This document shows, one piece after another, positions 1 through 64,000 of a DNA stretch of 64,000 nt. The notes beneath the pieces are model-generated. The model ran no database searches. It saw nothing but the letters and a program-made list of their open reading frames with translations, and had not been told where the DNA came from. The position numbers and the translations under genes were made by a program. Position 1 is the stretch's first letter, and each line of letters starts with the position of its first letter. The DNA is from Xanthobacter aminoxidans (GTDB lineage: Bacteria > Pseudomonadota > Alphaproteobacteria > Rhizobiales > Xanthobacteraceae), in the NCBI RefSeq assembly GCF_023571765.1, contig NZ_JAMJXC010000013.1, positions 1 to 64,000 of the forward strand, given 5' to 3'.

Positions 1-208
1 TGAGACCCTGTTCTCGAACCTGGCGCAGGCCCGCGCCACCATCAGCTCATGGAAGGAGGACTATAACCTCAACCGACCTCATTCGGCGCTGGGCCATCGA
101 TCCCCCGCCGAGTTTGCCGCAACAATCACACTGGAAACCGTGGCCGCCTGAGGCCACAAATCAACCGGCGGACTCTCTCCTCAACTGGAGGAGAAATGGG
201 GCTCACGT
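1..208 (+). mobile_element. Right end of an IS3-type insertion sequence
   Basis: The transposase end is followed by about 55 bases with no gene, including a GGAGGAGAAATGGGG-containing stretch that ends in CTCACGTCA, which would suit an IS terminal inverted repeat. The left end is outside the window, so the inverted repeat and target duplication cannot be confirmed. The right boundary near 208 is a guess. Confidence 0.4.
2..151 (+). CDS. IS3-family transposase, C-terminal fragment
   Basis: The window opens inside this gene; only about the last 49 codons are seen. They read through ...YNLNRPHSALGHRSPAEF, the hallmark end of the rve integrase core (DDE) of IS3-type OrfB transposases, where an N-x-x-R-P-H-S-L/A-G block follows the catalytic Glu helix. 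The catalytic Asp residues lie upstream, outside the window. This is a mobile-element remnant or the end of a complete element; which one cannot be told from here. Confidence 0.85.
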   Translation, partial: ETLFSNLAQARATISSWKEDYNLNRPHSALGHRSPAEFAATITLETVAA

Positions 209-211
209 CAG

Positions 212-841
212 GTGCGCTTTCGGCAACTGACCAGTGGGCGGAGCTTTCGGCGTTGGGACTGGGTCGAATTCGCCCATCGGCCACCCACGACAGATCGTCG
301 TCGAGAAAGTTGCCACGTCTTCGAGGATGCCATTAAGGTTGTCGGCACCCTTCCGGAAAACGACAGGTTCGCACTTCTCGATCCGATGGTCACGCCCTCG
401 GCATCGGCTGCGGCAAGCTCCGGCGCTTCTCTCGCCCTGATCCGGCCTTCCAATCCGAGATTTCGCTGGCGTCGGAAATCCGAGGCGCAACTCGAAGCAG
501 AGCGCCGGGAATACCGAGAAGCGGGAAGGCAGCAGAGCCTCCTTGACGCGGACTTGGCCGCTTTTGAGCCCACCCCCTTCGCATTCGCGTTCACGTTTCG
601 TGACGCAGAAGGGCCGCATACCTGGACCTGCGGCGATTGGGAAACGCACGCCACTTTCTTCTACTGGCGTAAGAGGTACGGAGAAGCGTCAGCGCTGGAA
701 CGGCTCGGCGGACGCTTCAATGACGAGTATCCTGCCAAGGGAATGCTGTTCGCCACGGGGAACATGATGAAGCGTCCCAAGACGTGGCAACTCCTCGGGG
801 TCGTTCGGTTGGACGAGAAGGGGCAACTCGGATTGCTTTAG
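212..841 (+). CDS. Hypothetical protein, possibly 5'-truncated by the adjacent IS
   Basis: A 209-residue open frame that begins right after the presumed IS end. The first ~75 residues look like non-coding sequence, but from about residue 76 on it reads like a real protein: an Arg/Glu-rich helix (RRKSEAQLEAERREY), then a compact aromatic-rich domain with TCGDWETHATFFYWRKRYGE and YPAKGMLFATG. I do not recognise the family. The true start may be later, or the original 5' end may have been removed by the insertion sequence. Confidence 0.45.
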   Translation: MRFRQLTSGRSFRRWDWVEFAHRPPTTDRRRESCHVFEDAIKVVGTLPENDRFALLDPMVTPSASAAASSGASLALIRPSNPRFRWRRKSEAQLEAERREYREAGRQQSLLDADLAAFEPTPFAFAFTFRDAEGPHTWTCGDWETHATFFYWRKRYGEASALERLGGRFNDEYPAKGMLFATGNMMKRPKTWQLLGVVRLDEKGQLGLL

Positions 842-867
842 TACCCCGGCACGGCTGGCTTGGCGGC

Positions 868-1299
868 TCAAACTTGGCCCAGTAGCCACTTCGCAACCAC
901 GTCGCCGTAGCCGTTGATCAGCGTTCCCATGCCGACCATGAGAACGCCATTCCGGCGTTCGGCAAGCACATCTTTCTGAACCTCAGGAGCCTCTTTGGCG
1001 ACGCGCTCGCGATAGAGAGCGATGTCTTCGCTCTTGACCGGAAAAAGTCCTGGAGGACGCGGGATAGCCGCTTGCGTCACCTTCTCAGGACCGTTTCGAA
1101 GATAGGGGCGAGCAGCCATCAAAATCCCGATGATGATGGTGAATGCCCCGAAACGTTGGACGATAACCGGGTCCATGGACACGCAGAGCCACCAAAGGTG
1201 CGCAATCAGAACTGCCACCCATACTCCCCACACCACCGCAGGAGAAATCAGGAGCCTCCTCCACAATGGAGGCGGGTCTCCTTGTTCGGAGTTGGTCAT
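868..1299 (-). CDS. Small membrane protein of unknown function
   Basis: A 143-residue protein when started at the ATG at 1299 (MTNSEQGDPPP). The open frame extends upstream through the tRNA-Glu gene, so the longer start is rejected. Residues ~20-65 hold two hydrophobic segments (VVWGVWVAVLIAHLWWLC and AFTIIIGILMAAR); the C-terminal half is soluble and charged with a final Gly/Val-rich stretch. No family is recognised. Confidence 0.5.
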   Translation of the reverse strand: MTNSEQGDPPPLWRRLLISPAVVWGVWVAVLIAHLWWLCVSMDPVIVQRFGAFTIIIGILMAARPYLRNGPEKVTQAAIPRPPGLFPVKSEDIALYRERVAKEAPEVQKDVLAERRNGVLMVGMGTLINGYGDVVAKWLLGQV

Positions 1300-1400
1300 T
1301 CTGGGGTCCCGTTTTGGGGTCCCGGCTGGGGTACCATAGCCGAGGATGGGGTCCGTAGCCCCTTGAAAATCAATAGAAATTTTGAGTAAAGGTATTCTGG

Positions 1401-1472
1401 CGCGCCCTAGGGGAGTCGAACCCCTCTCTCCACCGTGAAAGGGTGGCGTCCTAACCGATAGACGAAGGGCGC
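1401..1472 (-). tRNA. tRNA-Glu (UUC)
   Basis: On the minus strand the sequence folds as a cloverleaf with a 7-bp acceptor stem GCGCCCT/AGGGCGC, a T-arm with GGTTCGACTCC and anticodon loop CTTTCAC giving anticodon UUC. The CCA end is not encoded. 72 nt is right for tRNA-Glu without CCA. Confidence 0.93.
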
Positions 1473-1657
1473 GCGGCCGTTCCGGGGTTTTGGCCACCGG
1501 AGAGGGCGTCCTTATAGGGGGCGGGCGGCTTGGCTGCAAGCCTGTGGGGAAATTATCCAAAGCCGCGTCCTCACGCCCTGTGGGCAGAGGGCGCGGCCCG
1601 GGATCAGGTGGCCGCCGGCGGGAGGTTGCGGCGGCTCAAAAGCGGCGTGTCAGGCGC

Positions 1658-2080
1658 TCACCATTTGCCGGTGTTGGGCATAGAGGCCCACGGCTCGGCC
1701 GGGGGCTTGGGGCCGCCCTTCTGCAGCAGTTCGACGGAGACGTTGTCCGGAGAGCGCACGAAAGCCATGTAGCCGTCGCGGGGCGGGCGGTTGATGGTGA
1801 CGCCCGAGGCCATCAGGCGTTCGCACAGGCCGTAGATGTCCTCGACCTCGAAAGCGAGGTGGCCGAAGTTGCGGCCCTCCCCATAGGGCTCCTTGTCCCA
1901 ATTGTAGGTCAGCTCGATCTCGGCCACGTTCTCCTGGCCGGGAGGGGCGAGGAAGACGAGGGTGTAGCGACCCTGCGGCACCTCCTTGCGGCGCACCTCC
2001 TTGAGCCCCAGCTTGTTGCAGTAGAAGTCCAGCGACTGGTCGATGTCGGTCACGCGGACCATGGTGTGCAGGAAGCGCAT
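1658..2080 (-). CDS. gloA: Lactoylglutathione lyase (glyoxalase I)
   Basis: Isomerises the hemithioacetal of methylglyoxal and glutathione to S-lactoylglutathione in cytosolic methylglyoxal detoxification. The 140-residue protein has the usual single-chain length and the vicinal-oxygen-chelate repeats: [10 protein letters not shown] (metal His), a DFYCNKLGL block, EIELTYN (metal Glu), FGHLAFEV (metal His) and SVELLQ (metal Glu). The start at 2080 matches the family N-terminus, although the open frame runs further upstream. It lies convergent to nothing and divergent from the Sir2 gene, with 66 bases between the starts. Confidence 0.93.
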
Positions 2081-2146
2081 CGGGGGTCTCGTCCGTATGA
2101 GGGGCGCAAGCCGGCGGGCCGGCCGGAGTGAAGTAGCAGGTGACGT

Positions 2147-2917
2147 ATGATCTATGAAGGCGATCTCAAGGGGGCGCAGCAGCGCCTCCGCGAACTTCTG
2201 GACGGGTCGGCGCGCGCGGTCGCCTTTACCGGAGCGGGCATCTCCACCGAATGCGGCATCCCGGATTTCCGCTCCCCCGGCGGATTGTGGACGCAGAACA
2301 AGCCCATTCCCTTCGACGTGTTCGTCGCCCACAAGGCCGCGCGCAACGAGGCGTGGCGGCGCAAGTTCGCCATGGAGGAGGCGTTCGCCGGGGCGCGGCC
2401 CGGCCGGGGCCATAGGGCGCTCGCCCGGCTGCTGGGGCGCGGACGGATCGCCGGCGTCATCACCCAGAACATCGACGGCCTGCACCAGGCCTCCGGGGTG
2501 CCGGATGACGCACTGGTGGAACTGCACGGCAACGGCACCTATGCCACCTGCCTTGATTGCGGCGCGCGCTACGAGCTTGCCTGGGTGAAGGAGCGGTTCG
2601 ATGCCGCCGGGGGCATCGCCCCCGATTGCCCGGAATGCGGCGGGCCGGTGAAGGCGGCCACCATCTCCTTCGGCCAGGCCATGCCCGAGCGCGAGATGGC
2701 GCGGGCGGATGCGCTGGCGAAGGTGAGCGACCTGTTCATCGTGATCGGCTCATCGCTGGTGGTGTTTCCGGCGGCCGGTTTCCCGCTCAAGGCGCGGCAG
2801 AAGGGGGCCCGGCTGATCATCCTCAACCGGGAGCCCACGGAGTTCGACGACATGGCCGAACTGGTGGTTCGCGACGAGATCGGCGACGTGCTCGCGCCCT
2901 TTGCCGGTGACGGGTGA
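2147..2917 (+). CDS. cobB: NAD-dependent protein deacylase, Sir2 family
   Basis: Removes acyl groups from protein lysines while cleaving NAD. The 256-residue protein shows the Rossmann signature [18 protein letters not shown] near the N-terminus, [12 protein letters not shown], the catalytic His in ELHGN, a four-Cys zinc ribbon (CLDCGARY and CPECGG) and the late nucleotide-binding segment [13 protein letters not shown]. The ATG at 2147 gives the normal family start. It is divergent from gloA. Confidence 0.93.
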
Positions 2918-3016
2918 CAATGGCGCGCGAAGAGGGTGGGCGTTGCGCCATTCAGTTGCTATCCTACCTTCTCCGCGGCAACGGGTGCGCCGCCGCGCGT
3001 TAGTTTCGGGGTGGTC

Positions 3017-3592
3017 ATGGGGTCTGACGCACTGGGGCTGGGGCCACGGACCGCCGGCTCGGAGGAGGGGACCGAGGAGCCTGCCGGGCTCGTCGAAGTC
3101 ACCGGCTCCATCAAATGGTTCGACGCGTCGAAAGGCTACGGATTCATCGTGCCGGACGACGGAGGTCCCGACGTCCTCGTTCACGTGACATGCCTGCGCC
3201 GCGACGGCTTTCAGACCGCCATGGAAGGCGCCCGCGTGGTATGCGAGGCCATCGAGCGCACCAAGGGGCGGCAGGCCTTCCGCGTGCTCTCCCTCGACCT
3301 GTCGACCGCGGTGCACACCGCGCCGGCCTTGCCCCGGACCCGCGCCGTGGTGGAGCCCACCAGCGGCTTCGAGCGGGCCACCGTGAAGTGGTTCAACCGG
3401 CTGCGCGGCTTCGGCTTCCTCACCCAGGGCGACGGCACGCCCGACATCTTCGTCCATATGGAAACCCTGCGCCGTCACGGCCTCACCGAGCTGCGCCCCG
3501 GCCAGAGCGTGCTGGTGCGCTACGGCGACGGGTCCAAGGGCCTGATGGCCGCGGAAGTGAAGGCCGACGGCGGCCCCAGCGGGAACAATTGA
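3017..3592 (+). CDS. Two-domain cold-shock protein
   Basis: A 191-residue protein with two cold-shock (OB-fold) domains that bind single-stranded RNA/DNA. Domain 1 holds [19 protein letters not shown] and VLVHVTCL; domain 2 holds [19 protein letters not shown] and IFVHMETL, the RNP1- and RNP2-like motifs. A ~50-residue linker separates them. Double-CSD proteins are typical of alphaproteobacteria. I place the start at ATG 3017 ([11 protein letters not shown]); an in-frame ATG at 2936 would add 27 unconvincing residues. Its stop overlaps the start of the DUF192 gene (ATGA), so the two are translationally coupled. Confidence 0.9.
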
Positions 3593-4113
3593 TGAGCCAC
3601 ATTCCGTCGCGGGCCGCCCTGGCGGCCAAATTCGCGCTTGCGTTCACCCTCGCGTTTCCGCTCGCGGGGCTGCCGGGCGTTGCCCGCGCGGCCGAGGCCG
3701 AGTGCGCCCAGATCAAGATCGATCCCAACCCGGTGCTGGACCCGCTGGAGATCGTCACCGCCAAGGGCGTGCTGGCCTTCCAGGTGGAGGTCGCGCGCAC
3801 CAACGAGCAGCGCACCCAGGGCCTCATGTGCCGCAAGACGCTGCCCGAGCGGGGCGGCATGCTGTTCGACTTCAAGGTGGACCAGCCGGTCTATATGTGG
3901 ATGAAGAACACCCTCATCCCGCTGGACATGGTGTTCATCCGTGCCGACGGCTCCATCGCCCGGATCGCTGCCATGACCACCCCGCTCTCTACCGAGACCA
4001 TCTCCTCCGGAGAGCCGGTGCGGGCGGTGCTGGAGATCGGCGGGGGCGAGGCGCGCAGGCAGGGCTTGAAGGCCGGCGACAAGATTGCCCACCCCATGTT
4101 CCCGGCGAAATAG
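3592..4113 (+). CDS. DUF192 family exported protein
   Basis: A 173-residue protein with an N-terminal signal peptide (hydrophobic stretch then GVARAAEA) followed by a DUF192 domain. Diagnostic segments are RTQGLMCRKTLPERGGMLFDF and MWMKNTLIPLDMVFI. The family is a small beta-barrel of unknown biochemical role, often encoded beside a cold-shock gene in alphaproteobacteria. The start overlaps the CSD stop codon by one base. Confidence 0.9.
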   Translation: MSHIPSRAALAAKFALAFTLAFPLAGLPGVARAAEAECAQIKIDPNPVLDPLEIVTAKGVLAFQVEVARTNEQRTQGLMCRKTLPERGGMLFDFKVDQPVYMWMKNTLIPLDMVFIRADGSIARIAAMTTPLSTETISSGEPVRAVLEIGGGEARRQGLKAGDKIAHPMFPAK

Positions 4114-4125
4114 GGGGGGCGCCCC

Positions 4126-4674
4126 CTATTTCAGCGTCAGATAGCCCAGCAACCCTCCAGCGAAGATGTAGAGGGCCGGGTTGACCTTTTTCCCGATCAT
4201 CTTCGGCCCGAAATAGACGAGGACGAACACCGCCACGGCGATCAGCGTCGTCTCGGTGCCGGTGATGGCGGTGCGCGCCACCGCGACCGTGCCGGCAGCC
4301 ATCAGCCCGACGACGATGGGCGCCAGCGCCATCTGCAGGGCGAGCCGCCAGGGCGAGCCGTCGAAATGATTCCACAGGCGGGAGGAGCCGAGCGCCAAAA
4401 CGGACGCCGGCAGGAAGAAGCCGGTGAAGGCGAGGAACGCCCCCAGCGTGCCGGCGACGTGATAGCCGATGACGATCACCATCAGCATGTTCGGCCCCGG
4501 CGCCACCTGTCCGAGGCTGTAGATGTCGCGGAACTGGCTGTCGGTCAGCCAGTGGTGGGCATCAATGGTCAGCGCCTTCATCTCCGGCAGCACCGCCGTG
4601 CCGCCGCCGATGGCGAGAAGCGACAGGAGCGAGAAGACGCCGAGGACGCTGAGGTCGGTGTGCGGATTGTTCAT
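4126..4674 (-). CDS. chrA: Chromate transporter, ChrA half-size subunit (second)
   Basis: Integral inner-membrane protein of the CHR family; family members export chromate or related anions. The 182-residue chain carries the signature block GGGTAVLPEMKAL near the N-terminus, LGQVAPGPNMLMV, and five to six hydrophobic segments. It is one half of a short-chain pair: its start overlaps the end of the preceding chrA gene by four bases. Short-chain pairs work as heterodimers in known cases; here that is inferred from adjacency. Confidence 0.88.
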   Translation of the reverse strand: MNNPHTDLSVLGVFSLLSLLAIGGGTAVLPEMKALTIDAHHWLTDSQFRDIYSLGQVAPGPNMLMVIVIGYHVAGTLGAFLAFTGFFLPASVLALGSSRLWNHFDGSPWRLALQMALAPIVVGLMAAGTVAVARTAITGTETTLIAVAVFVLVYFGPKMIGKKVNPALYIFAGGLLGYLTLK

Positions 4675-5288
4675 GGCTCGTCGACCTCTCCGCGGCCGGG
4701 ACGGTAGATGAAGAGGGCCAGGGGCAGCACGGTGAGCAGCACCAGCACCAGCGAGACGTGGAGGAAGCTCACCATCACCACGGTGATGAGGATGAGCAGG
4801 ATCTCGCGCAGGTGCTCCAGCTGCTTGTGCCCGATCTGCACCGTCACCGCCGCGAGCAGCCCCACGGCGGCGGCACCGATGCCGGCGAGGATGGCGTGCA
4901 TGGCCGGATTGCCGTGGTTCGACACGTAGAAGATGCCGAGCGCGAACACGAGAAGGCCGCCCGGCAGCGTCATGCCGAGGAAGCCGGCGATCGCGCCCAC
5001 CGGACCACGCAGCCGGTCACCGACGATGACACTCATGTTGGTCGCGTTGAGGCCGGGGAGGGCCTGGGAGATCTCCAGCGCCGTGAGGAACTCCTCCTCG
5101 TCCAGCCAGCCCTTTTCCACCACCAGCGCGTTGCGCAGATAGGCGACCACGCCGCCGCCAAAGCTGATGCCGCCGATGATGAGAAAGGTGATGAAGATTT
5201 CCAGGATGGAAACCTGCGTTGCGGCCGCGCCTTGCGGGGCGCCGGGCTCGGGAGGTGGTGCTGGGATCGGCGGCTCTTTGACGCTCAT
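4671..5288 (-). CDS. chrA: Chromate transporter, ChrA half-size subunit (first)
   Basis: A 205-residue CHR-domain membrane protein. After a Pro-rich 25-residue N-terminus come FGGGVVAYLRNALV and ISQALPGLNATNMSV, the two CHR signature regions, and several transmembrane segments. It is transcribed before, and overlaps, the second half-size chrA, forming a two-gene operon for a heterodimeric CHR transporter. The substrate (chromate or sulfate-like anions) is not shown by sequence alone. Confidence 0.88.
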   Translation of the reverse strand: MSVKEPPIPAPPPEPGAPQGAAATQVSILEIFITFLIIGGISFGGGVVAYLRNALVVEKGWLDEEEFLTALEISQALPGLNATNMSVIVGDRLRGPVGAIAGFLGMTLPGGLLVFALGIFYVSNHGNPAMHAILAGIGAAAVGLLAAVTVQIGHKQLEHLREILLILITVVMVSFLHVSLVLVLLTVLPLALFIYRPGRGEVDEP

Positions 5289-5342
5289 GGATTTTCGCCG
5301 GGAGGGTGAAGGTGAGCGGGCCGGTTGGGCCCGCCATGACCC

Positions 5343-6179
5343 CTATTCGGAGTGCGCGACTTCCTTGGCACCGATGCCATAGACCATGGCGGTCTTGGTG
5401 GTGCCGAGCTGCACCCATTCGGGCGCCATGTTCTGAACGTCGCGGAAGAAGTCCTCGGAGAGGCGCTTCGCCTTGTCGTTGACCTCGCTGTAGTGATCGA
5501 ACTTCGCCTGGAAGGCGAATTCCCCCACCAGCGACTGCTCGGACGCGCGGTTGCGCCAGATGGCGATGGTCGCCTTCGCCTCGTAGCCGTGGCCGAAATC
5601 GAAGTGGCCGGGGTCCACCTGGATTTCTTCCACCGCCATGCTGTTCACGAGGTCGATCTGGGAATCCCCGTCCGCATCCACCGCCGACATGGAGGGGAAT
5701 ATGGACATGATGTTCTTCAATGCCGGGCTCAGCACGGCACCGAGCGACGTAATGATGCAATTGTGGGAATAGAGCGAGCGGATGCCGCCCAACTCTTCCT
5801 TGAGGGGAAGAATTTCTTCCTTGAACTTCACCTGGACCGCGCCGGTGATGCGAGGAGCCATCTCCACGGCCGTGGCCTTCTCGCGATCCGGGCTGCGGTA
5901 CTTCAGGGCAAGTTCATGCTCCGGGCGCGGCCAGCCGTCGTCGTAGAAGGTGCGCTTCCGAAGGATGAAGGAGTTTCGGTAGAGGTCGAAGTCCGGGGTA
6001 TCATAGAACAGCACTTCGCGGACCTGCCGGTGAAAGGCGTCCTTGTTGGTGACCACGCCCACCCCGTGCTTCTTGGCGACCGCCTTCACTTCATTCCAGT
6101 AATCCTCGAAACGCTTGGGCGAGTAGAATTGCTGCGGCCGGAGCAGAATCTTGTATTCACGATAGTGGATGTCGAGCAT
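5343..6179 (-). CDS. CYTH-like domain protein of unknown function
   Basis: A 278-residue protein if started at ATG 6179 (MLDIHYREYK); an upstream in-frame ATG at 6338 is possible but the extra segment looks non-coding. The pattern LFYDTPDFDLYRNSFILRKR, then ELALKYRSPD, KFKEEI and a late EAKATIAIW resembles the alternating charged beta strands of CYTH/triphosphate-tunnel enzymes (thiamine triphosphatase, class IV cyclase, VTC). This assignment rests on pattern only. It is transcribed ahead of the chromate transporter genes with 54 bases between and could share their transcript. Confidence 0.55.
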   Translation of the reverse strand: MLDIHYREYKILLRPQQFYSPKRFEDYWNEVKAVAKKHGVGVVTNKDAFHRQVREVLFYDTPDFDLYRNSFILRKRTFYDDGWPRPEHELALKYRSPDREKATAVEMAPRITGAVQVKFKEEILPLKEELGGIRSLYSHNCIITSLGAVLSPALKNIMSIFPSMSAVDADGDSQIDLVNSMAVEEIQVDPGHFDFGHGYEAKATIAIWRNRASEQSLVGEFAFQAKFDHYSEVNDKAKRLSEDFFRDVQNMAPEWVQLGTTKTAMVYGIGAKEVAHSE

Positions 6180-6736
6180 GGCGTCGTGCTCACTTTGCGT
6201 AACGTCGGATTCGTTGGGACCCCAGAATCCGATAAGGCGCACACCTTCCGTCGCCTGCGACCGGATGTCTACTGCCTCGCCATGTCCTGCCCGCAACCGG
6301 GCACCGGCGACGTTCCGAAACTGTTGCGCGAACGTCACATCGCACGCGTTTGCGTCCGATTTGGGCGGATGAACCGCTCGAATAGTATTGCGTGCCCTTA
6401 AATTGGGCTAACGTTGACGCCGCTTCGGCTTCAAGGACCCGGACAAGGGATACCGGTCATCCTCGAAGGTCCCGAGCGGCGCCTGGGATTGATCCCCGCA
6501 CCGCTAAGGTCGTGACACGCTGCCGTTAGCATTCCCCAGTTGATGCCTCTGCACTCCGGGCCGTTGTCCGAAGTGTCCACGATGCACGCGCCCGTTCGCG
6601 GGCCGTGCAGTGATCTCGTCCAGGGCCTCGACGCCTTGGACCGAAAAGAGAGCGGCGCATTAGCGCCTGAGGAAGCGCCAGCGATGAGCCCCGCCGTTGG
6701 GACGGCGGTCGTGGGCTCCGCCTTTCGGAGGAAAAA
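6180..6736. other. Intergenic region between divergent genes
   Basis: About 560 bases with no convincing gene; short open frames on either strand lack coding character. It must contain the divergent promoters for the CYTH-like gene and the outer-membrane transporter gene, but I see no clear -35/-10 pair. A perfect GGAGG Shine-Dalgarno at 6727-6731 decides the start of the downstream gene. Confidence 0.5.
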
Positions 6737-7591
6737 ATGACGACATTCGCAAGAATGGCGGCCGTAGCCGCTTTGTCTGCGGCAGCCTTGCTGCCCGAAT
6801 CCCTGCCCGCACACGCCGGCTCCGTGACCCAGCCAGGTGAAACGGTTGGTCTGGCTGCCGGCGCGCCGCTGCCGGAAGGCGTATATGCCGTGAATACGGC
6901 TGACTATGGCTGCCGCAATACTTCGCCCGACAGCACCTGCGTCGGCGTGGATATTCCCGTTCTGGCCTGGGCTACTCCGGTATTCCTGTTCGGCGGGCGG
7001 CTACAGCTTCTGACTGCCGTACCGGTCGTCGGCGTCGGCGTGCAGAACGGAGATTATACTTCCGGCTTTTATAATCCGTTCTTCGCCGCTCAGGTCGCCT
7101 GGGATCTGGGGAACGGCTTCGGCTTCAGCTACATGGCCGGCTTCTATCTCGGCGTGAATACGGGAGTGGCCTTCGATTCAACCTCGTTCAACCAGCGTTT
7201 TGCCCTCAGCTACACGGCGGATGGCTGGAATCTGACGGCAAACGCCATCTGGGGCATCCAGGCGAACGGCGTGAGCAATACGATCAACCCGAACTTCCTG
7301 AACGTCGATCTGACCGCCACGAAGAAATTCGGCAAGTTCGAGATCGGCCCGGTGGCCTATTACTCCACCGACCTGAACAATCCCATCCCATTTTACCAGA
7401 AGCAGAGCCAGTTCGCGATCGGAGGCCTTGTCGGCTATGATTTTGGTCCCGTGATCCTGCAAGCTTATCTCACCACCGACGTCTATGAGCAGAACTACGG
7501 TGGCAACGATACCCGCCTGTGGGGCCGCATCATCGTTCCGCTCTGGAACCCGCCTGCGTCGACCCAGCAGACCGCGCTGCTGCACAAATAG
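6737..7591 (+). CDS. Outer-membrane beta-barrel transporter, phenol MetA-like family
   Basis: A 284-residue exported protein. A cleavable signal peptide (FARMAAVAALSAAALLPESLPAHAG) precedes EGVYAVNTADYGCRNTSPD, then alternating amphipathic strands rich in Gly and aromatics (FNPFFAAQVAWDLGNGFGFSYMAGFYLG is the typical core region; QSQFAIGGLVGYDFGPVILQAY near the end). This is the layout of the 'meta-pathway phenol degradation' transporter-like family thought to form outer-membrane channels. The substrate is unknown. The ATG is preceded by a perfect GGAGG. Confidence 0.8.
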   Translation: MTTFARMAAVAALSAAALLPESLPAHAGSVTQPGETVGLAAGAPLPEGVYAVNTADYGCRNTSPDSTCVGVDIPVLAWATPVFLFGGRLQLLTAVPVVGVGVQNGDYTSGFYNPFFAAQVAWDLGNGFGFSYMAGFYLGVNTGVAFDSTSFNQRFALSYTADGWNLTANAIWGIQANGVSNTINPNFLNVDLTATKKFGKFEIGPVAYYSTDLNNPIPFYQKQSQFAIGGLVGYDFGPVILQAYLTTDVYEQNYGGNDTRLWGRIIVPLWNPPASTQQTALLHK

Positions 7592-7602
7592 AGCTCGTGA
7601 AG

Positions 7603-7635
7603 TGGCCAGACCTCCTCACGAGGGAGGTCTGGCCA
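7603..7635. terminator. Stem-loop downstream of the outer-membrane transporter gene
   Basis: A perfect 13-bp inverted repeat, TGGCCAGACCTCC then GGAGGTCTGGCCA, with a 7-base loop, begins 11 bases after the stop codon. There is no T tract, so it may act as a bidirectional or RNA-stabilising hairpin rather than a classic intrinsic terminator. Confidence 0.65.
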
Positions 7636-7781
7636 TGAGCGAGGCCGGGCCTCCATCCAAGGTTGGCGCGGCCGATCCGCCTCCGTGACCCGAGACGCCG
7701 ACCCCCTTCGTCGCAGAACGGTCGGCGAGCCTTCGCGCGCGGAGGCGGGGTCGTGCCTGTGCCCCACTTGGTCCCGGCGAC

Positions 7782-8066
7782 CTATTTGGGCTCCAGCGTC
7801 TTGCCGATGGAGGTGAAGAACGTCTCCGCGTACCAGCGCATCTCGGCTTCGATGTCCGGCTTGCCCGCAAGCTCGCACTGATCGACGAGACCGCTCACGC
7901 GCTCGAACATGTCGGCGATGAAGCCGTCCGGGCGGTCCTGCTGCCCGGCGAGCTGGGTGACGATGTCGCGCAGGATGTAATGCTGCACCATGGTGTGGGC
8001 CTGCGTGGTGCCCACCGCCTTGAGCATCGAGCCGAGCCACTCGGCAAGCTCCGTATCCGAAGCCAT
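7782..8066 (-). CDS. Small conserved hypothetical protein
   Basis: A 94-residue soluble, mostly helical acidic protein starting MASDTELAEWLGSML at ATG 8066. It contains AHTMVQHYILRDIVTQLAGQQDRPDGFIADMFERV and a Trp-Tyr pair (MRWYAETFF) near the C-terminus. No domain is recognised. It stands alone, divergent from the small membrane protein gene at 8278. Confidence 0.6.
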   Translation of the reverse strand: MASDTELAEWLGSMLKAVGTTQAHTMVQHYILRDIVTQLAGQQDRPDGFIADMFERVSGLVDQCELAGKPDIEAEMRWYAETFFTSIGKTLEPK

Positions 8067-8277
8067 TGCAATCGTCCTTTCCCAAAATCCCGCCCGGCGG
8101 CGCAATCCTGCCCCCTGAGCCTGGTGCCGCGAGACCATCCCGGAGCCGGGTGAGTCGCATCCACCCGGTGCCGTCACACCGCCCGGGAAGATTAGCCCTC
8201 ACCCGGCTTTAGCGGAACAATCGGGGAAGCGGGGGCGTTGCAGCTCCAGTCAGCGAAGCAGCAACAGGAGCACACAG

Positions 8278-8424
8278 ATGCCGCGCAATGTCCTCTACGG
8301 CGTGATCGCGATTCTCGTCGTGGTTGGTGGGGTGTTCGCCTATCAGGCCTATGAGCGCGACCGGAACACCATGCAGATCGAGATCGGCCCCAACGGGGTG
8401 AAGGTTGATCCGCCCGGCCGCTGA
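8278..8424 (+). CDS. Small single-pass membrane protein
   Basis: A 48-residue protein: MPRNVLYGVIAILVVVGGVFAYQ is one transmembrane segment at the N-terminus, followed by a short polar tail ending EIGPNGVKVDPPGR. Similar tiny N-anchored proteins are common in Hyphomicrobiales. A purine-rich AACAGGAG lies 8 bases before the ATG. Function unknown. Confidence 0.65.
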   Translation: MPRNVLYGVIAILVVVGGVFAYQAYERDRNTMQIEIGPNGVKVDPPGR

Positions 8425-8452
8425 GCCTGCGGCGGGGAAGGGCGGCGGAGGG

Positions 8453-8529
8453 TGGTCGGAGCAGCAGGATTTGAACCTGCGACCCTCTGCTCCCAAAGCA
8501 GATGCGCTACCAGGCTGCGCTATGCTCCG
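8453..8529 (-). tRNA. tRNA-Pro (UGG)
   Basis: Minus-strand cloverleaf of 77 nt with encoded CCA, acceptor stem CGGAGCA/TGCTCCG, T-loop GGTTCAAATCC and anticodon loop TTTGGGA giving anticodon UGG. Confidence 0.95.
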
Positions 8530-8771
8530 ACATTCCGCCGAACGGCTTCGTTGCTACATTTTCAGGACGGGGGGCGCAAGGGGCGGGGGACACGTTACGA
8601 GAACGCATGGTGGACGAACGGGGAGGTTTGTGACGCAAAGTCCCGAAGAAGTCCCGAAGGTCATTCCGACCCGGATCGAGCAGCGCCACGGAGCGCCCGA
8701 AGATCGCGCCCCGCGTGCAATCGCCTATTGAGGCCTCGCGGGCGATGGGCTTTTCGGGGCGGAGGTAGAAG

Positions 8772-8847
8772 TGGCTCCCTGAGCAGGACTCGAACCTGCG
8801 ACCATTCGATTAACAGTCGAACGCTCTACCAACTGAGCTATCAGGGA
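8772..8847 (-). tRNA. tRNA-Asn (GUU)
   Basis: Minus-strand cloverleaf of 76 nt with encoded CCA, acceptor stem TCCCTGA/TCAGGGA-type pairing, T-loop GGTTCGAGTCC and anticodon loop CTGTTAA giving anticodon GUU. Confidence 0.95.
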
Positions 8848-8970
8848 CCGTGGGTCTCGCGACCGAGGCCGGCGATATAGCAACCACATCGCCGCTTGTG
8901 AAGCCGTAACACGCGCTTTTCCGGGGGAAGTTGCCGCACCGGCGCGCAAAGTGGCGCCGGTGCTGGATTT

Positions 8971-10827
8971 TCAAGCGCGCAGCAAATCGCCTTCCGGACC
9001 GGACTCCACCGTGCCGCTCACGCTGGAGCCGGCATTTTCGCTCTCGTGGGCGAACTGGGCGAAATAGAATCCGTAGTAGCGACCGCGACGGGCGATCAGC
9101 TCGTCATGGGTGCCGCTCTCCACCACGCGGCCGCCCTCGATCACGCAGATGCGGTCGGCGCGCACCACGGTCTGGAGGCGGTGGGCGATGACGATGGTGG
9201 TGCGCTCGTGGGCCAGTTCCGCCAGCGCCTTCTGCACCTCGGCCTCCGATTCGGAATCGAGGGCGGCGGTGGCCTCGTCGAGGAGCAGGATGGGCGCGTT
9301 CTTCAGGAAGGCGCGGGCGATGGCGATGCGCTGGCGCTGCCCGCCGGAGAGCTGCGCCCCGTGCTCGCCCACGAACGTGTCGTAGCCGTGCTCGAAGCCC
9401 ATGATGAAGGGATGGGCGTGGGCCGCCTTGGCCGCCGCGACGATCTCCTCCTCCGATGCGCCCGGTCGGCCGAAGCCGATGTTCTCCCGGACGGTGCCCG
9501 AGAACAGGTAGACGTCCTGGCTCACCAGGGCCACCGAGGCTCGCACGGAGGTGCGGGAGACGGTGCGGGTGTCGACGCCGTCGATCAGCACGGCGCCGGA
9601 CTGGGGATCGTAGAAGCGCTCGATCAGATTGATGATGGTGGTCTTGCCGCCGCCGGACTGGCCGACCAGCGCAGTCGTCCGGCCGGGCTCCGCCACCAGA
9701 TCGAGGCTGCGCAGCACGTTCTCGCCGGGGCGATAGGCGAACACTACGTCCTTGAACTCCACCCGGCCGCGGGGGCGGGGCAGGGCGCCGACACCGGGGG
9801 AGTCGGCGTCGGGGGCGGGCGCGTCGAGCAGATCGAACAACATGCGCGCGCCCATGACGTGGCTGACCAGCTCCACATGCAGGCGCGACAGCCGCTTGGC
9901 GGGCTCATAGGCCAGCAGCAGGGCGGTGAGCACCGAGAAGAACTGGCCCGGCGAACGGCCGAGCTCGATCACATTGTATCCCGCGTAGAGAATCACGCCG
10001 CCGATGGCGAGGCCGCCCAGAGTCTCCATCAGGGGGCTGGACTTGGCCTGGGTGCGCACGAGGCGGTTGGCGTTGATCTCCACGTCGTCGATGAACTTGT
10101 GGGTGCGCTCCCGCATCACCGGCTCAAGCGTATAGGCCTTCACCGTGCGGATGCCCTGGAACACCTCCATGACGATGGAGGACAGCTTCACGCCCGAGGT
10201 GAAGCCGGTGGTGAAGATGGTCTTGGCCTTCTTGATGAGCTTGCGCGTGCCCAGCACCGCCGCCGGCATCACCACGAGGGCGATGACGGCCAGGAAGGGG
10301 TCCTGTACGAAGGCGACGCCGGCCAGCATCACCAGCGAGAGGAAGTCGCGGCCGATGCTGGTGACGATCAGGTCCAGCGCGCCACGCGCGCCCGCGGCGC
10401 CGGCGGTGAAGCGGGTGGTGATTTCCGCCGTGTGGCGATGGCCGAAATAGGCGGCGTCCTGAAGCATCAGCCGGTCGAAGGCGCGCTTCTGGTTGTCCGC
10501 CACCACCCGGTTGCCGATGCGGGCCATGGTGATGCTCTGCCCGTAGGCCGAGGCGCCCTTGATGATGGAAAGCACCATCACGATACCTGACACTGCCCAC
10601 ACCGCCGCAGGGGTGGGATGCACGAAGATGGCGTTGACGGCATCGTTCATCAGATAGGCGAGGCCGGCCGTGCAGGCGGCCATGGTGCCCATGAAGACGA
10701 AGGCCAGCACATAGCCCTTCCAGTGCTTGCGGCCATCGGACAGGAGGAGGCGCCGCAGGACGGCATTGGTCTCGTCCGAAGAGGGCGGAGGCCCGTGGCG
10801 CTGGGCGGCTTTCGCGTTCATGTACAT
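8971..10827 (-). CDS. ABC exporter, transmembrane and ATPase fused (MsbA-like)
   Basis: A 618-residue half-transporter that would homodimerise in the inner membrane and export a lipid or other hydrophobic substrate. Residues ~35-320 form an ABC type-1 six-helix membrane domain; the C-terminal ~250 residues are the ATPase with Walker A GQSGGGKTT, Q-loop SQDVYLF, signature LSGGQRQR, Walker B ILLLDEATAALD and the switch His in IAHRL. The start at 10827 (MYMNAKAAQ) is chosen because the open frame upstream runs through the tRNA-Cys remnant. Its 5' end lies 164 bases from attL, with divergent orientation to the prophage. Confidence 0.88.
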   Translation of the reverse strand: MYMNAKAAQRHGPPPSSDETNAVLRRLLLSDGRKHWKGYVLAFVFMGTMAACTAGLAYLMNDAVNAIFVHPTPAAVWAVSGIVMVLSIIKGASAYGQSITMARIGNRVVADNQKRAFDRLMLQDAAYFGHRHTAEITTRFTAGAAGARGALDLIVTSIGRDFLSLVMLAGVAFVQDPFLAVIALVVMPAAVLGTRKLIKKAKTIFTTGFTSGVKLSSIVMEVFQGIRTVKAYTLEPVMRERTHKFIDDVEINANRLVRTQAKSSPLMETLGGLAIGGVILYAGYNVIELGRSPGQFFSVLTALLLAYEPAKRLSRLHVELVSHVMGARMLFDLLDAPAPDADSPGVGALPRPRGRVEFKDVVFAYRPGENVLRSLDLVAEPGRTTALVGQSGGGKTTIINLIERFYDPQSGAVLIDGVDTRTVSRTSVRASVALVSQDVYLFSGTVRENIGFGRPGASEEEIVAAAKAAHAHPFIMGFEHGYDTFVGEHGAQLSGGQRQRIAIARAFLKNAPILLLDEATAALDSESEAEVQKALAELAHERTTIVIAHRLQTVVRADRICVIEGGRVVESGTHDELIARRGRYYGFYFAQFAHESENAGSSVSGTVESGPEGDLLRA

Positions 10828-10990
10828 CTCCGGCGGCGTCCGGATGCGGGACCGCTTCGGTGTCCCCATGAACTGCCAGCAAGAGGCTAAGTCAACTTTC
10901 CGGCCCGAGAGCATGCTGCAGCGCAGCGCCGCATATGGGGCAGAAGCTCGGTTATTCCAGGAGCTTCCATTCCGGGAGCTTCGCGGGAAC

Positions 10991-11034
10991 TGGAGGCCAC
11001 GGAGGGAATCGAACCCCCGTACACGGATTTGCAG
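10991..11034 (-). pseudogene. 3' half of tRNA-Cys displaced by prophage integration
   Basis: From the anticodon GCA to the encoded CCA this is the last 44 nt of a tRNA-Cys: anticodon 3' stem, variable loop, T-arm (GGGGG TTCGATT CCCTC) and acceptor 3' strand GTGGCCTCCA. No 5' half follows; phage DNA does. It is the host's original 3' end, left at attL when the phage supplied a replacement 3' end at the other junction. The T-stem differs from the functional copy at 53542-53615. Confidence 0.88.
11018..11034. other. attL core (17 bp)
   Basis: CGTACACGGATTTGCAG matches attR at 53569-53585 exactly. It covers the anticodon loop and 3' side of the anticodon stem of tRNA-Cys, the usual crossover site for tyrosine integrases. 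Flanking homology extends imperfectly to 10991 because both copies encode a tRNA 3' end. Confidence 0.9.
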
Positions 11035-11043
11035 GGCGGTGAC

Positions 11044-11063
11044 AGCCGTGACGTCCGAACGTA
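11044..11063 (-). promoter_or_regulatory. Operator-like repeat, copy 8 (degenerate)
   Basis: Read on the minus strand it starts TACGTTCGGACG, sharing the TACGTTC head of the dispersed phage element but diverging in the tail. It lies just inside attL. Weakest member of the family. Confidence 0.35.
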
Positions 11064-11078
11064 CAGTCCGAAAAAGCG

Positions 11079-11123
11079 TATCCGCAAAGCGGCTTACTGC
11101 CAGAGAAGTCGGCTTTGCGGATA
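11079..11123. repeat. 12-bp inverted repeat between attL and the RNA polymerase gene
   Basis: TATCCGCAAAGC and its exact complement GCTTTGCGGATA are separated by 21 bases. The right arm overlaps the operator-like repeat at 11119-11138. It could bind a dimeric regulator such as an excisionase or the phage repressor, or form a leader hairpin in the polymerase transcript. Confidence 0.7.
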
Positions 11124-11138
11124 ATCCGGCTGAACATA
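11119..11138 (-). promoter_or_regulatory. Operator-like repeat, copy 9, upstream of the phage RNA polymerase gene
   Basis: On the minus strand it reads TATGTTCAGCCGGATTATCC, a close match to the dispersed phage element. It is 15 bases upstream of the RNA polymerase start codon, a good position for blocking expression of the lytic polymerase. Confidence 0.6.
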
Positions 11139-11144
11139 CGGATT

Positions 11145-11170
11145 TGGTGACAAATGGACCTAGTGACAAA
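11145..11170 (+). other. Left arm-type GGTGACAAA sites
   Basis: Two direct copies of (T/A)GTGACAAA at 11145-11154 and 11161-11170 on the left side of the crossover mirror a cluster on the right side (53445-53512). Repeats flanking an att core on both sides are what arm-binding sites of a lambda-type integrase look like. The second copy is inside the RNA polymerase coding sequence. Confidence 0.5.
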
Positions 11171-13640
11171 TTCCGTGGCAATCGAGGACGGCAGCCGCGA
11201 GGCCACGCTTGAGCATTTCATGCGTGAGCGTGGCATTGATCGCATGGAAACCCTGGTCTCCAAGGCGGAGGCGAAGGGGCTCGCCAGCGAGACGCCCGGC
11301 GCTATGAATGCAATCCGGTCCCTCATCCAGCCCATGGCCGATGGCGTGGCCGAACTGTTCGCGGCGGAGCGGGCGCGGAAGATGGGCCGCCCGTCCATCG
11401 TCATGTCGAAGATCGGCGAGATGGAGCCCGACCTCGTCGCTTACCTCACCATCAAGGAAACCATCAATTATGCGGCGGGGCGCTGCCCGCTGGGCCGTCT
11501 GACCCACCACATTGGCTCGGTGCTTGAAGACGAGGTGCGCATGGCGGTGTTCGATAACGCCGCGCCGAAGCTCTACCGGACCGTTGACCGCGACGTGAAA
11601 CGCAAATCGTGGGACGCGGTTCACGCTGAATTGATCTTCTCCGCTGCCGCCAAAGCGGCGGACATCGAGCTTCCTCGGTGGAGCCGTGCCGACAAGATGC
11701 AGGTCGGAACCCGCCTTGTGGACATCCTCATCGAGCGCACTGGGCTCATGACGGCCTTTGATGTCCATGAACGCAAGAACAGCACCGTCAAGGTGGTCGA
11801 GATGACGGAGTTCGGCCGCCGGTGGATCGCCGACTTCAACGGCAAGGCCGGCCTTCTCCGCCCCTCGCTCACGCCCACCGTCGTCCCTCCCGTCAAGTGG
11901 GTAGGGACCACCGGGGGTGGCTATTTGACGCACGCAATCCGCAGCTTTTGCGTCGTGAAGCGGACCTACCGTTCCCATGTCGAAGCCCTGAAGGCGGCGC
12001 CAGGGATGCCCGCCATCTACCGGGCCATGAACGCCATCCAGGAAACGCCGTGGGCGATCAATGGGAAGGTCCTCGACGTCATGCTGGAGGCGGACGAGCG
12101 CGGCATCCTCCTTCCTGGGATGCCCCCGCCCAACCCGAACCCGCTTCCCGAACGGCCGGCCGACATCGACACCAACGAGGCCGTGCGGCGGGCCTGGAAG
12201 GAGAAAGCGAAGCTCGTCTATGAGCAGAACGCGGAGGACGAAGGCCGGCGGCTTGAGCTGGCGCAGCTCCTGACGATAGGGAAGGAGTATCGGGGCGACG
12301 CGCAGATTTATTTTCCGCAACAGCTTGACTTTCGCGGAAGAGTCTACTCCATCCCCAACACGCTGCACCCGCAAGGCTCCGATCGTGGCAAGGCTCTTCT
12401 GCACTTCGGCCCCGGCAAGCCCCTCGGAGATACCGGGCTGCGCTGGCTGGGCATCCACGGCGCCAACGAGTTTGGTGTGGACAAGGTCAGCTTCGACGAC
12501 CGCGTCGCCTGGGCCATGGAGCACCGGGAGGCCGCCGCTGCCTGCGCCCGCGATCCGTTCTCGAACCGCTGGTGGACCGAGGCGGACAAGCCTTGGGAGT
12601 TCCTGTCGTGGTGCTTCGAGTTCGGCGCCATCGACTGGAGCAACAGCCCCGAAGCCTTCGTGTCCCACCTCCCCGTCGCCCAGGACGGGAGCTGCAACGG
12701 GCTCCAACATTTCAGCGCCATGCTGCGCGACCCTGTCGGCGGCGCGGCGGTTAACCTCGTGCCCTCCGACGTCCCGCAGGACATCTATCAGCGGGTGGCG
12801 GATCGCGCGGTTGAGCGGTTGGCAAAGGAAGTGGCTGATGCCCGTGCCGAGGGGCGGGAGGACGAGAAGGCTCGCTGGGCTTATGGCTGGCTGGCGTTCG
12901 GCCTCAACCGGAAGATCACCAAGCGCCCGGTCATGGTGCTGCCCTATGGGGGCACGATGACGAGCTGCCTGGAGTACACCCGCGCCGCTGTCCGCGAGCA
13001 GATCAAGGATGGAAAGGGGCACAACTTCGGCGACGAGTTGCCCAAGGCGGAAGCCTATCTGGCCTCCACCATCTGGGCCGCCATCGGCGACGTGGTGGTC
13101 GCGGCGCGGGCCGTTATGTCGTGGCTTCAGAAGGTCGCGCGGGTGGCCGCGAAGGCGGGCGTCCCGCTCCAGTGGACCACCCCGAGCGGCTTCGTGGCGC
13201 ACCAGGAGTACCGCGACTTGCGTCGCCGCCGTGTGGAGAGCCGCCTTCGGGGGGCCGTGGTCAAGGTCTACTATCAAGAAGACACGGACCAGCTCAACGT
13301 CAGCCGGCAGGCCCTGGGCATCTCGCCCAACTTCGTGCACAGCATGGATGCCAGCGCCATGATGCTCACCATCAACAGGTGCCTTGACGATGGCATCGGT
13401 GCCTTCGCCATGATCCACGACAGCTATGGGACCTACGCGGCCGACACCGACCGGCTGTCGCAGCACCTGCGCTCGGCCTTCGTGGATATGTATGAAGAGC
13501 ACGATGTGCTGCGTGAGTTCCGGGATGCCGTGGTCGCGGCCCTTCCTCCAGAGGCGTCGGAGTTCGACATCCCTCCGCTCCCACGGATGGGAACCCTCGA
13601 TCTTCAACGGGTGCGGGAGTCCGCCTACTTCTTTGCTTAG
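11154..13640 (+). CDS. T7-like single-subunit DNA-directed RNA polymerase (gp1)
   Basis: Transcribes the phage middle and late genes from phage-specific promoters. The 828-residue protein is near T7 length (883). Catalytic motifs are all present: DGSCNGLQHFSAMLRD with catalytic Asp ~511, the K-helix RKITKRPVMVLPYGG with Lys ~590 and Tyr ~598, PNFVHSMDASAMM, and HDSYGTY with catalytic Asp ~756. The ATG at 11154 begins MDLVTNSVAIEDG. It is the first gene inside attL, so in the lysogen no early phage promoter lies upstream on the same molecule; in the circular form it would follow the integrase gene. Operator-like repeats and an inverted repeat precede it. Confidence 0.97.
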   Translation: MDLVTNSVAIEDGSREATLEHFMRERGIDRMETLVSKAEAKGLASETPGAMNAIRSLIQPMADGVAELFAAERARKMGRPSIVMSKIGEMEPDLVAYLTIKETINYAAGRCPLGRLTHHIGSVLEDEVRMAVFDNAAPKLYRTVDRDVKRKSWDAVHAELIFSAAAKAADIELPRWSRADKMQVGTRLVDILIERTGLMTAFDVHERKNSTVKVVEMTEFGRRWIADFNGKAGLLRPSLTPTVVPPVKWVGTTGGGYLTHAIRSFCVVKRTYRSHVEALKAAPGMPAIYRAMNAIQETPWAINGKVLDVMLEADERGILLPGMPPPNPNPLPERPADIDTNEAVRRAWKEKAKLVYEQNAEDEGRRLELAQLLTIGKEYRGDAQIYFPQQLDFRGRVYSIPNTLHPQGSDRGKALLHFGPGKPLGDTGLRWLGIHGANEFGVDKVSFDDRVAWAMEHREAAAACARDPFSNRWWTEADKPWEFLSWCFEFGAIDWSNSPEAFVSHLPVAQDGSCNGLQHFSAMLRDPVGGAAVNLVPSDVPQDIYQRVADRAVERLAKEVADARAEGREDEKARWAYGWLAFGLNRKITKRPVMVLPYGGTMTSCLEYTRAAVREQIKDGKGHNFGDELPKAEAYLASTIWAAIGDVVVAARAVMSWLQKVARVAAKAGVPLQWTTPSGFVAHQEYRDLRRRRVESRLRGAVVKVYYQEDTDQLNVSRQALGISPNFVHSMDASAMMLTINRCLDDGIGAFAMIHDSYGTYAADTDRLSQHLRSAFVDMYEEHDVLREFRDAVVAALPPEASEFDIPPLPRMGTLDLQRVRESAYFFA

Positions 13641-13644
13641 AAGG

Positions 13645-13664
13645 TACGTTCAGGCGTAATAAAC
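13645..13664 (+). promoter_or_regulatory. Operator-like repeat, copy 7, after the RNA polymerase gene
   Basis: TACGTTCAGGCGTAATAAAC starts 5 bases after the polymerase stop codon and 10 bases before phage promoter P1. It matches the head of the dispersed element. The site also forms one arm of an imperfect hairpin with CGCTCGAACG. Confidence 0.5.
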
Positions 13665-13674
13665 GCTCGAACGG

Positions 13675-13694
13675 ACTTTCCCGCCACTCTTGCC
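13675..13694 (+). promoter_or_regulatory. Candidate phage RNA polymerase promoter P1
   Basis: ACTTTCCCGCCACTCTTGCC differs at one position from P2 (23729) and P3 (48058). The CACTCTAG core shared by P2 and P3 resembles CACTATAG, the melting/start region of T7 and SP6 promoters. P1 lies in the gap between the polymerase gene and the DNA-metabolism genes, where T7 has its first class II promoters. Confidence 0.75.
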
Positions 13695-13714
13695 TAAATT
13701 GGAACATCCAGCCC

Positions 13715-13903
13715 ATGAACGCTTCTCCTAAGCCTTCCATCACCATCCGCATCGGCGCTGCCCATTGGGACGCCACCCTGGCGGACGGGACCAACTTCGA
13801 CTTCGCGAGCATGACCTCGAACGAGCGCCGGCAGTGGTACCGGGCGTTCGGCGACATCGTCTGGGACACCTATGGCCACAACGTGAAGGGGGCTCGCCGG
13901 TGA
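13715..13903 (+). CDS. Small phage protein, unknown
   Basis: A 62-residue protein (MNASPKPSITIRIGAAHWDATL...). It begins 20 bases after the P1 promoter and would be first on its transcript. The sequence suggests a beta hairpin and a Trp-rich helix (RRQWYRAFGDIVWDTYGHN). Its stop overlaps the start of the lipoprotein gene (TGATG). No family recognised. Confidence 0.65.
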   Translation: MNASPKPSITIRIGAAHWDATLADGTNFDFASMTSNERRQWYRAFGDIVWDTYGHNVKGARR

Positions 13904-14148
13904 TGAAGCGCTTCCTCATCGCCGCCCTGGCCGTCGCCGGGCTGACCCTCGCCGGCTGCGAGGATGGCAGCTACTTCAACGCCAACACCAAGCAGCTCAA
14001 GTCCGACAAGGTCGGCCGCCTCGAAGCGTCCGGAGATGACCTTCGCGTCTACGAGTTCACGCCACAGTCCGACCCGACGAAGCAGTGCGTCTTCGTGGCC
14101 GGAGACAAGAAGGGTGGTCTCGTCTGCTTCGACAAGCGCCGGCCGTGA
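13903..14148 (+). CDS. Phage-encoded lipoprotein, unknown role
   Basis: An 81-residue protein with a lipoprotein signal: MKRFLIAALAVAGLTLAGCEDG, lipobox LAGC with Cys ~20. The mature part is a small polar domain with two further Cys (KQCVFVAGDK, LVCFDK) that could form a disulfide in the periplasm. A lipoprotein in the early/middle region of a temperate phage may block superinfection or DNA entry; that role is only inferred from location and type. Confidence 0.7.
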   Translation: MKRFLIAALAVAGLTLAGCEDGSYFNANTKQLKSDKVGRLEASGDDLRVYEFTPQSDPTKQCVFVAGDKKGGLVCFDKRRP

Positions 14149-14216
14149 TCCGCAAGTTCCTTGCCTTCCTCTCCGACCTTCTCCTCGACACCTACAACAA
14201 CGACAGGAACCCCTGA
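14145..14216 (+). CDS. Possible 23-residue phage peptide
   Basis: GTG-started frame overlapping the lipoprotein stop (GTGA), reading VIRKFLAFLSDLLLDTYNN... to a stop at 14216, just before the next gene. The four-base overlap and gap-filling fit suggest translation; size and composition give no function. Confidence 0.35.
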   Translation: MIRKFLAFLSDLLLDTYNNDRNP

Positions 14217-14217
14217 A

Positions 14218-14460
14218 ATGAACGACACCACCACTGCCCCCGCCTTCACCGACATCTTCGGCAATGACATCCGCATCGGCGACGAAGTGGCCCATGTGAA
14301 GCGCGGCCCCGGCGGCTACATGAGCATCCCCGTGACCAAGGTGGAGGGCTTCACCGCCGCCATGGTGGTCATGGAGAGCGGCCTCAAGGCCCGCCCGCAC
14401 CTTGTCGTCGTGAACACCGCCGCCCGCACCGCCGTCAGCGAAGAGGTGGCCGCCGAGTGA
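14218..14460 (+). CDS. Small phage protein, unknown
   Basis: An 80-residue protein (MNDTTTAPAFTDIFGNDIRIGDEVAHVKRGPGGYMSIPV by composition a small beta-barrel, SH3- or KOW-like pattern). The stop overlaps the GTG start of the next gene (GTGA). No known domain assigned. Confidence 0.65.
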   Translation: MNDTTTAPAFTDIFGNDIRIGDEVAHVKRGPGGYMSIPVTKVEGFTAAMVVMESGLKARPHLVVVNTAARTAVSEEVAAE

Positions 14461-14717
14461 ACCCCGACACGCTCGTCAACGCGCCTTCCGAGGCGGTTGC
14501 GAAGGTGGCGATGACGCTCCTCGACCGTCTCCAGGATCACCCGCCGGCCCTCCAGTGCGCCGGCCTCGCCTCGGTCTTCCTGGCCGCCTGCCGGGTGCAC
14601 CGAGTGAACCCCCACGAAGTCCTCAACGTCGCCCAGAACCTCATGGCCGACACCATCCACGGCGAGCGTCCCGAGTTCCGGGCGCTGCGCCTCTATGCGG
14701 AGCACGAGCTGAAATGA
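14457..14717 (+). CDS. Small phage protein, unknown
   Basis: An 86-residue helical protein starting at GTG 14457. It contains a Leu/Ala-rich helix pair (AVAKVAMTLLDRLQDHPPALQCAGLASVFLAACRVH), a pattern seen in small helper proteins of T7-like phages. Translationally coupled to both neighbours by 4-base overlaps. Confidence 0.65.
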   Translation: MNPDTLVNAPSEAVAKVAMTLLDRLQDHPPALQCAGLASVFLAACRVHRVNPHEVLNVAQNLMADTIHGERPEFRALRLYAEHELK

Positions 14718-15049
14718 ACATCCACGGCACCATCAACATGGGCGACGTCAACATCACCTTCACCGACGAGGGCCTCGCCATCGACGGCGCCATGCCGAAC
14801 ACCATTCGTTCCGGCCTCGCCATCGGTGCCTCCATCGTGACCCAGGTCCTCATCGACTGCGGCGCGTCGGAGCATGCGTTCGGCACCGCTTTCCTGAATG
14901 CGTTCGGCGACTATGCCGTCCAGGCCGCCAATCAGGCCGAGGAGCAGGCGGTCGCCCAGGCGCTCGATGCCATCAAGGAGATGCTCGCCGAGGCCATCTT
15001 CGAGCAGGAAGAGTTCGACCTCTTCGACCCCAAGCACAGCGGCGAGTGA
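14714..15049 (+). CDS. Small phage protein, unknown
   Basis: A 111-residue acidic protein. The N-terminal ~35 residues alternate as beta strands (MNIHGTINMGDVNITFTDEG); the C-terminal half is an Ala/Glu-rich helix ending EEFDLFDPKHSGE. The ATG overlaps the previous stop. Function unknown. Confidence 0.65.
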   Translation: MNIHGTINMGDVNITFTDEGLAIDGAMPNTIRSGLAIGASIVTQVLIDCGASEHAFGTAFLNAFGDYAVQAANQAEEQAVAQALDAIKEMLAEAIFEQEEFDLFDPKHSGE

Positions 15050-15132
15050 ACGCATCCGGCGCGTCCGAGCCGTGCCCAAGTGGTACGGCCGGACGTACTG
15101 GTTTCCCTCTTCAGGAATTTGGAGCACACCAA

Positions 15133-15885
15133 ATGAACGCGCATTCTGCCTACGCCTCCTCCAACGGCATCGTCACTCTCCGCCCCATCGTCACCCGTGG
15201 CGCCGCCGGCCGGCCCGTCACCAACTCGCGGGACGTCGCCCGGTACTTCGGGAAACGGCATGACGACGTGCTGAAGGCCATCAAATCCTTGCTGGATCAG
15301 GCTCCGTCCATTGCCCGCAATTTTGCGGCCAATGAGGTCGAGGTGAAGGTCGGGTTCGGAACACGCAAGTCTCCCACTTACGACATGGACCGGGACGGCT
15401 TCACGCTCCTGGCGATGGGCTTCACCGGCCCCAAGGCGCTCCAGTTCAAGATGGCCTACATCGCCGAGTTCAACGCGATGGAAGCCGAGCTGAACGCGGC
15501 CGTCGAGAAGTCCCCCTTCCAGCTCCCTGACTTCACGGACCCCGCCGCTGCCGCCCGTGCCTGGGCGGATCAAGTGGAAGCTCGGGCGCTGTCCGACAAG
15601 CGGGCTGCCAAGGCGGAGAAGTTTATCGCTGACGAGTTCGGCTACGTCACGGTGGGTGAGTTCGTCCGGCAGAATGGGGCTGCCAACTTCCGCCGGCATG
15701 GACTCACCAATCAGAAGCTCGGGCAGCAGGCCAAGACCTTGGCGCTCCTTCGCGGCATCGAAGTTCGGGAGGAGATGCAGGAATACACCGACGAGTTCGG
15801 GGACACCTACGTCAACACGCTTCGGGTTCACCGCCGCGACCTCCTTATTGAGGTGTGCGGTCGCTACGGAATTGACGCCCGGTGA
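15133..15885 (+). CDS. Rha-family phage regulatory protein
   Basis: A 250-residue protein of the Rha / pRha family first known from temperate lambdoid phages, where it interferes with growth in certain hosts. The Rha domain covers ~residues 20-125: TNSRDVARYFGKRHDDVLKAIK, then YDMDRDGFTLLAMGFTGPKALQFKMAYI. A second C-terminal DNA-binding-like region holds FVRQNGAANFRRHGLTNQKLGQQAK and YVNTLRVHRRDLLIEV, like the ANT/KilA-C type. I use ATG 15133, preceded by TTTGGAG; an upstream GTG at 15046 would add 29 implausible residues. Confidence 0.85.
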   Translation: MNAHSAYASSNGIVTLRPIVTRGAAGRPVTNSRDVARYFGKRHDDVLKAIKSLLDQAPSIARNFAANEVEVKVGFGTRKSPTYDMDRDGFTLLAMGFTGPKALQFKMAYIAEFNAMEAELNAAVEKSPFQLPDFTDPAAAARAWADQVEARALSDKRAAKAEKFIADEFGYVTVGEFVRQNGAANFRRHGLTNQKLGQQAKTLALLRGIEVREEMQEYTDEFGDTYVNTLRVHRRDLLIEVCGRYGIDAR

Positions 15886-16028
15886 ACGACATGCCCCGCG
15901 CCCTGCGCATCGCCAAGCTCTATTGGGCTGACGGCCAACCCATCCCCATCGACCTCTTTCTCGAACTCCTGGACCTGGGCCTCGACGCCCAGGCCCTGGA
16001 AGACGAACACCTCTACAACCAGGACTGA
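15882..16028 (+). CDS. Small phage protein, unknown
   Basis: A 48-residue acidic protein starting at GTG 15882 (GTGA overlap with the Rha stop): a basic head (PRALRIAKLYW) and an acidic Leu-rich helix (LFLELLDLGLDAQALEDEH). The size and acidic character could suit an inhibitor of a host protein, but nothing specific is recognised. Confidence 0.55.
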   Translation: MNDMPRALRIAKLYWADGQPIPIDLFLELLDLGLDAQALEDEHLYNQD

Positions 16029-16037
16029 GACACAACA

Positions 16038-16742
16038 TTGGCTGACAAGAAGAAGCGGAACAAGATCAAGATCGGCAGCTTCGTGAGCCCCATCGGCATC
16101 GCGAGTTACCCGCATCTGAACAAGCCGGACACCAAGTGGAATGAAGCCGGCGAGTACCGCTGCACTCTTATCTACGACGAAGACGTCGCTGAAAACCTCC
16201 GCCCCAAGCTCGAAGAACTTCTCGACAAGGGCTTCGAGACCATGAAGAAGGAGCACTATGGCGACAACCCCAACACCGCCAAAGCGAAGCGCTGCGCCAA
16301 GCTCGACGTTCCGCTGAAGGCGGTGGAGGACGAGGAGGGTAACGAGACCGGCACCTACAAGCTGTCCCCGAAGAAGACGGCGTCCGGCGTCAAGAAGGAC
16401 GGCACGCCCTGGACGGCCAAGGTTCAGGTCTTCGACAGCAAGGGCAAGAAGCTGAGCCCGGTCCCGTCCATCTGGGGCGGCTCCAAGCTCCGGGCCGACA
16501 TCGACGTCTACGCCTACTTCGCCGCCAAGGACAACGCCATCGGCATCACCCTGGAGCTGGTTGGCGTCCAGGTTATCGAGCTGGTGGCCGGTTCCGGCGA
16601 GCGTGAGAGCGCCTTCGGTGAGGTCGAGGGCGGCTATGTGGCCTCCGAAGAGGAGGGCTTCGGTCGCGGCTCCGGTGAGGACGACGGCGAAGACGACAGC
16701 TCCTCCTCCGACGATGACGACGAGGGCTCGGCCGACTTCTGA
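16038..16742 (+). CDS. Single-stranded DNA-binding protein, T7 gp2.5-like
   Basis: Coats ssDNA and recruits polymerase and primase-helicase during phage replication. The 234-residue protein (T7 gp2.5 is 232) starts at TTG 16038 (MADKKKRNKIKIGSFVSPIG), has an OB-fold-type body and a very acidic tail with GEDDGEDDSSSSDDDDEGS ending in Phe. The acidic tail with terminal aromatic residue is the gp2.5 hallmark and contacts gp4 and gp5 in T7. Its stop overlaps the endonuclease start (TGATG). Confidence 0.92.
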   Translation: MADKKKRNKIKIGSFVSPIGIASYPHLNKPDTKWNEAGEYRCTLIYDEDVAENLRPKLEELLDKGFETMKKEHYGDNPNTAKAKRCAKLDVPLKAVEDEEGNETGTYKLSPKKTASGVKKDGTPWTAKVQVFDSKGKKLSPVPSIWGGSKLRADIDVYAYFAAKDNAIGITLELVGVQVIELVAGSGERESAFGEVEGGYVASEEEGFGRGSGEDDGEDDSSSSDDDDEGSADF

Positions 16743-17200
16743 TGGCAGTGACGAAAGACCGGGGCGTGGTCGAAGGCTATCGCTCCGGTCTCGAAGAGAA
16801 GCTCGCCGACCAGCTCAACCGGGCCGGCGAGCCCGTGGTCTATGAACAGTTCAAGCTGCGCTACACGCAGCCCGAGAAGCCCCGCACCTACACGCCGGAC
16901 TTCATCCTCCACAACGGCATCATCATCGAAAGCAAGGGGCGCTTCGTCACCGCCGACAGGCAGAAGCACCTCTTCATCAAGGCCGATCATCCCGCCTTGG
17001 ATGTCCGCTTCGTCTTCTCAAATTCCCGGTCCCGCATCGGCAAGGCTAGCCCCACCACCTACGCCATGTGGTGTGAGCGCAATGGATTTCTGTTTGCCGA
17101 CAAGTGGATACCGCAGGAGTGGCTCGACGAGCCTCTCGACCTCACACGCATGATCGCCGCGAAGGCGGCCCTCGGCTGGGACCCGCCGTCCTGGCCCTGA
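16742..17200 (+). CDS. Endonuclease I (Holliday junction resolvase), T7 gp3-like
   Basis: Cuts branched DNA to debranch concatemers and helps degrade host DNA. 152 residues (T7 gp3 is 149). The PD-(D/E)XK-type active site is visible: YRSGLEEKLADQL (Glu), YTPDFIL (Asp) and IIIESKGRF (Glu-x-Lys), followed by DRQKHLFIKADHPALDVRFVFSN and SKI-type SRSRIGKASPTTYAMWCE. Position between ssDNA-binding protein and primase matches T7. Confidence 0.95.
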   Translation: MAVTKDRGVVEGYRSGLEEKLADQLNRAGEPVVYEQFKLRYTQPEKPRTYTPDFILHNGIIIESKGRFVTADRQKHLFIKADHPALDVRFVFSNSRSRIGKASPTTYAMWCERNGFLFADKWIPQEWLDEPLDLTRMIAAKAALGWDPPSWP

Positions 17201-17207
17201 TCTTCAC

Positions 17208-17234
17208 GGGGAGCGTCCTCCGTCGGCGCTCCCC
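17208..17234 (+). other. Hairpin downstream of the endonuclease gene
   Basis: GGGGAGCG pairs perfectly with CGCTCCCC across an 11-base loop, 7 bases after the endonuclease stop. No T tract follows, so an mRNA processing or stabilising hairpin is as likely as a terminator. Confidence 0.5.
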
Positions 17235-17276
17235 ATCCACCGCCAGCTCTCCAGCAACCTAACGAAAGGTAAGGCA

Positions 17277-17522
17277 ATGGCTTTCAAGCCGCTCATGTCC
17301 AAGTCGCAGACCCAGCTCCTCCTCGACCATTTCCGGGTGAAGGGCTCCATCTCCGGCATCGAAGCCCAGGCGCTCTACCGCATCCGCAGTCTCTCGCGCC
17401 GGATCAACGACCTCGAAGCTCGGGGCTACATCTTCGCCCGGTCCGAGGAGAAGGACCCCACCGAGCAGCGCTATACCCGTTACCACTTCATCGGCCTGAA
17501 GGCTGAAGGGAAGGCCGCGTGA
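17277..17522 (+). CDS. Winged helix-turn-helix protein
   Basis: An 81-residue basic protein. LLLDHFRVKGSISGIEAQALYRIRSLSRRINDLEARGYIF is a classic winged-helix layout (helix, turn with Ser-Gly-Ile-Glu-Ala, recognition helix RSLSRRINDLEARG) with a wing in the C-terminal third. Similar small HTH genes occur beside endonuclease I in T7-like phages. The start follows AACGAAAGGTAAGGCA. Confidence 0.75.
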   Translation: MAFKPLMSKSQTQLLLDHFRVKGSISGIEAQALYRIRSLSRRINDLEARGYIFARSEEKDPTEQRYTRYHFIGLKAEGKAA

Positions 17523-17755
17523 TGCAGCTCATCGACGCCACCCATTGCAAGGTGGGGCAGTATTTCCTCATCGCGCTCTCCCTCGCGCCCGGCGTCACGG
17601 GCACCGCGAGCGGTTCCTACTACCAGTTTGAGGTGGCCGAGGAGGAGGCGCGGAAGCGGGCCGCCAGCACCGGCCTCCCGCACCTCGTCGTGAAGGTGGA
17701 GAAGCATTTCAAGCCCTCCTTCCAGGTGGTGGAGGTGACCAACGGACAGCAGTGA
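17522..17755 (+). CDS. Small phage protein, unknown
   Basis: A 77-residue protein (MQLIDATHCKVGQYFLIALS...) starting at ATG 17522, which overlaps the HTH stop; a GTG at 17519 is an alternative. A central helix EEEARKRAASTGLP sits between beta-like parts. Its 3' end carries the Shine-Dalgarno and possible non-canonical start of the primase, so the two genes overlap. Confidence 0.6.
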   Translation: MQLIDATHCKVGQYFLIALSLAPGVTGTASGSYYQFEVAEEEARKRAASTGLPHLVVKVEKHFKPSFQVVEVTNGQQ

Positions 17756-19379
17756 ACTTGTATCGAAGGGGCCGTGCGCATCGTGCGGCTCCTCCGATGC
17801 TTGCGCAACCTACAGCGATGGACATTCTTACTGCTTTTCTTGTGGGGCTTTTGTCTCCGGGGACGGCCATTCTTCTCCTCGGGATGTACATGGACCTAAC
17901 GGGAAGGGACGGCGAGTGGCCGGTCTGATCCCGTTCGGAGAAGCCCAGGACCTCACCAAGCGCCACCTCACCGAAGAGACATGCCGCCGCGCCGGCTACA
18001 CCGTGTCCCGAATGGGCGGGGAGCTGGTCCAGGTCGCCAACTATCGGGACGACACGGGCGCCATCGTCGCCCAGAAGGTCCGGGGCCGGGACAAGGAGTT
18101 CCGGTTCCTTGGTGACACCAAGTCCGCTGGGCTCTTCATGCAGCACCTGTGGAGGGACGGCGGGAAACGCATCATCATCACAGAGGGTGAGGTGGATGCG
18201 CTCACCGTGTTCCAGGAGATGGGCTACAAGTGGCCCGTGGTGTCCGTCCCGAACGGAGCCCAGGGCGCGAAGAAGTCCTTGGGCAAGCACCTGGAATGGC
18301 TCCTGAAATTCGAGCATGTGGACCTGTGCTTCGACCAGGACGACCCTGGCCGGGAGGCGACCGAAGCGTGCCTCGAACTCTTCCCGCCCGGCCACGCCCG
18401 CATCATCCGGCTTCCTCTCAAGGACGCCAACGAGATGCTCCAGGAGGGCCGGCGCAAGGAGCTGATCGACGCCCTGTGGTCCCCCGTCGAGTTCCGCCCG
18501 GATGGCATCGTCACGGTGGCGGACATATTCGACGAGGCCATGGAGGAGCCGGAAGATGGGCTTCCGTGGTTCCTCGACACCCTGACCGCCAAGACTTTCG
18601 GACGACGATATGGCGAGGCGGTGGCGCTCGGAGCCGGAACCGGCATCGGGAAGACGGACTTCATCACCCAGCAGATCACCTTCGACATCGACGTTCTGAA
18701 AAAGAAGGTGGCCGTGTTCGCGTTCGAGCAGGTGCCGAAGGAGACCCTATGGCGAATTGCCGGGAAGGCAGCCGGAAAGACGTTCCATATCCCGGATGGG
18801 AGCTGGTCCAAGGAGGAAAAGGTTGCGGCCCTGACCAAGCTCCGGGACGACGACCGGCTCTATTTCTATAACCACTTCGGCGCCTGCGATTGGGACATCG
18901 TCTCCTCCCGCATCCGCTTCCTGGCTCACACCGAAGGTGTCCGCATCTTCTACATCGACCACCTCACCGCGCTTGCCGGCCACGGCGACGAGGAGCGCGG
19001 CTCCCTTGAGAAGATTATGGCCGAGCTGGGAGCCCTCGTGAAGGAGCTGGACATCTGGGTTCTGTTCGTCTCGCACCTCACCACGCCGGAGGGCAAGCCA
19101 CACGAAGAGGGCGGCCGGGTGACCATCAAGCAGTTCAAGGGCTCTCGCGCCATCGGCTACTGGAGCCACTTCATGTTCGGGATGGAACGCGACACCCAGG
19201 CGGAGGACGAGGAGGAGCGCCAGACGACCACCTTCCGCGTCCTCAAGGACCGCTACACTGGCCGGGCCAACGGCCTGACCATTCCTCTCGAATACGACAC
19301 CGAGACCGGCCGCCTCTCCGAAGTGGAGGCACGGGCTTTTCCACCTACCGAAACCGACGAAGAGAAGAAGGACTTCTAG
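17742..19379 (+). CDS. DNA primase-helicase, T7 gp4-like (full-length form with zinc domain)
   Basis: Unwinds DNA and lays RNA primers at the phage fork. In order: zinc-binding domain with CASC (residues ~12-15) and CFSC (~32-35) around SSDACATYSDGHSY; TOPRIM primase (ITEGEVDALTVF, LCFDQDDPG); RecA-type helicase with Walker A GAGTGIGKT, IDHLTAL (Walker B region) and SHLTTPEGKPHEEGG. The zinc domain is in frame and highly T7-like, yet no ATG, GTG or TTG precedes it. The best start is ACG 17742, six bases after a perfect GGAGGT. The in-frame GTG at 17916, 487 residues from the end, matches T7's short form gp4B, which lacks the zinc domain. Confidence 0.9.
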   Translation, partial: TDSSELVSKGPCASCGSSDACATYSDGHSYCFSCGAFVSGDGHSSPRDVHGPNGKGRRVAGLIPFGEAQDLTKRHLTEETCRRAGYTVSRMGGELVQVANYRDDTGAIVAQKVRGRDKEFRFLGDTKSAGLFMQHLWRDGGKRIIITEGEVDALTVFQEMGYKWPVVSVPNGAQGAKKSLGKHLEWLLKFEHVDLCFDQDDPGREATEACLELFPPGHARIIRLPLKDANEMLQEGRRKELIDALWSPVEFRPDGIVTVADIFDEAMEEPEDGLPWFLDTLTAKTFGRRYGEAVALGAGTGIGKTDFITQQITFDIDVLKKKVAVFAFEQVPKETLWRIAGKAAGKTFHIPDGSWSKEEKVAALTKLRDDDRLYFYNHFGACDWDIVSSRIRFLAHTEGVRIFYIDHLTALAGHGDEERGSLEKIMAELGALVKELDIWVLFVSHLTTPEGKPHEEGGRVTIKQFKGSRAIGYWSHFMFGMERDTQAEDEEERQTTTFRVLKDRYTGRANGLTIPLEYDTETGRLSEVEARAFPPTETDEEKKDF

Positions 19380-19582
19380 TGGACAATATCACGACCGCAA
19401 CCAAGACCGAAGACGTGGAGTTCGGTATCGGCTTGGCCGAGGACGGAACGGCGTTCGTCGTCCTCCGCGTCGCCGGGGAGGCCGTTGCCTTCCCCGCGTC
19501 CTGGATGCCGGCTGTCCTCGACGGACTCATGGACATCCTGGAGGCCACCTTCTCGGTGCCCGAGGGAGAAGCCCTCAACTGA
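19379..19582 (+). CDS. Small phage protein, unknown
   Basis: A 67-residue acidic protein starting at GTG 19379 (stop/start overlap TAGTG with the primase). It contains VEFGIGLAEDGTAFVVLRVAGEAVAFPASWMP, a beta-sheet pattern, then a short helix. Lies between primase and polymerase, where T7 has genes 4.x. Confidence 0.6.
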   Translation: MDNITTATKTEDVEFGIGLAEDGTAFVVLRVAGEAVAFPASWMPAVLDGLMDILEATFSVPEGEALN

Positions 19583-19782
19583 TGGATGGGACATGGGATG
19601 CCCCGTCTCCCGTGTCCTTCGAGATCACCATCTTGAAGGAGCGGAAGACGGGGAGGAAAGCCATTGAACTCCACGTCCCCGGCTTCATGACGTGGACTCT
19701 TACCCCCAAGGGGGCCGCTGAACTCGCCCAGGAGTTGGGATGGGCGGCGGCCGACGCGCAGGAAGAGGTGGCTCCGGAGTGA
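19582..19782 (+). CDS. Small phage protein, unknown
   Basis: A 66-residue protein starting at ATG 19582 (TGATG overlap): beta strands with a basic patch (FEITILKERKTGRKAIELHV) and an acidic Ala-rich C-terminal helix. The stop overlaps the polymerase GTG start. Function unknown. Confidence 0.55.
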   Translation: MDGTWDAPSPVSFEITILKERKTGRKAIELHVPGFMTWTLTPKGAAELAQELGWAAADAQEEVAPE

Positions 19783-21641
19783 CCACCCTCCTGTTTGACA
19801 TCGAGACGAACGGGCTTCTCGACGAACTCACTACCATCCATTGCCTCGTCATCCAGGACGCCGACACGGGAAAGGTCTGGTCCTGCACGAATGAGGACTT
19901 CACTTACGACCGCCTGGAGACGGGCCTAAAGCTCCTCGCCGATGCCGATATGATCGTTGGTCACAACGTCATCGGCTTCGACATCCCCGCCATCCAGAAG
20001 CTCTATCCGGAGTGGAAGCCGAAGGGCGTCGTCCGGGACACGTTGATCCTCGGCTATCTCCTGTTCCCGCGTGAGGTGCTCCGGGACAAGGACTTCCGGC
20101 TTGCCGAGAAGGGCCGCCTCCCGAAGAAGCTCATCGGGCTTCAGCGACTGGAAGCCTGGGGCCACCGCCTGGGCGAGTACAAGGGGGACTACAAGGGGCC
20201 GTGGGATGCGTGGTCCGTGACCATGCAGGATTATTGCGAGCAGGACGTCGCGGTCACCGCCAAGCTCTGGAAGCGCGAGCGGGAGGAGCTGGCGGACGGG
20301 TGGGGAACCGAATGCGTCGAGCTTGAGCATGACCTCGCCTGGATCATTGAGAGGCAGACTCGGCGCGGTTTCGCCTTTGATGACGAGGCAGCCCAGTCTC
20401 TTTACGGGACCCTCGCCAAGCGTAAGGCGGAGCTGGCGGACGAACTGTCCACCATCTTCCCGCCCAAGATCGTTCGCACCCCGTTCACCCCCAAGGTGAA
20501 CAACGCCAAGCGCGGCTACGTCAAGGGCGTTCCGACCTTCAAAGAGAAGGTGGTCCCGTTCCTTCCGTCGTCGCGGAAGCAAGTCGCCGAGCGGCTCATG
20601 GACCTTGGTTGGAAGCCCACCGAGTTCGGGAAGGACGGAACCCCCAAGGTTGATGACGACGTCCTCAACAAGCTGCCGTACCCCGAGGCCAAGCTCCTGG
20701 CTGAATACTTCCTTGTTACCAAGAGGATGGGCCAGCTCGGCGACGGCCGGGAAGCCTGGATGCAGCATTCCCGCAAGGGCCGCGTCCACGGCTGGGTGAT
20801 CCAGAACGGCGCCGTCACCGGGCGCATGACGCATCGCCTCATCGCCAACGTCCCGGCGGAGAGGACCACCTACGGCCACGAGATGCGGGCACTGTTCCGG
20901 GCCTCCACCGGCTTCAAACTGGTGGGCTGCGACGCCGACGCCCTGGAGCTGCGCTGCCTCGCTGGCTTCATGGCCCGGCACGACGGCGGCGCCTACATCA
21001 AGACCGTGCTGGAAGGCCGCAAGGAAGATGGCACGGACATGCACACGCTCAACGCCAAGGCGCTGGGGTGTGACCGGGACACCGCAAAGACCTGGTTCTA
21101 TGCCTTCATCTATGGGGCGGGGGATGCGAAGTTGGGCTTCACCCTCCTCGGTGCCCTCTCGAAAGCTCGCCTAGTCGGCGCAGGCCGAGCCGCTCGCGCC
21201 AAGTTCCTGGCGAACCTGCCGGCTCTCGCCAAGCTCGTGAAGGCCGTTGGCGTGACCCTCAACGGAAAGCGCAGCAAGGACGGCCGGCTCATCAAGCCGG
21301 GGCGCGGTTATCTCTTGGGTCTCGACGGCCGCAAGCTCCGCGTCCGGTCCGAGCACGCTGCCCTCAACACGCTCCTGCAATCGGCTGGGGCGGTCCTCAT
21401 GAAGAAGGCCCAGGTGATCCTAGATGCCGACATCCAGGCCGCCGGCCTCGTTCCGGGCAAGGACTACGAGTTCGTAATCACGTACCACGACGAATGGCAG
21501 ATTGAGGTGCTTCCTCAATTCGCGGAGCTGGTCGGCACCTTGGCCGCCGACGCCATCCGCAAGTCCGGAGAATACTTCGGATTCCGCTGCCCACTGAAAG
21601 GCAACTTCGACATTGGCGACAACTGGGCGGAGACGCACTGA
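19779..21641 (+). CDS. DNA polymerase, T7 gp5-like family A
   Basis: Replicates the phage genome with the primase-helicase; in T7 it uses host thioredoxin as clamp. 620 residues from GTG 19779 (MTTLLFDIETNGLL). The 3'-5' exonuclease shows FDIETNG, HNVIGFDIPAI and YCEQDVAVT. The polymerase shows motif A VGCDADALELRCLAG, motif B RDTAKTWFYAFIYGAGDAKLG and motif C TYHDEWQIEV with the catalytic His-Asp. A longer start at 19740 is open but would overlap the upstream gene and lacks the family N-terminus. Confidence 0.96.
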   Translation: MTTLLFDIETNGLLDELTTIHCLVIQDADTGKVWSCTNEDFTYDRLETGLKLLADADMIVGHNVIGFDIPAIQKLYPEWKPKGVVRDTLILGYLLFPREVLRDKDFRLAEKGRLPKKLIGLQRLEAWGHRLGEYKGDYKGPWDAWSVTMQDYCEQDVAVTAKLWKREREELADGWGTECVELEHDLAWIIERQTRRGFAFDDEAAQSLYGTLAKRKAELADELSTIFPPKIVRTPFTPKVNNAKRGYVKGVPTFKEKVVPFLPSSRKQVAERLMDLGWKPTEFGKDGTPKVDDDVLNKLPYPEAKLLAEYFLVTKRMGQLGDGREAWMQHSRKGRVHGWVIQNGAVTGRMTHRLIANVPAERTTYGHEMRALFRASTGFKLVGCDADALELRCLAGFMARHDGGAYIKTVLEGRKEDGTDMHTLNAKALGCDRDTAKTWFYAFIYGAGDAKLGFTLLGALSKARLVGAGRAARAKFLANLPALAKLVKAVGVTLNGKRSKDGRLIKPGRGYLLGLDGRKLRVRSEHAALNTLLQSAGAVLMKKAQVILDADIQAAGLVPGKDYEFVITYHDEWQIEVLPQFAELVGTLAADAIRKSGEYFGFRCPLKGNFDIGDNWAETH

Positions 21642-21918
21642 CGGTTGGGTCTACGTCCTTCGCAACCCGGCATGGCCTGGATTTGTGAAGGTCGGCTCCA
21701 GCTTCGACGTCGCAGAGCGCCTCCGCACCTATCAAACCTCCAGCCCCTTCCGAGATTACGCCCTCGTGGACGCCGTGTTCGTCCCCGACCGCCGTGGGTT
21801 CGAGCATCGCTTTCACGAGGCGATGAAGGGCTATCGCGTTGGAAGCACGGAATGGTTTCAAGTTCACCCTCAGGATGCCAAGAACATCCTAGCCACACTC
21901 AAGAAGGAGTTGCGATGA
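21613..21918 (+). CDS. GIY-YIG nuclease-like protein
   Basis: A 101-residue protein with a T5orf172-type GIY-YIG fold: GWVYVLRNPAWPGFVKVGSS (the Y-V-L ... K-V-G equivalent of GIY...YIG), VAERLRTYQTSSPF, and FEHRFHEAMKGYRVGSTEWFQV with the catalytic Glu. The only available start is TTG 21613, overlapping the polymerase gene by 29 bases. This looks like a small free-standing nuclease, perhaps a former homing or mobile gene inserted behind the polymerase. Confidence 0.8.
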   Translation: MATTGRRRTDGWVYVLRNPAWPGFVKVGSSFDVAERLRTYQTSSPFRDYALVDAVFVPDRRGFEHRFHEAMKGYRVGSTEWFQVHPQDAKNILATLKKELR

Positions 21919-22022
21919 ACATTGGTGACGTCCTCGATTGGATGGACCTCCTCAAAGAGAAGTACGGTATCTCGTGCCCCGTCACTTTCGAGAGCGATGA
22001 AGACGAGGACGGCGGGGAGTGA
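21915..22022 (+). CDS. Small acidic phage protein
   Basis: A 35-residue protein (MNIGDVLDWMDLLKEKYGISCP... ending in an Asp/Glu run). ATG 21915 overlaps the previous stop (ATGA) and its stop overlaps the exonuclease GTG, so it is likely translated. Function unknown. Confidence 0.5.
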   Translation: MNIGDVLDWMDLLKEKYGISCPVTFESDEDEDGGE

Positions 22023-22759
22023 AGACCCTCGTCCTCGTTGACGGGGACATCCTGGCTTATACCGCCGGGGCTGCCGTGGAGCGGGAGACCCGATGGGACG
22101 ACGACACGTTCACCCTAGCTGCCGACCTCGACGAAGCGAAAGATGCCTTCGTCACGATGCTGACCAAGGCGAAGAAGGAGGCCGAGGCCGCCGACGCGGC
22201 TCCGGTCATCTGCTTCACGCCATCTGGCCCCACCTTCCGGCATGCCCTGTGGCCGACCTACAAGGAGGGCCGCAAGCGCAAGCCGCTGGTCCACAAGGCC
22301 CTGGTGGAGTGGGCCAAGACCGAGCTGAACTACCCGAGCGTGGAGAAGCCGGGGCTGGAGGCCGACGATTGCCTCGGCATCCTGGCAACCCATCCGGCCA
22401 ACGCGGCGTTCCGGCGGGTGATCGTCTCCGGCGACAAGGATCTCGCCCAGATCCCCTGCGAAATCCTTGACTTCAAGCGCGGGACGCTCACCACCATCAC
22501 CGAAGAGGAGGGCGAACAGCTCTTCCTTCTCCAGGCCCTCACAGGTGATCCGACCGACAACTATCCCGGCTGCCCTGGCATCGGCGCCAAGCGGGCGCCG
22601 GGCATCGCCGCCGGCGGCTGGGCGGCCATCGTCGCCGCCTACGCCAAGGCCGGCCTTACGGAAGCGGACGCGCTGATCCAGGCCCGCCTCGCCCGCATCC
22701 TGCGCTACGCCGACTACGACCACCAACGAAAGGAGCCCCTTCTTTGGGAGCCACGATGA
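22019..22759 (+). CDS. 5'-3' exonuclease, T7 gp6-like
   Basis: Degrades host DNA and removes RNA primers. 246 residues from GTG 22019. FEN/PIN-type acidic residues are visible: LVLVDGDILAYTA at the N-terminus, GLEADDCLGILA and RRVIVSGDKDLAQIP in the centre, and the helix-hairpin-helix region TGDPTDNYPGCPGIGAKRA. T7 gp6 is 300 residues; this is a shorter version. Its stop overlaps the next ATG. Confidence 0.92.
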   Translation: MKTLVLVDGDILAYTAGAAVERETRWDDDTFTLAADLDEAKDAFVTMLTKAKKEAEAADAAPVICFTPSGPTFRHALWPTYKEGRKRKPLVHKALVEWAKTELNYPSVEKPGLEADDCLGILATHPANAAFRRVIVSGDKDLAQIPCEILDFKRGTLTTITEEEGEQLFLLQALTGDPTDNYPGCPGIGAKRAPGIAAGGWAAIVAAYAKAGLTEADALIQARLARILRYADYDHQRKEPLLWEPR

Positions 22760-23238
22760 CCGAGACGCTGTTCCTGGACCTGGACGGCGTTCTGGCCGAC
22801 TTCGACAAGACCGCCGGGGCGATCCTCGGAACCGACAACACCTACAAGTTCGAGTTCGTTCACGGGAACCGGGAGTTCTGGCGCCGCCTCGACGAGGTGC
22901 CCGACCTGTTCGCCTCCTTCGATCCCATGCCCGATGCCTATGAGCTGTGGGATGCGGTGAAGCACCTCGACCCGGCCATCCTCACCGCCCTGCCGAAGAC
23001 CAATGCCGCCGCGGTCGACCGGCAGAAGCGCGACTGGGTGGCCCGCCATCTCGGCCCCACTGTTCGCGTCATCACCTGCGAGACGGAGGACAAGCCGAAG
23101 TTCTGCCGTGCCGGCGACGTGCTGGTGGACGACCGGGCCGTGAACCGCAGCGCGTGGTGGGCCGCCGGTGGCGACTTCATCCTCCATACCGATGCCCGAT
23201 CCACCATCGAGCGCCTCTGGAAGATGGGGATGATCTGA
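22756..23238 (+). CDS. 5'(3')-deoxyribonucleotidase-like HAD phosphatase
   Basis: A 160-residue HAD-superfamily protein of the NT5C type, which dephosphorylates deoxynucleoside monophosphates. Motif I is FLDLDGVLADFD; the cap region has YKFEFVHGNREFWRRL; motif II equivalent is ILTALPK; motif IV is DVLVDDRAVN. The start at ATG 22756 overlaps the exonuclease stop. It may balance nucleotide pools released from host DNA by the nearby nucleases. Confidence 0.85.
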   Translation: MTETLFLDLDGVLADFDKTAGAILGTDNTYKFEFVHGNREFWRRLDEVPDLFASFDPMPDAYELWDAVKHLDPAILTALPKTNAAAVDRQKRDWVARHLGPTVRVITCETEDKPKFCRAGDVLVDDRAVNRSAWWAAGGDFILHTDARSTIERLWKMGMI

Positions 23239-23588
23239 TGGAGGTCGCGAACCCTGAAGCTGTTGCCGACCAAGCTGGCGGCGGCGTCAAGGCCGACACA
23301 GGAAAGCCCCCCGTTGGCCTGATCCCACGCTCCGCCCTGCTGGCCGAGGCGCGTGTTCTCGATTTCGGCGCCCGGAAGTACGCCCGCCACAACTGGCGAA
23401 AGGGCATGCTGTGGTCCCGCCTGGGCGATGCGGCCCTGCGCCATCTGCTGGCGTGGCTGGACGGCGAGGATGTTGACCCCGAGACGGGCGAGAGCCACCT
23501 CGCGCATCTCCGCGCCACCGCCGGCTTCCTGATCGAGTACCAGGAGCGGGGGCTCGGCGAGGACGACCGGTTCAAGGCGACTGCCTGA
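23238..23588 (+). CDS. dATP/dGTP diphosphohydrolase-like protein (DUF5664/MazZ type)
   Basis: A 116-residue all-alpha protein. KADTGKPPVGLIPRSALLAEARVLDFGARKYARHNWRKG and LGDAALRHLLAWLDGEDVDPETGESHLAHLRATAGFLIE match the family that includes the MazZ dGTP diphosphohydrolase of 2-aminoadenine phages. Neither PurZ nor DatZ is present here, so a Z-modified genome is not suggested; a role in dNTP pool shaping is more likely. Overlaps its neighbour's stop (TGATG). Confidence 0.8.
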   Translation: MEVANPEAVADQAGGGVKADTGKPPVGLIPRSALLAEARVLDFGARKYARHNWRKGMLWSRLGDAALRHLLAWLDGEDVDPETGESHLAHLRATAGFLIEYQERGLGEDDRFKATA

Positions 23589-23695
23589 TGGCCCGACTGT
23601 CCCGGCCCTCCGAGATGGATGCGGCGCCTGCCACGGGCAGCGGAGATAGGTTGCACCTGAGCCTAAATCGGAACGCCTCCCTCAAGGTGAGCTAG
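23588..23695 (+). CDS. Possible 35-residue phage peptide
   Basis: ATG 23588 overlaps the previous stop and the frame ends at 23695, overlapping the next GTG. It begins MARLSRPSEMDAAP, similar to the next ORF's MARISRPPLGEDF, which hints at a local duplication. Otherwise undistinguished. Confidence 0.4.
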   Translation: MARLSRPSEMDAAPATGSGDRLHLSLNRNASLKVS

Positions 23696-23958
23696 TGGCT
23701 CGCATCTCCCGGCCCCCGCTCGGCGAAGACTTTCCCGCCACTCTAGCCTACAGCGGACCGTCCCCTCTTAAGATACCGCTTCCTGACATCTCCAAGCAAC
23801 TTCTCGATTATCTTGACGCCGTCTTCAAAGACCGCGTTGACCCCGCATGGCGGGACTTCGGAGATGTCCGAGAGGCAATGGGGACGCGCCGCGTCATCGA
23901 CCACCTTCGCCAGCTCCGCGAAGAACAGGAGAACTCTCATGTGCCTGGGGGGCAGTAA
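23695..23958 (+). CDS. Small phage protein, unknown; contains promoter P2
   Basis: An 87-residue protein from GTG 23695. The C-terminal 55 residues look genuinely coding (LPDISKQLLDYLDAVFKDRVDPAWRDFGDV...), with helix content. The N-terminal part carries the P2 phage promoter in its DNA (codons 12-18), and no start codon exists downstream of P2 before the coding-like part. So either the protein starts at 23695 and the promoter is intragenic, or the gene is not translated from P2 transcripts. Confidence 0.55.
   Translation: MARISRPPLGEDFPATLAYSGPSPLKIPLPDISKQLLDYLDAVFKDRVDPAWRDFGDVREAMGTRRVIDHLRQLREEQENSHVPGGQ
23729..23748 (+). promoter_or_regulatory. Candidate phage RNA polymerase promoter P2
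   Basis: ACTTTCCCGCCACTCTAGCC is identical to P3 and one base from P1. It lies about 410 bases upstream of the portal gene, the point where T7 switches from DNA metabolism (class II) to virion genes (class III). Confidence 0.8.
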
Positions 23959-24154
23959 AACCCCTCCTCATCAAGCGGCATCGGCTCCACCTCCTCCGCC
24001 TCCTGCGGATACCCCGAAGTCACCCGCTTTGAATGAGTCCACGACCGAGGCCAAGAACGCCTCGAAGGCGGTTGAGGGCGCCCGGCGCGGGCGAAGTGCC
24101 CTGCGCATCGACCTCAACGCTCCCTCCACTTCCTCTGGCCTGACCATCGCTTAG
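23939..24154 (+). CDS. T7 gp7.3-like virion/tail assembly protein
   Basis: A 71-residue Pro-rich, low-complexity protein starting MCLGGSKTPP and ending ALRIDLNAPSTSSGLTIA. Short proteins with an MC-x-GG start, a Pro/Ala-rich middle and a terminal S-G-L-x-I just upstream of the portal gene are characteristic of T7-like phages; the T7 counterpart gp7.3 is a virion protein. Assigned by position and end motifs. Confidence 0.65.
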   Translation: MCLGGSKTPPHQAASAPPPPPPADTPKSPALNESTTEAKNASKAVEGARRGRSALRIDLNAPSTSSGLTIA

Positions 24155-24156
24155 CG

Positions 24157-25731
24157 TTGGACCAGAAACAGGCCACGGCGGCGCAGCGCTATGCCGCGCT
24201 CGAAGGCGGGCGAGACCCGTTCTTGGATCGCGGTCGAGACTGCGCCGCCCTTACCGTACCTTACCTTCTACCGCCGTCCGGCTTCAGCCCGAACTCCAAG
24301 CTCGACACGCCCTTCCAGTCCCTGGGAGCGCGAGGTCAGCGGGTTCTAAGCTCGAAGCTCCTCCTCTCCCTCTTCCCCCCGAACACCCCGTTCTTTCGCT
24401 ACCAGATCGACGACCAAGCTCTTCAGCAGCTCACGCAATCAGACCAGATGCGCGGGACCGTTGAGCAGGCGCTGTCGTCCCGCGAGAAGGCGGTGCTCGC
24501 CGAGATGGAGAGCGCCCTGTTCCGGCCGGCCGCCTTCACCACCCTCCAGCACCTCATCGTGGTTGGCAACGTTCTCGTCTACGTTCCACCTAAAGGCCGC
24601 GTGAGGGTTTTCCGCCTCGACCAATACGTCGTCAAGCGCGACGCCTCCGGCAACTTGCTGGAGATCGTGGTCAAGGAAAGCGTGGCCCGCGCCGCACTCC
24701 CGCGCGAGACAGCCGCCGCCCTGGCGGACAAGCTCTCGAAGGGCACGCCGGGAGACGAGCATAAGGACCTGGACCTGTACACCCGCATCCACCTGGAAGG
24801 CGGAATGTGGAAGGTCTATCAGGAAATCTGCGACATCGTGGTCCCCGGCAGCACGGGCTCCTACACGCCCGATGCCCTGCCGTGGCTCCCTCTGCGCCTG
24901 TCGGTGCAGCCGGGCGAGGACTATGGCAGGTCCTATGTCGAGGAGTACCTGGGAGACCTGGACAGCCTGGAAGGGCTCGTCGAGGCCATCGTCGAGGGCT
25001 CGGCTGCAACCGCTCGCGTCATCTTCGTGGTGTCGCCCAATGGCACCGTGCAGCTTCGCCAGTTCGCGAAGGCCCGCACCGGAGACACCATCGCCGGATC
25101 GGCGGACGACGTCGGCGTCATCCAGACGAACCGTCAGGTTGACCTCTCCGTAGCCCGTCAGCAGGCCACCGACATCGCCCAGTCGCTGTCCTATGCCTTC
25201 ATGCTCAACGCTGCGGTGCAGCGCTCCGGCGAGCGCGTGACGGCCGAGGAAATCCGCTACATGGCCTCGGAGCTGGATGACGCCCTTGGCGGTGTCTACA
25301 CGCTCCTCGGCGCGGAGTTTCAGCTTCCCGTCGTGCGTCTGTTCGAGCGGAGGATGGAGAAGAACCGACAGGTTCCCCCGCTCCCCCACGACCTCGTCCA
25401 GCCCCAGATTGTCACCGGCCTCCAGGCCATCGGCCGGGGCTACGACCAACAGAACCTCAAGCTCTTCGTCGCCGACATCCTCCAGGTCCTCGGGCCGGAA
25501 CTCGCCATGAAGTTCCTCAACCCGCAGGAGTTCCTGAAGCGCTCGGCCGCGTCCTACGGCATCGACCCCGGCGGCCTCCTGGCCTCCGACGAGCAGCTCG
25601 CCCAGCAGGAACAGCAGGCGCAGATGCTGCAGCTCGTCCAGCAGCTCGGCCCCCAGGCCCTCCAGCAGCTCGGTGGCATGGCGCAGACGCAGATGAAGAT
25701 CGACAACCCCCCTCCCGCAAAGGCCCAATGA
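24157..25731 (+). CDS. Portal / head-tail connector protein, T7 gp8-like
   Basis: Forms the dodecameric ring at the capsid vertex for DNA packaging and tail attachment. 524 residues (T7 gp8 536) from TTG 24157. Family features: RYAALEGGRDPFLDRGRDCAALTVPYLLPP, FQSLGARGQRVLSSKLLLSLFPPNTPFF and a central VIQTNRQVDLSVARQQATDIAQSLSYAFML; the C-terminus is Gln-rich. Followed with a 4-base overlap by a small gene. Confidence 0.95.
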   Translation: MDQKQATAAQRYAALEGGRDPFLDRGRDCAALTVPYLLPPSGFSPNSKLDTPFQSLGARGQRVLSSKLLLSLFPPNTPFFRYQIDDQALQQLTQSDQMRGTVEQALSSREKAVLAEMESALFRPAAFTTLQHLIVVGNVLVYVPPKGRVRVFRLDQYVVKRDASGNLLEIVVKESVARAALPRETAAALADKLSKGTPGDEHKDLDLYTRIHLEGGMWKVYQEICDIVVPGSTGSYTPDALPWLPLRLSVQPGEDYGRSYVEEYLGDLDSLEGLVEAIVEGSAATARVIFVVSPNGTVQLRQFAKARTGDTIAGSADDVGVIQTNRQVDLSVARQQATDIAQSLSYAFMLNAAVQRSGERVTAEEIRYMASELDDALGGVYTLLGAEFQLPVVRLFERRMEKNRQVPPLPHDLVQPQIVTGLQAIGRGYDQQNLKLFVADILQVLGPELAMKFLNPQEFLKRSAASYGIDPGGLLASDEQLAQQEQQAQMLQLVQQLGPQALQQLGGMAQTQMKIDNPPPAKAQ

Positions 25732-25907
25732 ACACCAAGACCGCAACCAAGACTGCCGCCCCCGCCGACGAAGAGACCGAGACCAAGGTCGAAACCGCCA
25801 AGGCTGATGCGTCCGTTCCGGTGCCTACCTCTGCCCTCTTCCCCGAGACCGTGATGCCGGGGGCCAAGACCGAACTCCACAACGGGTTGGTCCTGGAGAG
25901 CTTCTGA
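25728..25907 (+). CDS. Small phage protein between portal and scaffold
   Basis: A 59-residue protein rich in Thr/Ala/Glu at the N-terminus (MNTKTATKTAAPADEETET) with a more ordered end (LFPETVMPGAKTELHNGLVLESF). ATG overlaps the portal stop. Many T7-like phages have a short gene here; no function known. Confidence 0.55.
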   Translation: MNTKTATKTAAPADEETETKVETAKADASVPVPTSALFPETVMPGAKTELHNGLVLESF

Positions 25908-25909
25908 AC

Positions 25910-26722
25910 GTGGTTGAGACCGTCACCTTCGCGCCGGCCACCACCGGCTCGGAGGCTCCTCCCGCAGTACAAGAGCCCGCCGCCCCCGCCAACCTGGAAA
26001 AGGCGCTTTCCGATACCAAGGCCGAACTGACCCGCGTTCATCAGGAGCTGGCCGCGCTGAAGAAGGCTCCGGAAGCCCACGTCCAGGAGCCGCCCCCGGC
26101 CACTCCCGAGACGCCTGCCGTTCCTGAAGGCACCCCCGCCAAGGAGCCGCCCCCGGCCGAGCCCCCGAAGCAGACCGAGGAGCAGAAGGCGGCCGAGGAT
26201 GCCGTCAAGGCGGCCGGCCTCGACGTCGCTTCCTACCAGGACGAGTTCGACACCACCGGAGATGTCTCCCCCGAGAGCCGCGAGAAGCTGGCCGAGGGCC
26301 TCAAGGGCCTGTTCGGAGATCAGGCTCGCGCCGTGGTGGACAAGTTCATCGACGGCCAGAAGGCCGCCTCCGCCGCCCGCACCGCTGAGTTGTTCTCGGC
26401 AGGTGGTGGGGAGGCCGGCTACAAGGAAATGGTCGCCTGGGCCAAGACCGCGCTCACGCCGGCCGAGATCGCCCAGTTCGACAGCACGATCACCAGCGGT
26501 GACCACAACGCCGCACTCTTCGCGATCAAGGGCCTTCGCTCTCGCTTCGAGGGCGCCAACGGCCACGAGCCACAGCTCCTCAATGCCGGCCAGCCGATTG
26601 CCACCAAGAGTGGCTTCAGCAGCGTCTACGAGATGACCAAGGCCATGGCCGATCCCCGCTATTCCTCCGACCCCGCATACCGAGCCGAGGTCGAGCAAAG
26701 GGTCTTTAAGTCCAGCTTCTGA
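25910..26722 (+). CDS. Scaffolding / capsid assembly protein, T7 gp9-like
   Basis: Guides procapsid formation and leaves before DNA packaging. 270 residues from GTG 25910: acidic, Pro/Ala/Glu-rich with an early coiled-coil segment (LEKALSDTKAELTRVHQELAALKKA), then a helical C-terminal half with AGYKEMVAWAKTALTPAEIAQFDSTI and a YEMTKAMADPRYSSDPAYR block near the end, both typical of gp9 homologues. Confidence 0.9.
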   Translation: MVETVTFAPATTGSEAPPAVQEPAAPANLEKALSDTKAELTRVHQELAALKKAPEAHVQEPPPATPETPAVPEGTPAKEPPPAEPPKQTEEQKAAEDAVKAAGLDVASYQDEFDTTGDVSPESREKLAEGLKGLFGDQARAVVDKFIDGQKAASAARTAELFSAGGGEAGYKEMVAWAKTALTPAEIAQFDSTITSGDHNAALFAIKGLRSRFEGANGHEPQLLNAGQPIATKSGFSSVYEMTKAMADPRYSSDPAYRAEVEQRVFKSSF

Positions 26723-27510
26723 TGCCCACCATGAAAATCTCCAAGCGAGGCCTCGACTTCATCAAGGGCTTCGAGAGCTTCGTCGCATACCCCTATGACG
26801 ACCTCCTGGCGCCCGTAAAGGGCAAGTACCGGGAGTGGACCGGAAGCCCGCTCAAGGGTACCGCCACTATCGGCTACGGCCACACCAACGCCGCCAAGCA
26901 TTCCCTTCGCGTCGTCCCCGGCATCTCCATCACTGAGGAGGAAGCGTCTGAAATCCTGGACGTGGACCTCGACGAGTGTGAAGGGGACGTCAACCGGCTC
27001 GTGAAGGTGCCGCTCTCCCAGGGCCAGTTCGATGCCCTGGTGTCGTTCACCTTCAACTGCGGCACCGGCAACCTCAAGAAGCTCATCGCCCCTTTGAACC
27101 GGGGTGACTATGACGGCACCCGCGCCAAGTTCGCGCTCTACACCCGCTCGAAGGGCAAGGTCCTCAATGGCCTCGTCCGCCGCCGCACCGGCGAGGTGGC
27201 GCTGTGGGACGCGGACTACGACTACGCCGCCAAGAACCTGCCCGCCGCGCCCTCCAACGTCCCCGAGCAGGTGGACGCCCCCAAGGCGCCGGTCCCGGTC
27301 AAGACCATCCTCTCGTCCGCCACCGGCACCGCCGTGGTTTTGGCGGGAGTTCAGCAGGTCTCCGACACAGTGTCGGCCGTGTCCGAGCCGATGAAGCAGG
27401 CTGTCGGCATCGTGTCCGGCATCGGCTCCATTGGCCCGGCCGTTCTCGTCGCCGTGGTGGCTGCCGCCGTTGCCGGTGGCGCCGTCTATTTCCTGATGCG
27501 CCGGGCGTGA
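26722..27510 (+). CDS. Endolysin, GH24 lysozyme with C-terminal membrane segment
   Basis: Cleaves peptidoglycan at lysis. Residues ~1-160 are a GH24 (T4-lysozyme-type) domain: KGFESFVAYPYDDLLAP with catalytic Glu ~17, GTATIGYGHT with the Asp/Thr region, LSQGQFDALVSFTFNCG and RRTGEVALW. After a linker, residues ~195-262 have hydrophobic stretches (VGIVSGIGSIGPAVLVAVVAAAVAGGAVYFLM). The C-terminal anchor is unusual for a lysozyme. T7 has an amidase (gp3.5) in the early region; here the lysis enzyme sits between scaffold and capsid genes. Confidence 0.9.
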   Translation: MPTMKISKRGLDFIKGFESFVAYPYDDLLAPVKGKYREWTGSPLKGTATIGYGHTNAAKHSLRVVPGISITEEEASEILDVDLDECEGDVNRLVKVPLSQGQFDALVSFTFNCGTGNLKKLIAPLNRGDYDGTRAKFALYTRSKGKVLNGLVRRRTGEVALWDADYDYAAKNLPAAPSNVPEQVDAPKAPVPVKTILSSATGTAVVLAGVQQVSDTVSAVSEPMKQAVGIVSGIGSIGPAVLVAVVAAAVAGGAVYFLMRRA

Positions 27511-27761
27511 CCGCGCTCCTCGCGTGGATCGTCAACCTCCTCTCCCCGTTCAAGAAGTACCTCGCCATCTTCGGCGTGGTCTTCACCCTCCTCGGCGCCG
27601 TGTTCCTCAAGGGGCGCGGTGCCGGAAAGGCGGCCGAGCGGAAGGCCCAGACGGATGCCATCCAGAAGATCGAAAGGGAATGGGATGCGATTGACAGCGC
27701 TCCTTCTGCCGCTGGCGATGCTTTTGACAGCCTGCGTCAGCGAGCCCGTCCGGGCCGTTAA
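27507..27761 (+). CDS. i-spanin (Rz-like)
   Basis: An 84-residue inner-membrane protein from GTG 27507 (GTGA overlap with the lysozyme). One N-terminal transmembrane helix (YLAIFGVVFTLLGAVFL) is followed by a charged periplasmic coiled coil (AGKAAERKAQTDAIQKIEREWDAI). The gene overlaps the lipoprotein gene in another frame, the classic Rz/Rz1 arrangement that disrupts the outer membrane in the last step of lysis. Confidence 0.8.
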   Translation: MTALLAWIVNLLSPFKKYLAIFGVVFTLLGAVFLKGRGAGKAAERKAQTDAIQKIEREWDAIDSAPSAAGDAFDSLRQRARPGR

Positions 27762-27900
27762 GTGCCCCTCCCTCATCGCCCCGCCCACTGCCACCATCGA
27801 CGTGATGGAGAAGGCGTGTAAGGCCGGCGACACGGCCACCTGCAACTATGCGGTGGCCCTCGACAAGCACTACCAGAAGCTCGACCGCTGCGGCGGTTGA
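27685..27900 (+). CDS. o-spanin lipoprotein (Rz1-like)
   Basis: A 71-residue lipoprotein starting at ATG 27685 inside the i-spanin gene in the +1 frame. MRLTALLLPLAMLLTAC is a signal with lipobox LTAC (Cys 17). The mature part has three more Cys (KCPSL, KACKAGDTATCNY, DRCGG). Outer-membrane partner of the i-spanin, completing a lysis cassette with the lysozyme. Confidence 0.8.
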   Translation: MRLTALLLPLAMLLTACVSEPVRAVKCPSLIAPPTATIDVMEKACKAGDTATCNYAVALDKHYQKLDRCGG

Positions 27901-28125
27901 AACTGGCTGTGTTCCCTGGGGACCGCCTCTGCCATCCTCCGGGGTGGTATGCGCCCCAGGGCAAGCATTCCTGAAAGCGCGTGAAGCAGTGCCCCTCTCT
28001 AGGGGGCTGCCACGGCTCCGCATTACAGCGGCTGTCGCAGAAGAGCTGAGGTTCTCTCTCCGACAACTACCGACCCGTGTGCTGGATGCCGAGGAACCAT
28101 CCTCCCGCATTCAGGAATTTTCTAA
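27901..28125 (+). other. Leader region of the capsid gene
   Basis: 225 bases without a gene. It contains a hairpin around 27992-28010 (GCCCC TCTCTA GGGGGC) whose CTCTCTAG stretch only partly resembles the phage promoters, so I do not call it one. A long structured leader before the most strongly expressed gene is expected; T7 has its phi10 promoter and leader here. Confidence 0.5.
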
Positions 28126-29061
28126 GTGACCAATACCACTGTCAGCCGCCTCGGCCAGATCAACGGCGCAGGCGACGTTCAGGCCCTCTTCCTCAAGCTC
28201 TTCTCTGGTGAGGTGCTCACCGAGTTCGAGCGCATCAACATCTTCAAGGGCCTCCACTTCGTCCGCCAGATCAGCAACGGCAAGTCCGCCCAGTTCCCGC
28301 TGATCGGCCGGGCTACCTCCGGCTATCACACGCCCGGCAACTGGATCGACGGCAGCTCCATCGACCACGCCGAGACGATCATCACCGTGGACGACCTCCT
28401 CCAGTCGAACGTGTTCATCGCGAACGTGGACGAGGCCATGAACCACTATGACGTGCGCGGCCCCTACTCGAAGGAGCTGGGTCAGGCCCTGGCGTTCGCC
28501 TATGACAGCAACGTCGCCCGCGTCATCACCCTGGCGGCGCGTGCTGCATCCCCGCTGACCGGCCGTCCCGGCGGCTCCCGGATCACCGACGCCGCGATGG
28601 CGACCGACCCGGCGAAGCTGGAAGCGGCCCTGTTCACCGCCGCCCAGACCCTGGACGAGAAGAACGTCGGCCTCACCGACACCCAGGCGGTGTTCCGCCC
28701 GGCGCAGTATTACCTCCTCGCCCAGCGCGACCGTCTGGTGGACACCACCCTCGGCGCTCGCGGTTCTGTCGCGACGGGCCGCGTGGACACCATCGCCGGC
28801 TTCCCCATCGTGAAGTCGAACCACGTCCCGTCCACCAACGTGACGACCGGCCCGGCCAAGTACCAGGGCGACTTCCGCACCACCGTGGGCCTCGTCTTCA
28901 ACAAGATGGCCGCCGGCACCGTGCAGCTCATGGATATGTCCATGGAGAGCGAATACGAAATTCGCCGCCAGGGCACGTTCTTCATCGCCAAGTACCTCGT
29001 GGGTCACGGCATTCTGCGGCCCGACTGCGCGATTGAGGTCGCGACCGGCGCGGTGGCGTAA
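28126..29061 (+). CDS. Major capsid protein, T7 gp10-like
   Basis: HK97-fold shell protein, 311 residues (T7 gp10A 345) from GTG 28126. Family segments: LFLKLFSGEVLTEFERINIF, HFVRQISNGKSAQFPLIGRA, HTPGNWIDG, VDEAMNHYDVRGPYSKELGQALA and GFPIVKSNHVPSTNV. A strong terminator follows directly, as in T7. Confidence 0.95.
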   Translation: MTNTTVSRLGQINGAGDVQALFLKLFSGEVLTEFERINIFKGLHFVRQISNGKSAQFPLIGRATSGYHTPGNWIDGSSIDHAETIITVDDLLQSNVFIANVDEAMNHYDVRGPYSKELGQALAFAYDSNVARVITLAARAASPLTGRPGGSRITDAAMATDPAKLEAALFTAAQTLDEKNVGLTDTQAVFRPAQYYLLAQRDRLVDTTLGARGSVATGRVDTIAGFPIVKSNHVPSTNVTTGPAKYQGDFRTTVGLVFNKMAAGTVQLMDMSMESEYEIRRQGTFFIAKYLVGHGILRPDCAIEVATGAVA

Positions 29062-29080
29062 CCTTCCCTTCAACTCCAAT

Positions 29081-29114
29081 GGCAGAGGTCCCTCACGGGG
29101 CTTCTGCCTTTTTT
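29081..29114 (+). terminator. Intrinsic terminator after the capsid gene (T-phi position)
   Basis: GGCAGAGG / CTTCTGCC closes an inner CCC/GGG stem and is followed by CTTTTTT. It starts 20 bases after the capsid stop, exactly where T7 has T-phi, which limits but does not abolish polymerase read-through into the tail genes. Confidence 0.88.
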
Positions 29115-29118
29115 CGAA

Positions 29119-29715
29119 GTGACCGCACCTCTCCTCACACCGACCACCGAACTGGAGGCCGTAAACGCGCTTCTCTCCGCCATCGGGGAGAGCCCTGTGG
29201 AAACCCTCCTGACCGTGCTCCCGGCTGATGCCGGCACGGCCCTGGCCTCCATCCGACGCTTCTCTCGCCAGCTCCAGAAATCGGGCTGGTCCTTCAACTC
29301 CGAGGAGAATTTCCCGCTGTCTCCCAATACGGACGGCGAGATCATCCTCCCCCTCAACACCCTCAAGGTGGACCCTTCCGACCCGTCGTGCCCTTACGTT
29401 CAGCGTGGCGGGCGCCTCTATGATCCGGTGGGCCACACCTACGACATCGGCCAGCCGGTGAAGGTGGACATCGTCTTCGGTCTCGACTTCTACGAGCTTC
29501 CAGAGACGGCCCGCAATTTCATCGTGATCGCCGCCGGCCGCCGCTTCGAGGACCAGTTCCTTGGAGCCGACAACCTGCACAACTATTCCGTCAAGGACGA
29601 GCAGGCCGCCTGGGCCGAGTTCGTGTCGGACGAAGCGGAGAACGAGGACCTCAACGTTCTCGACGCCTCGCTTCCGTCCCGCATCCTCCGCCGCCGGAGC
29701 CGCTCGTGGGCCTAA
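29119..29715 (+). CDS. Tail tubular protein A, T7 gp11-like
   Basis: Adaptor ring between portal and nozzle. 198 residues (T7 gp11 196) from GTG 29119: ELEAVNALLSAIGESPVETL, GWSFNSEENFPLSPNTDGEI, and the C-terminal ARNFIVIAAGRRFEDQFLG, KDEQAAWAEF, all gp11 hallmarks. Overlaps the gp12 gene. Confidence 0.95.
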   Translation: MTAPLLTPTTELEAVNALLSAIGESPVETLLTVLPADAGTALASIRRFSRQLQKSGWSFNSEENFPLSPNTDGEIILPLNTLKVDPSDPSCPYVQRGGRLYDPVGHTYDIGQPVKVDIVFGLDFYELPETARNFIVIAAGRRFEDQFLGADNLHNYSVKDEQAAWAEFVSDEAENEDLNVLDASLPSRILRRRSRSWA

Positions 29716-32192
29716 TCACGGGCGAGCTTCCGGGGCTCTACAACGGCGTCTCCCAGCAGGCCGTTGCCATGCGCCTACCCACCCAGGGGGAGCTTCAGGA
29801 GAACTTCGACTCAACCCTCGTGGCCGGCCTGAAGAAGCGCCCGCCGTTCGAGCACGTCGCCAACATCCCCGTCTCAGACGGCGAGATGTTCATGCACATG
29901 ATCGTGCGCGACGAGACCGAGCGCTATGTTCTGGTGATCCGCAACGGGAAGCCCTACATCTTCGACTTCGAGGGCAACGCCTGCGCCGTCAACGCTCCGT
30001 CCGGCTACAGCTACCTGTCCGGAGGCGATGGGGATTATGCTGCGCTGACGGTGGCGGACTACACCTTTATTGTCAATCGGAACAAGAAGGTGGCAGTCTC
30101 TTCCGCCACGTTCGCGACGCGGCCCTACGAGGCGCTCATCAACATCCTCCAGGGCAACTACTCCAAGACCTACACGGTGGATATTGACGGCACCCGTGTC
30201 GCGGAATACCGGACCCCAGGTGGCGGCATCTATGGCTCCGCCAACTGCGCATCAACCGAGAACATCGCCCAAATCCTCATGACCGGGACCATGGCCTCCG
30301 GAGGTGGCGTGTTCTATATGGGGATGGCCCCCAACGGTACGGAGGGCCGGGCCATCTGGGGCAACTCGGAGGACAACTACCAGATCATCGACAACGCTGG
30401 CATGGTCTTCAAGATCATGTCCAAGCGTGGCATCACGTCCGCCAATGGATGGGACGTCACTCGGTACACCAGCGCGATCTACATCCAGCATCCTTCTGCG
30501 GACTTCTCCATTGCGGTCGGCGACGGCTATAATGGCAATGCCGCCAAGGTGGTGAAGACGCAGACACAGCGGTTCTCGGACCTGCCCAGTTTCGCCCCCA
30601 TCGGCTACACCGTCGAGATCACCGGCTCCGATGGCACCACCACCGACAGCTATTGGGTGTGGGCGCAGAAGGACGGGGACAACGACGGAAACTCCCAGAT
30701 CATCTGGAAGGAGACCTGCAAGCCCGGCTCCCGCAAGGGCCTGGACGCCTCGACCATGCCGCACATCCTGGTGCGCGAGGCGGACGGTAGCTTCACCTTC
30801 AAGCCAGCATCCTGGAACGAGCGTGAGTGCGGTGACGACGAGGACGTCAACCCGGACCCGTCCTTTGTGGGCGGGACCATCCAGGACGTCTTCTTCCACC
30901 ACAACCGGCTCGGCTTCCTCTCCGACGAGAACGTCATACTCTCGCGCTCTGGGGACTTCTTCAACTTCTACCGGACCACGGCCACCGCCTATCTGGATGA
31001 CGACCCCATTGACGTCGCCGCCAGTCACGTCAAGGTGTCGATCATGCGGCATGTAGTGCCCACCCAGGACAACCTCATCCTGTTCTCGGATGGAACCCAG
31101 TTCCGCCTATCCGGCAACGAGACACTGACCCCCAAGTCGGTATCCCTTCGGCCGATGACAGAGTTCTCCTCGTCCCCCACCGTGCCTCCGGTGGCCGTTG
31201 GCAAGAGCGTCTTCTTCATCGCCGACAGCACCGCCAGCCGGGACTACGCGGCGGTCTACGACTTCTTCTACGACAACAACAGCGAGACCGGAGACGCTGA
31301 CAACGTCACCGCCCATACCCCGAGCTACATTCCAACAGGCGTCACCCAAATCATCGGGAGCCCGGACGAGAGCTGCCTCGCCGTCCTGACCGATGGAGAC
31401 CCTTCGGCGGTCTACATCCATCGCTTCTATTGGGCGGGCCAGAACAAGGTACAGTCCGCCTGGATGCGCTGGACGACCGCAGGGACCATCCTTCGCGCCG
31501 CCTTCATCAAGTCCGACATCTACGCCCTGGTGGCCCGGCCCGGCGGGACATGCCTGGAGAAGCTCCGCATGAGCACCTCCGCGCTCGACGCCGACCACGG
31601 CTACCTCATCCACTTGGACCGGCGCGTGACCTCGGACCAGCTCAAGTCCCCGGTGTATAAGGCATCATCCGAGGTCACCACCTACACGTTGCCTTTCGTT
31701 CCCCAGGACGGCATCATAGCCGTGTCGTCCGGGCGGATGCTCGACGTCTCCTCCATCGGAGGTGTGTCGGTGTCCCTCAAGGGGGACACGCGGGGGAAGC
31801 TGGTCTATTTTGGCTACCCCTATGAGAGCCGGTACCGCTTCTCGACGCTCTTTGCTCGGGGCCAGTCCGCCGATGGAAGCTCCATTGCGAAGATCAACGG
31901 TCGCCTCCAGCTCCACCACCTCGCTTTGTCGTTCGACAAAACCGGGTACTTCCGGGTTGAGGTGACGCCTGACGGGCGCTCCCTCCGGTCCGAGGAATAC
32001 CACGGCAGAGTGCTTGGGGACTCCAGGCACGTCTTCGGCACCGTAAAGCCCGAGAACCGGCGCTGGAGCGTGCCCATCATGAGCCGCAATGACAGGGTCA
32101 TCATCGACCTCGTCAACGATAGCTGGCTTCCAAGTTCATTCATCTCCGCTTCCTGGCGGGGTATGTGGAACCAGAACAACATGGAGAGATAG
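29706..32192 (+). CDS. Tail tubular protein B (nozzle), T7 gp12-like
   Basis: Forms the hexameric tail nozzle. 828 residues (T7 gp12 794) from GTG 29706. The N-terminus LPGLYNGVSQQAVAMRLPTQGELQENF ... GLKKRPPFE is the family signature; later VFFHHNRLGFLSDENVILSRSGDFFNFY and VVPTQDNLILFSDGTQFRLSG are conserved. Starts inside the gp11 gene, giving a 10-base overlap. Confidence 0.95.
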   Translation: MGLITGELPGLYNGVSQQAVAMRLPTQGELQENFDSTLVAGLKKRPPFEHVANIPVSDGEMFMHMIVRDETERYVLVIRNGKPYIFDFEGNACAVNAPSGYSYLSGGDGDYAALTVADYTFIVNRNKKVAVSSATFATRPYEALINILQGNYSKTYTVDIDGTRVAEYRTPGGGIYGSANCASTENIAQILMTGTMASGGGVFYMGMAPNGTEGRAIWGNSEDNYQIIDNAGMVFKIMSKRGITSANGWDVTRYTSAIYIQHPSADFSIAVGDGYNGNAAKVVKTQTQRFSDLPSFAPIGYTVEITGSDGTTTDSYWVWAQKDGDNDGNSQIIWKETCKPGSRKGLDASTMPHILVREADGSFTFKPASWNERECGDDEDVNPDPSFVGGTIQDVFFHHNRLGFLSDENVILSRSGDFFNFYRTTATAYLDDDPIDVAASHVKVSIMRHVVPTQDNLILFSDGTQFRLSGNETLTPKSVSLRPMTEFSSSPTVPPVAVGKSVFFIADSTASRDYAAVYDFFYDNNSETGDADNVTAHTPSYIPTGVTQIIGSPDESCLAVLTDGDPSAVYIHRFYWAGQNKVQSAWMRWTTAGTILRAAFIKSDIYALVARPGGTCLEKLRMSTSALDADHGYLIHLDRRVTSDQLKSPVYKASSEVTTYTLPFVPQDGIIAVSSGRMLDVSSIGGVSVSLKGDTRGKLVYFGYPYESRYRFSTLFARGQSADGSSIAKINGRLQLHHLALSFDKTGYFRVEVTPDGRSLRSEEYHGRVLGDSRHVFGTVKPENRRWSVPIMSRNDRVIIDLVNDSWLPSSFISASWRGMWNQNNMER

Positions 32193-32194
32193 AC

Positions 32195-32722
32195 GTGGGA
32201 TACATCGTCAAGGCCACTGAAGAACACGCCCGAGCCCTGGCGCCCATCCTGCGGCCGGCTGACCGGGCCGAGATCGAGGCACTCACCGGCCGCGAGCCGT
32301 TGGGGGTGCTTCTGGAAATGGTCCGGGAGCACGACGCCTGGGCGATGTATTCCGACGCCGGGGAGCTGGCGGGAATGTGCGGCGTGGACCCGATCTACCC
32401 GCCAACCCCCGACTACCCCGGCGTTCTCAAGACCGGAACCCCGAAGCTCGGTCAGCCGTGGATGATGGGCAGCGACGTGCTCGACAAGCACACCGTCGAG
32501 TTCCTCCGCGCCAGCCGCAAGTGGGTGGAGGAACAGCAGGCCCGGTATGAGACCCTGAACAACGTTGTTGATGCCCGCAATGCGAAGCACATTCAGTGGC
32601 TCAAGTGGCTGGGTTTCGAGGTCGCCAAGGAGCCCATCCTGTGGGGCTCGAAGCTCCTCCCGTTCTACCCATTTGAAAGGACCAGAAGCACGCCATGTGC
32701 GTCGCCGCTCTTCCCCTCCTGA
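32195..32722 (+). CDS. Internal virion protein A, T7 gp13-like
   Basis: A 175-residue protein from GTG 32195 (MGYIVKATEEHARALAPILRPADRAEIEALTG). The fold is GNAT-like in this family: a sensor of position between tail and core genes, with PLGVLLEMVREHDAWAMYSDAGELAGMCGV and a terminal HIQWLKWLGFEVAKEPILWG. Required for infectivity but not for particle structure in T7. An upstream ATG at 32165 is open but lies within gp12. Confidence 0.82.
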   Translation: MGYIVKATEEHARALAPILRPADRAEIEALTGREPLGVLLEMVREHDAWAMYSDAGELAGMCGVDPIYPPTPDYPGVLKTGTPKLGQPWMMGSDVLDKHTVEFLRASRKWVEEQQARYETLNNVVDARNAKHIQWLKWLGFEVAKEPILWGSKLLPFYPFERTRSTPCASPLFPS

Positions 32723-33201
32723 GCCTGGGCCTGAGCATTGCCGGCGGTGTCGCCAGCTATCAGGCCGCGAAGTCCCAGGCGGACGCGCAGAACCAGATGT
32801 ACCGCGAGAACGCTCGCGACGCGAACAAGGCGGCGGACAACCAGTATGCCGCGCTCCAGCACAAGAGCATCCAGGAGCGCAACGCCGCCGACCAGAAGCT
32901 CTTCGAGAACAATATAGACGCCCTCCGCGCCCGCTCCCAGGCCCGAACTTCGGCTGGCGAGGCGGGCGTGACCGGCCTCTCCGTCAACGCCCTCGTCAAT
33001 GACCTGTGGGCGCAGCAGGGGCGCCGGGACGACGCAACCATGCAGAACTATCAGACGGCGCGGGATGACGCCTACGCCCAGATGGATCAGGTGAAGGCCA
33101 ACACCCAGTCCCGCATCAATTCCGTGCAGCGGGCCAAGAGCCCCAGCTTCCTGCCGTTCCTCATCGGCGGCATCTCCGGCGGCCTGGGGGCGTTCGGCTG
33201 A
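32695..33201 (+). CDS. Internal virion protein B, T7 gp14-like
   Basis: Ejected first and thought to form the outer-membrane channel. 168 residues: hydrophobic start (MCVAALPLLSLGLSIAGGVASYQAA) then a long Gln/Ala/Asp-rich helix with repeated AQNQMYREN and QYAALQHKSIQERN patterns, and a Gly-rich hydrophobic end FLPFLIGGISGGLGAFG. Length and position match gp14 (196). Confidence 0.88.
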   Translation: MCVAALPLLSLGLSIAGGVASYQAAKSQADAQNQMYRENARDANKAADNQYAALQHKSIQERNAADQKLFENNIDALRARSQARTSAGEAGVTGLSVNALVNDLWAQQGRRDDATMQNYQTARDDAYAQMDQVKANTQSRINSVQRAKSPSFLPFLIGGISGGLGAFG

Positions 33202-35456
33202 TGGCCCCATACCGCCGCCAAGAGACAAGAGACCTGGCACCCCCGGAGCCTCTGTCGGTCGCGCCCGCCCGAGGGGACACCTACGTCCAGCCCGAGCGCC
33301 CGGTTCAGAACGACGACATGGCCCGCCTGGGCCAGTCCCTGTCGGCCTTCTCCGGCGCCCTGGCGGGGCTCTACCGCCGCAATGAGGCGGACCTGAAGCG
33401 GCAGGAGGCAGAGCGCAAGAAGCTGGAAAACGATCAGGCGAAGGAGGCGGCAGCCCGCTACATCGCCAGCTCTTCCAGCACCGAGCTTGCCCAGGGCCTT
33501 CGCAACGGCACGGTGCCTTATTATGCGAACCCTGTCGCCAATGGTGCCTATCAGGCCGCCGTGGGCATCAACGTCGGCAATGAGTTCAGCGATGCGATGA
33601 AGGCCGACTTCGGCCCCGGCGGAACCCAGTCGCTCCTCAACCCGGACGGAACCCCCGTTGACATCGACCAGCTCATCGCCGATCGCGCGAAGGGCTACAT
33701 GGACCGCATCCCCACGGGGACGCCCCACGGCGCCGAGAACTTCCAGAGGTCCGTGGTAGGGCTGCGTGAGCAGCTCCTGAAGGAACAGCAGGGCCAGATC
33801 GCCCGGCACAATGCCGACGTGCGGGGCGTCACCATCTCCACCGGCTTCCGCAACGTGCTGAACGCTCCCGACATGGGGAGCCTCACGCCCGATCAGGTGG
33901 CTGAGCGCGTCCGTCAGGCCAAGGCCGAACTGGCGGGAAGCGTCAATGGCGCCACCTGGGCGGAGATGAACGACAGCCTCATGGGCGTCCTGAAGACCAG
34001 CCTTTCGGACGGCCGGGCCACGCCCCAGGCCGCCCGCAACGTGCTCGCCATCCTCGACGCGCCCGGCAAGGACGTGAAGACTGGGCAGGCGCTCCCCGCC
34101 TTCTCCCAGGACCCGAAGTATGTCGCCGATGCCCAGGCCCTCCGCGCCGACGCCAACCGGGTGCTCGGCAAGGACTGGGAGGCGCAGCAGAAGGATGGCC
34201 TCTTCAAGCAGGCCCAGGCGGCCCTAACGCGCGGGGATGGCTCCTTCGACGCGGTCCAGGACATCGTCGCTCGGAACCCCTTCACCGGCGAGATGAAGAC
34301 CTTCGGGGCCAAGGAGATCAAGGACGGGGCCGTTACCTTCCAGGCCCAGAGCATTCGCTCCCAGGTCGCCAAGCAGTTCCAGGGGCAGCCGCAGAGCGTC
34401 ATCAACGGCCACGTGTTCGCCGCCCAGGCGGAGCAGTTCGTCCGCAACGGGGTGGAGAACCCCGAGTGGAAGGGGTACCTGCACTCGGCAATCCAGTCGG
34501 CATCCAACACCACCTCGCTCACGAACCCCGACGAGCAGCAGCGCACGGAGCAGGCCGCGAACCTCTACGAAGCGCTGCGCACCCGTTCCCCCGCCTATGT
34601 GAACAACCTCCTGGACGCCAAGGACCGGGACTTCTACGACAGCTACCATCTCCTGCGGAAGATGGGGAAGACGGGGCAGGAGGCCATTGAAGGTGCCTCC
34701 CGAGCCATCGACCCCGACAGCGCCAACGGCGACCAGATCAAGGCCGCCTACCAGGAGATCAACGACGCCGTGAAGGGTCTTCGCGACCCGCAGTCCGGCT
34801 ATATGCCGTGGAACTGGAAGTCCAACCCGGTCAACCTCGGGAGCGCCCAGACCGAGATTACCCGCCGCGCCCAGCTCCTGGTGCGCACTCAGGGCGTCTC
34901 CGCCAAGGATGCGGTCAAGGCCGCCGCCGCCAGCATTGGCGAGGAGGTCCCCGTCATCAACGGGCAGGCGCAGTTCAACCGCTCCTCCTTCCTCTCCATC
35001 GGCAAGGAGCCGGTGGTCAACGAGGTGCTCAATCAGGTCTACAAGCAGTTCCCCAACGACCTGAAGGCCCAGGGCATCGACGGCCCAGGGAACCTTTCGA
35101 TCCGCTTCGAGAACGGCATCTATCGCGTCATCAACGCCGCGACGGGTGCGCCCCTATATTCCGTCAACGGCGACAAGCTCACCTTCACGGACCGGGACCT
35201 GAGGAAGACGGACAAGGCCATGAGCTTGGCGGCCAACGCGAAGATCATCGACGACCGCAAGCAGGCCGCGCAGTCCCGCGATGCCGGCTTGAAGCTCTTC
35301 GAGGGCACCCCTGCGGAACCCATCTTCGACCTCCTCACGAACCCCCAGAAACCGAACCTGGGCGGCCTTACGGGGGGCTTCAAGGCCCTGGCCGACCCCA
35401 ACTCCGATGTGAACAAGAACGCCTCCAAGCCCGTGTTTCCGTGGTTTGGTGAATAA
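33201..35456 (+). CDS. Internal virion protein C, T7 gp15-like
   Basis: Core stack protein ejected into the periplasm. 751 residues (T7 gp15 747), almost entirely helical and Gln/Ala-rich. It starts MAPYRRQETRDLAPPEPLSVAPARGDTYVQPE and ends with NVNKNASKPVFPWFGE-like sequence (NPNSDVNKNASKPVFPWF region). Identified mainly by size, composition and position between gp14 and gp16. Confidence 0.88.
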   Translation: MAPYRRQETRDLAPPEPLSVAPARGDTYVQPERPVQNDDMARLGQSLSAFSGALAGLYRRNEADLKRQEAERKKLENDQAKEAAARYIASSSSTELAQGLRNGTVPYYANPVANGAYQAAVGINVGNEFSDAMKADFGPGGTQSLLNPDGTPVDIDQLIADRAKGYMDRIPTGTPHGAENFQRSVVGLREQLLKEQQGQIARHNADVRGVTISTGFRNVLNAPDMGSLTPDQVAERVRQAKAELAGSVNGATWAEMNDSLMGVLKTSLSDGRATPQAARNVLAILDAPGKDVKTGQALPAFSQDPKYVADAQALRADANRVLGKDWEAQQKDGLFKQAQAALTRGDGSFDAVQDIVARNPFTGEMKTFGAKEIKDGAVTFQAQSIRSQVAKQFQGQPQSVINGHVFAAQAEQFVRNGVENPEWKGYLHSAIQSASNTTSLTNPDEQQRTEQAANLYEALRTRSPAYVNNLLDAKDRDFYDSYHLLRKMGKTGQEAIEGASRAIDPDSANGDQIKAAYQEINDAVKGLRDPQSGYMPWNWKSNPVNLGSAQTEITRRAQLLVRTQGVSAKDAVKAAAASIGEEVPVINGQAQFNRSSFLSIGKEPVVNEVLNQVYKQFPNDLKAQGIDGPGNLSIRFENGIYRVINAATGAPLYSVNGDKLTFTDRDLRKTDKAMSLAANAKIIDDRKQAAQSRDAGLKLFEGTPAEPIFDLLTNPQKPNLGGLTGGFKALADPNSDVNKNASKPVFPWFGE

Positions 35457-35468
35457 CAGCAAGGATTG

Positions 35469-38400
35469 ATGGACGACACCCTCGGCCTTGGGCCGCAAAG
35501 CAATATCGAGACGACCGAGTTGCCCGCCCCCGGCCAGGGGGCACCCCCTTCCACATTCCCCGACGCCGGCCTCCCGGATACACAGGGCGCCGCTCCGGTG
35601 GCCCCTGATCCGGCCCCGGCACAATCCCTCCCGGACACCTCCGGGGCCGACCAGAACCTCCCCCAGCCCACTCAGGCGGCCCCCGGTGTCGATCCCATTC
35701 CCGCCCGACCCGGCGACCCCGACCAGACGCCCATCACCCCGGCCCCTGCGGAGCCTAAGGTTCGGCGGAGAGCCGGGGGGTGGACGGCCTCCGACCCTGC
35801 GGTCGAGTACGCGACCCGTGAGGTTCTGACCAAGCAGCGGCAATCTGCCATCAACGAACTCGCGAACGACCCGGAGCTGCGCTCCTACGTCTTCGGGCTG
35901 ATGCGGCTGGAGACGGGCGATCACCCCGAGACGGCGATGGAGAACCTCATCAACCGGTCCGTGATGTACGGGAAGTCGGTTCGTGAGCTGGTCTTCAATG
36001 GCGGGAACACCGCAAAGAGCTTCTACGGACCGGTCCGCCGGGGCATCGTCCGGCCTGAGCAATCAGGATCGGCCTATTACCAAAAGGCCATGTCCGCGCT
36101 GGAGGACATCGCGGCAGGAAGCAACTACGTCGGCCTGACAACCGACCAGGGGATGGAGAATGAACACGCCTTCGCCGACGCGAACCCGAGCATCGGCGGG
36201 AAGATCAAGGTCGGGAATGAGTGGTTCTCCCGCAAGGGGATGGAGGGCGTCCGCTACGCCCAGAGCACCCAGGCTGAGATTGATAAGCGCGTGGCGGAGC
36301 TGCGGAAGAGCGGACTTCCTCTCGACTTCACCGGCCCCAAGACCCATTGGGTAGACACGGCCCCGGGCGTCACCCCCGCCGGCTCGCCCGAGGATGTCGC
36401 GGCAGGCGTTGCCAAGCGCACCTTCAATCCGCCTCCGACCTTCTGGCAGACGGTGGAGTCCGCCGCCGACGAGAGCACCACGGCCTACCTGTTCCGCGAC
36501 AGCCCTGTGTTCGCACCGGCGCCCGACTATCAGCCAACCACCGAGGAGCTTGAACAGCGTAAGCAGGGGCTCCCCGAGAAATATTGGGGGCAGCTCCTCG
36601 GCGTCTCCCCCGCTCATTCCGACTATCTGACGGCCCAGGCTCACCGCCAGTACGAGAACGAGCTGAATATCAGCCGGGCCGGATGGACCGGGACGGGCGT
36701 GAGCCTTGCCGCCGGGATGCTTGATCCGACCGGGCTTGCCGTCGCTATCAGCACGGGCGGCCTCGGGGCGGCGGCCGGCGGAGCAATGAAGCTCGGCGCC
36801 GTTGGCTCTCGGATCGCGGCCGGGGCTGCGGCGGCTGGGGGAAACCTCGCACTGACCGCCGGTGAGGACGCCCTCGGCAAGTCCGTGAGCGGTGAGGACT
36901 ATGCCATGGCAGCCGCTTTCGGAGCCGGCCTGGGCTTCGCCTTCGGGCCGTTCGGCCGCAACCCCGCCACCGAGGACATCGCGGCCCGTGGATCGGTGGC
37001 GGCAAACCGCGTCGTCTCCGACATCCAGCGCGGAACTCCCGTCTTCAGCGGCGGTGAAGGCTCCCTGAGCGCCGCCGTAAACCCCGAGAACACCATGCAG
37101 TTCTCGAAGGGTGACCTCATGAAGGTGGGGCAGGATGACGCCTCCCGCACCGCCGTTGAGGCCGCCCGGCCGGACATGGCGGGCCGTGTCGGCTCCTCCA
37201 AGAACCCTCTGGCTCGTAAGGTTGGCGAGGCTCTCGGCCTGGACGTGGTCGGCCGAAAGGACGCCAACGGGGACTTCGTGGTCAACCCGGTGTCGGCCGG
37301 CGAGGACAAGCTCCGCATCATGCACGACGCGGATAACCGCTTCTACAGCACGGCCTATCCGCAGTTCAAGGAGTGGGCTGACGCCAAGGGCATCCCGTGG
37401 TGGAAGTCCTCCATTGCCCCCCGCATGACCCAGGCGTGGGAGGACTTCGGGGATGCCGTCTCCAACTACACCAGAGACATGCGGCCCGACCGGGATGCGC
37501 ATTATGACCCCCAGGTGGTCAAGGTCGGCAAGCAGCTCAATGCCCTCATGGAGGAGCACCGGCAGGGCAACCTCACGCCCCGTGCCGAGACGCCGGACAA
37601 CCCCGGCCGGGCGCTTGCCGGGCGCGAGAACGTCCCCCCGAACAGTCACTACCTGCCCCGTGTGTGGCGTCTCGACAAAATCAGCAAGATCGACGCGAGT
37701 GGAAGGAAGTTCAAGGAGTGGTTCGAGGGCGCTCTCCTCGCCTCCCACAAGGAGCTGGGGGACAAGGCGTACACCATCGCCAACGGCGTTTGGGAAAACC
37801 TCAACCGCCGCGCCTACGGCCTGGACGAGTTCTTCATGATGTCCCGCGACGGGGCCACCGCCGACGTCATCCGCTCCGGGATGCGCGACATGGGCCTGTC
37901 GGAGGCCGACATCGACGAAATCCTGGCCCGGCTGCCCAAGGGCTCGAAGCCCGGTTTCATGCACTTCCGTATCGACATCGACGAGAACTACGTCCATCCC
38001 CGCACTGGCCTGAAGCTGGGGGACTTCGTCGAGAACAACGCCTTCGACCTGTTCGACCACTACAACCACCAAGCATCCGCGTGGCGGGCCGCCGGCCGCA
38101 TTCAGCTTGTCCGCAAGGATGGCGAGGTGCTCATGGACGGCATCCGCTCCCGGCAGGAGATGAATAACGTTCTTGAGCAGGTGGCCGCAAAGGGCGCCGA
38201 GAGCGGGCAGTCCCCCAAGGAAATTGCAAACGACGTCTCGCTCCTGAAGGAGGAGTTTGACCGGCTCCTCGGTGTTCCCAGCGAGAATGCCAACACCCGC
38301 GTCGCCCAGGGCCTGGAAATCCTGCGCAACCTCGGCACTGCCACGATGGGCGGAAACTTCGGCTTGTCGGCAATCCCCGACATGGCCCGCCTCGCGACCA

Positions 38401-40994
38401 TTGGAGGTAAGGCCACCCAGGGTGGTCTTCGCGCCATGCTCCAGCATATGCCGGCCTTCCGCACCCACATTTTGGAAGGGGGCGTTCTGAAGGCCACCGA
38501 TGACCTTGGACGGGACATCGCGGCCCTGGGCGCCGTGGACGAGTTCAAGCACCTGTCGGCCCGCCGCGCCCCTGAGGACGGGATGCTCACGGCGCCCATG
38601 GATGGCGCCCTGGCGAAGATCGCGGGGGCCACCAAGGCCACCTCGGACTTCGTGGTGTCGGCCTCTGGCATGAACGCCATTAACCACCGGGTGCGTGGCG
38701 CCGCCCGGCGCATCCTGGCCGACCGGTTCTACCGGGACGCGAAGGCTGCCTACAAGGGGCTCGGCAAGGCGTCAAAGTCCGTGAAGGCGGTCCGCGACGA
38801 CATCAAGGCCCAGCTCGTGGCGGCGGGTGTGGCCGAGCGCGAAGCCAGGATCAATGCCGAGATCGTGTCGGCTCGCTACGCGGCCCGCGCCGAGCGTCTG
38901 GGCGAGGATGCTCTCAAGCTCTACCAGAAGGAAGGCATTGAGGTCCGGTCCGGCAAGTCCCCCGATGCCCTCGGTCCGGGAGAGATGGGGCAGTTCGCCG
39001 GTGTACGGGCCAAGACGTCGAACATTGATGACCTGATGATGGCTATCGACCTTGAGGGGAAGGGCTTCGGCCCGGACGACATCTGGGCCATCACCGGGTG
39101 GGGCAAGGGCAAGGACGGGAAGTGGCGCTTTGAAGTCCCCGACGATAAGGGGAAGATCGCCCCCCGCATCAACGAAGCCCTGGACGACGCCGCGCGTGGG
39201 GCCGTCATCCGCCTCCGCGATGTCTACAGGTCCCCGGAGCTGGAAGCTGCCTATCCGAGCTTGTTCGACCTACAGATTAAGCAGGTTCCTGTGGAGATGC
39301 AGGACCGAGCGTGGGGCTATTTCGACCACAACACCGGCTCAATCGCCTTAAGCCCGTTGAGCCCCGACCACCACGGCACGCTTCTGCACGAAATACAGCA
39401 CGCCATCCAGTATCTGGAGGGGCATGGGTATGGCACGGACCCCGAGTATCTTGCGAAGAGGTGGGGGCTGACCATAGAGGAGGCGAGGGACTTCTACCGG
39501 CGGATGTCCGGGGAGGTGGAAAGTCGGTCCACCGAAGTCCGGGGCCATATGACTGCCGAGCAGCGTAGGGACCTCCCGCCGTGGTTCACTGGGCCGGGAG
39601 CGGAGGACACCCCCCGCAGCCGTCAGTGGGTGATGTATCCCGATGGCAAGGTCCCCAAGGACCAGTCGGCTGCCCCAACCACTCCCGACAAGTATGCGAA
39701 GTTCTTCCAGTCCAACGGCGACGGGTATCGCGGCTCCATCACGTCAAGCCGGAACAAGGCCGTCATCCAGCTCTTCGAGGAGCGTGACGCCTCCACCTTC
39801 ATGCACGAGATGGGCCACCAATGGCTGGGCGAAATGATCCAGGATGCCCAGATCAACAAGGCCGCGAAGAAGGACCTCGACACCGTCCTGAAATGGCTCG
39901 GCGTGGACGACGTGTCGAAGATCGGCCGCAAGGAACATGAGCAGTGGGCGCAGGGCTTTGAGCAGTATCTGCGAGAAGGCAAGGCCCCAACACCCCAGCT
40001 CCAGGGCGCCTTCCAGAACTTCCGAGCTTGGCTCGTGCGCATCTACCAGTCCGTCAAGGGTCTTGGAACCCCCATCTCCGACGACGTTCGCGGCGTCATG
40101 GACCGGATGCTGGCGGGAGACGCCGCCGAGAAGTTTGACCTGTCCAAGCTCTCCAAGGCCGAGCGGAACCGCCTGAAGTGGTTCGGCATGGATGACGAGA
40201 TGCTCCCCAGAGTTCTCGCCCAGGTCGCGGAGCACAGCGAGGTGACGAGCCACTGGACCGGTGCCAAGCTCTCTCGTCTGCACCCCGAGGAGTGGACCGA
40301 CCCGGAGGCCAAGACCGCCTTCGCCTCCGCGCTCAACCGCGCCGCCGGCCGGGCCAGCATGGAGCACGACTTCGGTGCCGGGACGGTCTATGACCGCTCC
40401 CCGATCTTCCGGACTTTCGCCCAGCTCCGGCGCTTCGCCCTCAACGCTTGGCATATGAACATTCTCAATGGATGGGCGATGCGGGATAGTGAGGCGTTCG
40501 CCGACGTGGTGTGGTCCACCACGGCTGGCGCGGCGCTCTACGCCGGGCGCACCCGCATCCAGGCGGCCACCCAGGAGGACCCGCAAAAGTATCTCGACGA
40601 GAAGCTCACGCCCGGAGCCATCGCCATGGCGGCCTTCCAGCTCTCGGCCTACTCCTCTCTCATCCCCGGCCTTCTGGACATCGGCATCGGCATGACCGGT
40701 GCCAATCCCATGTTCGGCTATCGGAACTCCGCTCTCCCGTCCGATGCGTGGTTCGGGAACCCCTCGGTCGCGTTCATCAACAACGTCCTCCGGGTGGCGC
40801 CATCCGCGCTCTTCCAGCCCATCATCACAGGCCGGGAACGGTCGCAGCAGGAATGGAAGCAGCTCCTCTCCGTGCTTCCGTTCTCCAACAACATCGCGGT
40901 TCAAGGCGCCTTGAGCCACATGGTCCGCGATGCCCCGCAGAAGCCGCCGAAGAACCCTGGCTTCGACGTCACGGACTTCCTCCCAGGTTCGTGA
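35469..40994 (+). CDS. Internal virion protein D, gp16-like, with peptidoglycan-hydrolase-like and two HEXXH regions
   Basis: A 1841-residue ejectosome protein (T7 gp16 1318) that would help carry DNA across the cell wall and inner membrane. After a Pro-rich leader, residues ~120-235 look like a murein hydrolase (FGLMRLETGDHPETAMENLINRS with a candidate catalytic Glu, FYGPVRRG, NYVGLTTDQGMENEHAF). The middle is helical with a Gly/Ala hydrophobic region. Unlike T7, residues ~1260-1480 hold two zinc-protease-like motifs, HEIQH (~1307) and HEMGH (~1446), as in polyvalent phage proteins. The ATG at 35469 is used; TTG at 35466 is adjacent. Confidence 0.88.
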   Translation: MDDTLGLGPQSNIETTELPAPGQGAPPSTFPDAGLPDTQGAAPVAPDPAPAQSLPDTSGADQNLPQPTQAAPGVDPIPARPGDPDQTPITPAPAEPKVRRRAGGWTASDPAVEYATREVLTKQRQSAINELANDPELRSYVFGLMRLETGDHPETAMENLINRSVMYGKSVRELVFNGGNTAKSFYGPVRRGIVRPEQSGSAYYQKAMSALEDIAAGSNYVGLTTDQGMENEHAFADANPSIGGKIKVGNEWFSRKGMEGVRYAQSTQAEIDKRVAELRKSGLPLDFTGPKTHWVDTAPGVTPAGSPEDVAAGVAKRTFNPPPTFWQTVESAADESTTAYLFRDSPVFAPAPDYQPTTEELEQRKQGLPEKYWGQLLGVSPAHSDYLTAQAHRQYENELNISRAGWTGTGVSLAAGMLDPTGLAVAISTGGLGAAAGGAMKLGAVGSRIAAGAAAAGGNLALTAGEDALGKSVSGEDYAMAAAFGAGLGFAFGPFGRNPATEDIAARGSVAANRVVSDIQRGTPVFSGGEGSLSAAVNPENTMQFSKGDLMKVGQDDASRTAVEAARPDMAGRVGSSKNPLARKVGEALGLDVVGRKDANGDFVVNPVSAGEDKLRIMHDADNRFYSTAYPQFKEWADAKGIPWWKSSIAPRMTQAWEDFGDAVSNYTRDMRPDRDAHYDPQVVKVGKQLNALMEEHRQGNLTPRAETPDNPGRALAGRENVPPNSHYLPRVWRLDKISKIDASGRKFKEWFEGALLASHKELGDKAYTIANGVWENLNRRAYGLDEFFMMSRDGATADVIRSGMRDMGLSEADIDEILARLPKGSKPGFMHFRIDIDENYVHPRTGLKLGDFVENNAFDLFDHYNHQASAWRAAGRIQLVRKDGEVLMDGIRSRQEMNNVLEQVAAKGAESGQSPKEIANDVSLLKEEFDRLLGVPSENANTRVAQGLEILRNLGTATMGGNFGLSAIPDMARLATIGGKATQGGLRAMLQHMPAFRTHILEGGVLKATDDLGRDIAALGAVDEFKHLSARRAPEDGMLTAPMDGALAKIAGATKATSDFVVSASGMNAINHRVRGAARRILADRFYRDAKAAYKGLGKASKSVKAVRDDIKAQLVAAGVAEREARINAEIVSARYAARAERLGEDALKLYQKEGIEVRSGKSPDALGPGEMGQFAGVRAKTSNIDDLMMAIDLEGKGFGPDDIWAITGWGKGKDGKWRFEVPDDKGKIAPRINEALDDAARGAVIRLRDVYRSPELEAAYPSLFDLQIKQVPVEMQDRAWGYFDHNTGSIALSPLSPDHHGTLLHEIQHAIQYLEGHGYGTDPEYLAKRWGLTIEEARDFYRRMSGEVESRSTEVRGHMTAEQRRDLPPWFTGPGAEDTPRSRQWVMYPDGKVPKDQSAAPTTPDKYAKFFQSNGDGYRGSITSSRNKAVIQLFEERDASTFMHEMGHQWLGEMIQDAQINKAAKKDLDTVLKWLGVDDVSKIGRKEHEQWAQGFEQYLREGKAPTPQLQGAFQNFRAWLVRIYQSVKGLGTPISDDVRGVMDRMLAGDAAEKFDLSKLSKAERNRLKWFGMDDEMLPRVLAQVAEHSEVTSHWTGAKLSRLHPEEWTDPEAKTAFASALNRAAGRASMEHDFGAGTVYDRSPIFRTFAQLRRFALNAWHMNILNGWAMRDSEAFADVVWSTTAGAALYAGRTRIQAATQEDPQKYLDEKLTPGAIAMAAFQLSAYSSLIPGLLDIGIGMTGANPMFGYRNSALPSDAWFGNPSVAFINNVLRVAPSALFQPIITGRERSQQEWKQLLSVLPFSNNIAVQGALSHMVRDAPQKPPKNPGFDVTDFLPGS

Positions 40995-41004
40995 TCCAAC
41001 CGGT

Positions 41005-41029
41005 GCCCGTCGTCCCTGTGGCGGCGGGC
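41005..41029 (+). other. Hairpin between gp16 and tail fibre genes
   Basis: GCCCGTCG pairs with CGGCGGGC (one G-U) in the 54-base gap. No T tract. Possible mRNA processing site or weak attenuator. Confidence 0.35.
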
Positions 41030-41048
41030 CATCCTCCCCTCGTGAGAT

Positions 41049-41750
41049 ATGGCCCTCAGTTACGTCACCTACACGGGGGACGGTGTCACCAAGAACTTCG
41101 CGGTCCCGTTCCCCTATCTCGAAAAGTCCCACGTCTACCCCACGGTCGGCGATACCATGCCGGCATTCACGTGGGTCAACGCCCAGACCGTCAGCTTCGC
41201 CGTCGCGCCCTCTGACGGCATCGGCATCAAAATCTTCCGCTCCACCCCCAAGGTCCTCCCCGTCGTCACCTTCTACAACGACCAAGCGGTGGACGTGGAG
41301 CGCTTCAACGATGCCATTCGGCAGGCCCTTTATGTGGCCCAGGAGCTTGAAGACCTCTCCGGCTCGGTCATCAATCAGTACGTCTCGGCCATCCAGACGG
41401 GTGCCTGGTGGTACGACGTCTCGGCGTCGATCCCTTACACCCCGCTGAAGGGCGAGTACGTCCTCATTCTCCCTGTCGTCCGCGATGTGCAAGTCCCCGC
41501 GAACTTCTCCGGGAGCCTTGCCTATGCCGCTACGGCGCCGGCGGAGAGGGCGCAGGTGTTCTCCATCATGCGCGACCTGACGTCCATCGGGACGCTCACC
41601 TTCGCCGTTGGCTCCAGCACCGGCGTGTTCTCTGGAAGCGCTGCGAGCATTCCCGCCGGGGCCGTGCTCCGCGTGGCCCTCACCTCGGAAGCCGACAGCG
41701 TCTTCAAGGACATCGGCATCACCTTGCGCACGACCAGAGCCGACGAATGA
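41049..41750 (+). CDS. Tail fibre protein, T7 gp17 N-terminal-like
   Basis: A 233-residue protein. The first ~115 residues match the particle-binding domain of T7-type fibres: SYVTYTGDGVTKNFAVPFPYL, then VTFYNDQAVDVERFNDAIRQALYVAQELED. The remainder is a beta-rich region (LTFAVGSSTGVFSGS) without a depolymerase or chaperone domain, so the fibre is short and probably serves as an adaptor for the larger tail protein encoded next. Stop overlaps the next ATG. Confidence 0.88.
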   Translation: MALSYVTYTGDGVTKNFAVPFPYLEKSHVYPTVGDTMPAFTWVNAQTVSFAVAPSDGIGIKIFRSTPKVLPVVTFYNDQAVDVERFNDAIRQALYVAQELEDLSGSVINQYVSAIQTGAWWYDVSASIPYTPLKGEYVLILPVVRDVQVPANFSGSLAYAATAPAERAQVFSIMRDLTSIGTLTFAVGSSTGVFSGSAASIPAGAVLRVALTSEADSVFKDIGITLRTTRADE

Positions 41751-44700
41751 GCTACCTCGTCAAGACCTACAGGTCCGACCGAAGCAGCGAGATCAGCCGC
41801 TTCATGCCGCGCTACTGGACCCTGGACATGCCCCTTGAGGTGTCCGGCTCCATCCGAACCACGTCCTCGACGGCCATCCGGGCCGACGCTGTGTTCCGGC
41901 GCAACGGCGACATCACCGGCATCATGTGGCATTCGGACCACCCGTTCGATCACCCCCGCTTCAAATACGAGACCAAGAACAACTACACGGGCCTCGTCTG
42001 GACCTTCTCCATCTCCATCGGCGGAGACTGCCCGCGCCTCGACGCGCTCTATGGCGCCACGCTGGTGATCGACACCGGAGACGGCAAGACCTACAACGTC
42101 CGACTGTGGAACTATCGGACGGACAAGAACAACTCCGACCCGTACAAGCAGAAGATAACCATCCCGTTCACCTCCGACCTGTACAGCGGATATGGGGAGG
42201 TCACGGACGAGACCAGCGACGCCGAGAAGGAAGCCCGCCGCGTCCCGGTTACGGACATCGTCCGCCTCATGCTCCCCATCACGCCCAGGGATTACTTGGG
42301 CGGAGAGGCGACCCTGGGTTCTCCGCTCGCCAGCGGAACCCGGACTGTGACGGTTCAACTGAACAACGGCGCCACGTTGATGGGCGGCGACCTCATAACC
42401 GTCCCAACGTCGGATGGCGGCGGGTATGAGCTGGCGATTGCCGGCGTCACGGGCGAGGAGGGCGATCCTGTTGCCCACGGCTCCGATTGGGGCGACGTGG
42501 TCTTCGAGTGGTCCGCCCCCGAAGGCTTCACCAGCCCCACCTATGAGGTGAGCGTCAAGAAGCCCGATGGAACCTGGGCCGTTCTCGGGACAACCACCGA
42601 GACGTGGTTCGATTTCCCCGTCGAAGACAACGTCCCGATCTTCGACTACTCGCCCTCGTGGATCGAGTGGCGTGTCAAAGTGACGAGCGAGATGTCCTAC
42701 TTCGTGGACGCCGCTTCCGCTGTCGCCGTGGACAATTCCTTCGTGACCGTCGTGGTGCCCTTCCTGGGCCAGTCCAATGCGGTGGGGCACTTCACGGAAC
42801 TCTCCGGAAGCGGGCGGGACACGTGCTCTGCCGCCACCTTCCGGCGCAAGCTCGCTGAGCTGTACGGCATCCGTGCTGTCCGCGTCATGCCGCTGGAAGT
42901 GTGCTGGGGTTCCTCCGCTGCCGACCGTCAGGCTGATGACGACCCCATCAACGGCGTCAACTACTGGTGGGACCTCAACGAGGATAAGCCCGGTCCTCGC
43001 CTCCTCCAGGCCGTGGGCATCATCAACTCCATCGGCAAGGTGGCTCCTGTCGGCATCTGGGCGCAGGGCGAGAATGACGTCAGCTACACGGACGTCGGCT
43101 GGTCCGGGCATGGCAATCCCCAGCCCACCATCGACCGGATGAAGCAATCCTGGATCAAGATTTTCGCCTATCTCCGGGCCAACACCAATCCCGACATGAC
43201 CCTGTACATCCAGAAGGTGTGCACGTCGTGGTACGGCGACCCGCCTTATCAGGTTCTCGTCAGCGCCTACGAAGCGGCGCGGGCAGCGCAGGACGACATC
43301 GCGGCCACTGATCCCCTGACCTACATCGGCGCCCAGAACCTCTGCTTCCAGCCTTCAGACTTTCTGAAGCAGGACATCACCTACATCCATTACGCCACGA
43401 CCATCTACCACCAGCTCGCGAACCTCCTGGCGACGTCGATCCACGACAACCAGATGTCGCTGGACGGGACTGGCACGGCTCCTGGGATTGGGGACGTCCC
43501 GGCGGTGTATCTCACGCCGCCCATCGTGGACAATGGCGGGGGCTCCTACACCGTCCGCACGACCCGCGCCTATCTCGGCCCGGCCGTTGGGAGCGGGACG
43601 CGAGTGAGCGTCAAGACGCAGCTCAATGTCGCATTGGCGTCTCAGAACGAATGCTGGACGGCTGTCGAAGGCATCGTGGTCTCCGGCTCCAACACGACGC
43701 TCAAGATCGACCTGCGATACGAGCCGGCCCATTCCATGTCTATGACGGATGGGTATGACAACTGCTACAACTTGACGCCTGAGTTCGTGGCGGAGCGGAC
43801 GTGGTCGCTGGGCTACCGTGGCCCATACGTCCTATACATGGGCATCTCGCACTTCCACAACTTCGATTGGACTGGTGAGAGGTGGCTCCTGCGCAAGACT
43901 GGGAGCCTCGTGAACTCCCCCACACGCCTGTGGTTCGAGGACTTCTGCAAGCAGCTCCAGAAGCGCAACTACGACCTGTGGGTGTCCATCTCCTACGAAA
44001 TCCTTCAGTCCATCATGCCGGTGGAGTGGGCGCAGGTTAACGTGGATGGCGTTATGGCGACCACTGGCTGGAGCCCGCCCTCCGGCCTCGTCGAGCCCTC
44101 CAACTCGGAGGCCGCCGCATATCTCGCGAACGTCGCCATCCAGTTCCTCGGCATCGCCCAGGACAATGGGCTCGTCCCTCGATACCAAATCGGAGAACCT
44201 TGGTGGTGGGACGGCAGCTACACGGATAACAAGCCGTGCGTCTACAGCCTCGCGACCGTCACCAAGTACAACGAGGATACCGGCCTCTATGCCCCGGCGC
44301 CGTACATGGAGAGCACCCACCTCACTGAGGCGGAGCTTGAAGTTCAGCGGCCCTTCCTGGAATGGCTCGGCCGGCAGCTCGGAGAGAGCACCAACACCCA
44401 GATCGACATCGTCAAGGCGGCTTTCCCCAAGGCGCAGACGGCCATCCTGGTGTTCACCCCCCAGGTTCTCAACCCGACAGCCAACGCCTCGGCGATCATG
44501 AATCTGCCCCCGGCGGACCAGTGGGGGCCGAGCAAGTTCAACATCCTCATGATTGAGGACTACGACTGGGTCACCAAGGACTACGACACCGAGGCCCTCG
44601 GCGACGACAACTGGGCTCTCATGAAGGGGACCTGGGTCATGGCCAAGGAGACGCTGGGCTACCCGCTGTCCCGCATCTTCTACTTCTCGGGCTTCAACCT

Positions 44701-44878
44701 GTCGGCCTCGACCGACTGGAAGTGGGCCTATATCGACGCTGCGGCGGAGATTGGCCGCAAGAATGGCGCAGCCCACGTCTTCTTCTGGTCGCGAGAGCAA
44801 ATCCTCCGCGACGGCTTCATCTATCAGCGGCGCACCACCCCCACCATCTCCATCCAAACCAACGCCAGAGTAACGTGA
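41747..44878 (+). CDS. Large tail protein with SGNH-esterase-like and barrel-like domains
   Basis: A 1043-residue protein starting at ATG 41747 (MSYLVKTYRSDRSSEISRF). Residues ~1-170 are an attachment-type beta region; ~260-320 resemble an FnIII fold. Residues ~335-580 fit an SGNH/sialate-O-acetylesterase: FLGQSNAVG (Ser ~343), WAQGEND (Asp ~444) and DITYIH (Asp ~543, His ~548). Residues ~690-1035 look like a TIM-barrel/glycoside-hydrolase-type domain (GISHFHNFDW, YQIGEPWWWDG, FSGFNLSAS, HVFFWSREQI). It follows the fibre gene, so it likely binds and modifies the host surface polysaccharide. The longer open frame upstream overlaps the fibre and is rejected. Confidence 0.78.
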   Translation: MSYLVKTYRSDRSSEISRFMPRYWTLDMPLEVSGSIRTTSSTAIRADAVFRRNGDITGIMWHSDHPFDHPRFKYETKNNYTGLVWTFSISIGGDCPRLDALYGATLVIDTGDGKTYNVRLWNYRTDKNNSDPYKQKITIPFTSDLYSGYGEVTDETSDAEKEARRVPVTDIVRLMLPITPRDYLGGEATLGSPLASGTRTVTVQLNNGATLMGGDLITVPTSDGGGYELAIAGVTGEEGDPVAHGSDWGDVVFEWSAPEGFTSPTYEVSVKKPDGTWAVLGTTTETWFDFPVEDNVPIFDYSPSWIEWRVKVTSEMSYFVDAASAVAVDNSFVTVVVPFLGQSNAVGHFTELSGSGRDTCSAATFRRKLAELYGIRAVRVMPLEVCWGSSAADRQADDDPINGVNYWWDLNEDKPGPRLLQAVGIINSIGKVAPVGIWAQGENDVSYTDVGWSGHGNPQPTIDRMKQSWIKIFAYLRANTNPDMTLYIQKVCTSWYGDPPYQVLVSAYEAARAAQDDIAATDPLTYIGAQNLCFQPSDFLKQDITYIHYATTIYHQLANLLATSIHDNQMSLDGTGTAPGIGDVPAVYLTPPIVDNGGGSYTVRTTRAYLGPAVGSGTRVSVKTQLNVALASQNECWTAVEGIVVSGSNTTLKIDLRYEPAHSMSMTDGYDNCYNLTPEFVAERTWSLGYRGPYVLYMGISHFHNFDWTGERWLLRKTGSLVNSPTRLWFEDFCKQLQKRNYDLWVSISYEILQSIMPVEWAQVNVDGVMATTGWSPPSGLVEPSNSEAAAYLANVAIQFLGIAQDNGLVPRYQIGEPWWWDGSYTDNKPCVYSLATVTKYNEDTGLYAPAPYMESTHLTEAELEVQRPFLEWLGRQLGESTNTQIDIVKAAFPKAQTAILVFTPQVLNPTANASAIMNLPPADQWGPSKFNILMIEDYDWVTKDYDTEALGDDNWALMKGTWVMAKETLGYPLSRIFYFSGFNLSASTDWKWAYIDAAAEIGRKNGAAHVFFWSREQILRDGFIYQRRTTPTISIQTNARVT

Positions 44879-45126
44879 TGTCCCCCACGGACACGGTGGA
44901 CCTCGCTCTCCAGCGCGACCTCGGTCGCCTGGAGGGTAAGGTTGACGCCATCCAGAAGTCCGCAACCAACATTGAGACGAACCTCCAGGCCCTCGAAGAG
45001 GCCCACAACATGCGGCTTGCAGCCCTCGAAAAGCGCCAGTGGTACATCACCGGCGCCGCTGCCGCCGCCGCGTGGATCGCCTCTTCGTTCCTCGACCTCA
45101 GGGCATTGCTGGGGCGCCTCCTTTGA
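44878..45126 (+). CDS. Holin-like protein with N-terminal coiled coil
   Basis: An 82-residue protein: ~55 residues of coiled coil (LQRDLGRLEGKVDAIQKSATNIETNLQALEEAHNMRLAALEKRQ) and one C-terminal transmembrane helix (WYITGAAAAAAWIASSFLDL). This is the XhlA/holin type layout, and the position just before the small terminase equals T7 gene 17.5, a holin. Would release or activate the endolysin encoded far upstream. ATG overlaps the previous stop. Confidence 0.7.
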   Translation: MSPTDTVDLALQRDLGRLEGKVDAIQKSATNIETNLQALEEAHNMRLAALEKRQWYITGAAAAAAWIASSFLDLRALLGRLL

Positions 45127-45353
45127 AAATCGACGCCAGCATCCTCGAACAGCTCCAGTCCCTCGTCGTCCTGGAGCTGATGAAACGCATCCAGGATGGG
45201 ACGGCCACGGCCGGCGACCTCGCCACCGCCGTCCGGCTCCTTAAGGACAACGGCATCGACGCCAGGTCCAAGGACGCCACCGAGCTGGATGAACGCCTCG
45301 GAGCCCTGCTGCCGTTCAAGCCCGAACCCCCGAACCCCGACATTATCGGCTGA
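45123..45353 (+). CDS. Terminase small subunit, T7 gp18-like
   Basis: A 76-residue protein from TTG 45123 (MKIDASILEQLQSLVVLELMKRIQDGTATAGDLATAVRLLKDNGIDARS), then an acidic Pro-rich tail. The two-helix N-terminal layout with DGTATAGDLATA..LLKDNGI is typical for gp18-type small terminases (T7 89 residues). It would recognise concatemeric DNA for packaging. The track overlaps the holin gene by four bases. Confidence 0.8.
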   Translation: MKIDASILEQLQSLVVLELMKRIQDGTATAGDLATAVRLLKDNGIDARSKDATELDERLGALLPFKPEPPNPDIIG

Positions 45354-45538
45354 TGGAAGCCTCGCCTCCCGTCTCGGTTCCCGGCTCCGCGCCGGACTGG
45401 GAACCCTACAACTCGTGCCTCGGCATCGGCTCCGCCTACTCCGTCTCCAACGAGGAGCGGCGCCGGCTGCCCAAGAAGCCGCCCATCGGCTTCGTCCACT
45501 TCCCCGACCCCAAGCCCGACAACAACTCCAAGGACTGA
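45353..45538 (+). CDS. Small phage protein, unknown
   Basis: A 61-residue Pro/Ser-rich protein (MEASPPVSVPGSAPDWEPYNSCLGIGSAYSV...). ATG overlaps the small terminase stop. In T7 this spot holds gene 18.5 (Rz), but here there is no membrane anchor and the spanins lie at 27.5 kb. Confidence 0.5.
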   Translation: MEASPPVSVPGSAPDWEPYNSCLGIGSAYSVSNEERRRLPKKPPIGFVHFPDPKPDNNSKD

Positions 45539-45547
45539 CCCGACCTC

Positions 45548-45733
45548 ATGCTTTCTGTGAACCTCTACCGGACCCCCTACGGCGACATCACCATGCGCGT
45601 GTCGCCCGCCGCGGGGAGCCACACCTACAAGCTCCGCATCAAGTCCATCGACGGCACCACGACCCTCCGGGACATCGTGTCGTCCACGGTGCAGAGCGAC
45701 GGCTATAACGGACAGTACGTCGGCGCAGCCTGA
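45548..45733 (+). CDS. Small phage protein, unknown
   Basis: A 61-residue protein of beta-hairpin character (MLSVNLYRTPYGDITMRVSPAAGSHTYKLRIKS...). A lone gene 9 bases after its neighbour. Possibly a decoration or host-interaction protein; nothing specific seen. Confidence 0.5.
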   Translation: MLSVNLYRTPYGDITMRVSPAAGSHTYKLRIKSIDGTTTLRDIVSSTVQSDGYNGQYVGAA

Positions 45734-45747
45734 CCCACTAGGTAAAA

Positions 45748-46197
45748 ATGTCTGATCTTCCCATCTGGCCTCCGTACATCTCGGAGGTGGAGACGGAAGG
45801 ATACGCCCAGCTCGTCCCGGCAATCACCGGGGCGAGCATGGTGGGCCGTGTCGCCGTCTTCGATGTCCCGCTGTCCGGGGCTTCTGTTTCCATTCCCACT
45901 GGCGTGTTCTCCGACTGCTTCGCGCTTGGGGTGCATGTCCGTGTTCTTGAGGACATCGTCGGGCCTACCGCAATTCAGGTGGGTATCGCCGGCTCCACCA
46001 CGCTCTTCAGCTCGGGTTCACACGTGCTGCCCTCCTTGGCGGCAGGCGCTTCCACCTGGATGCCCCCCTACTCCCCCGTGGATTTCTTCTGGGGCGGGGA
46101 CCTCCCGGTCATCATCACCGCCGATGGCGGCGACTTCACCGCCGGCAAAATCCGCCTCGGCGCATATTCCCTCTGCCTTACGCCGCCCTCCGCGTAA
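45748..46197 (+). CDS. Small phage protein, beta-rich, unknown
   Basis: A 149-residue beta-rich protein (MSDLPIWPPYISEVETEGYAQLVPAITGASM...) with Gly/Ser/Thr-rich strands, resembling a virion decoration or fibre-tip type composition. Lies between the small and large terminase genes, where T7 has only short genes, so it may be a cargo gene. No family recognised. Confidence 0.5.
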   Translation: MSDLPIWPPYISEVETEGYAQLVPAITGASMVGRVAVFDVPLSGASVSIPTGVFSDCFALGVHVRVLEDIVGPTAIQVGIAGSTTLFSSGSHVLPSLAAGASTWMPPYSPVDFFWGGDLPVIITADGGDFTAGKIRLGAYSLCLTPPSA

Positions 46198-46213
46198 TCG
46201 CCTCCAGAGGCCG

Positions 46214-46272
46214 CAGGCGGGCAATCCCCCTCCAGGCTACCAGTATGCTCTGGAATTGCGGATGCCCGCCTG
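46214..46272 (+). other. Long hairpin upstream of the large terminase gene
   Basis: CAGGCGGGCA pairs perfectly with TGCCCGCCTG across a 39-base internal region that holds a smaller CCAG/CTGG helix. It fills the gap before the terminase start and could regulate its translation or be a processing site. Confidence 0.5.
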
Positions 46273-46299
46273 TGACCATCCCTGTCGATCCAGCGACCC

Positions 46300-48039
46300 T
46301 TGAACACCCGCACCCACCTCCTATCCTCGACCAGCAAGACCCCCGCTGACCCGCTGAAGGCGGACTTCCGAAACTTCCTCTGGCTCATCTGGCAGCACCT
46401 CAACCTTCCAGAGCCGACCCCGGTCCAGTACGACATCGCCCAGTTCCTCCAGCACGGCCCGCGCCGTCTGGTGATCGAGGCGTTTCGAGGCGTCGGCAAG
46501 AGCTGGATCACCAGCGCCTTCGTGTGCTGGCTCCTCTACTGCAACCCCCAGCTCAAAATCCTGGTGGTGTCGGCCTCCAAGGCCCGCGCCGACCAGTTCT
46601 CCGTCTTCACCCTGCGCCTCATCCGTGAGGTGGAGGTGCTCCGCTTCCTGGAGCCCAAGGAGGGCCAGCGCGAGAGCGCGGTGGCCTTCGACGTCGGACC
46701 GGCCCGGCCTGACCATTCCCCGTCCGTCAAGTCGGTCGGCATCACCGGCCAGCTCACCGGCTCCCGCGCCGACTACATCGTGGCCGACGACATTGAGGTC
46801 GCGAACAACTCCTCGACCCAGGTGCAGCGCGACAAGCTCGCCGAGACCGTCAAGGAGTTTGACGCCGTGCTCAAGCCGGGCGGACGGGTGATCTACCTGG
46901 GCACCCCGCAGTCCGAGCAGTCCCTCTACAACGAGCTTCCGGAGCGCGGATATGTCGCCCGCATCTGGCCGGCCCGCTACCCGACCGCCGACAAGCGCGA
47001 GAAGTATGGCGCCAAGCTCGCCCCGTTCATCGCCACGGCGCTTGACGAGAAGCCTTCGGTAGCAGGTCTCCCCACCGACCCGAAGCGCTTCACCCACGAG
47101 GACCTCCAGGAGCGTGAAGCCTCCTACGGCCGCTCGGGCTTCGCCTTGCAGTTCCAGCTCGACACGTCGCTCTCCGATGCCGACAAGTACCCGCTGAAGC
47201 TCTCCGACCTCATCGTCTTCTCCTGCGACCCATATCGCGGTCCAACTGACCTCGTGTGGGCGTCCGGGCCGGCTCAGGCCATAGACAGCCTTCCGGCCGT
47301 TGGCCTCGCTGGCGACCGCTACCACCAGCCGGCCTGGACCTCCAATCGCTTCGAGGAGTGGGAGGGCTCGGTCATGTTCATCGACCCCTCGGGCCGAGGC
47401 AAGGACGAGACCGCCTATGCCGTGGTCAAGACCCTCCACGGCCGCATGTTCCTCACCGCTGCCGGCGGCTTCCGGGGTGGCTACGACGCCAAGACCTTGG
47501 AGAGCCTCCTCCTGGTGGCCCGGCGCCAGAACGTCAACCTGATCCTCACCGAGCCCAACTATGGCGGTGGCATGTTCGCCGAGCTTCTCAAGGGCGTCTC
47601 GAAGTCTGTCTACCCTGTGCGGATTGAGGACGCCGAGTGGTCCAAGGCCCAGAAGGAAGCCCGGATCATCGACACCATGGAGCCCGTCCTGAACCAGCAC
47701 CGTCTCGTGGTCGCCCCCGAGGTGATCGAGCAGGACTACCGCTCCACCGAGGACTACCGCCCGGAGGACCAGCAGCCTTACCGGCTCTTCTACCAGCTCA
47801 CCCGCCTCACCGCCGACAGGGGCTCCCTGGGCCATGACGACCGCCTGGACGCCCTTGCGGGGGCCGTGGCGTACTGGTCGAAGGTGATGGCACGCGACAC
47901 CGAGAAGGCCGCCCTGGACCAGCGAGAGCGTCTCCTGGACGCCGAGATCGAGCGCTTCATGCAGGGCGCCCTCGGCCGCAAGGCGGACCCCGAGCACTGG
48001 TCCTCCGGACTCATGCAGCGCCGCTTCGGCGGCCGATAG
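46300..48039 (+). CDS. Terminase large subunit, T7 gp19-like
   Basis: ATP-driven packaging motor and nuclease. 579 residues (T7 gp19 586) from TTG 46300. ATPase motifs: Walker A AFRGVGKSWIT, LKILVVSASKARADQFS, and Walker B DYIVADDIEV. The nuclease half shows FIDPSGRGKDETAYAVV (Asp), ILTEPNYGGGMFAELL and GSLGHDDRLDALAGAVAYW (final Asp). Last core gene; the third phage promoter begins 18 bases after its stop. Confidence 0.95.
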   Translation: MNTRTHLLSSTSKTPADPLKADFRNFLWLIWQHLNLPEPTPVQYDIAQFLQHGPRRLVIEAFRGVGKSWITSAFVCWLLYCNPQLKILVVSASKARADQFSVFTLRLIREVEVLRFLEPKEGQRESAVAFDVGPARPDHSPSVKSVGITGQLTGSRADYIVADDIEVANNSSTQVQRDKLAETVKEFDAVLKPGGRVIYLGTPQSEQSLYNELPERGYVARIWPARYPTADKREKYGAKLAPFIATALDEKPSVAGLPTDPKRFTHEDLQEREASYGRSGFALQFQLDTSLSDADKYPLKLSDLIVFSCDPYRGPTDLVWASGPAQAIDSLPAVGLAGDRYHQPAWTSNRFEEWEGSVMFIDPSGRGKDETAYAVVKTLHGRMFLTAAGGFRGGYDAKTLESLLLVARRQNVNLILTEPNYGGGMFAELLKGVSKSVYPVRIEDAEWSKAQKEARIIDTMEPVLNQHRLVVAPEVIEQDYRSTEDYRPEDQQPYRLFYQLTRLTADRGSLGHDDRLDALAGAVAYWSKVMARDTEKAALDQRERLLDAEIERFMQGALGRKADPEHWSSGLMQRRFGGR

Positions 48040-48057
48040 GGCCTGGGGCGGCCGGTG

Positions 48058-48077
48058 ACTTTCCCGCCACTCTAGCC
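48058..48077 (+). promoter_or_regulatory. Candidate phage RNA polymerase promoter P3
   Basis: ACTTTCCCGCCACTCTAGCC, identical to P2. It lies just after the large terminase gene, the position of phi-OR in T7, which sits next to the right genome end and is used in DNA maturation. Confidence 0.8.
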
Positions 48078-48102
48078 GGCAGGGGTGGGAAGGTTTCTCT
48101 TT

Positions 48103-48158
48103 AAGTGTCCCTTCAGGTTCCCTTGAAGGTATCTTGAAGTTCCCCTGAAGGGACACTT
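48103..48158. repeat. 15-bp perfect inverted repeat downstream of P3
   Basis: AAGTGTCCCTTCAGG and its exact complement flank 26 bases that contain further CTTGAAG repeats able to extend the structure. It starts 26 bases after the P3 core. In the T7 plan this is the concatemer junction/pac area, so it may stall the polymerase or mark the genome end; it could instead be an ordinary terminator, though no T run follows. Confidence 0.85.
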
Positions 48159-48189
48159 ACAAGACCACTCCCTAACACAACCCATAACG

Positions 48190-48393
48190 ATGGAGGCAAC
48201 CCCGTTGGTTCGCTTCAGGATGCCGCTGGTGACCATCTTGGCGGTGTGGCTGGTCTTCTTCGGCCAGACCATCGGTCCCCTTCAGCAGGGGCGCATGGGC
48301 CTTCTGGAGGCTCTGTGGCTTCCGACCCCCTATGCTGTGGGGGTGGGTGTGGTCCTCGCTGCCCTCATAAGGTTCGTGACGCGGGGGCGGTAG
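48190..48393 (+). CDS. Small two-helix membrane protein, T7 gp19.5 position
   Basis: A 67-residue protein with two hydrophobic segments (PLVTILAVWLVFFGQTIGP and YAVGVGVVLAALIRFV) separated by a Gly/Leu loop and ending in basic residues. Located after the large terminase, as T7 gene 19.5. The topology would also suit a second holin or an antiholin. ATG 48190. Confidence 0.6.
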   Translation: MEATPLVRFRMPLVTILAVWLVFFGQTIGPLQQGRMGLLEALWLPTPYAVGVGVVLAALIRFVTRGR

Positions 48394-48838
48394 CGGCCTT
48401 CCGCACCCCACCGGCGATATTTGCCGGAAATTTCTGAACGCCACTCGATAGATAAAAGCTCGCGCGGAACCCCCCGTGGCCCGTCCCGCGCGTCGCGTGC
48501 GCCCGGCTTGCCGTTTCGCGCGTGATACGGAATGCCGCGCGTGGGCGATTGTCACCGGGATTTGTCACCGGTCGGCCGCAAACCCGCATGGATGCTGGAT
48601 TGTCAACGGATATAGCATCCGTGCACCGGCTGGGCAACGCCCTGGCTCTCCGCTGGCACGGGGCCTGCAACGCGCGGAGGCGCCTGGGTGTGGGCCGTGC
48701 GCGATTTCCGCCGTGTGTTTCCGGCTATCTGTCATTTTGTCGCACCCGCCCACAAACCCCTTGCATGGCCCCTCAAGGGCACTGCAAGCCTCCGCTAACC
48801 CATTGACCGAACAGGGGCAATCTGACTTATCCACAAGA
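48394..48838. other. Gene-free GC-rich region, candidate genome-end region
   Basis: About 445 bases with no convincing gene. It has GCGCGT repeats (48485-48545), an inverted copy of the CGGTGACAAA arm-type element (48561-48570) with a near copy at 48548-48557, and a GGATGCT/AGCATCC hairpin (48591-48628). In the virion layout this interval lies between the last late gene and the first early promoter, where T7 has its terminal repeats. That placement is inferred from gene order. Confidence 0.5.
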
Positions 48839-48858
48839 TACGTCAGAACGGACTTGAC
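48839..48858 (+). promoter_or_regulatory. Operator-like repeat, copy 1, over the first early promoter
   Basis: TACGTCAGAACGGACTTGAC ends in the TTGAC of the -35 box of the early promoter, and the segment downstream (CTGAACGTA) forms an opposing half. Binding here would block RNA polymerase. Confidence 0.7.
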
Positions 48859-48882
48859 GGCTGAACGTACCAACGCTAGATT
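48854..48882 (+). promoter_or_regulatory. Host sigma70-type early promoter PE1
   Basis: -35 TTGACG at 48854-48859, exactly 17 bases, -10 TAGATT at 48877-48882. It precedes the gene at 48913. The spacer holds GCTGAACGTAC, shared with PE2. Confidence 0.8.
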
Positions 48883-48912
48883 GGAACCATCGAAACACGG
48901 GGAGCCCACGAC

Positions 48913-49080
48913 ATGAGCACCGAGATTGAAGCAATCCTCCGCGACGCACTCAGGATCGCGGACCGGGATAAGCAGGCGGACACGACGACAGCCGAGGGCC
49001 TGCTTTCCTACCTTGCCAGCCGCTTCCCTAACGACGTGGAAGACCTTCTGGCGAAGGCGGAGGGCTCGACCAATGAGTGA
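48913..49080 (+). CDS. Small early phage protein
   Basis: A 55-residue acidic helical protein (MSTEIEAILRDALRIADRDKQADTTTAEGLLSYLASRF...). First gene downstream of the host-type promoter PE1; starts after GGGGAGCCCACGAC. Its end overlaps the next gene by 8 bases. Early T7 genes of this size often inhibit host proteins, but nothing specific is seen. Confidence 0.6.
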   Translation: MSTEIEAILRDALRIADRDKQADTTTAEGLLSYLASRFPNDVEDLLAKAEGSTNE

Positions 49081-49348
49081 GGCCATTCGCGAAGAAGCCG
49101 CCCGCCACCTGAAGGCATTCGACATGCGCCGGACGGTGGATGGGGTGGATGCCCTGGCGGAGTTGCACGGGCTGAAGCCCTATGTGGGACGGAAGGGCGC
49201 GGGGGTGTGGGAGTGCTGGGCGGACCGAGTTCTTGAAGTCGCCATATGCCCCAAGCGGGCGGGGGAAGAAGAACTGGCGAGCCGGAAGGCGGAGGCCGAC
49301 ACCTATTCAGGGAACTGGAGGCCGCTCGACGACGCACATCTCGCTTGA
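49073..49348 (+). CDS. Small early phage protein
   Basis: A 91-residue protein (MSEAIREEAARHLKAFDMRRTVDGVDALAELHGLKPYVGRKGAGVWECWADRVL...). Overlaps the previous gene. A helical N-terminus and a Gly-rich central turn precede a charged tail. No family recognised; followed immediately by promoter PE2. Confidence 0.6.
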   Translation: MSEAIREEAARHLKAFDMRRTVDGVDALAELHGLKPYVGRKGAGVWECWADRVLEVAICPKRAGEEELASRKAEADTYSGNWRPLDDAHLA

Positions 49349-49356
49349 TGAAAAAG

Positions 49357-49376
49357 TACGTTAGAATGGACTTGAC
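49357..49376 (+). promoter_or_regulatory. Operator-like repeat, copy 2, over early promoter PE2
   Basis: TACGTTAGAATGGACTTGAC ends in the -35 box of PE2. With the downstream GAACGTAC it makes a spaced dyad GTACGTT...AACGTAC. Confidence 0.7.
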
Positions 49377-49400
49377 GGCTGAACGTACATCGTCTAAGGT
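49372..49400 (+). promoter_or_regulatory. Host sigma70-type early promoter PE2
   Basis: -35 TTGACG at 49372-49377, 17-base spacer, -10 TAAGGT at 49395-49400. Shares the 16-base block ACTTGACGGCTGAACG with PE1, so the two are duplicated promoters. Transcription would start near 49407 and enter the structured region that follows. Confidence 0.8.
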
Positions 49401-49406
49401 CCAAAT

Positions 49407-49729
49407 CACCAGCTAGGGCGGCAGCCCCGAGGGCCTTGATAGAGGCTCCACCGCAAGGTGGAGTAGAGGCGAGGCCCTCCAGATTGCCACCAGGGCTCCA
49501 CCGCAAGGTGGAGTGGAGGCAAGGCACCCGGTCCCACGGGCAAGCAAATAGTGGGGCGGCATCCTGCACAACGTCGAATGGCGAAGGGCGAGGGGTGCGG
49601 ACGCGACAGGGCATTGACCATGCGGAGCCTGCAAGTCGCGTGAAGGAGCAAGGGGGCGGTGCAATGCGGCCCCCATCGCTTCCTTGGCGCCTTCGGGCGC
49701 TTCCGAAGGCCACACAGGGGCGCCTGTGA
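49407..49729 (+). ncRNA. Candidate structured phage RNA with tetraloop hairpins
   Basis: Directly behind PE2. GAGGGCCT (49429-49436) pairs with AGGCCCTC (49472-49479) around CTCCACC-GCAA-GGTGGAG (49446-49463). The same GCAA hairpin recurs at 49496-49513, set in TTGCC/GGCAA and CCA/TGG flanks. Then a three-part helix CGCGAC/GTCGCG, CAGG/CCTG, GCAT/ATGC (49602-49640); GGGGGC/GCCCCC (49652-49674); GCGCC-TTCG-GGCGC (49687-49700); CACAGG-GGCG-CCTGTG (49713-49728). GNRA and UUCG caps on perfect stems, and two nearly identical modules 50 bases apart, argue for selection on RNA structure. An open frame on this strand (49436-49729) has no coding character. The RNA's function and 3' end are unknown. 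Confidence 0.7.
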
Positions 49730-49749
49730 TACGTTCAAGCGGATCATCC
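49730..49749 (+). promoter_or_regulatory. Operator-like repeat, copy 3
   Basis: TACGTTCAAGCGGATCATCC, close to the family consensus, directly after the last ncRNA hairpin and 56 bases before the next gene. Confidence 0.7.
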
Positions 49750-49805
49750 GTGCGAGCGAACCGCGCCGCTGTGTGGCCTCCGCAAGCGATTTAGGAGGCT
49801 TGAAA

Positions 49806-50027
49806 ATGGCTTACGAAAACTCCGACAACGGCGCCCATCTGGGCGGGTACACGGAAGAATATATGGCGGAGCCGGATGGCCCCTTTGCCGCCCTCCATAT
49901 CAGCGTCAAGCCGGGGACGGATTTCGACACGTGCTTCCGTGCATTCGACCACGACAACCAAGAATATATCTGGATTAAGGGATGGCGGCGGGATTTCACG
50001 GCCATTGAAGACTGTCTGGAGGCTTGA
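49806..50027 (+). CDS. Small early phage protein
   Basis: A 73-residue protein (MAYENSDNGAHLGGYTEEYMAEPDGPFAALHISV...) ending WRRDFTAIEDCLEA. Start chosen at ATG 49806, preceded by a perfect AGGAGG nine bases upstream; the longer open frame lies in the ncRNA region. Acidic and aromatic-rich, unknown function. Confidence 0.65.
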   Translation: MAYENSDNGAHLGGYTEEYMAEPDGPFAALHISVKPGTDFDTCFRAFDHDNQEYIWIKGWRRDFTAIEDCLEA

Positions 50028-50029
50028 AA

Positions 50030-50137
50030 ATGTACCCGACAAATCCAGCAACCGCCTTCGCCATGGCGACAATCATGCCCATCGCCTTCACCCTGGCGGT
50101 GGTGGTCTGCACCTATCGTGCCATGCGGATCATGTGA
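50030..50137 (+). CDS. Very small membrane protein
   Basis: A 35-residue peptide MYPTNPATAFAMATIMPIAF..., with one transmembrane helix (ATIMPIAFTLAVVVCTY). The start is preceded by GGAGGCTTGAAA, the same ribosome-binding block as at 49806, which strongly supports translation. Could be an inner-membrane superinfection-exclusion peptide; this is inference. Confidence 0.6.
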   Translation: MYPTNPATAFAMATIMPIAFTLAVVVCTYRAMRIM

Positions 50138-50139
50138 CC

Positions 50140-50334
50140 ATGCTTCACCTTGGCAAGAACTCCAGCGCTTCCGTATTCATTTCACGGGAGGGGGCCAAAC
50201 GCGCGGCTTCAGCCATTGGGCGGGAGCGCAGCGCCTCGGTTATCCCCGCCGTGAAGCGGGAGGCGGACCGGTCAACCTCAATCGGCTTCGTGGTGCGCTA
50301 CAGTGACGCCACAGGTCTCATTCATTTCGCCTGA
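50140..50334 (+). CDS. Small early phage protein, unknown
   Basis: A 64-residue basic protein (MLHLGKNSSASVFISREGAKRAASAIGRERSASVIPAVK...). ATG 50140 lies 2 bases after the previous stop. Ser/Ala/Arg-rich first half suggests nucleic-acid contact. No family. Confidence 0.5.
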   Translation: MLHLGKNSSASVFISREGAKRAASAIGRERSASVIPAVKREADRSTSIGFVVRYSDATGLIHFA

Positions 50335-50337
50335 AAG

Positions 50338-50357
50338 TACGTTCAAGCGGACCATCC
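50338..50357 (+). promoter_or_regulatory. Operator-like repeat, copy 4
   Basis: TACGTTCAAGCGGACCATCC fills most of the 38-base gap between two genes, three bases after the upstream stop. Confidence 0.7.
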
Positions 50358-50372
50358 ATCGGAGTGAACACA

Positions 50373-50756
50373 ATGCCTGCGGACATCTATGAGCAACACG
50401 ACAAGGCGTTTCGCGACGTGTCGGCCTTCGTCATCCTCAAGGACGGCGAGCGGGTTGCTACCGTCGCCTTGAAGTTCCCCAAGGACGGGGCGGGACGGCT
50501 TTGGGCATACGTCCATTGGCTCGGGCTGCCCATGGTGCGCGGCTATGCCGGGGGCTTCGGCTATGACAAGCGCTCGGCTGCCGTCGCCAGCGCAATCCGT
50601 CATATCGCGGATGCGGAAGCCGAGGGGCATCGGTACGCCGCGCCGGAGGAAAAGGCACTTCGAGCCGCTTTCACCGGCGCCCTGGAGGGGGACAGCGGGC
50701 ACGACTGGGCGTGTCGTCTGGAACGGGCGGGCTTCGCCGTCCTGCAAGCCGTTTGA
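50373..50756 (+). CDS. Early phage protein, unknown
   Basis: A 127-residue protein (MPADIYEQHDKAFRDVSAFVILKDGERVATVALKFPKDGAGRLWAYVHWLG...). The first ~90 residues look like an alpha/beta fold with AGGFGYDKRSAAVASAIRHI, then a helical C-terminus (WACRLERAGFAVLQAV). A GTG nine bases upstream is an alternative start. Similar proteins may be widespread in rhizobial mobile elements, but I cannot name the family. Confidence 0.65.
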   Translation: MPADIYEQHDKAFRDVSAFVILKDGERVATVALKFPKDGAGRLWAYVHWLGLPMVRGYAGGFGYDKRSAAVASAIRHIADAEAEGHRYAAPEEKALRAAFTGALEGDSGHDWACRLERAGFAVLQAV

Positions 50757-50770
50757 GGAGAGGCGTGACC

Positions 50771-50998
50771 ATGGAACCGAATTGCGAGAAACACCCGCTG
50801 CACCGGGGAACCTACATCGTCTATGACGCCGCAGGCTTCGCTTTCCGCGCCTACAAGGTTGGGAAGACGTGGTGGGCCAAGCCCTCCCACTTGCGGGCCT
50901 CGGTGGATCGACGCATGCGCTGTGACGACACCTTGCGCGGACTGTGCCGGGAAATCGGTCGGTCTTATTGGGTGCCGCCTGCGGTCAACGCGAAATGA
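50771..50998 (+). CDS. Small early phage protein, possible stop-codon readthrough
   Basis: A 75-residue protein (MEPNCEKHPLHRGTYIVYDAAGFAFRAYKVGKTWWAKPSHLRASVD...), well preceded by GAGGAGAGGCG. The frame beyond its TGA stays open and coding-like for another 66 codons with no start codon near the beginning, so low-level readthrough into the next segment is possible. Function unknown. Confidence 0.6.
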   Translation: MEPNCEKHPLHRGTYIVYDAAGFAFRAYKVGKTWWAKPSHLRASVDRRMRCDDTLRGLCREIGRSYWVPPAVNAK

Positions 50999-51070
50999 CC
51001 ATGGAAGGCGCCGCTATGCGCCCGCATCCGCTATCCGGGCAAAAGCCCCATCCTATTCGGCACGACAACC

Positions 51071-51199
51071 GTGCGGCACGACGCGCCATTGCATGAGGTG
51101 CAAGCGGCTCTGGTCGCCAACATCGACGATTGCTTGCCGGGTGGGTGGGAAATCCTCTCACTGCTTCCCGGCGCCATCGTCTTCGTGCCGGAGGAATAG
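51071..51199 (+). CDS. Small phage protein or readthrough extension
   Basis: From GTG 51071 a 42-residue protein with IDDCLPGGWEILSLLPGAIVFVPEE at its end. The coding-like sequence actually extends upstream (IRYPGKSPILFGTTTV) without a normal start and in the same frame as the preceding gene. Either a non-canonical start, readthrough of TGA 50996-50998, or a decayed gene. Confidence 0.4.
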   Translation: MRHDAPLHEVQAALVANIDDCLPGGWEILSLLPGAIVFVPEE

Positions 51200-51241
51200 C
51201 CGCAATCTCAAGGGGCGAGGTGTGTCCTTGCCCCTTCGGAG

Positions 51242-51261
51242 TACGGCTGAACGGATTATCC
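51242..51261 (+). promoter_or_regulatory. Operator-like repeat, copy 5
   Basis: TACGGCTGAACGGATTATCC in the gap before the gene at 51275, 13 bases from its start codon. Confidence 0.6.
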
Positions 51262-51274
51262 GGGAGAACGAACT

Positions 51275-51565
51275 ATGTCTGCAACCGCCTTCGATCCGGC
51301 GCCGCCGGTCAACTGCCGCTATGGGGCGCCCATGGGCCGCCGAAGCAACGCCTATCTTGAAACTTGCGCCGGCCGGCTCCGGCTGGTCCGCGTCCCTCTC
51401 GATGCCGGGGGCTATGACAAGGGCGGGGCCTATTGGGGCCTGGGCGAGCCGCTTTATTGCGTCGCCGACCAGGACGGGAACACGGCTTACCTTCGGGCGA
51501 AGAGCCGGGAATATGCGAAATCCGTCATCCTGGCCGACTGGCCCGAAGCGGCGTTTTACAGGTGA
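51275..51565 (+). CDS. Early phage protein, unknown conserved type
   Basis: A 96-residue protein (MSATAFDPAPPVNCRYGAPMGRRSNAYLE...). The VNCRYGAPMGR start and GAYWGLGEPLYCVADQDG centre give the impression of a conserved small family common on phages and plasmids, and the C-terminus is helical (RAKSREYAKSVILADWP). I cannot name its role. Start has GGGAGAACGAACT upstream. Confidence 0.65.
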   Translation: MSATAFDPAPPVNCRYGAPMGRRSNAYLETCAGRLRLVRVPLDAGGYDKGGAYWGLGEPLYCVADQDGNTAYLRAKSREYAKSVILADWPEAAFYR

Positions 51566-51590
51566 GGTATGCGGGGAAGGGGGCGGAACG

Positions 51591-51611
51591 CATGAGTCAT
51601 TTTGACTCATG
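51591..51611. repeat. Perfect 9-bp dyad CATGAGTCA-TTT-TGACTCATG
   Basis: A palindrome with a three-base centre, 25 bases after the gene at 51275 ends. Length and symmetry suit a dimeric regulator's operator; as RNA it would be a short hairpin. Confidence 0.6.
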
Positions 51612-51623
51612 TGCCAGCAAAGT

Positions 51624-51666
51624 GGGCAGGTGTCTCTAATTTGCCACATACAAAGTACACCTGCCC
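51624..51666. repeat. 10-bp inverted repeat GGGCAGGTGT / ACACCTGCCC
   Basis: Perfect arms around a 23-base AT-richer loop, ending in CCTTTG. Together with the adjacent dyad it fills the gap before the gene at 51715. Could be a weak terminator or a regulator site. Confidence 0.55.
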
Positions 51667-51714
51667 CTTTGCGAGGGAACTAGATGATTTTCGTTCCCGA
51701 TCAGGGACTTTGAC

Positions 51715-51993
51715 ATGAACCAAGTGCATCACAGAGGCAGCACTTTTTTCCAGCCCGACCCGCGTTTCTATGAAACGGTGTGGGGGTTCCTCAACAGAAC
51801 GGAACCGCAGGCGCTGGAGGGTTTGGATGATTGGGAAGAGGCGTTGCTTGAAGACCAGCAGCGGGCCTTGGAGGCGGCGAGGGCGCAAGGCGTCCCCACC
51901 ATAGACCTCCCAGCCCCCGAATGGCTAGGCGCCCCTTCGGCCATAGCGTTCCCAACGGCATTCCTGTTGGACTTCTATCCGGCCAATCCGTAG
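51715..51993 (+). CDS. Early phage protein, unknown
   Basis: A 92-residue acidic protein (MNQVHHRGSTFFQPDPRFYETVWGFLNRTEPQALEGLDDWEEALLEDQQ...). A helical acidic centre with Trp/Phe residues could mimic nucleic acid or bind a basic partner; speculation only. Followed by the regulator gene. Confidence 0.55.
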   Translation: MNQVHHRGSTFFQPDPRFYETVWGFLNRTEPQALEGLDDWEEALLEDQQRALEAARAQGVPTIDLPAPEWLGAPSAIAFPTAFLLDFYPANP

Positions 51994-52023
51994 CCATCCC
52001 TCGACGTGTTCTCGCCGGTGTGG

Positions 52024-52043
52024 TACGTCTGGGCGGATAGTCT
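52024..52043 (+). promoter_or_regulatory. Operator-like repeat, copy 6, at the regulator start
   Basis: TACGTCTGGGCGGATAGTCT ends 15 bases before the preferred start codon of the winged-helix gene, consistent with autoregulation. Confidence 0.6.
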
Positions 52044-52058
52044 ATGGAGATGGATGAA

Positions 52059-52436
52059 ATGGCTGACCGTACTTTGACCGAACGTGAGGCCAAGGCCCTC
52101 ACCACCCTGACGACGGCGCTGGAAGCGCTGCACGACGTCCACGATGAAATGACCATCCGGACGGCGATCACCTTCCTGCGCCTCGCACTGGACCAAGGGA
52201 CCACGCAAAGCGATTTGGCTCGGTACTACGGATGGCCGAAGACCTCCGTCAACCGGAACATCAAGCTCCTACAGGACAAGGGGGTTCGAGGAAACCCAGG
52301 CTTGGGGCTTCTCGACCTCCGTGCCGATGACGTTGACGAGCGAGCAAAGCCCGTTGGCGTTAGCCCCAAGGGTGCGAGGCTCATACGCACCCTGGACCAC
52401 ATACTCTCGGGAGTAACAGAAGGTGGCAATTCGTGA
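52059..52436 (+). CDS. MarR-like winged-helix regulator, candidate phage repressor
   Basis: A 125-residue protein (MADRTLTEREAKALTTL). Residues ~30-90 form a winged helix: DEMTIRTAITFLRLALDQGTTQSDLARYYGWPKTSVNRNIKLLQDKG, with recognition helix PKTSVNRNIKLLQD, then the wing (GNPGLGLLDLR) and a last helix ARLIRTLDHIL. Its place next to the integrase and an operator-like repeat at its own start make it the best candidate for the immunity repressor. Upstream in-frame ATGs at 52044 and 52050 are possible; 52059 has the better ribosome-binding spacing. Its 3' end overlaps the integrase start. Confidence 0.75.
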   Translation: MADRTLTEREAKALTTLTTALEALHDVHDEMTIRTAITFLRLALDQGTTQSDLARYYGWPKTSVNRNIKLLQDKGVRGNPGLGLLDLRADDVDERAKPVGVSPKGARLIRTLDHILSGVTEGGNS

Positions 52437-53466
52437 GAAGGGCGGGAAATTTCTCGCCGACTTCATGGTGGACGGGACGCGCTACCGTGAGGTGTTCGGT
52501 TCGCGTCCGGAGGCGGAGGCGTGGGAGCTGAAATGCCGCGCCGCGCTCAAGCTGGGCCAGCCGGTGCCCCGGAAGGAGTTCAACCCGGCTGTCGCGGCGG
52601 GAGGTCTCCGCACAATGCGGGGGCTCATGGAGCACGTTTGCAAGGTCCACTGGAAGGACGCCAAGTCGGCGGCCGATCAGTTGCGAAACGCGAAGCGCTT
52701 CGTGGACTTCGTGGGCGGCAACATCCCGCCGGCCTCCGCCTTCACGGTGGAGAACCTGGGCGCCTTCGTCGAGATGCTGAAGACCTCGGGATGCTCGAAT
52801 GGCACCGTCAACCGCTATCTATCGAACGTCTCGAAGATGGCGAGCGTGGCGCTGAAGGCGGACCGGATCACCAAGATGCCGGAAATCCCCTGGCAGAAGG
52901 AGGGGCCGGGCCGCACCATCGCTTTCACGCGGGACGAGGTGGAAGCGATCATCAAGCTCGCGACCCGCTGGGGCTATCAGCGGGAGGCGGATATGTTCCA
53001 GTTCCTCATAGACACGGGCTGTCGCCTGGGGGAGCTGACCAAGGTCCGGTGGGGGGACTTCAACGCCGACCTCACGGCCGTGACGTTCGCTCGTGACATC
53101 ACCAAGACGTCGCATGACCGGACCATTCCGCTCTTCCCCACCACCACGGAAGTGATGAAGCGATGCCGCCTCGTCACGGGTGACCTGGAGCGCCCCTTCC
53201 AGGACACTTCACCGGCCCGGCTGCGGAAGGTGTGGTACCGCATAAAGGAGAAACTGAAGCTCCCGGATGAAACCACAATCCACACCCTCCGCCACACCCG
53301 GTGCACGTGGTTTGCTCTGGAGGGGTGGGACTTCTGGCGCATCCAGAAATGGATGGGGCATTCGTCCCTTGCGACAACTCGCCGCTACACGAACTTGGTG
53401 CCTAATGACCTCGACGCCATGGTCCACGGGCGGGACGACTCGCATTTGTCACCGGATCAGCGGTGA
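52423..53466 (+). CDS. Tyrosine recombinase (phage integrase)
   Basis: Integrates and excises the prophage at tRNA-Cys. 347 residues from GTG 52423. N-terminal arm-binding region (MAIREKGGKFLADFMVDGTRYREVF), a SAM-like core-binding domain (~65-155), and the catalytic domain with Arg ~201 (TGCRLGELTKVRW), Lys in the TKTSHDR hairpin, H-x-x-R at ~287-290 (HTLRHTR), His ~313 (GHSSLATT) and nucleophile Tyr ~322 (RRYTNL). 102 bases from attR; arm-type repeats lie between. Confidence 0.97.
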   Translation: MAIREKGGKFLADFMVDGTRYREVFGSRPEAEAWELKCRAALKLGQPVPRKEFNPAVAAGGLRTMRGLMEHVCKVHWKDAKSAADQLRNAKRFVDFVGGNIPPASAFTVENLGAFVEMLKTSGCSNGTVNRYLSNVSKMASVALKADRITKMPEIPWQKEGPGRTIAFTRDEVEAIIKLATRWGYQREADMFQFLIDTGCRLGELTKVRWGDFNADLTAVTFARDITKTSHDRTIPLFPTTTEVMKRCRLVTGDLERPFQDTSPARLRKVWYRIKEKLKLPDETTIHTLRHTRCTWFALEGWDFWRIQKWMGHSSLATTRRYTNLVPNDLDAMVHGRDDSHLSPDQR

Positions 53467-53512
53467 CAAATCCCGGTGACAAAACCAGCAAACGGCCACA
53501 ATCGGTGACAAA
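53445..53512. other. Right arm-type sites: cluster of CGGTGACAAA repeats
   Basis: Exact CGGTGACAAA at 53461-53470, 53474-53483 and 53503-53512, and an inverted copy at 53445-53454. They lie between the integrase active-site codons and attR, with partner sites on the other side of attL (11145-11170). This is the spacing expected for integrase arm sites. Confidence 0.65.
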
Positions 53513-53541
53513 GCGTGGCAGCGCTAAGTCACTGAAATGAT

Positions 53542-53615
53542 TGGAGGCCACGGCCAGAATCGAACTGGCGTACACGGATTTGCAGTCCGCTGCGTAACCA
53601 CTCCGCCACGTGGCC
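53542..53615 (-). tRNA. tRNA-Cys (GCA), reconstituted at attR
   Basis: Minus-strand cloverleaf of 74 nt with encoded CCA: acceptor GGCCACG/CGTGGCC, anticodon loop CTGCAAA giving GCA, T-arm GCCAG TTCGATT CTGGC. The 5' half (53586-53615) is host sequence; the 3' part up to 53585 came with the phage, so the gene stays functional after integration. Confidence 0.95.
53569..53585. other. attR core (17 bp)
   Basis: CGTACACGGATTTGCAG, identical to attL at 11018-11034, within the anticodon arm of the intact tRNA-Cys. Confidence 0.9.
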
Positions 53616-53698
53616 TCACGAGCGCGTGTTCTTAAGGCGTTCGCCCAGACCGCGCAAGCACCGGTTCGGATTGTCCCCGTCTTCGCAAACGCGGTGGG

Positions 53699-54679
53699 TC
53701 AGCGCAGGGCGTGCCGCAGGAGCCGGCGGGCGACACTGGTCAACGGTCCGGCGAGCGTGGCCTCGATCAGCGGTCCCACAAGCCTGATCCGCATCTGCAC
53801 GCTTTTCTTCATGTGGGGCGCTACCGCTTTCAGGTCGTCCCAGGCGCGGAGGGCGCGGGCGAAGTCGGCGGCCTTCGAGGCTTGCAGGAACTCGCTGCGC
53901 AGGATGCTGGTGAAGCGGGGGGCAATCACATCCCGGCCCCAGAAGAGCCCTAGGCGGGGTTCGTCCGGATGCGCCTCAATGAGCTTGTGGAAATAGATCA
54001 TCCGCGAGCGCCCCATGCGGGCGCTGAAGGAGGTCGATTCCGGATAGATGCGCCACATGGTGACGGACTTGTCGAGATAGCAGCTCTTCACGCCCATGGA
54101 GTACAGGCGGACGAACAGGTCGTCGTCCTCGTAGCCGGACAGGCGCTCGTCGAACAGGCCCGCGTCGAGCATGGCCTGCCGGTCCACCAGCGAAGCGCCC
54201 GGCAGGATGAACATGTCGTGTTGCAGGCACTGCATCAGGGACCGCTTGGGATGCGGCGTGGGGACCTGATCCAGGCAATGCTCTGTAATGAGGCGGCCGT
54301 TCCGGTCGATCTGGTCGAGGTTGCCGTAAACCAGCCCGAGCCGACGAATCTCGGCGTCGACGAACGGCTGGTGCAGCGCCGCCAGATGATCCTCGTACCA
54401 GATGTCGTCCTGATCCAGCAGCGCGATGTGGGAACACGTGGTCGAGCGGATGGCCAGATTGCGCGCGGACGACTGCCCGCCATTCGGCTTGTGCAGCAGG
54501 CGCACGGGATGATGACGCGCGACTTCCTCGACGATGGCGGGGCCCTCGTCGGTGGAGCCGTCGTTGACGACGATCACCTCATCAGCCGGTCGGGTCTGGC
54601 CCAGTACGCTGTGGAGCGCCGCTTCAATGAACGGTGCGCCATTATAGAGTGGAATGACCGCAGCAATCCTAATCGACAA
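53699..54679 (-). CDS. Glycosyltransferase family 2
   Basis: Transfers a sugar from a nucleotide-sugar donor to a glycan acceptor, probably for surface polysaccharide. 326 residues with a GT-A fold start: IAAVIPLYNGAPFIEAALHSVLGQTRPADEVIVVNDGSTDEG, GGQSSARNLAI, the DQDD metal-binding motif (LLDQDDIWY), and GYEDDDLFVRLYSMG. The C-terminal ~80 residues are helical. Stands alone, convergent to the prophage end. Confidence 0.9.
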   Translation of the reverse strand: MSIRIAAVIPLYNGAPFIEAALHSVLGQTRPADEVIVVNDGSTDEGPAIVEEVARHHPVRLLHKPNGGQSSARNLAIRSTTCSHIALLDQDDIWYEDHLAALHQPFVDAEIRRLGLVYGNLDQIDRNGRLITEHCLDQVPTPHPKRSLMQCLQHDMFILPGASLVDRQAMLDAGLFDERLSGYEDDDLFVRLYSMGVKSCYLDKSVTMWRIYPESTSFSARMGRSRMIYFHKLIEAHPDEPRLGLFWGRDVIAPRFTSILRSEFLQASKAADFARALRAWDDLKAVAPHMKKSVQMRIRLVGPLIEATLAGPLTSVARRLLRHALR

Positions 54680-55095
54680 TCGGCGGCTTCCTCGTCAGCG
54701 CTCGCATCGGCGAACCATTGGCCCACCGCCCCTTTTACCCAAGGGAAGAATGTGCGTCGAGGGGGCGGGTGGTTCCGAGTACCGCATCGGCCGGTTTCGT
54801 CGGGTTCAAAGTGCTTTCGAGCACATCCCGGAAAAGGGGCGCGCCGTCACAAAATGGAATCACCACCGCTGCGGTTGCGGCGAGACTTCACATGCAACCA
54901 ACTTCCAATTGCGTATATAAATCGCAGCATCCGAAGGTATCAAAAGTGGTAAATGGTGGCCGCAGCTCATAGATCCAAGGCGAAATCTCTCCACCGCGCC
55001 GGGCGTTACTAAGTCGCAACATTTTCAGCTATCGACACAAGCGTGGAGTGCCCTATACCGGTACCGCCCAAAGGGCTGTCAAATCGGGGGCTGCC
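54680..55095. other. Intergenic region between divergent genes
   Basis: About 415 bases without a convincing gene, noticeably more AT-rich near 54890-55030 (TATATAAAT, ACATTTTCAG). It should hold divergent promoters for the glycosyltransferase and the CBM protein; no confident -35/-10 pair was seen. Confidence 0.5.
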
Positions 55096-56781
55096 ATGAG
55101 GATTCTTCACGCCACGTCCATCGCACTGGTGTCCGCCTTCACCCCATGGCTAGCAGGATCGGCATGGGCCCAGTCCTGCCCTGCAGCCTGGAACTCGTCA
55201 TCGGTCTACACGGCGGGCGCGCAGGCCAGCGAAAACGGCATCATCTACCGTGCCAATTGGTGGACCCAGAATCAGGACCCCGCCACCAACAATGGGGGAT
55301 CAGGCACCGGGCAGCCGTGGACCCAGTCCGGATCGTGCTCCAGTTGCACCGCTGTGCCGCCGGTCCCCAAGGGCCTCGCCGCGTCCGGCACCACCGGCAA
55401 CGCGACGACGCTGACATGGACCCCGGTGACGGTCGCGAACTGCACCATATCCGCCTACCAGATCTATATGAATGGCGCCCTGACGACGACCTCGTCCGGC
55501 GCCAGCGTGACGGTGTCGGGCCTGACGCCGCTCACCTCCTACAGCTTTGCCGTTGCAGCGGTCGATTCGGTCGGTGCGTCGGCCAAATCGGCGCCGGTCA
55601 CCGTCACCACCCTCAGTGGCCCGCCGCCCAGCACGGCCAGCACAGGGACGATCAATTTCCATCTGCTGCTGGGTGTCGGCACCGCCCAGGACTCGCTCAC
55701 CCTCACAGGTGGGAATTACGACGACCTGATCATGTCAAATATCGTCGCCGGCGTGCTGCTGGGCCATCTCATCGATGAAGGCTTTCCCGGCATCCAGTAC
55801 AACAAGGATTATCTCTACGGATCGATCTTCGCCCAGCTGCTTCAGGAAAATATCGCGACCCAATACTATAAGTCGAGCAGCGACCTCATTGATCCGAATG
55901 CAAACCAGCAGGCGGTCATGGGCGTCGGCCAGGGCGGCCCGTACCAGATCAACAACTATGCCGCCGACATGGTCTCCGGCAGCTACCAGCCCAAGGGCCA
56001 TTCGCTCATAAATTATGTGGCGATCCAGAAGAATATCGGCTTCACCATGGCCAATGCGGCCACACAATACACCAAGGCGACGCCGGCCTCCTTCAACAAC
56101 AAATACTATGGCCCGGCCCTGGTGGCCTACTTCCACTACAACGACCTGGTTGCGCTGAACGTCACCGGAAAGGGCGCGGGAGGCTGGACCACCCCGTGGG
56201 AGCCGGCCTTCGATACGGCGCTCAAGAACTTCACGACACTGCCGAACAGCTTCCTCGATGTGATCCTGAACGTCGCCTACAATCAGGGCTTCTACGGACC
56301 GCTCGTGTCCCGCTACAGCAATCTCGGCGCCACGGCGACGGCCGCGACCGTCACATCGGTGAACAGCTATAGTTCAGCCTGGGGAAGCTCGGATACCTAC
56401 GTTCAGTATCCGTATCAGGTCCATTATTACCTGGACCAGCTCTACAACAACCCGATCCCGACCACGAGCCCGTCCCTGAAGACCACGCCGACCAACAGCG
56501 TCGTCTTCAACATGAGCGCGCTGGCCAACGTTTTCTCGAGGGTTGCCCAGACCCTGTCCTATTCCAACGGCACCAACCCCGCGCAGTTCTACACCGCAGC
56601 ACAGGCGAACGCGGCGTTCTCGTCGGCGCTGACCAAGCTCAAGGTCGCAAGCTCGGCCAAGCTTGACCTGAGCAAGGCAACGGCCCGGGCGACCATCTTC
56701 TCCGTCATCGACGCGGCGCTTGCCAACCTCGAAGCCGCGAGCGGCATGAAGTTCATCAGCACCACTGACAAGCAACTCTGA
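55096..56781 (+). CDS. Secreted CBM5/12-FnIII protein with unknown C-terminal domain
   Basis: A 561-residue exported protein starting at ATG 55096 with a signal peptide (ILHATSIALVSAFTPWLAGSAWAQ). Residues ~25-70 are a carbohydrate-binding module of chitinase type 5/12 (WNSSSVYTAGAQASENGIIYRANWWTQNQDP). Residues ~90-180 are an FnIII domain. The last ~370 residues (GTINFHLLLGVGTAQDSLTLTGGNYDD..., ESGGPYQINNYAADM-like GQGGPYQINNYAADM, YNQGFYGPLVSRY) have a lysozyme/transglycosylase-like feel but I cannot assign a family. Likely a chitin- or peptidoglycan-active secreted enzyme. Confidence 0.78.
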   Translation: MRILHATSIALVSAFTPWLAGSAWAQSCPAAWNSSSVYTAGAQASENGIIYRANWWTQNQDPATNNGGSGTGQPWTQSGSCSSCTAVPPVPKGLAASGTTGNATTLTWTPVTVANCTISAYQIYMNGALTTTSSGASVTVSGLTPLTSYSFAVAAVDSVGASAKSAPVTVTTLSGPPPSTASTGTINFHLLLGVGTAQDSLTLTGGNYDDLIMSNIVAGVLLGHLIDEGFPGIQYNKDYLYGSIFAQLLQENIATQYYKSSSDLIDPNANQQAVMGVGQGGPYQINNYAADMVSGSYQPKGHSLINYVAIQKNIGFTMANAATQYTKATPASFNNKYYGPALVAYFHYNDLVALNVTGKGAGGWTTPWEPAFDTALKNFTTLPNSFLDVILNVAYNQGFYGPLVSRYSNLGATATAATVTSVNSYSSAWGSSDTYVQYPYQVHYYLDQLYNNPIPTTSPSLKTTPTNSVVFNMSALANVFSRVAQTLSYSNGTNPAQFYTAAQANAAFSSALTKLKVASSAKLDLSKATARATIFSVIDAALANLEAASGMKFISTTDKQL

Positions 56782-56832
56782 TGCACGTCCGGAAGGCGGG
56801 GGGCGGGTTTTCCCGCAGGCTCCGCCTTCCGC

Positions 56833-57288
56833 TCAGCTGTTGCCGTAGGGGATGATGCGCGTGGTGTCCTCGCCCTTGTGGAAGGCGATGGCGAGGCGGA
56901 AGCTGTGCGCCATCCGCTCGGCATGGGCGATGGCCTGCTGGGCTGCATCGGGCGGCAATACCTCAAGGGCGGTCGGGCGGAACAGGGCGAGCCAGCGCGC
57001 GAATTGCGGTTCGCCCGCATCGCTGCCGAGCGCCAGGTGCGGCGGCAGGGGGCGGCCTTCGTAGCGGCCGGACTTCAGCAGCACCGAGGACCAGAAGTCG
57101 CACATCTTGGCGAGATGGACCGGCCAGGCCTCGTCGGCGATGCGACCGCCGAAGATGGGGCCGAGCAGGGCGTCCTTTTGCACGCGCGCATAGAAAGTAT
57201 GGACCAGACGACGGACCGCGGCTTCGTCGAGCCCCTCGGGCTGCGGTTCCTGCGATGCAGGCGGGGAGGGGATGTTGGTTGCCGTCAT
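56833..57288 (-). CDS. Group III truncated haemoglobin
   Basis: A 151-residue 2-on-2 globin. LDEAAVRRLVHTFYARVQKDALLGPIF, then WPVHLAKMCDFWSSVLLKSGRYEGRPLPPHLAL with the proximal region and the group III signature WSSVLL..GRYEGRPL, and FRLAIAF near the end. Such proteins bind O2, NO or peroxide; the exact role in this organism is unknown. Confidence 0.9.
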   Translation of the reverse strand: MTATNIPSPPASQEPQPEGLDEAAVRRLVHTFYARVQKDALLGPIFGGRIADEAWPVHLAKMCDFWSSVLLKSGRYEGRPLPPHLALGSDAGEPQFARWLALFRPTALEVLPPDAAQQAIAHAERMAHSFRLAIAFHKGEDTTRIIPYGNS

Positions 57289-57531
57289 GCGTCGCGCCTC
57301 CTCGGCTGCGGCCGGTGCGCGGGTCGATCCGCGCGTTCGTCAGGGTTGAGGACACTCCCGCCGCTGCCGGCCGGGAACCATGCGACTTGCGGCCACATGA
57401 GCCCGTCCGCGCAGCCGCCGCTCCCGAGGGGCGCCTTGCAAAAGGGGCGGCAATATGGCTCTTGAGCCCGACGGCACGGGATACGCCTCCGCTGAGCGCC
57501 CCGGGCCAAGGGGATGGCCGGAGACGGGAAA

Positions 57532-58194
57532 ATGATCGATTACGTCGAGCTGCGCCGCGGCATGGTGGATAGCCAGGTGCGCACCAACAACGTCACCGAC
57601 CCGGGCATCGTCGGTGCGATGCTGGAAATCCCCCGCGAGCTTTTCGTTCCGGCCCAGCTCAAGTCGCTCGCTTATATCGACGACGACCTCGCTCTGACCT
57701 CCGGCAGCCCGACCCGCTACCTCATCGAGCCCATGATCCTCGCGCGCCTCATCCAGGAGGCGGACGTGCAGGAGCATGACCATGTGCTCGATATCGGCGG
57801 CGGCACCGGCTATTCGGCCGCCGTTCTCTCCCGGCTCGCCCAGCAGGTGGTGGCCGTGGAAGAAGATGCCGGCCTCGCGGCCACAGCCACAGCCACGCTC
57901 GCCGAGATCGGCGTCGCCAATGTCGCGGTGATGCAGGGCCCGCTGAACGCGGGATGGAAGGCGGAAGCCCCCTACGACCTCATCCTCCTCAACGGCTCGG
58001 TGGACGAGGTGCCGGCCGCCCTGTTCGATCAGGTGAAGGAAGGCGGACGCCTTGTCGCCGTCGTTGGTCACGGCGGGGCGGGCAAGGCCTGCGTGTTTAC
58101 CAAGGTGGCGGGTTCCGTGAGCGAGCGGGTCGCCTTCAACGCCGCCGTTCCCGCGCTTCCCGGCTTCAAGGCCGCGCCCCGCTTCACTTTCTGA
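57532..58194 (+). CDS. Protein-L-isoaspartate O-methyltransferase-like protein
   Basis: A 220-residue SAM-dependent methyltransferase of the Pcm family. RRGMVDSQVRTNNVTDPGIVGAMLEIPRELFVP is the alphaproteobacterial Pcm-like start, the SAM site is HVLDIGGGTGYSAAVLSRLA, and VEEDAGLA is the acidic loop. The motif that is GSGSGY in classical Pcm is GGGTGY here, normal for this subfamily, which lies upstream of tolC in many relatives. ATG 57532 preferred over GTG 57514-region starts. Confidence 0.85.
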   Translation: MIDYVELRRGMVDSQVRTNNVTDPGIVGAMLEIPRELFVPAQLKSLAYIDDDLALTSGSPTRYLIEPMILARLIQEADVQEHDHVLDIGGGTGYSAAVLSRLAQQVVAVEEDAGLAATATATLAEIGVANVAVMQGPLNAGWKAEAPYDLILLNGSVDEVPAALFDQVKEGGRLVAVVGHGGAGKACVFTKVAGSVSERVAFNAAVPALPGFKAAPRFTF

Positions 58195-58351
58195 CCACTG
58201 TGGCGCGTTTGCCGCGGTAGGCCGAAAACGCCGCTTCCATCGAACCGATCGGTTTCGGATCGGGAGCGGGACCGATATCTTACCGAAAAGTTACCGCGCG
58301 GCAGAGTCGGTGCGGCGAGTCTGCATGGCCGTGTCGGATCGGGAGATTGGG

Positions 58352-59740
58352 ATGTCGGTTGCAAAGCGCATTCGCCGAAGCGGTGTTGCATGTTTGGCGG
58401 GCGTCAGTGTCTTTGCTTTGGCTATGGGTGTCGCGTCTGCCCAGTCGCTGGATCAGGCGCTGGCCATGGCCTACACAAACAACCCCACGCTGAACGCCCA
58501 GCGCGCAGGAACCCGCGCCACGGACGAAACCGTGCCGCAGGCTCTGTCCGGCTATCGCCCGACCCTGAACGCCACCGCGCAGGCCGGGCCGGAATTCGCC
58601 AAGCAGCAGGCGTCCGGCGTCAAGACCAACGGATGGATCTGGCCGCGGTCCTTCGCGCTGAATGCCGCCTATACGCTGTTCAACGGCTTCGTCACCGCCA
58701 ACCAGACCCGCAACGCTGAATCGCAGGTGCGGGGATCGCGCGAGACGCTGCGCAACACCGAGCAGACGGTGATGCTGAACGGCGTCACAGCCTACATGAA
58801 CGTCATCCAGGCTATTGCCCTTCTGGAACTGCAGAAGCAGAGCTTGGCGGCGTTCCAGCAGGAATTGCGCGCCACGCGCGACCGCTTCAACGTCGGCGAG
58901 GTGACCCGCACCGACGTGGCCCAGGCCGAAGCCCGGGTGGCGGATGCGCAGTATCAGGTGAGCCAGGCGGTCGCGAACCTTTCCACGGCCCGCGCGAACT
59001 ACCGGCAGGTGATCGGCGTCGAGCCGGGCAAGCTCAGCACGCCGCGTTCCATCGAGTCCACGTTGCCGGGGTCGGTGGACAAGGTGATTTCCACCGGGCT
59101 CAGCCGGCACCCGGCCATCAAGGCATCGGAGTTTGCGGTCGACGCGGCGATGTTCCAGGTCAAGGTGGCAGAGGGCGGCCTGTCACCGAACCTCACGCTG
59201 CAGGGGCAGGTTGTGCAGGGCTACGACCAGAATCTGGCCGTCGATTCCCAGACCGGCGCCGCTGTGACGCTGAGTCTCTCGGTGCCGATCTACCAGGGCG
59301 GCGTCGAGTACGCGAACATCCGTCAGGCCAAGGAACTGCTGACGCAGGCGCGTATCGAGGTGGACGTGAACCGCGACACCATCCGCGCCCAGGCCGTGCA
59401 GTATTGGGGTGCGCTTGAGGCCGCGAAGGCGCAGATCCAGGCGGCTCAGGCGTCCGTCGCCGCCAACACGCTCGCCCTTGAGGGCGTCCGCGAGGAATGG
59501 CGGGTCGGCCAGCGCACCACCACCGACGTGCTGAACGCCCAGCGCGACCTCACCAATTCGCAGTCGTCCCTGGTCGTCGCCCAGCGCGACCGGGTGGTGG
59601 CCGCCTATGCGCTGATCTCCACCATCGGCCGGCTGGATGCCCTGTCGCTGGGTCTGAAGGTGAATTATTACGACCCTCGCGTGCATTACAATCAGGTGCG
59701 CGACAGCTGGGCCGGTGTTCGCACGCCTGACGGCAAATAA
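58352..59740 (+). CDS. tolC: TolC-family outer-membrane efflux/secretion channel
   Basis: Outer-membrane channel tunnel for type I secretion or RND efflux. 462 residues from ATG 58352 with signal peptide (RSGVACLAGVSVFALAMGVASAQ). Two repeated alpha-hairpin/beta halves: SLDQALAMAYTNNPTLNAQRAGTRATDE and VGEVTRTDVAQAEARVADAQYQ in the first, VGQRTTTDVLNAQRDLTNSQSSLVVAQRDRVVAAYALISTIGRL in the second. In-frame ATGs at 58310 and 58325 are possible but lengthen the leader unhelpfully. Confidence 0.92.
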   Translation: MSVAKRIRRSGVACLAGVSVFALAMGVASAQSLDQALAMAYTNNPTLNAQRAGTRATDETVPQALSGYRPTLNATAQAGPEFAKQQASGVKTNGWIWPRSFALNAAYTLFNGFVTANQTRNAESQVRGSRETLRNTEQTVMLNGVTAYMNVIQAIALLELQKQSLAAFQQELRATRDRFNVGEVTRTDVAQAEARVADAQYQVSQAVANLSTARANYRQVIGVEPGKLSTPRSIESTLPGSVDKVISTGLSRHPAIKASEFAVDAAMFQVKVAEGGLSPNLTLQGQVVQGYDQNLAVDSQTGAAVTLSLSVPIYQGGVEYANIRQAKELLTQARIEVDVNRDTIRAQAVQYWGALEAAKAQIQAAQASVAANTLALEGVREEWRVGQRTTTDVLNAQRDLTNSQSSLVVAQRDRVVAAYALISTIGRLDALSLGLKVNYYDPRVHYNQVRDSWAGVRTPDGK

Positions 59741-59889
59741 TCCCCAAGACGCCCCTGCGACAGTTGTTGCTGCCAACTGAGGCGGTGCCATACTCCCTCT
59801 ACAACTGGCGATTCTCTCCGTCGGCTTCCGGATGCGGATAATTTCCGCATCCGGAAGTCCGCCGGTTCGTCTTCGGCCGAGGTCGGGAC

Positions 59890-60744
59890 ATGGCTGCGAG
59901 CCCCAAGGTGCAGGAACCGTCGATGGAAGAAATCCTGGCCTCCATTCGCCGCATCATGGCGGATGACGAGCAGCCGGCGGCGCACGCCGAGGCGGCTCCC
60001 CGCCGCGGCGAAAATTCGCCTTCCGGCGATGGGCGCCCCCGCCGTCCGCCGGAGCCCCGCATGGTGGCGCAGCGGCAGGCGCCGCCTGAGCCGCCGCCTA
60101 TTCCCCGCCGTCCCGCTCCGCGCGATGCAACGCCGGTTGCCGGTGCCTATGCGGCGGCGCCGCGGCCCGCGTCACGTCCGGCAGCGCCTGTGCGTCCCGC
60201 GGGCGAGCGTCCTGTCGCAGAAGCGCCCGCAAGGCAGCAACGTCCGTGGCTGGATGAACAGGATGAAGCGGTCTTCGCCGAGGCCGCCGCGGCCCTACGT
60301 CAAGCCCGCCACGAGCCTCCTCCCGCGTCACAGCGCGCAGAACCGCGCCCGGTGCAGCAGCCGACCTATCCCGACCATCCGGTGGAGGAAATGGAAGATC
60401 GCCACGAGCCTGCCGCGGCCCAGCCCCAGCCGCGGCCCCTGCGCCCGCAGCCGGCGTCTTCTGCTTTCGAGGACCATCGTCCGGTGCAGCCGGCCGGCGA
60501 TGGCCATCCCGCGGAGAGCGTGCGCCGTCGCGACCTGCTCTCTGCCAATGCGGATGCTGCGGTGATGGCCGCCTTCCGCAATCTCGGCGACGTTCTGCTG
60601 CCGCAGAAGGAGCGCACGGTGGAAGATCTCGTGAAAGAGATTCTCCGCCCCATGCTCAAGGACTGGCTGGACGCCAACCTGCCGACCATCGTCGAGGATC
60701 TGGTGCGGGCCGAGATCGAGCGCGTCGCCCGCCGCCAGCGTTAG
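59890..60744 (+). CDS. popZ: PopZ-like polar organising protein (DUF2497)
   Basis: Forms a polar hub that anchors the chromosome centromere via ParB in alphaproteobacteria. The 284-residue protein has the PopZ layout: N-terminal helix QEPSMEEILASIRRIMADDE, a long Pro/Arg/Ala/Glu-rich disordered middle, and the C-terminal oligomerisation helices LLSANADAAVMAAFRNLGDVLL and TVEDLVKEILRPMLKDWLDANLPTIVEDLVRAEIERV. Position upstream of valS is conserved in Hyphomicrobiales. Confidence 0.93.
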   Translation: MAASPKVQEPSMEEILASIRRIMADDEQPAAHAEAAPRRGENSPSGDGRPRRPPEPRMVAQRQAPPEPPPIPRRPAPRDATPVAGAYAAAPRPASRPAAPVRPAGERPVAEAPARQQRPWLDEQDEAVFAEAAAALRQARHEPPPASQRAEPRPVQQPTYPDHPVEEMEDRHEPAAAQPQPRPLRPQPASSAFEDHRPVQPAGDGHPAESVRRRDLLSANADAAVMAAFRNLGDVLLPQKERTVEDLVKEILRPMLKDWLDANLPTIVEDLVRAEIERVARRQR

Positions 60745-60916
60745 GCCCGCGGGCCTCGCCACACACCTCTCTTTCCATTCCCGTGCGGCCGGCGTGTTGA
60801 CGCCGGACCGCGCGTCCGGCTTAAACGCCGGCTGACCCGTTCCGACCACAGCGGACGCGGAGCCGGCCCGGCGCGCTGCGTCGGCGACGGCCGAGCGGCG
60901 CCGCGGAGTCCCGTTC

Positions 60917-63706
60917 ATGCTGGAAAAAGTCTTCGATCCCGCCGCCGTTGAAGATCGCATCGCCGATCGCTGGGAAAATGCCGGCGCGTTCCGCTGCGGC
61001 CGTCCCGAGCGCAAGGACGCGGAAGGCTTCTCCATCGTCATCCCGCCGCCGAACGTCACCGGCTCCCTGCACATGGGCCACGCGCTCAACAACACGTTGC
61101 AGGACGTGCTGGCGCGGTTCGAGCGCATGCGCGGCAAGGACGTGCTCTGGCAGCCGGGCACCGACCACGCCGGCATCGCCACCCAGATGGTGGTGGAACG
61201 CCAGCTCGCCGCCCAGAAGCTGCCCGGCCGCCGCGATCTCGGCCGCGAGGCCTTTATCGAGAAGGTGTGGGCGTGGAAGGCCGAATCGGGCGGCACCATC
61301 GTCAACCAGCTGAAGAAGCTCGGCGCCTCCTGCGACTGGTCGCGCGAGCGCTTCACCATGGACGAGGGGCTGTCCCGCGCCGTCCTCAAGGTGTTCGTGC
61401 AGCTCTATCGCGAAGGGCTGATCTACAAGGACAAGCGCCTCGTCAACTGGGACCCCAAGCTCATCACCGCCATCTCGGACCTCGAGGTGCTGCAGGTGGA
61501 GGTGAAGGGCAATCTCTGGCACCTGCGCTATCCCATCGAGGGCGAGAAGGACCGCTTCATCGTCGTCGCCACCACCCGGCCCGAGACCATGCTTGGCGAC
61601 ACCGCGGTTGCGGTGCACCCGGATGACGAGCGCTATCGCGACCTCATCGGCAAGCACGTCATCCTGCCGCTGGTGGGCCGGCGCATTCCCATCGTCGCCG
61701 ATGAGTATTCCGACCCGGAGAAGGGCTCCGGCGCGGTGAAGATCACCCCAGCGCACGATTTCAACGACTTCGACGTGGGTCGCCGGCACGATCTGCCGAT
61801 GATCAACGTGCTCGACGCCGAGGCGCGGATCGACCCGCAGGGCATCCAGGACGATTACGCCGAGCGGCCCGAGGCTTATGTGGATCTGCCGGACGCGGCC
61901 GGCGTGCTCACCCATCTGGCGGGCATGGACCGCTTCGCCGCGCGCAAGCACATCGTCGAGCTGCTCACCTCGCTGGAGCTGCTGGAGACCATCGAGCCGC
62001 ACACCCACATGGTGCCCCACGGCGACCGCTCCAACGTGGTCATCGAGCCGTGGCTGACCGACCAGTGGTACGTGGACGCCAAGACCCTCGCCCAGCCGGC
62101 GCTGGCGGCCGTGCGCGAGGGGCGCACCACCTTCGTGCCGAAGAACTGGGAAAAGACCTATTTCGAGTGGCTGGAGAACATCCAGCCCTGGTGCATCTCG
62201 CGCCAGCTGTGGTGGGGCCACCAGATCCCGGCCTGGTACGACCCCTTCGGCAACGTCTTCGTGGCCGAGGACGAGGACCAGGCGTTCGAAGAGGCGCTGG
62301 CCCACAATGTCGGCAACGAGAGCCTGTCGCCCGAGGAGGCGCAGGCGCTGATCGACGACGCGGACAAGCGGGCAGGGTTCCTTACCCGCGACGAGGACGT
62401 GCTGGACACGTGGTTCTCGTCCGCCCTGTGGCCCTTCTCCACCATGGGCTGGCCCGACGAGACGGCCGAGCTGAAAAAGTTCTATCCCACCAGCGTGCTG
62501 GTGACGGGCTTTGACATCATCTTCTTCTGGGTCGCCCGGATGATGATGATGGGCCTGCACTTCATGGACGGCGAAGTGCCGTTCAGGGATGTCTACATCC
62601 ACGCCCTCGTCCGCGACGAGAAGGGGGCGAAGATGTCGAAGTCCAAGGGCAACGTCATCGACCCACTCGACCTCGTGGAGAAGTACGGTGCGGACGCCCT
62701 GCGCTTCACGCTTGCCGCCATGGCGGCGCAGGGGCGCGACATCAAGCTCGCCACCTCGCGCGTGGAAGGCTACCGCAACTTCGCGACCAAGCTCTGGAAC
62801 GCCGTGCGCTTCGCACAGATGAACGGCTGCGTGCGCGCGGACGGGTTCGATCCGGCGAAGGTGGAGGGCACCCTCAACCGCTGGATCATCGGCGAGGCCG
62901 CGCGTGCGTCGTCAGAGGTGAGCGAGGCGATCCTCGCCTATCGCTTCAACGAGGCGGCCGGCGCGGTCTACCGCTTCATCTGGAACGTGGTGTGCGACTG
63001 GCACCTGGAACTGGCGAAGCCCGTGCTCTCCGGCCCCGACGGCGCCGCCAAGGACGAGACCCGCGCCGCCACCGCCTACGTGCTCGACGTGGCCATGGGC
63101 CTGCTGCACCCGTTCATGCCATTCCTCACCGAGGAATTGTGGTCGGAGACCGGCAAGGAGGGGCCGGCGCGCACCAGCCTGCTCGCGCTGGCGCCGTGGC
63201 CGGACCTTTCCGGCCTCGAGGCGCCTGACGCCGAGGCTGAGGTGGGCTGGGTGGTGGACCTCATCACCGAGATCCGCTCCGTGCGGGCGGAGATGAACGT
63301 GCCGGCCGGTGCGCAGGTGCCCCTCGTGCTGGTGCAGCCCGGCGCGGAGACGACCGCGCGCGTGGCCGCCTGGGACGACGCCATCCGCCGCCTCGCCCGC
63401 CTGTCCGACGTTTCGGTGTCCGATCAGGTGCCCGCCAGCTCGGTGCAGATGGTGGTCCGGGGCGAAGTGGTGGCCCTGCCACTCGCCGGCGTGGTCGACC
63501 TCGGCGCGGAGCTGGCCCGCCTGCGCAAGGAAGAGGGCAAGCTCGACCAGGAGGTCGCCCGCATCGACGCCAAGCTAGGCAACGAGAGCTTCGTCGCCCG
63601 CGCGCCGGAAGAGGTGGTGGAAGCCGAGCGCGAGAAGCGCGAGGAATACATCCTGCGCAAGGAGAAGGTCCGCGCCGCCATCAGCCAGCTCTCCGCTGGT
63701 GCCTGA
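60917..63706 (+). CDS. valS: Valyl-tRNA synthetase
   Basis: Charges tRNA-Val. 929 residues, class [19 protein letters not shown] (HMGH = HIGH signature), CP1 editing domain with [19 protein letters not shown], the KMSKS loop [10 protein letters not shown], an anticodon-binding helical domain, and a C-terminal coiled coil ([22 protein letters not shown]) typical of ValRS. ATG 60917. Confidence 0.97.
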
Positions 63707-63742
63707 GGGCTCGGCTTTCCGAAACGTCAATGGCGAGTGGCC

Positions 63743-63783
63743 GAGGCGCGGGGGCAAGTGTTGCCGCCGCGCCTCAGTTTTTG
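63743..63783 (+). terminator. Intrinsic terminator after valS
   Basis: GAGGCGCG pairs perfectly with CGCGCCTC (8 bp) across a 17-base loop that holds GGCAA/TTGCC, followed by AGTTTTTGC. It ends 77 bases after the valS stop. Confidence 0.88.
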
Positions 63784-64000
63784 CCGACCGTCTTGATCAT
63801 GGTTAAGACTTGAACTTTCCGGCCGCCTTCTTGCAGGGTCTTGGCGCCTGTTATTGTGACAGAGAAGACACACTCCCGATCCTTTGAACGTGCTGGGTTC
63901 CCGTAGGGGCCTTACGCCGCGAACTCGCCACAAAACGACATGAAATCGAACCTCAACGCGCTGCGGTGAGCGTAACCCGGAATGTGTTTCCGGCCGCCGC
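63784..64000. other. Downstream region, no gene recognised
   Basis: About 215 bases to the window end. Several short open frames on both strands have no coding character. A new gene may begin beyond the window. Confidence 0.4.

Follow-up and report, generated by a model that had tools for sequence, protein, structure and literature searches.

Prophage setting and the early region

The window, the complete stretch of 64,000 nt from Xanthobacter aminoxidans that was analyzed, carries a temperate T7-like prophage. In addition to the T7-type RNA polymerase (Table 1), nine further proteins could be matched to phage replication, head, tail and terminase families, namely a ssDNA-binding protein, an endonuclease, a primase/helicase, a DNA polymerase, a head-tail adaptor, a major head protein, two tail proteins and the large terminase. 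Past the terminase gene, the order is early region, MarR-like gene, integrase and tRNA-Cys. The window has two copies of a 17-base sequence, CGTACACGGATTTGCAG, one at 11018 and one at 53569, the latter within the tRNA, and these copies likely mark the attachment sites. The terminase matched 2617 phage records, with that of Mesorhizobium phage Lo5R7ANS as the best match (64% identity), and among 397 genomes of the order, five, the own genome included, contain relatives at E 1e-60 or better. Shortly past the terminase gene, at 48102-48159, lies a 27-nt inverted repeat with a 4-nt gap, possibly an end-of-late-transcript or packaging element.

An earlier note on this DNA placed a structured RNA behind a phage early promoter of the sigma70 type, and the T7-like context bears out this placement. 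The -35 hexamer TTGACG of the promoter is good, but the -10 hexamer TAAGGT is weak and stayed below the threshold of the promoter scan, which on the + strand listed the twin promoter alone (shuffles yielded 1.0 per region). Both hexamers are unchanged in the only homologue of the region, found in Xanthobacter sp. NM-59 and referred to here as the sister. The gene-free stretch, put at ~320 nt before, is indeed untranslated, but it extends over ~400 nt up to the start codon of the first early gene. That this stretch codes for protein is extremely unlikely, because the proposed reading frame, 49436-49729, is broken in the sister. A + frame of 107 codons (49406-49726) is open in the window, long - frames occur in the GC-rich DNA, and in both phages the frame of 49659 continues without a stop into the first gene; against this, sister indels, some not multiples of three, also break the frame 49406-49726.

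For the 73-aa protein of the first early gene, no PHROGs or Pfam match was obtained at E 0.1. The gene is flanked by two copies of GGAGGCTTGAAAATG, at 49794 and 50018, and in the sister the leader joins directly to the equivalent of 50030-50137. Further downstream, ahead of the gene at 51275, the stretch 51051-51250 is strongly structured (z -5.6) and includes an AAGGGGC/GCCCCTT hairpin.

The early region also contains a palindrome-like DNA motif of ~32 bp. Five copies were found on the + strand, at 48839, 49357, 49730, 50338 and 51242 (0 in 100 shuffles), and weaker copies near 11050-11139 (11050, 11108) and at 13645 flank the RNA polymerase gene. The motif is thus placed at both early promoters, in the leader, ahead of early genes and next to the gene for RNA polymerase, and it may be a repressor operator, recognized by the MarR-like regulator. 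For LUZ100-like phages, MarR sites at the polymerase promoter are reported as a proposal in PMC10134795.

Table 1. Positions of the features in the window and, where a contig handle is given, in related phages
Feature	Position	Strand	Remarks
T7-type RNA polymerase	11154..13640	+	Pfam E 1.5e-116; PHROGs E 1.2e-256
Large terminase	46300-48039		phage family match
Twin early promoter	48854-48882	+	listed by promoter scan
~32-bp palindrome-like motif	49357..49388	+	overlaps -35 of early promoter
Sigma70-type early promoter, TTGACG-17-TAAGGT	49372..49400	+	assigned by sequence; identical in sister
Untranslated early leader, ~400 nt	49407..49805	+	putative start, from promoter
Hairpin GGGC-GGCA-GCCC, 4 bp	49416..49427	+	identical in sister
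Helix GAGGGCCT/AGGCCCTC	49429..49479	+	around first GCAA hairpin
First CTCCACC-GCAA-GGTGGAG hairpin	49446..49463	+	absent from sister
Second CTCCACC-GCAA-GGTGGAG hairpin	49496..49513	+	absent from sister
Domain ACGCGAC...GTCGCGT	49601..49641	+	identical in sister
Hairpin GGGGGC/GCCCCC	49652..49674	+	identical in sister
Hairpin GCGCC-UUCG-GGCGC	49687..49700	+	inside 21-nt insert, absent from sister
Long stem, 26-nt arms 49698-49723/49763-49788, 88% complementary	49698..49788	+	directly 5' of Shine-Dalgarno
Hairpin CACAGG-GGCG-CCTGTG	49713..49728	+	loop CGCC in sister
~32-bp motif, third copy	49730..49761	+	within long stem
Shine-Dalgarno AGGAGG of first gene downstream	49793..49798	+	assigned by sequence
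First early gene past leader, 73 aa	49806..50027	+	ATG 49806; absent from sister
MarR-like regulator of prophage	52044..52436	+
Integrase	52423..53466	+
Family-B leader	L009 5788-6138
Family-B leader	L010 8975-9330
Family-B leader	L012 3268-3590
Family-B leader	L014 8574-8896
Family-B leader	L017 8920-9310
Exact boxA	L011:8704
Exact boxA	L015:8664
Exact boxA	L016:5193
Exact boxA	L093:709
Exact boxA	L094:647
Exact boxA	L117:2395	-
Exact boxA	L120:523

Folding of the leader and comparison with the sister

The leader consists of 36% G and 29% C and folds strongly. For 49405-49800 a folding z-score of -6.4 was obtained, with none of 100 shuffles equally good. Among 298 segments of 200 nt between 8901 and 53600, the one at 49401 (z -4.8) ranked third and the one at 49701 seventh, and the one between them, at 49551, was ordinary (z -0.8). 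The two near-identical GCAA modules are present as described before: the hairpins lie exactly 50 bases apart and the 32-nt copies around them are 94% identical. CTCCACCNNNNGGTGGAG has two sites in the 5.8-Mb genome, both in the leader, and with the exact stems confined to these two copies a host mobile or REP-like palindromic element was rejected. The six perfect stem-loops counted earlier are likewise present, and the longer stems exceed chance. Between 49405 and 49730, three non-overlapping perfect stems of at least 7 bp (both GCAA hairpins and the 8-bp stem 49689-49710, which the earlier note had not named) were found versus a mean of 0.2, a number that 0 of 1000 dinucleotide shuffles reached, and four stems of at least 6 bp had a P of 0.003 in such shuffles; the count at 5 bp or more, four versus 2.2 in shuffles, is not unusual (P 0.14). 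The six cannot all coexist, because the UUCG hairpin (5 bp) overlaps the 8-bp stem and the GGCG hairpin shares bases with the 26-nt arms, which makes the members of each pair mutually exclusive.

These arms form the long stem next to the Shine-Dalgarno sequence, a candidate RNase III-type processing stem, although this 3' palindrome consists partly of the ~32-bp DNA motif. For the 150 nt that precede the first early gene, the z-score was -3.46 (-3.58 when shifted by one base), compared to -2.96 for the corresponding part of the sister. Bases 49689-49694 of the UUCG insert are predicted to pair with 49794-49799, at the Shine-Dalgarno sequence, with a probability of about 0.55, and in the sister, which is without this insert, the Shine-Dalgarno sequence is predicted to be freer at most of its bases. 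According to this folding model, the pairing could damp translation.

In an Rfam scan at the curated threshold, no match was obtained for the leader; four tRNAs were the only matches in the window, and a single sub-threshold match (E 3.8) lay outside the leader. Dense folding and stable tetraloops would suit a free RNA of ~320 nt acting as a regulatory RNA, RNase decoy or defence RNA, as proposed earlier. However, the scan detected no terminator-like site in the leader, the Shine-Dalgarno sequence and a gene follow directly, and the main hairpins are missing from the sister; none of the observations points to a decoy or defence role. Because of the missing Rfam match and terminator-like site, a cis-acting mRNA leader is likelier, and a free RNA is considered very unlikely.

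The sister leader (76% identity) was the only homologue in a search of 101 genomes, comprising the own genome and relatives, 13 of them from the same genus. Its ends are strongly conserved, with 32 of 32 positions identical in 49405-49436 and 98% identity (192/196, 23 gap columns) in 49594-49812. The middle part, 49437-49593, is only 74% identical (78/105) with 78 gap columns, compared to 85-100% identity for the early proteins common to both phages. Where the 21-nt UUCG insert is absent, the sister carries another insert of 25 nt. The helix around the first GCAA hairpin is retained; one of its G-C pairs is G-U in the sister, and the apical part differs. At 49714-49727, the sister has the reverse complement of CAGGGGCGCCTG, which amounts to a micro-inversion of 12 bp at a palindrome. 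As a whole, the sister leader folds with a z-score of -1.1, and 12 of 100 shuffles were equally good.

No match to the leader was found by blastn in 50,697 phage records at E 1e-5, nor with two exact leader patterns in IMG/VR viral contigs, and two early proteins, followed through their relatives, led to no leader homologue. A further genome of the order, G088, shares 22 bases with the leader, a match that was rejected as probable chance: when 297 genomes were searched, a draw to which the sister genome did not belong, G088 was one of 15 genomes other than the own one with matches at E 0.01 or better, and the other 14 had theirs in short stretches from scattered parts of the query.

Compensatory changes in the stems, named earlier as possible support, did not exceed chance. 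On the consensus structure of the two sequences, pairing is kept in all 202 countable cells and a change on both sides is seen in two pairs, but 116 of 500 shuffles were equally good, so that two sequences yield no covariation. Substitutions fell in 7 of 194 paired versus 24 of 139 unpaired columns of this consensus, a structure that was fitted to both sequences. When the structure of the window alone was used, substitutions in the variable segment ignored pairing (15/67 paired versus 12/43 unpaired, p 0.65), and over the whole leader 85 pairs were unchanged, 5 changed and kept, 7 broken and 37 lost to gaps. The structure of the sister alone gave 18/72 paired versus 9/38 unpaired (p 1.0), with 83 pairs unchanged, 6 changed and kept, 5 broken and 17 lost to gaps. 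At the conserved ends, window and sister are too similar for a pairing test. Since the substitutions in the middle part ignore pairing in the single-sequence structures, selection for structure in the GCAA part is unsupported, and the view of the repeated GCAA module as a selected motif finds no support either, the module being absent from the only homologue. From this alignment, the GCAA hairpins look like a local, lineage-specific change and not like the core of a conserved new RNA.

The divergence of the middle part and the indifference of its substitutions to pairing would also be expected of an unconstrained spacer, in which hairpins arise from template switching during replication and duplication and the structure has no function. 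In line with this, the hairpins differ between the phages as whole inserts, and the CAGG-GGCG-CCTG hairpin by exact inversion. The excess of perfect stems of at least 7 bp argues against it, as do the structured leaders of related phages described below, one family of which shows covariation, and that a phage keeps 400 untranslated bases would suggest a use. A functionless spacer is rated as rather unlikely.

Leaders and boxA sites in related phages

Related phages were collected via their terminase, and several were found to have long untranslated leaders at the equivalent place. In 17 leaders, the median z-score of the 150 nt preceding the first early gene was -2.77, compared to an average of -0.53 over 192 windows of background (p 1.5e-4), and 10 of the 17, with window and sister on the structured side, were at -2 or below versus 13% of the background windows; the 17 leaders are not independent and represent about nine independent groups. 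The remaining seven were RHEph21 (0.42), TRX32-1 (0.14), Pasto (1.12), L017 (-0.38), L009 (-1.37), L018 (-1.49) and L010 (-1.78), which include three of four family-B leaders (see below). In the number of pairs of the longest hairpin, the leaders did not differ from the background (p 0.25).

Two families of leaders could be distinguished. Family A consists of L011, L015, L016 and Lo5R7ANS (L093), to which L117 and L115 were added later; L118, though found by the same pattern as the latter two, was unconvincing as a member. At the 3' end of this family, a GCGGTGCC/GGTGCCGC hairpin and a long stem stand before the start codon. Family B (L009, L010, L012, L014 and L017/L090) is a conserved structured leader of ~300 nt in T7-like phages of rhizobia and from IMG/VR. 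Over four sequences, from which the structure itself was derived, 10 pairs were changed on both sides versus 3.8 in shuffles (0/500), five of them in the terminal stem. An Rfam scan of nine leader loci, including L010, L014 and L017 of family B, gave no leader match at the gathering threshold. Profile and sequence searches connected the window leader neither with the boxA leaders nor with the L010/L017 family, so that homology to them was rejected.

Some further elements were observed in these contigs. A look-alike, GGGCNTTGACCAT, is present in L017. In the early region of the same contig, a T7-like prophage of Mesorhizobium loti, a type II hammerhead ribozyme was identified at 9735-9800 (+) with 49.6 bits (gathering 37). 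L010 (about 10110-10195) and L014 (about 9700-9775) share a structured-looking CTAGTTCCCTGAGCGCATCGG...GCTCGGGCAAACC past an early gene, for which no Rfam match was found.

Exact rRNA-type boxA sequences (TGYTCTTTRACA) were found at 10 sites in 817,522 bases, some contigs being included twice, versus 0.36 expected. Each of the ten sits in an early leader and has the sense orientation; three come from duplicate contigs, which leaves L011, L015, L016, Lo5R7ANS, LUZ100, L117 and RHEph21. A boxA with one mismatch is present in T7 (L119) at 812 (CGCTCTTTAACA), between A3 and gene 0.3, in TRX32-1 (L123) at 7046, ahead of a CDS at 7308, and in Bordetella phage BB8 (L124) at 2260, ahead of a CDS at 2402, the latter two with other annotated genes upstream. 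The element is not universal: of 27 zones that follow a terminase or a genome start, five had it when at most one mismatch was allowed, and no boxA was found in Pasto and the examined stretch of RHEph01, or in the family-B leaders (best score 1.7). In the leaders of window and sister, the best boxA score was -2.0, compared to 19.8-23.6 at nine phage sites, and in the zone from 48851 it was 0.1, although the boxA of this host may read differently. In a search for the host rRNA boxA, TGYTCTTTGACA was not found in the own genome (G000), G001 and G003, with one looser match in G001 that was not placeable at an rRNA operon; a 16S rRNA match was absent in these three genomes, G012 and G354, and in the control it was found in 9 of 14 genomes.

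A 51-base query around the T7 boxA matched 855 phage records at E 10 or better, comprising T7 copies and weak matches to other kinds of phages, and only weak matches in E. coli genomes. In an open-access search for boxA together with T7, the passages obtained make no mention of a boxA in the T7 leader. In LUZ100 (L094), a long stem starting with GGTGGATGCCT lies 3' of the boxA at about 715-785; this stem may resemble the 5' end of 23S rRNA. Control of elongation in early leaders is plausible for the group, because some positional equivalents carry a boxA. Such a boxA need not mean antitermination, however, because at rRNA the main role of the Nus factors is RNA folding, as the same passages state.

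Proposed role of the leader

The leader is real and unusually structured, and it is one among several dissimilar leaders that T7-like phages have at this place. The phage encodes a T7-type RNA polymerase, its leader lies between a promoter that is host-type by sequence and the first early gene, and a strong stem stands just before the first Shine-Dalgarno sequence in both window and sister. T7 similarly has an untranslated stretch between its host promoters (A3) and the first early gene (0.3), with a strong stem ~14 nt before the start codon (z -2.6). In contrast to the window phage, T7 is lytic and has the boxA-like sequence, and no sequence similarity between the two leaders was detected. 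LUZ100 is T7-like with temperate features, and its early host promoters were mapped by ONT-cappable-seq (PMC10134795). It resembles the window phage in its tandem host promoters, in the early order of P1 and P2 host promoters, small genes, MarR, integrase, RNA polymerase, ssDNA-binding protein and endonuclease, in a structured leader past P2 (z -4.6), and in a MarR-like regulator that is 31% identical to that of the window over 87 aa, but its leader has an exact boxA and another stem, and the searches that were run reported no sequence similarity to the window leader. In Lo5R7ANS and its IMG/VR relatives, a ~500-nt leader also ends in a long stem before the gene, but it carries a boxA and its profile does not match the window.

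The put RNA of HK022 consists of two stem-loops that head the early transcript and bind the host elongation complex in cis. The window leader has two similar stem-loop modules directly behind its early promoter, and a boxA-independent antitermination can be pictured in which the folded 5' RNA acts in the same way and the polymerase crosses the untranslated stretch and the early region. That the positional equivalents in LUZ100, Lo5R7ANS, RHEph21 and IMG/VR phages carry a rRNA-type boxA would fit such a role. However, the sister lacks both modules and still keeps most of its early region, no covariation was detected, the leader had no counterpart among the phage records searched, and a clear boxA is restricted to a minority of the zones. 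Antitermination of this kind is considered unlikely. The wider proposal, that structured leaders of temperate T7-like phages modify the host elongation complex, through boxA in some and through a boxA-free put-like antiterminator of independent origin in the Xanthobacter lineage, is a speculative one and, if anything, slightly less probable still. A cis role in early transcription in the general sense, as the earlier note had suggested, is reasonable given the structured leaders of relatives, the covariation in one family and the boxA in some.

The region is best explained as a cis-acting, perhaps RNase-processed 5' leader of the early operon with lineage-specific hairpins in a temperate T7-like prophage, to which a probability of about 0.6 is assigned. 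Once a repressor leaves the motif that overlaps the -35, host RNA polymerase would start near 49407 and transcribe the leader before reaching the first early gene, and the leader would act in cis. The long stem before the Shine-Dalgarno sequence is most likely a processing or stabilizing element, placed as the leader before T7 gene 0.3 is. The folded leader would probably be cut or capped at this terminal stem, with the Shine-Dalgarno sequence presented. A G-rich leader is ill suited to Rho loading, and the 5' hairpins may protect the RNA, which is untranslated here, against ribonucleases and Rho. The GCAA and UUCG hairpins, gained in this lineage or lost in the sister, would thicken the structure and be dispensable. 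RNase III cuts the early RNAs of T7 (PMC4858673), and by analogy it may process this leader as well.

The hairpins of the window matter less than the comparison across phages, since they look like lineage-specific changes. The leaders that several temperate T7-like phages have at this place are unrelated to one another; many are structured, and some carry a rRNA-type boxA. Whether T7-like phages borrow the ribosomal transcription machinery of their host for takeover or for leaving lysogeny thus becomes a testable question.
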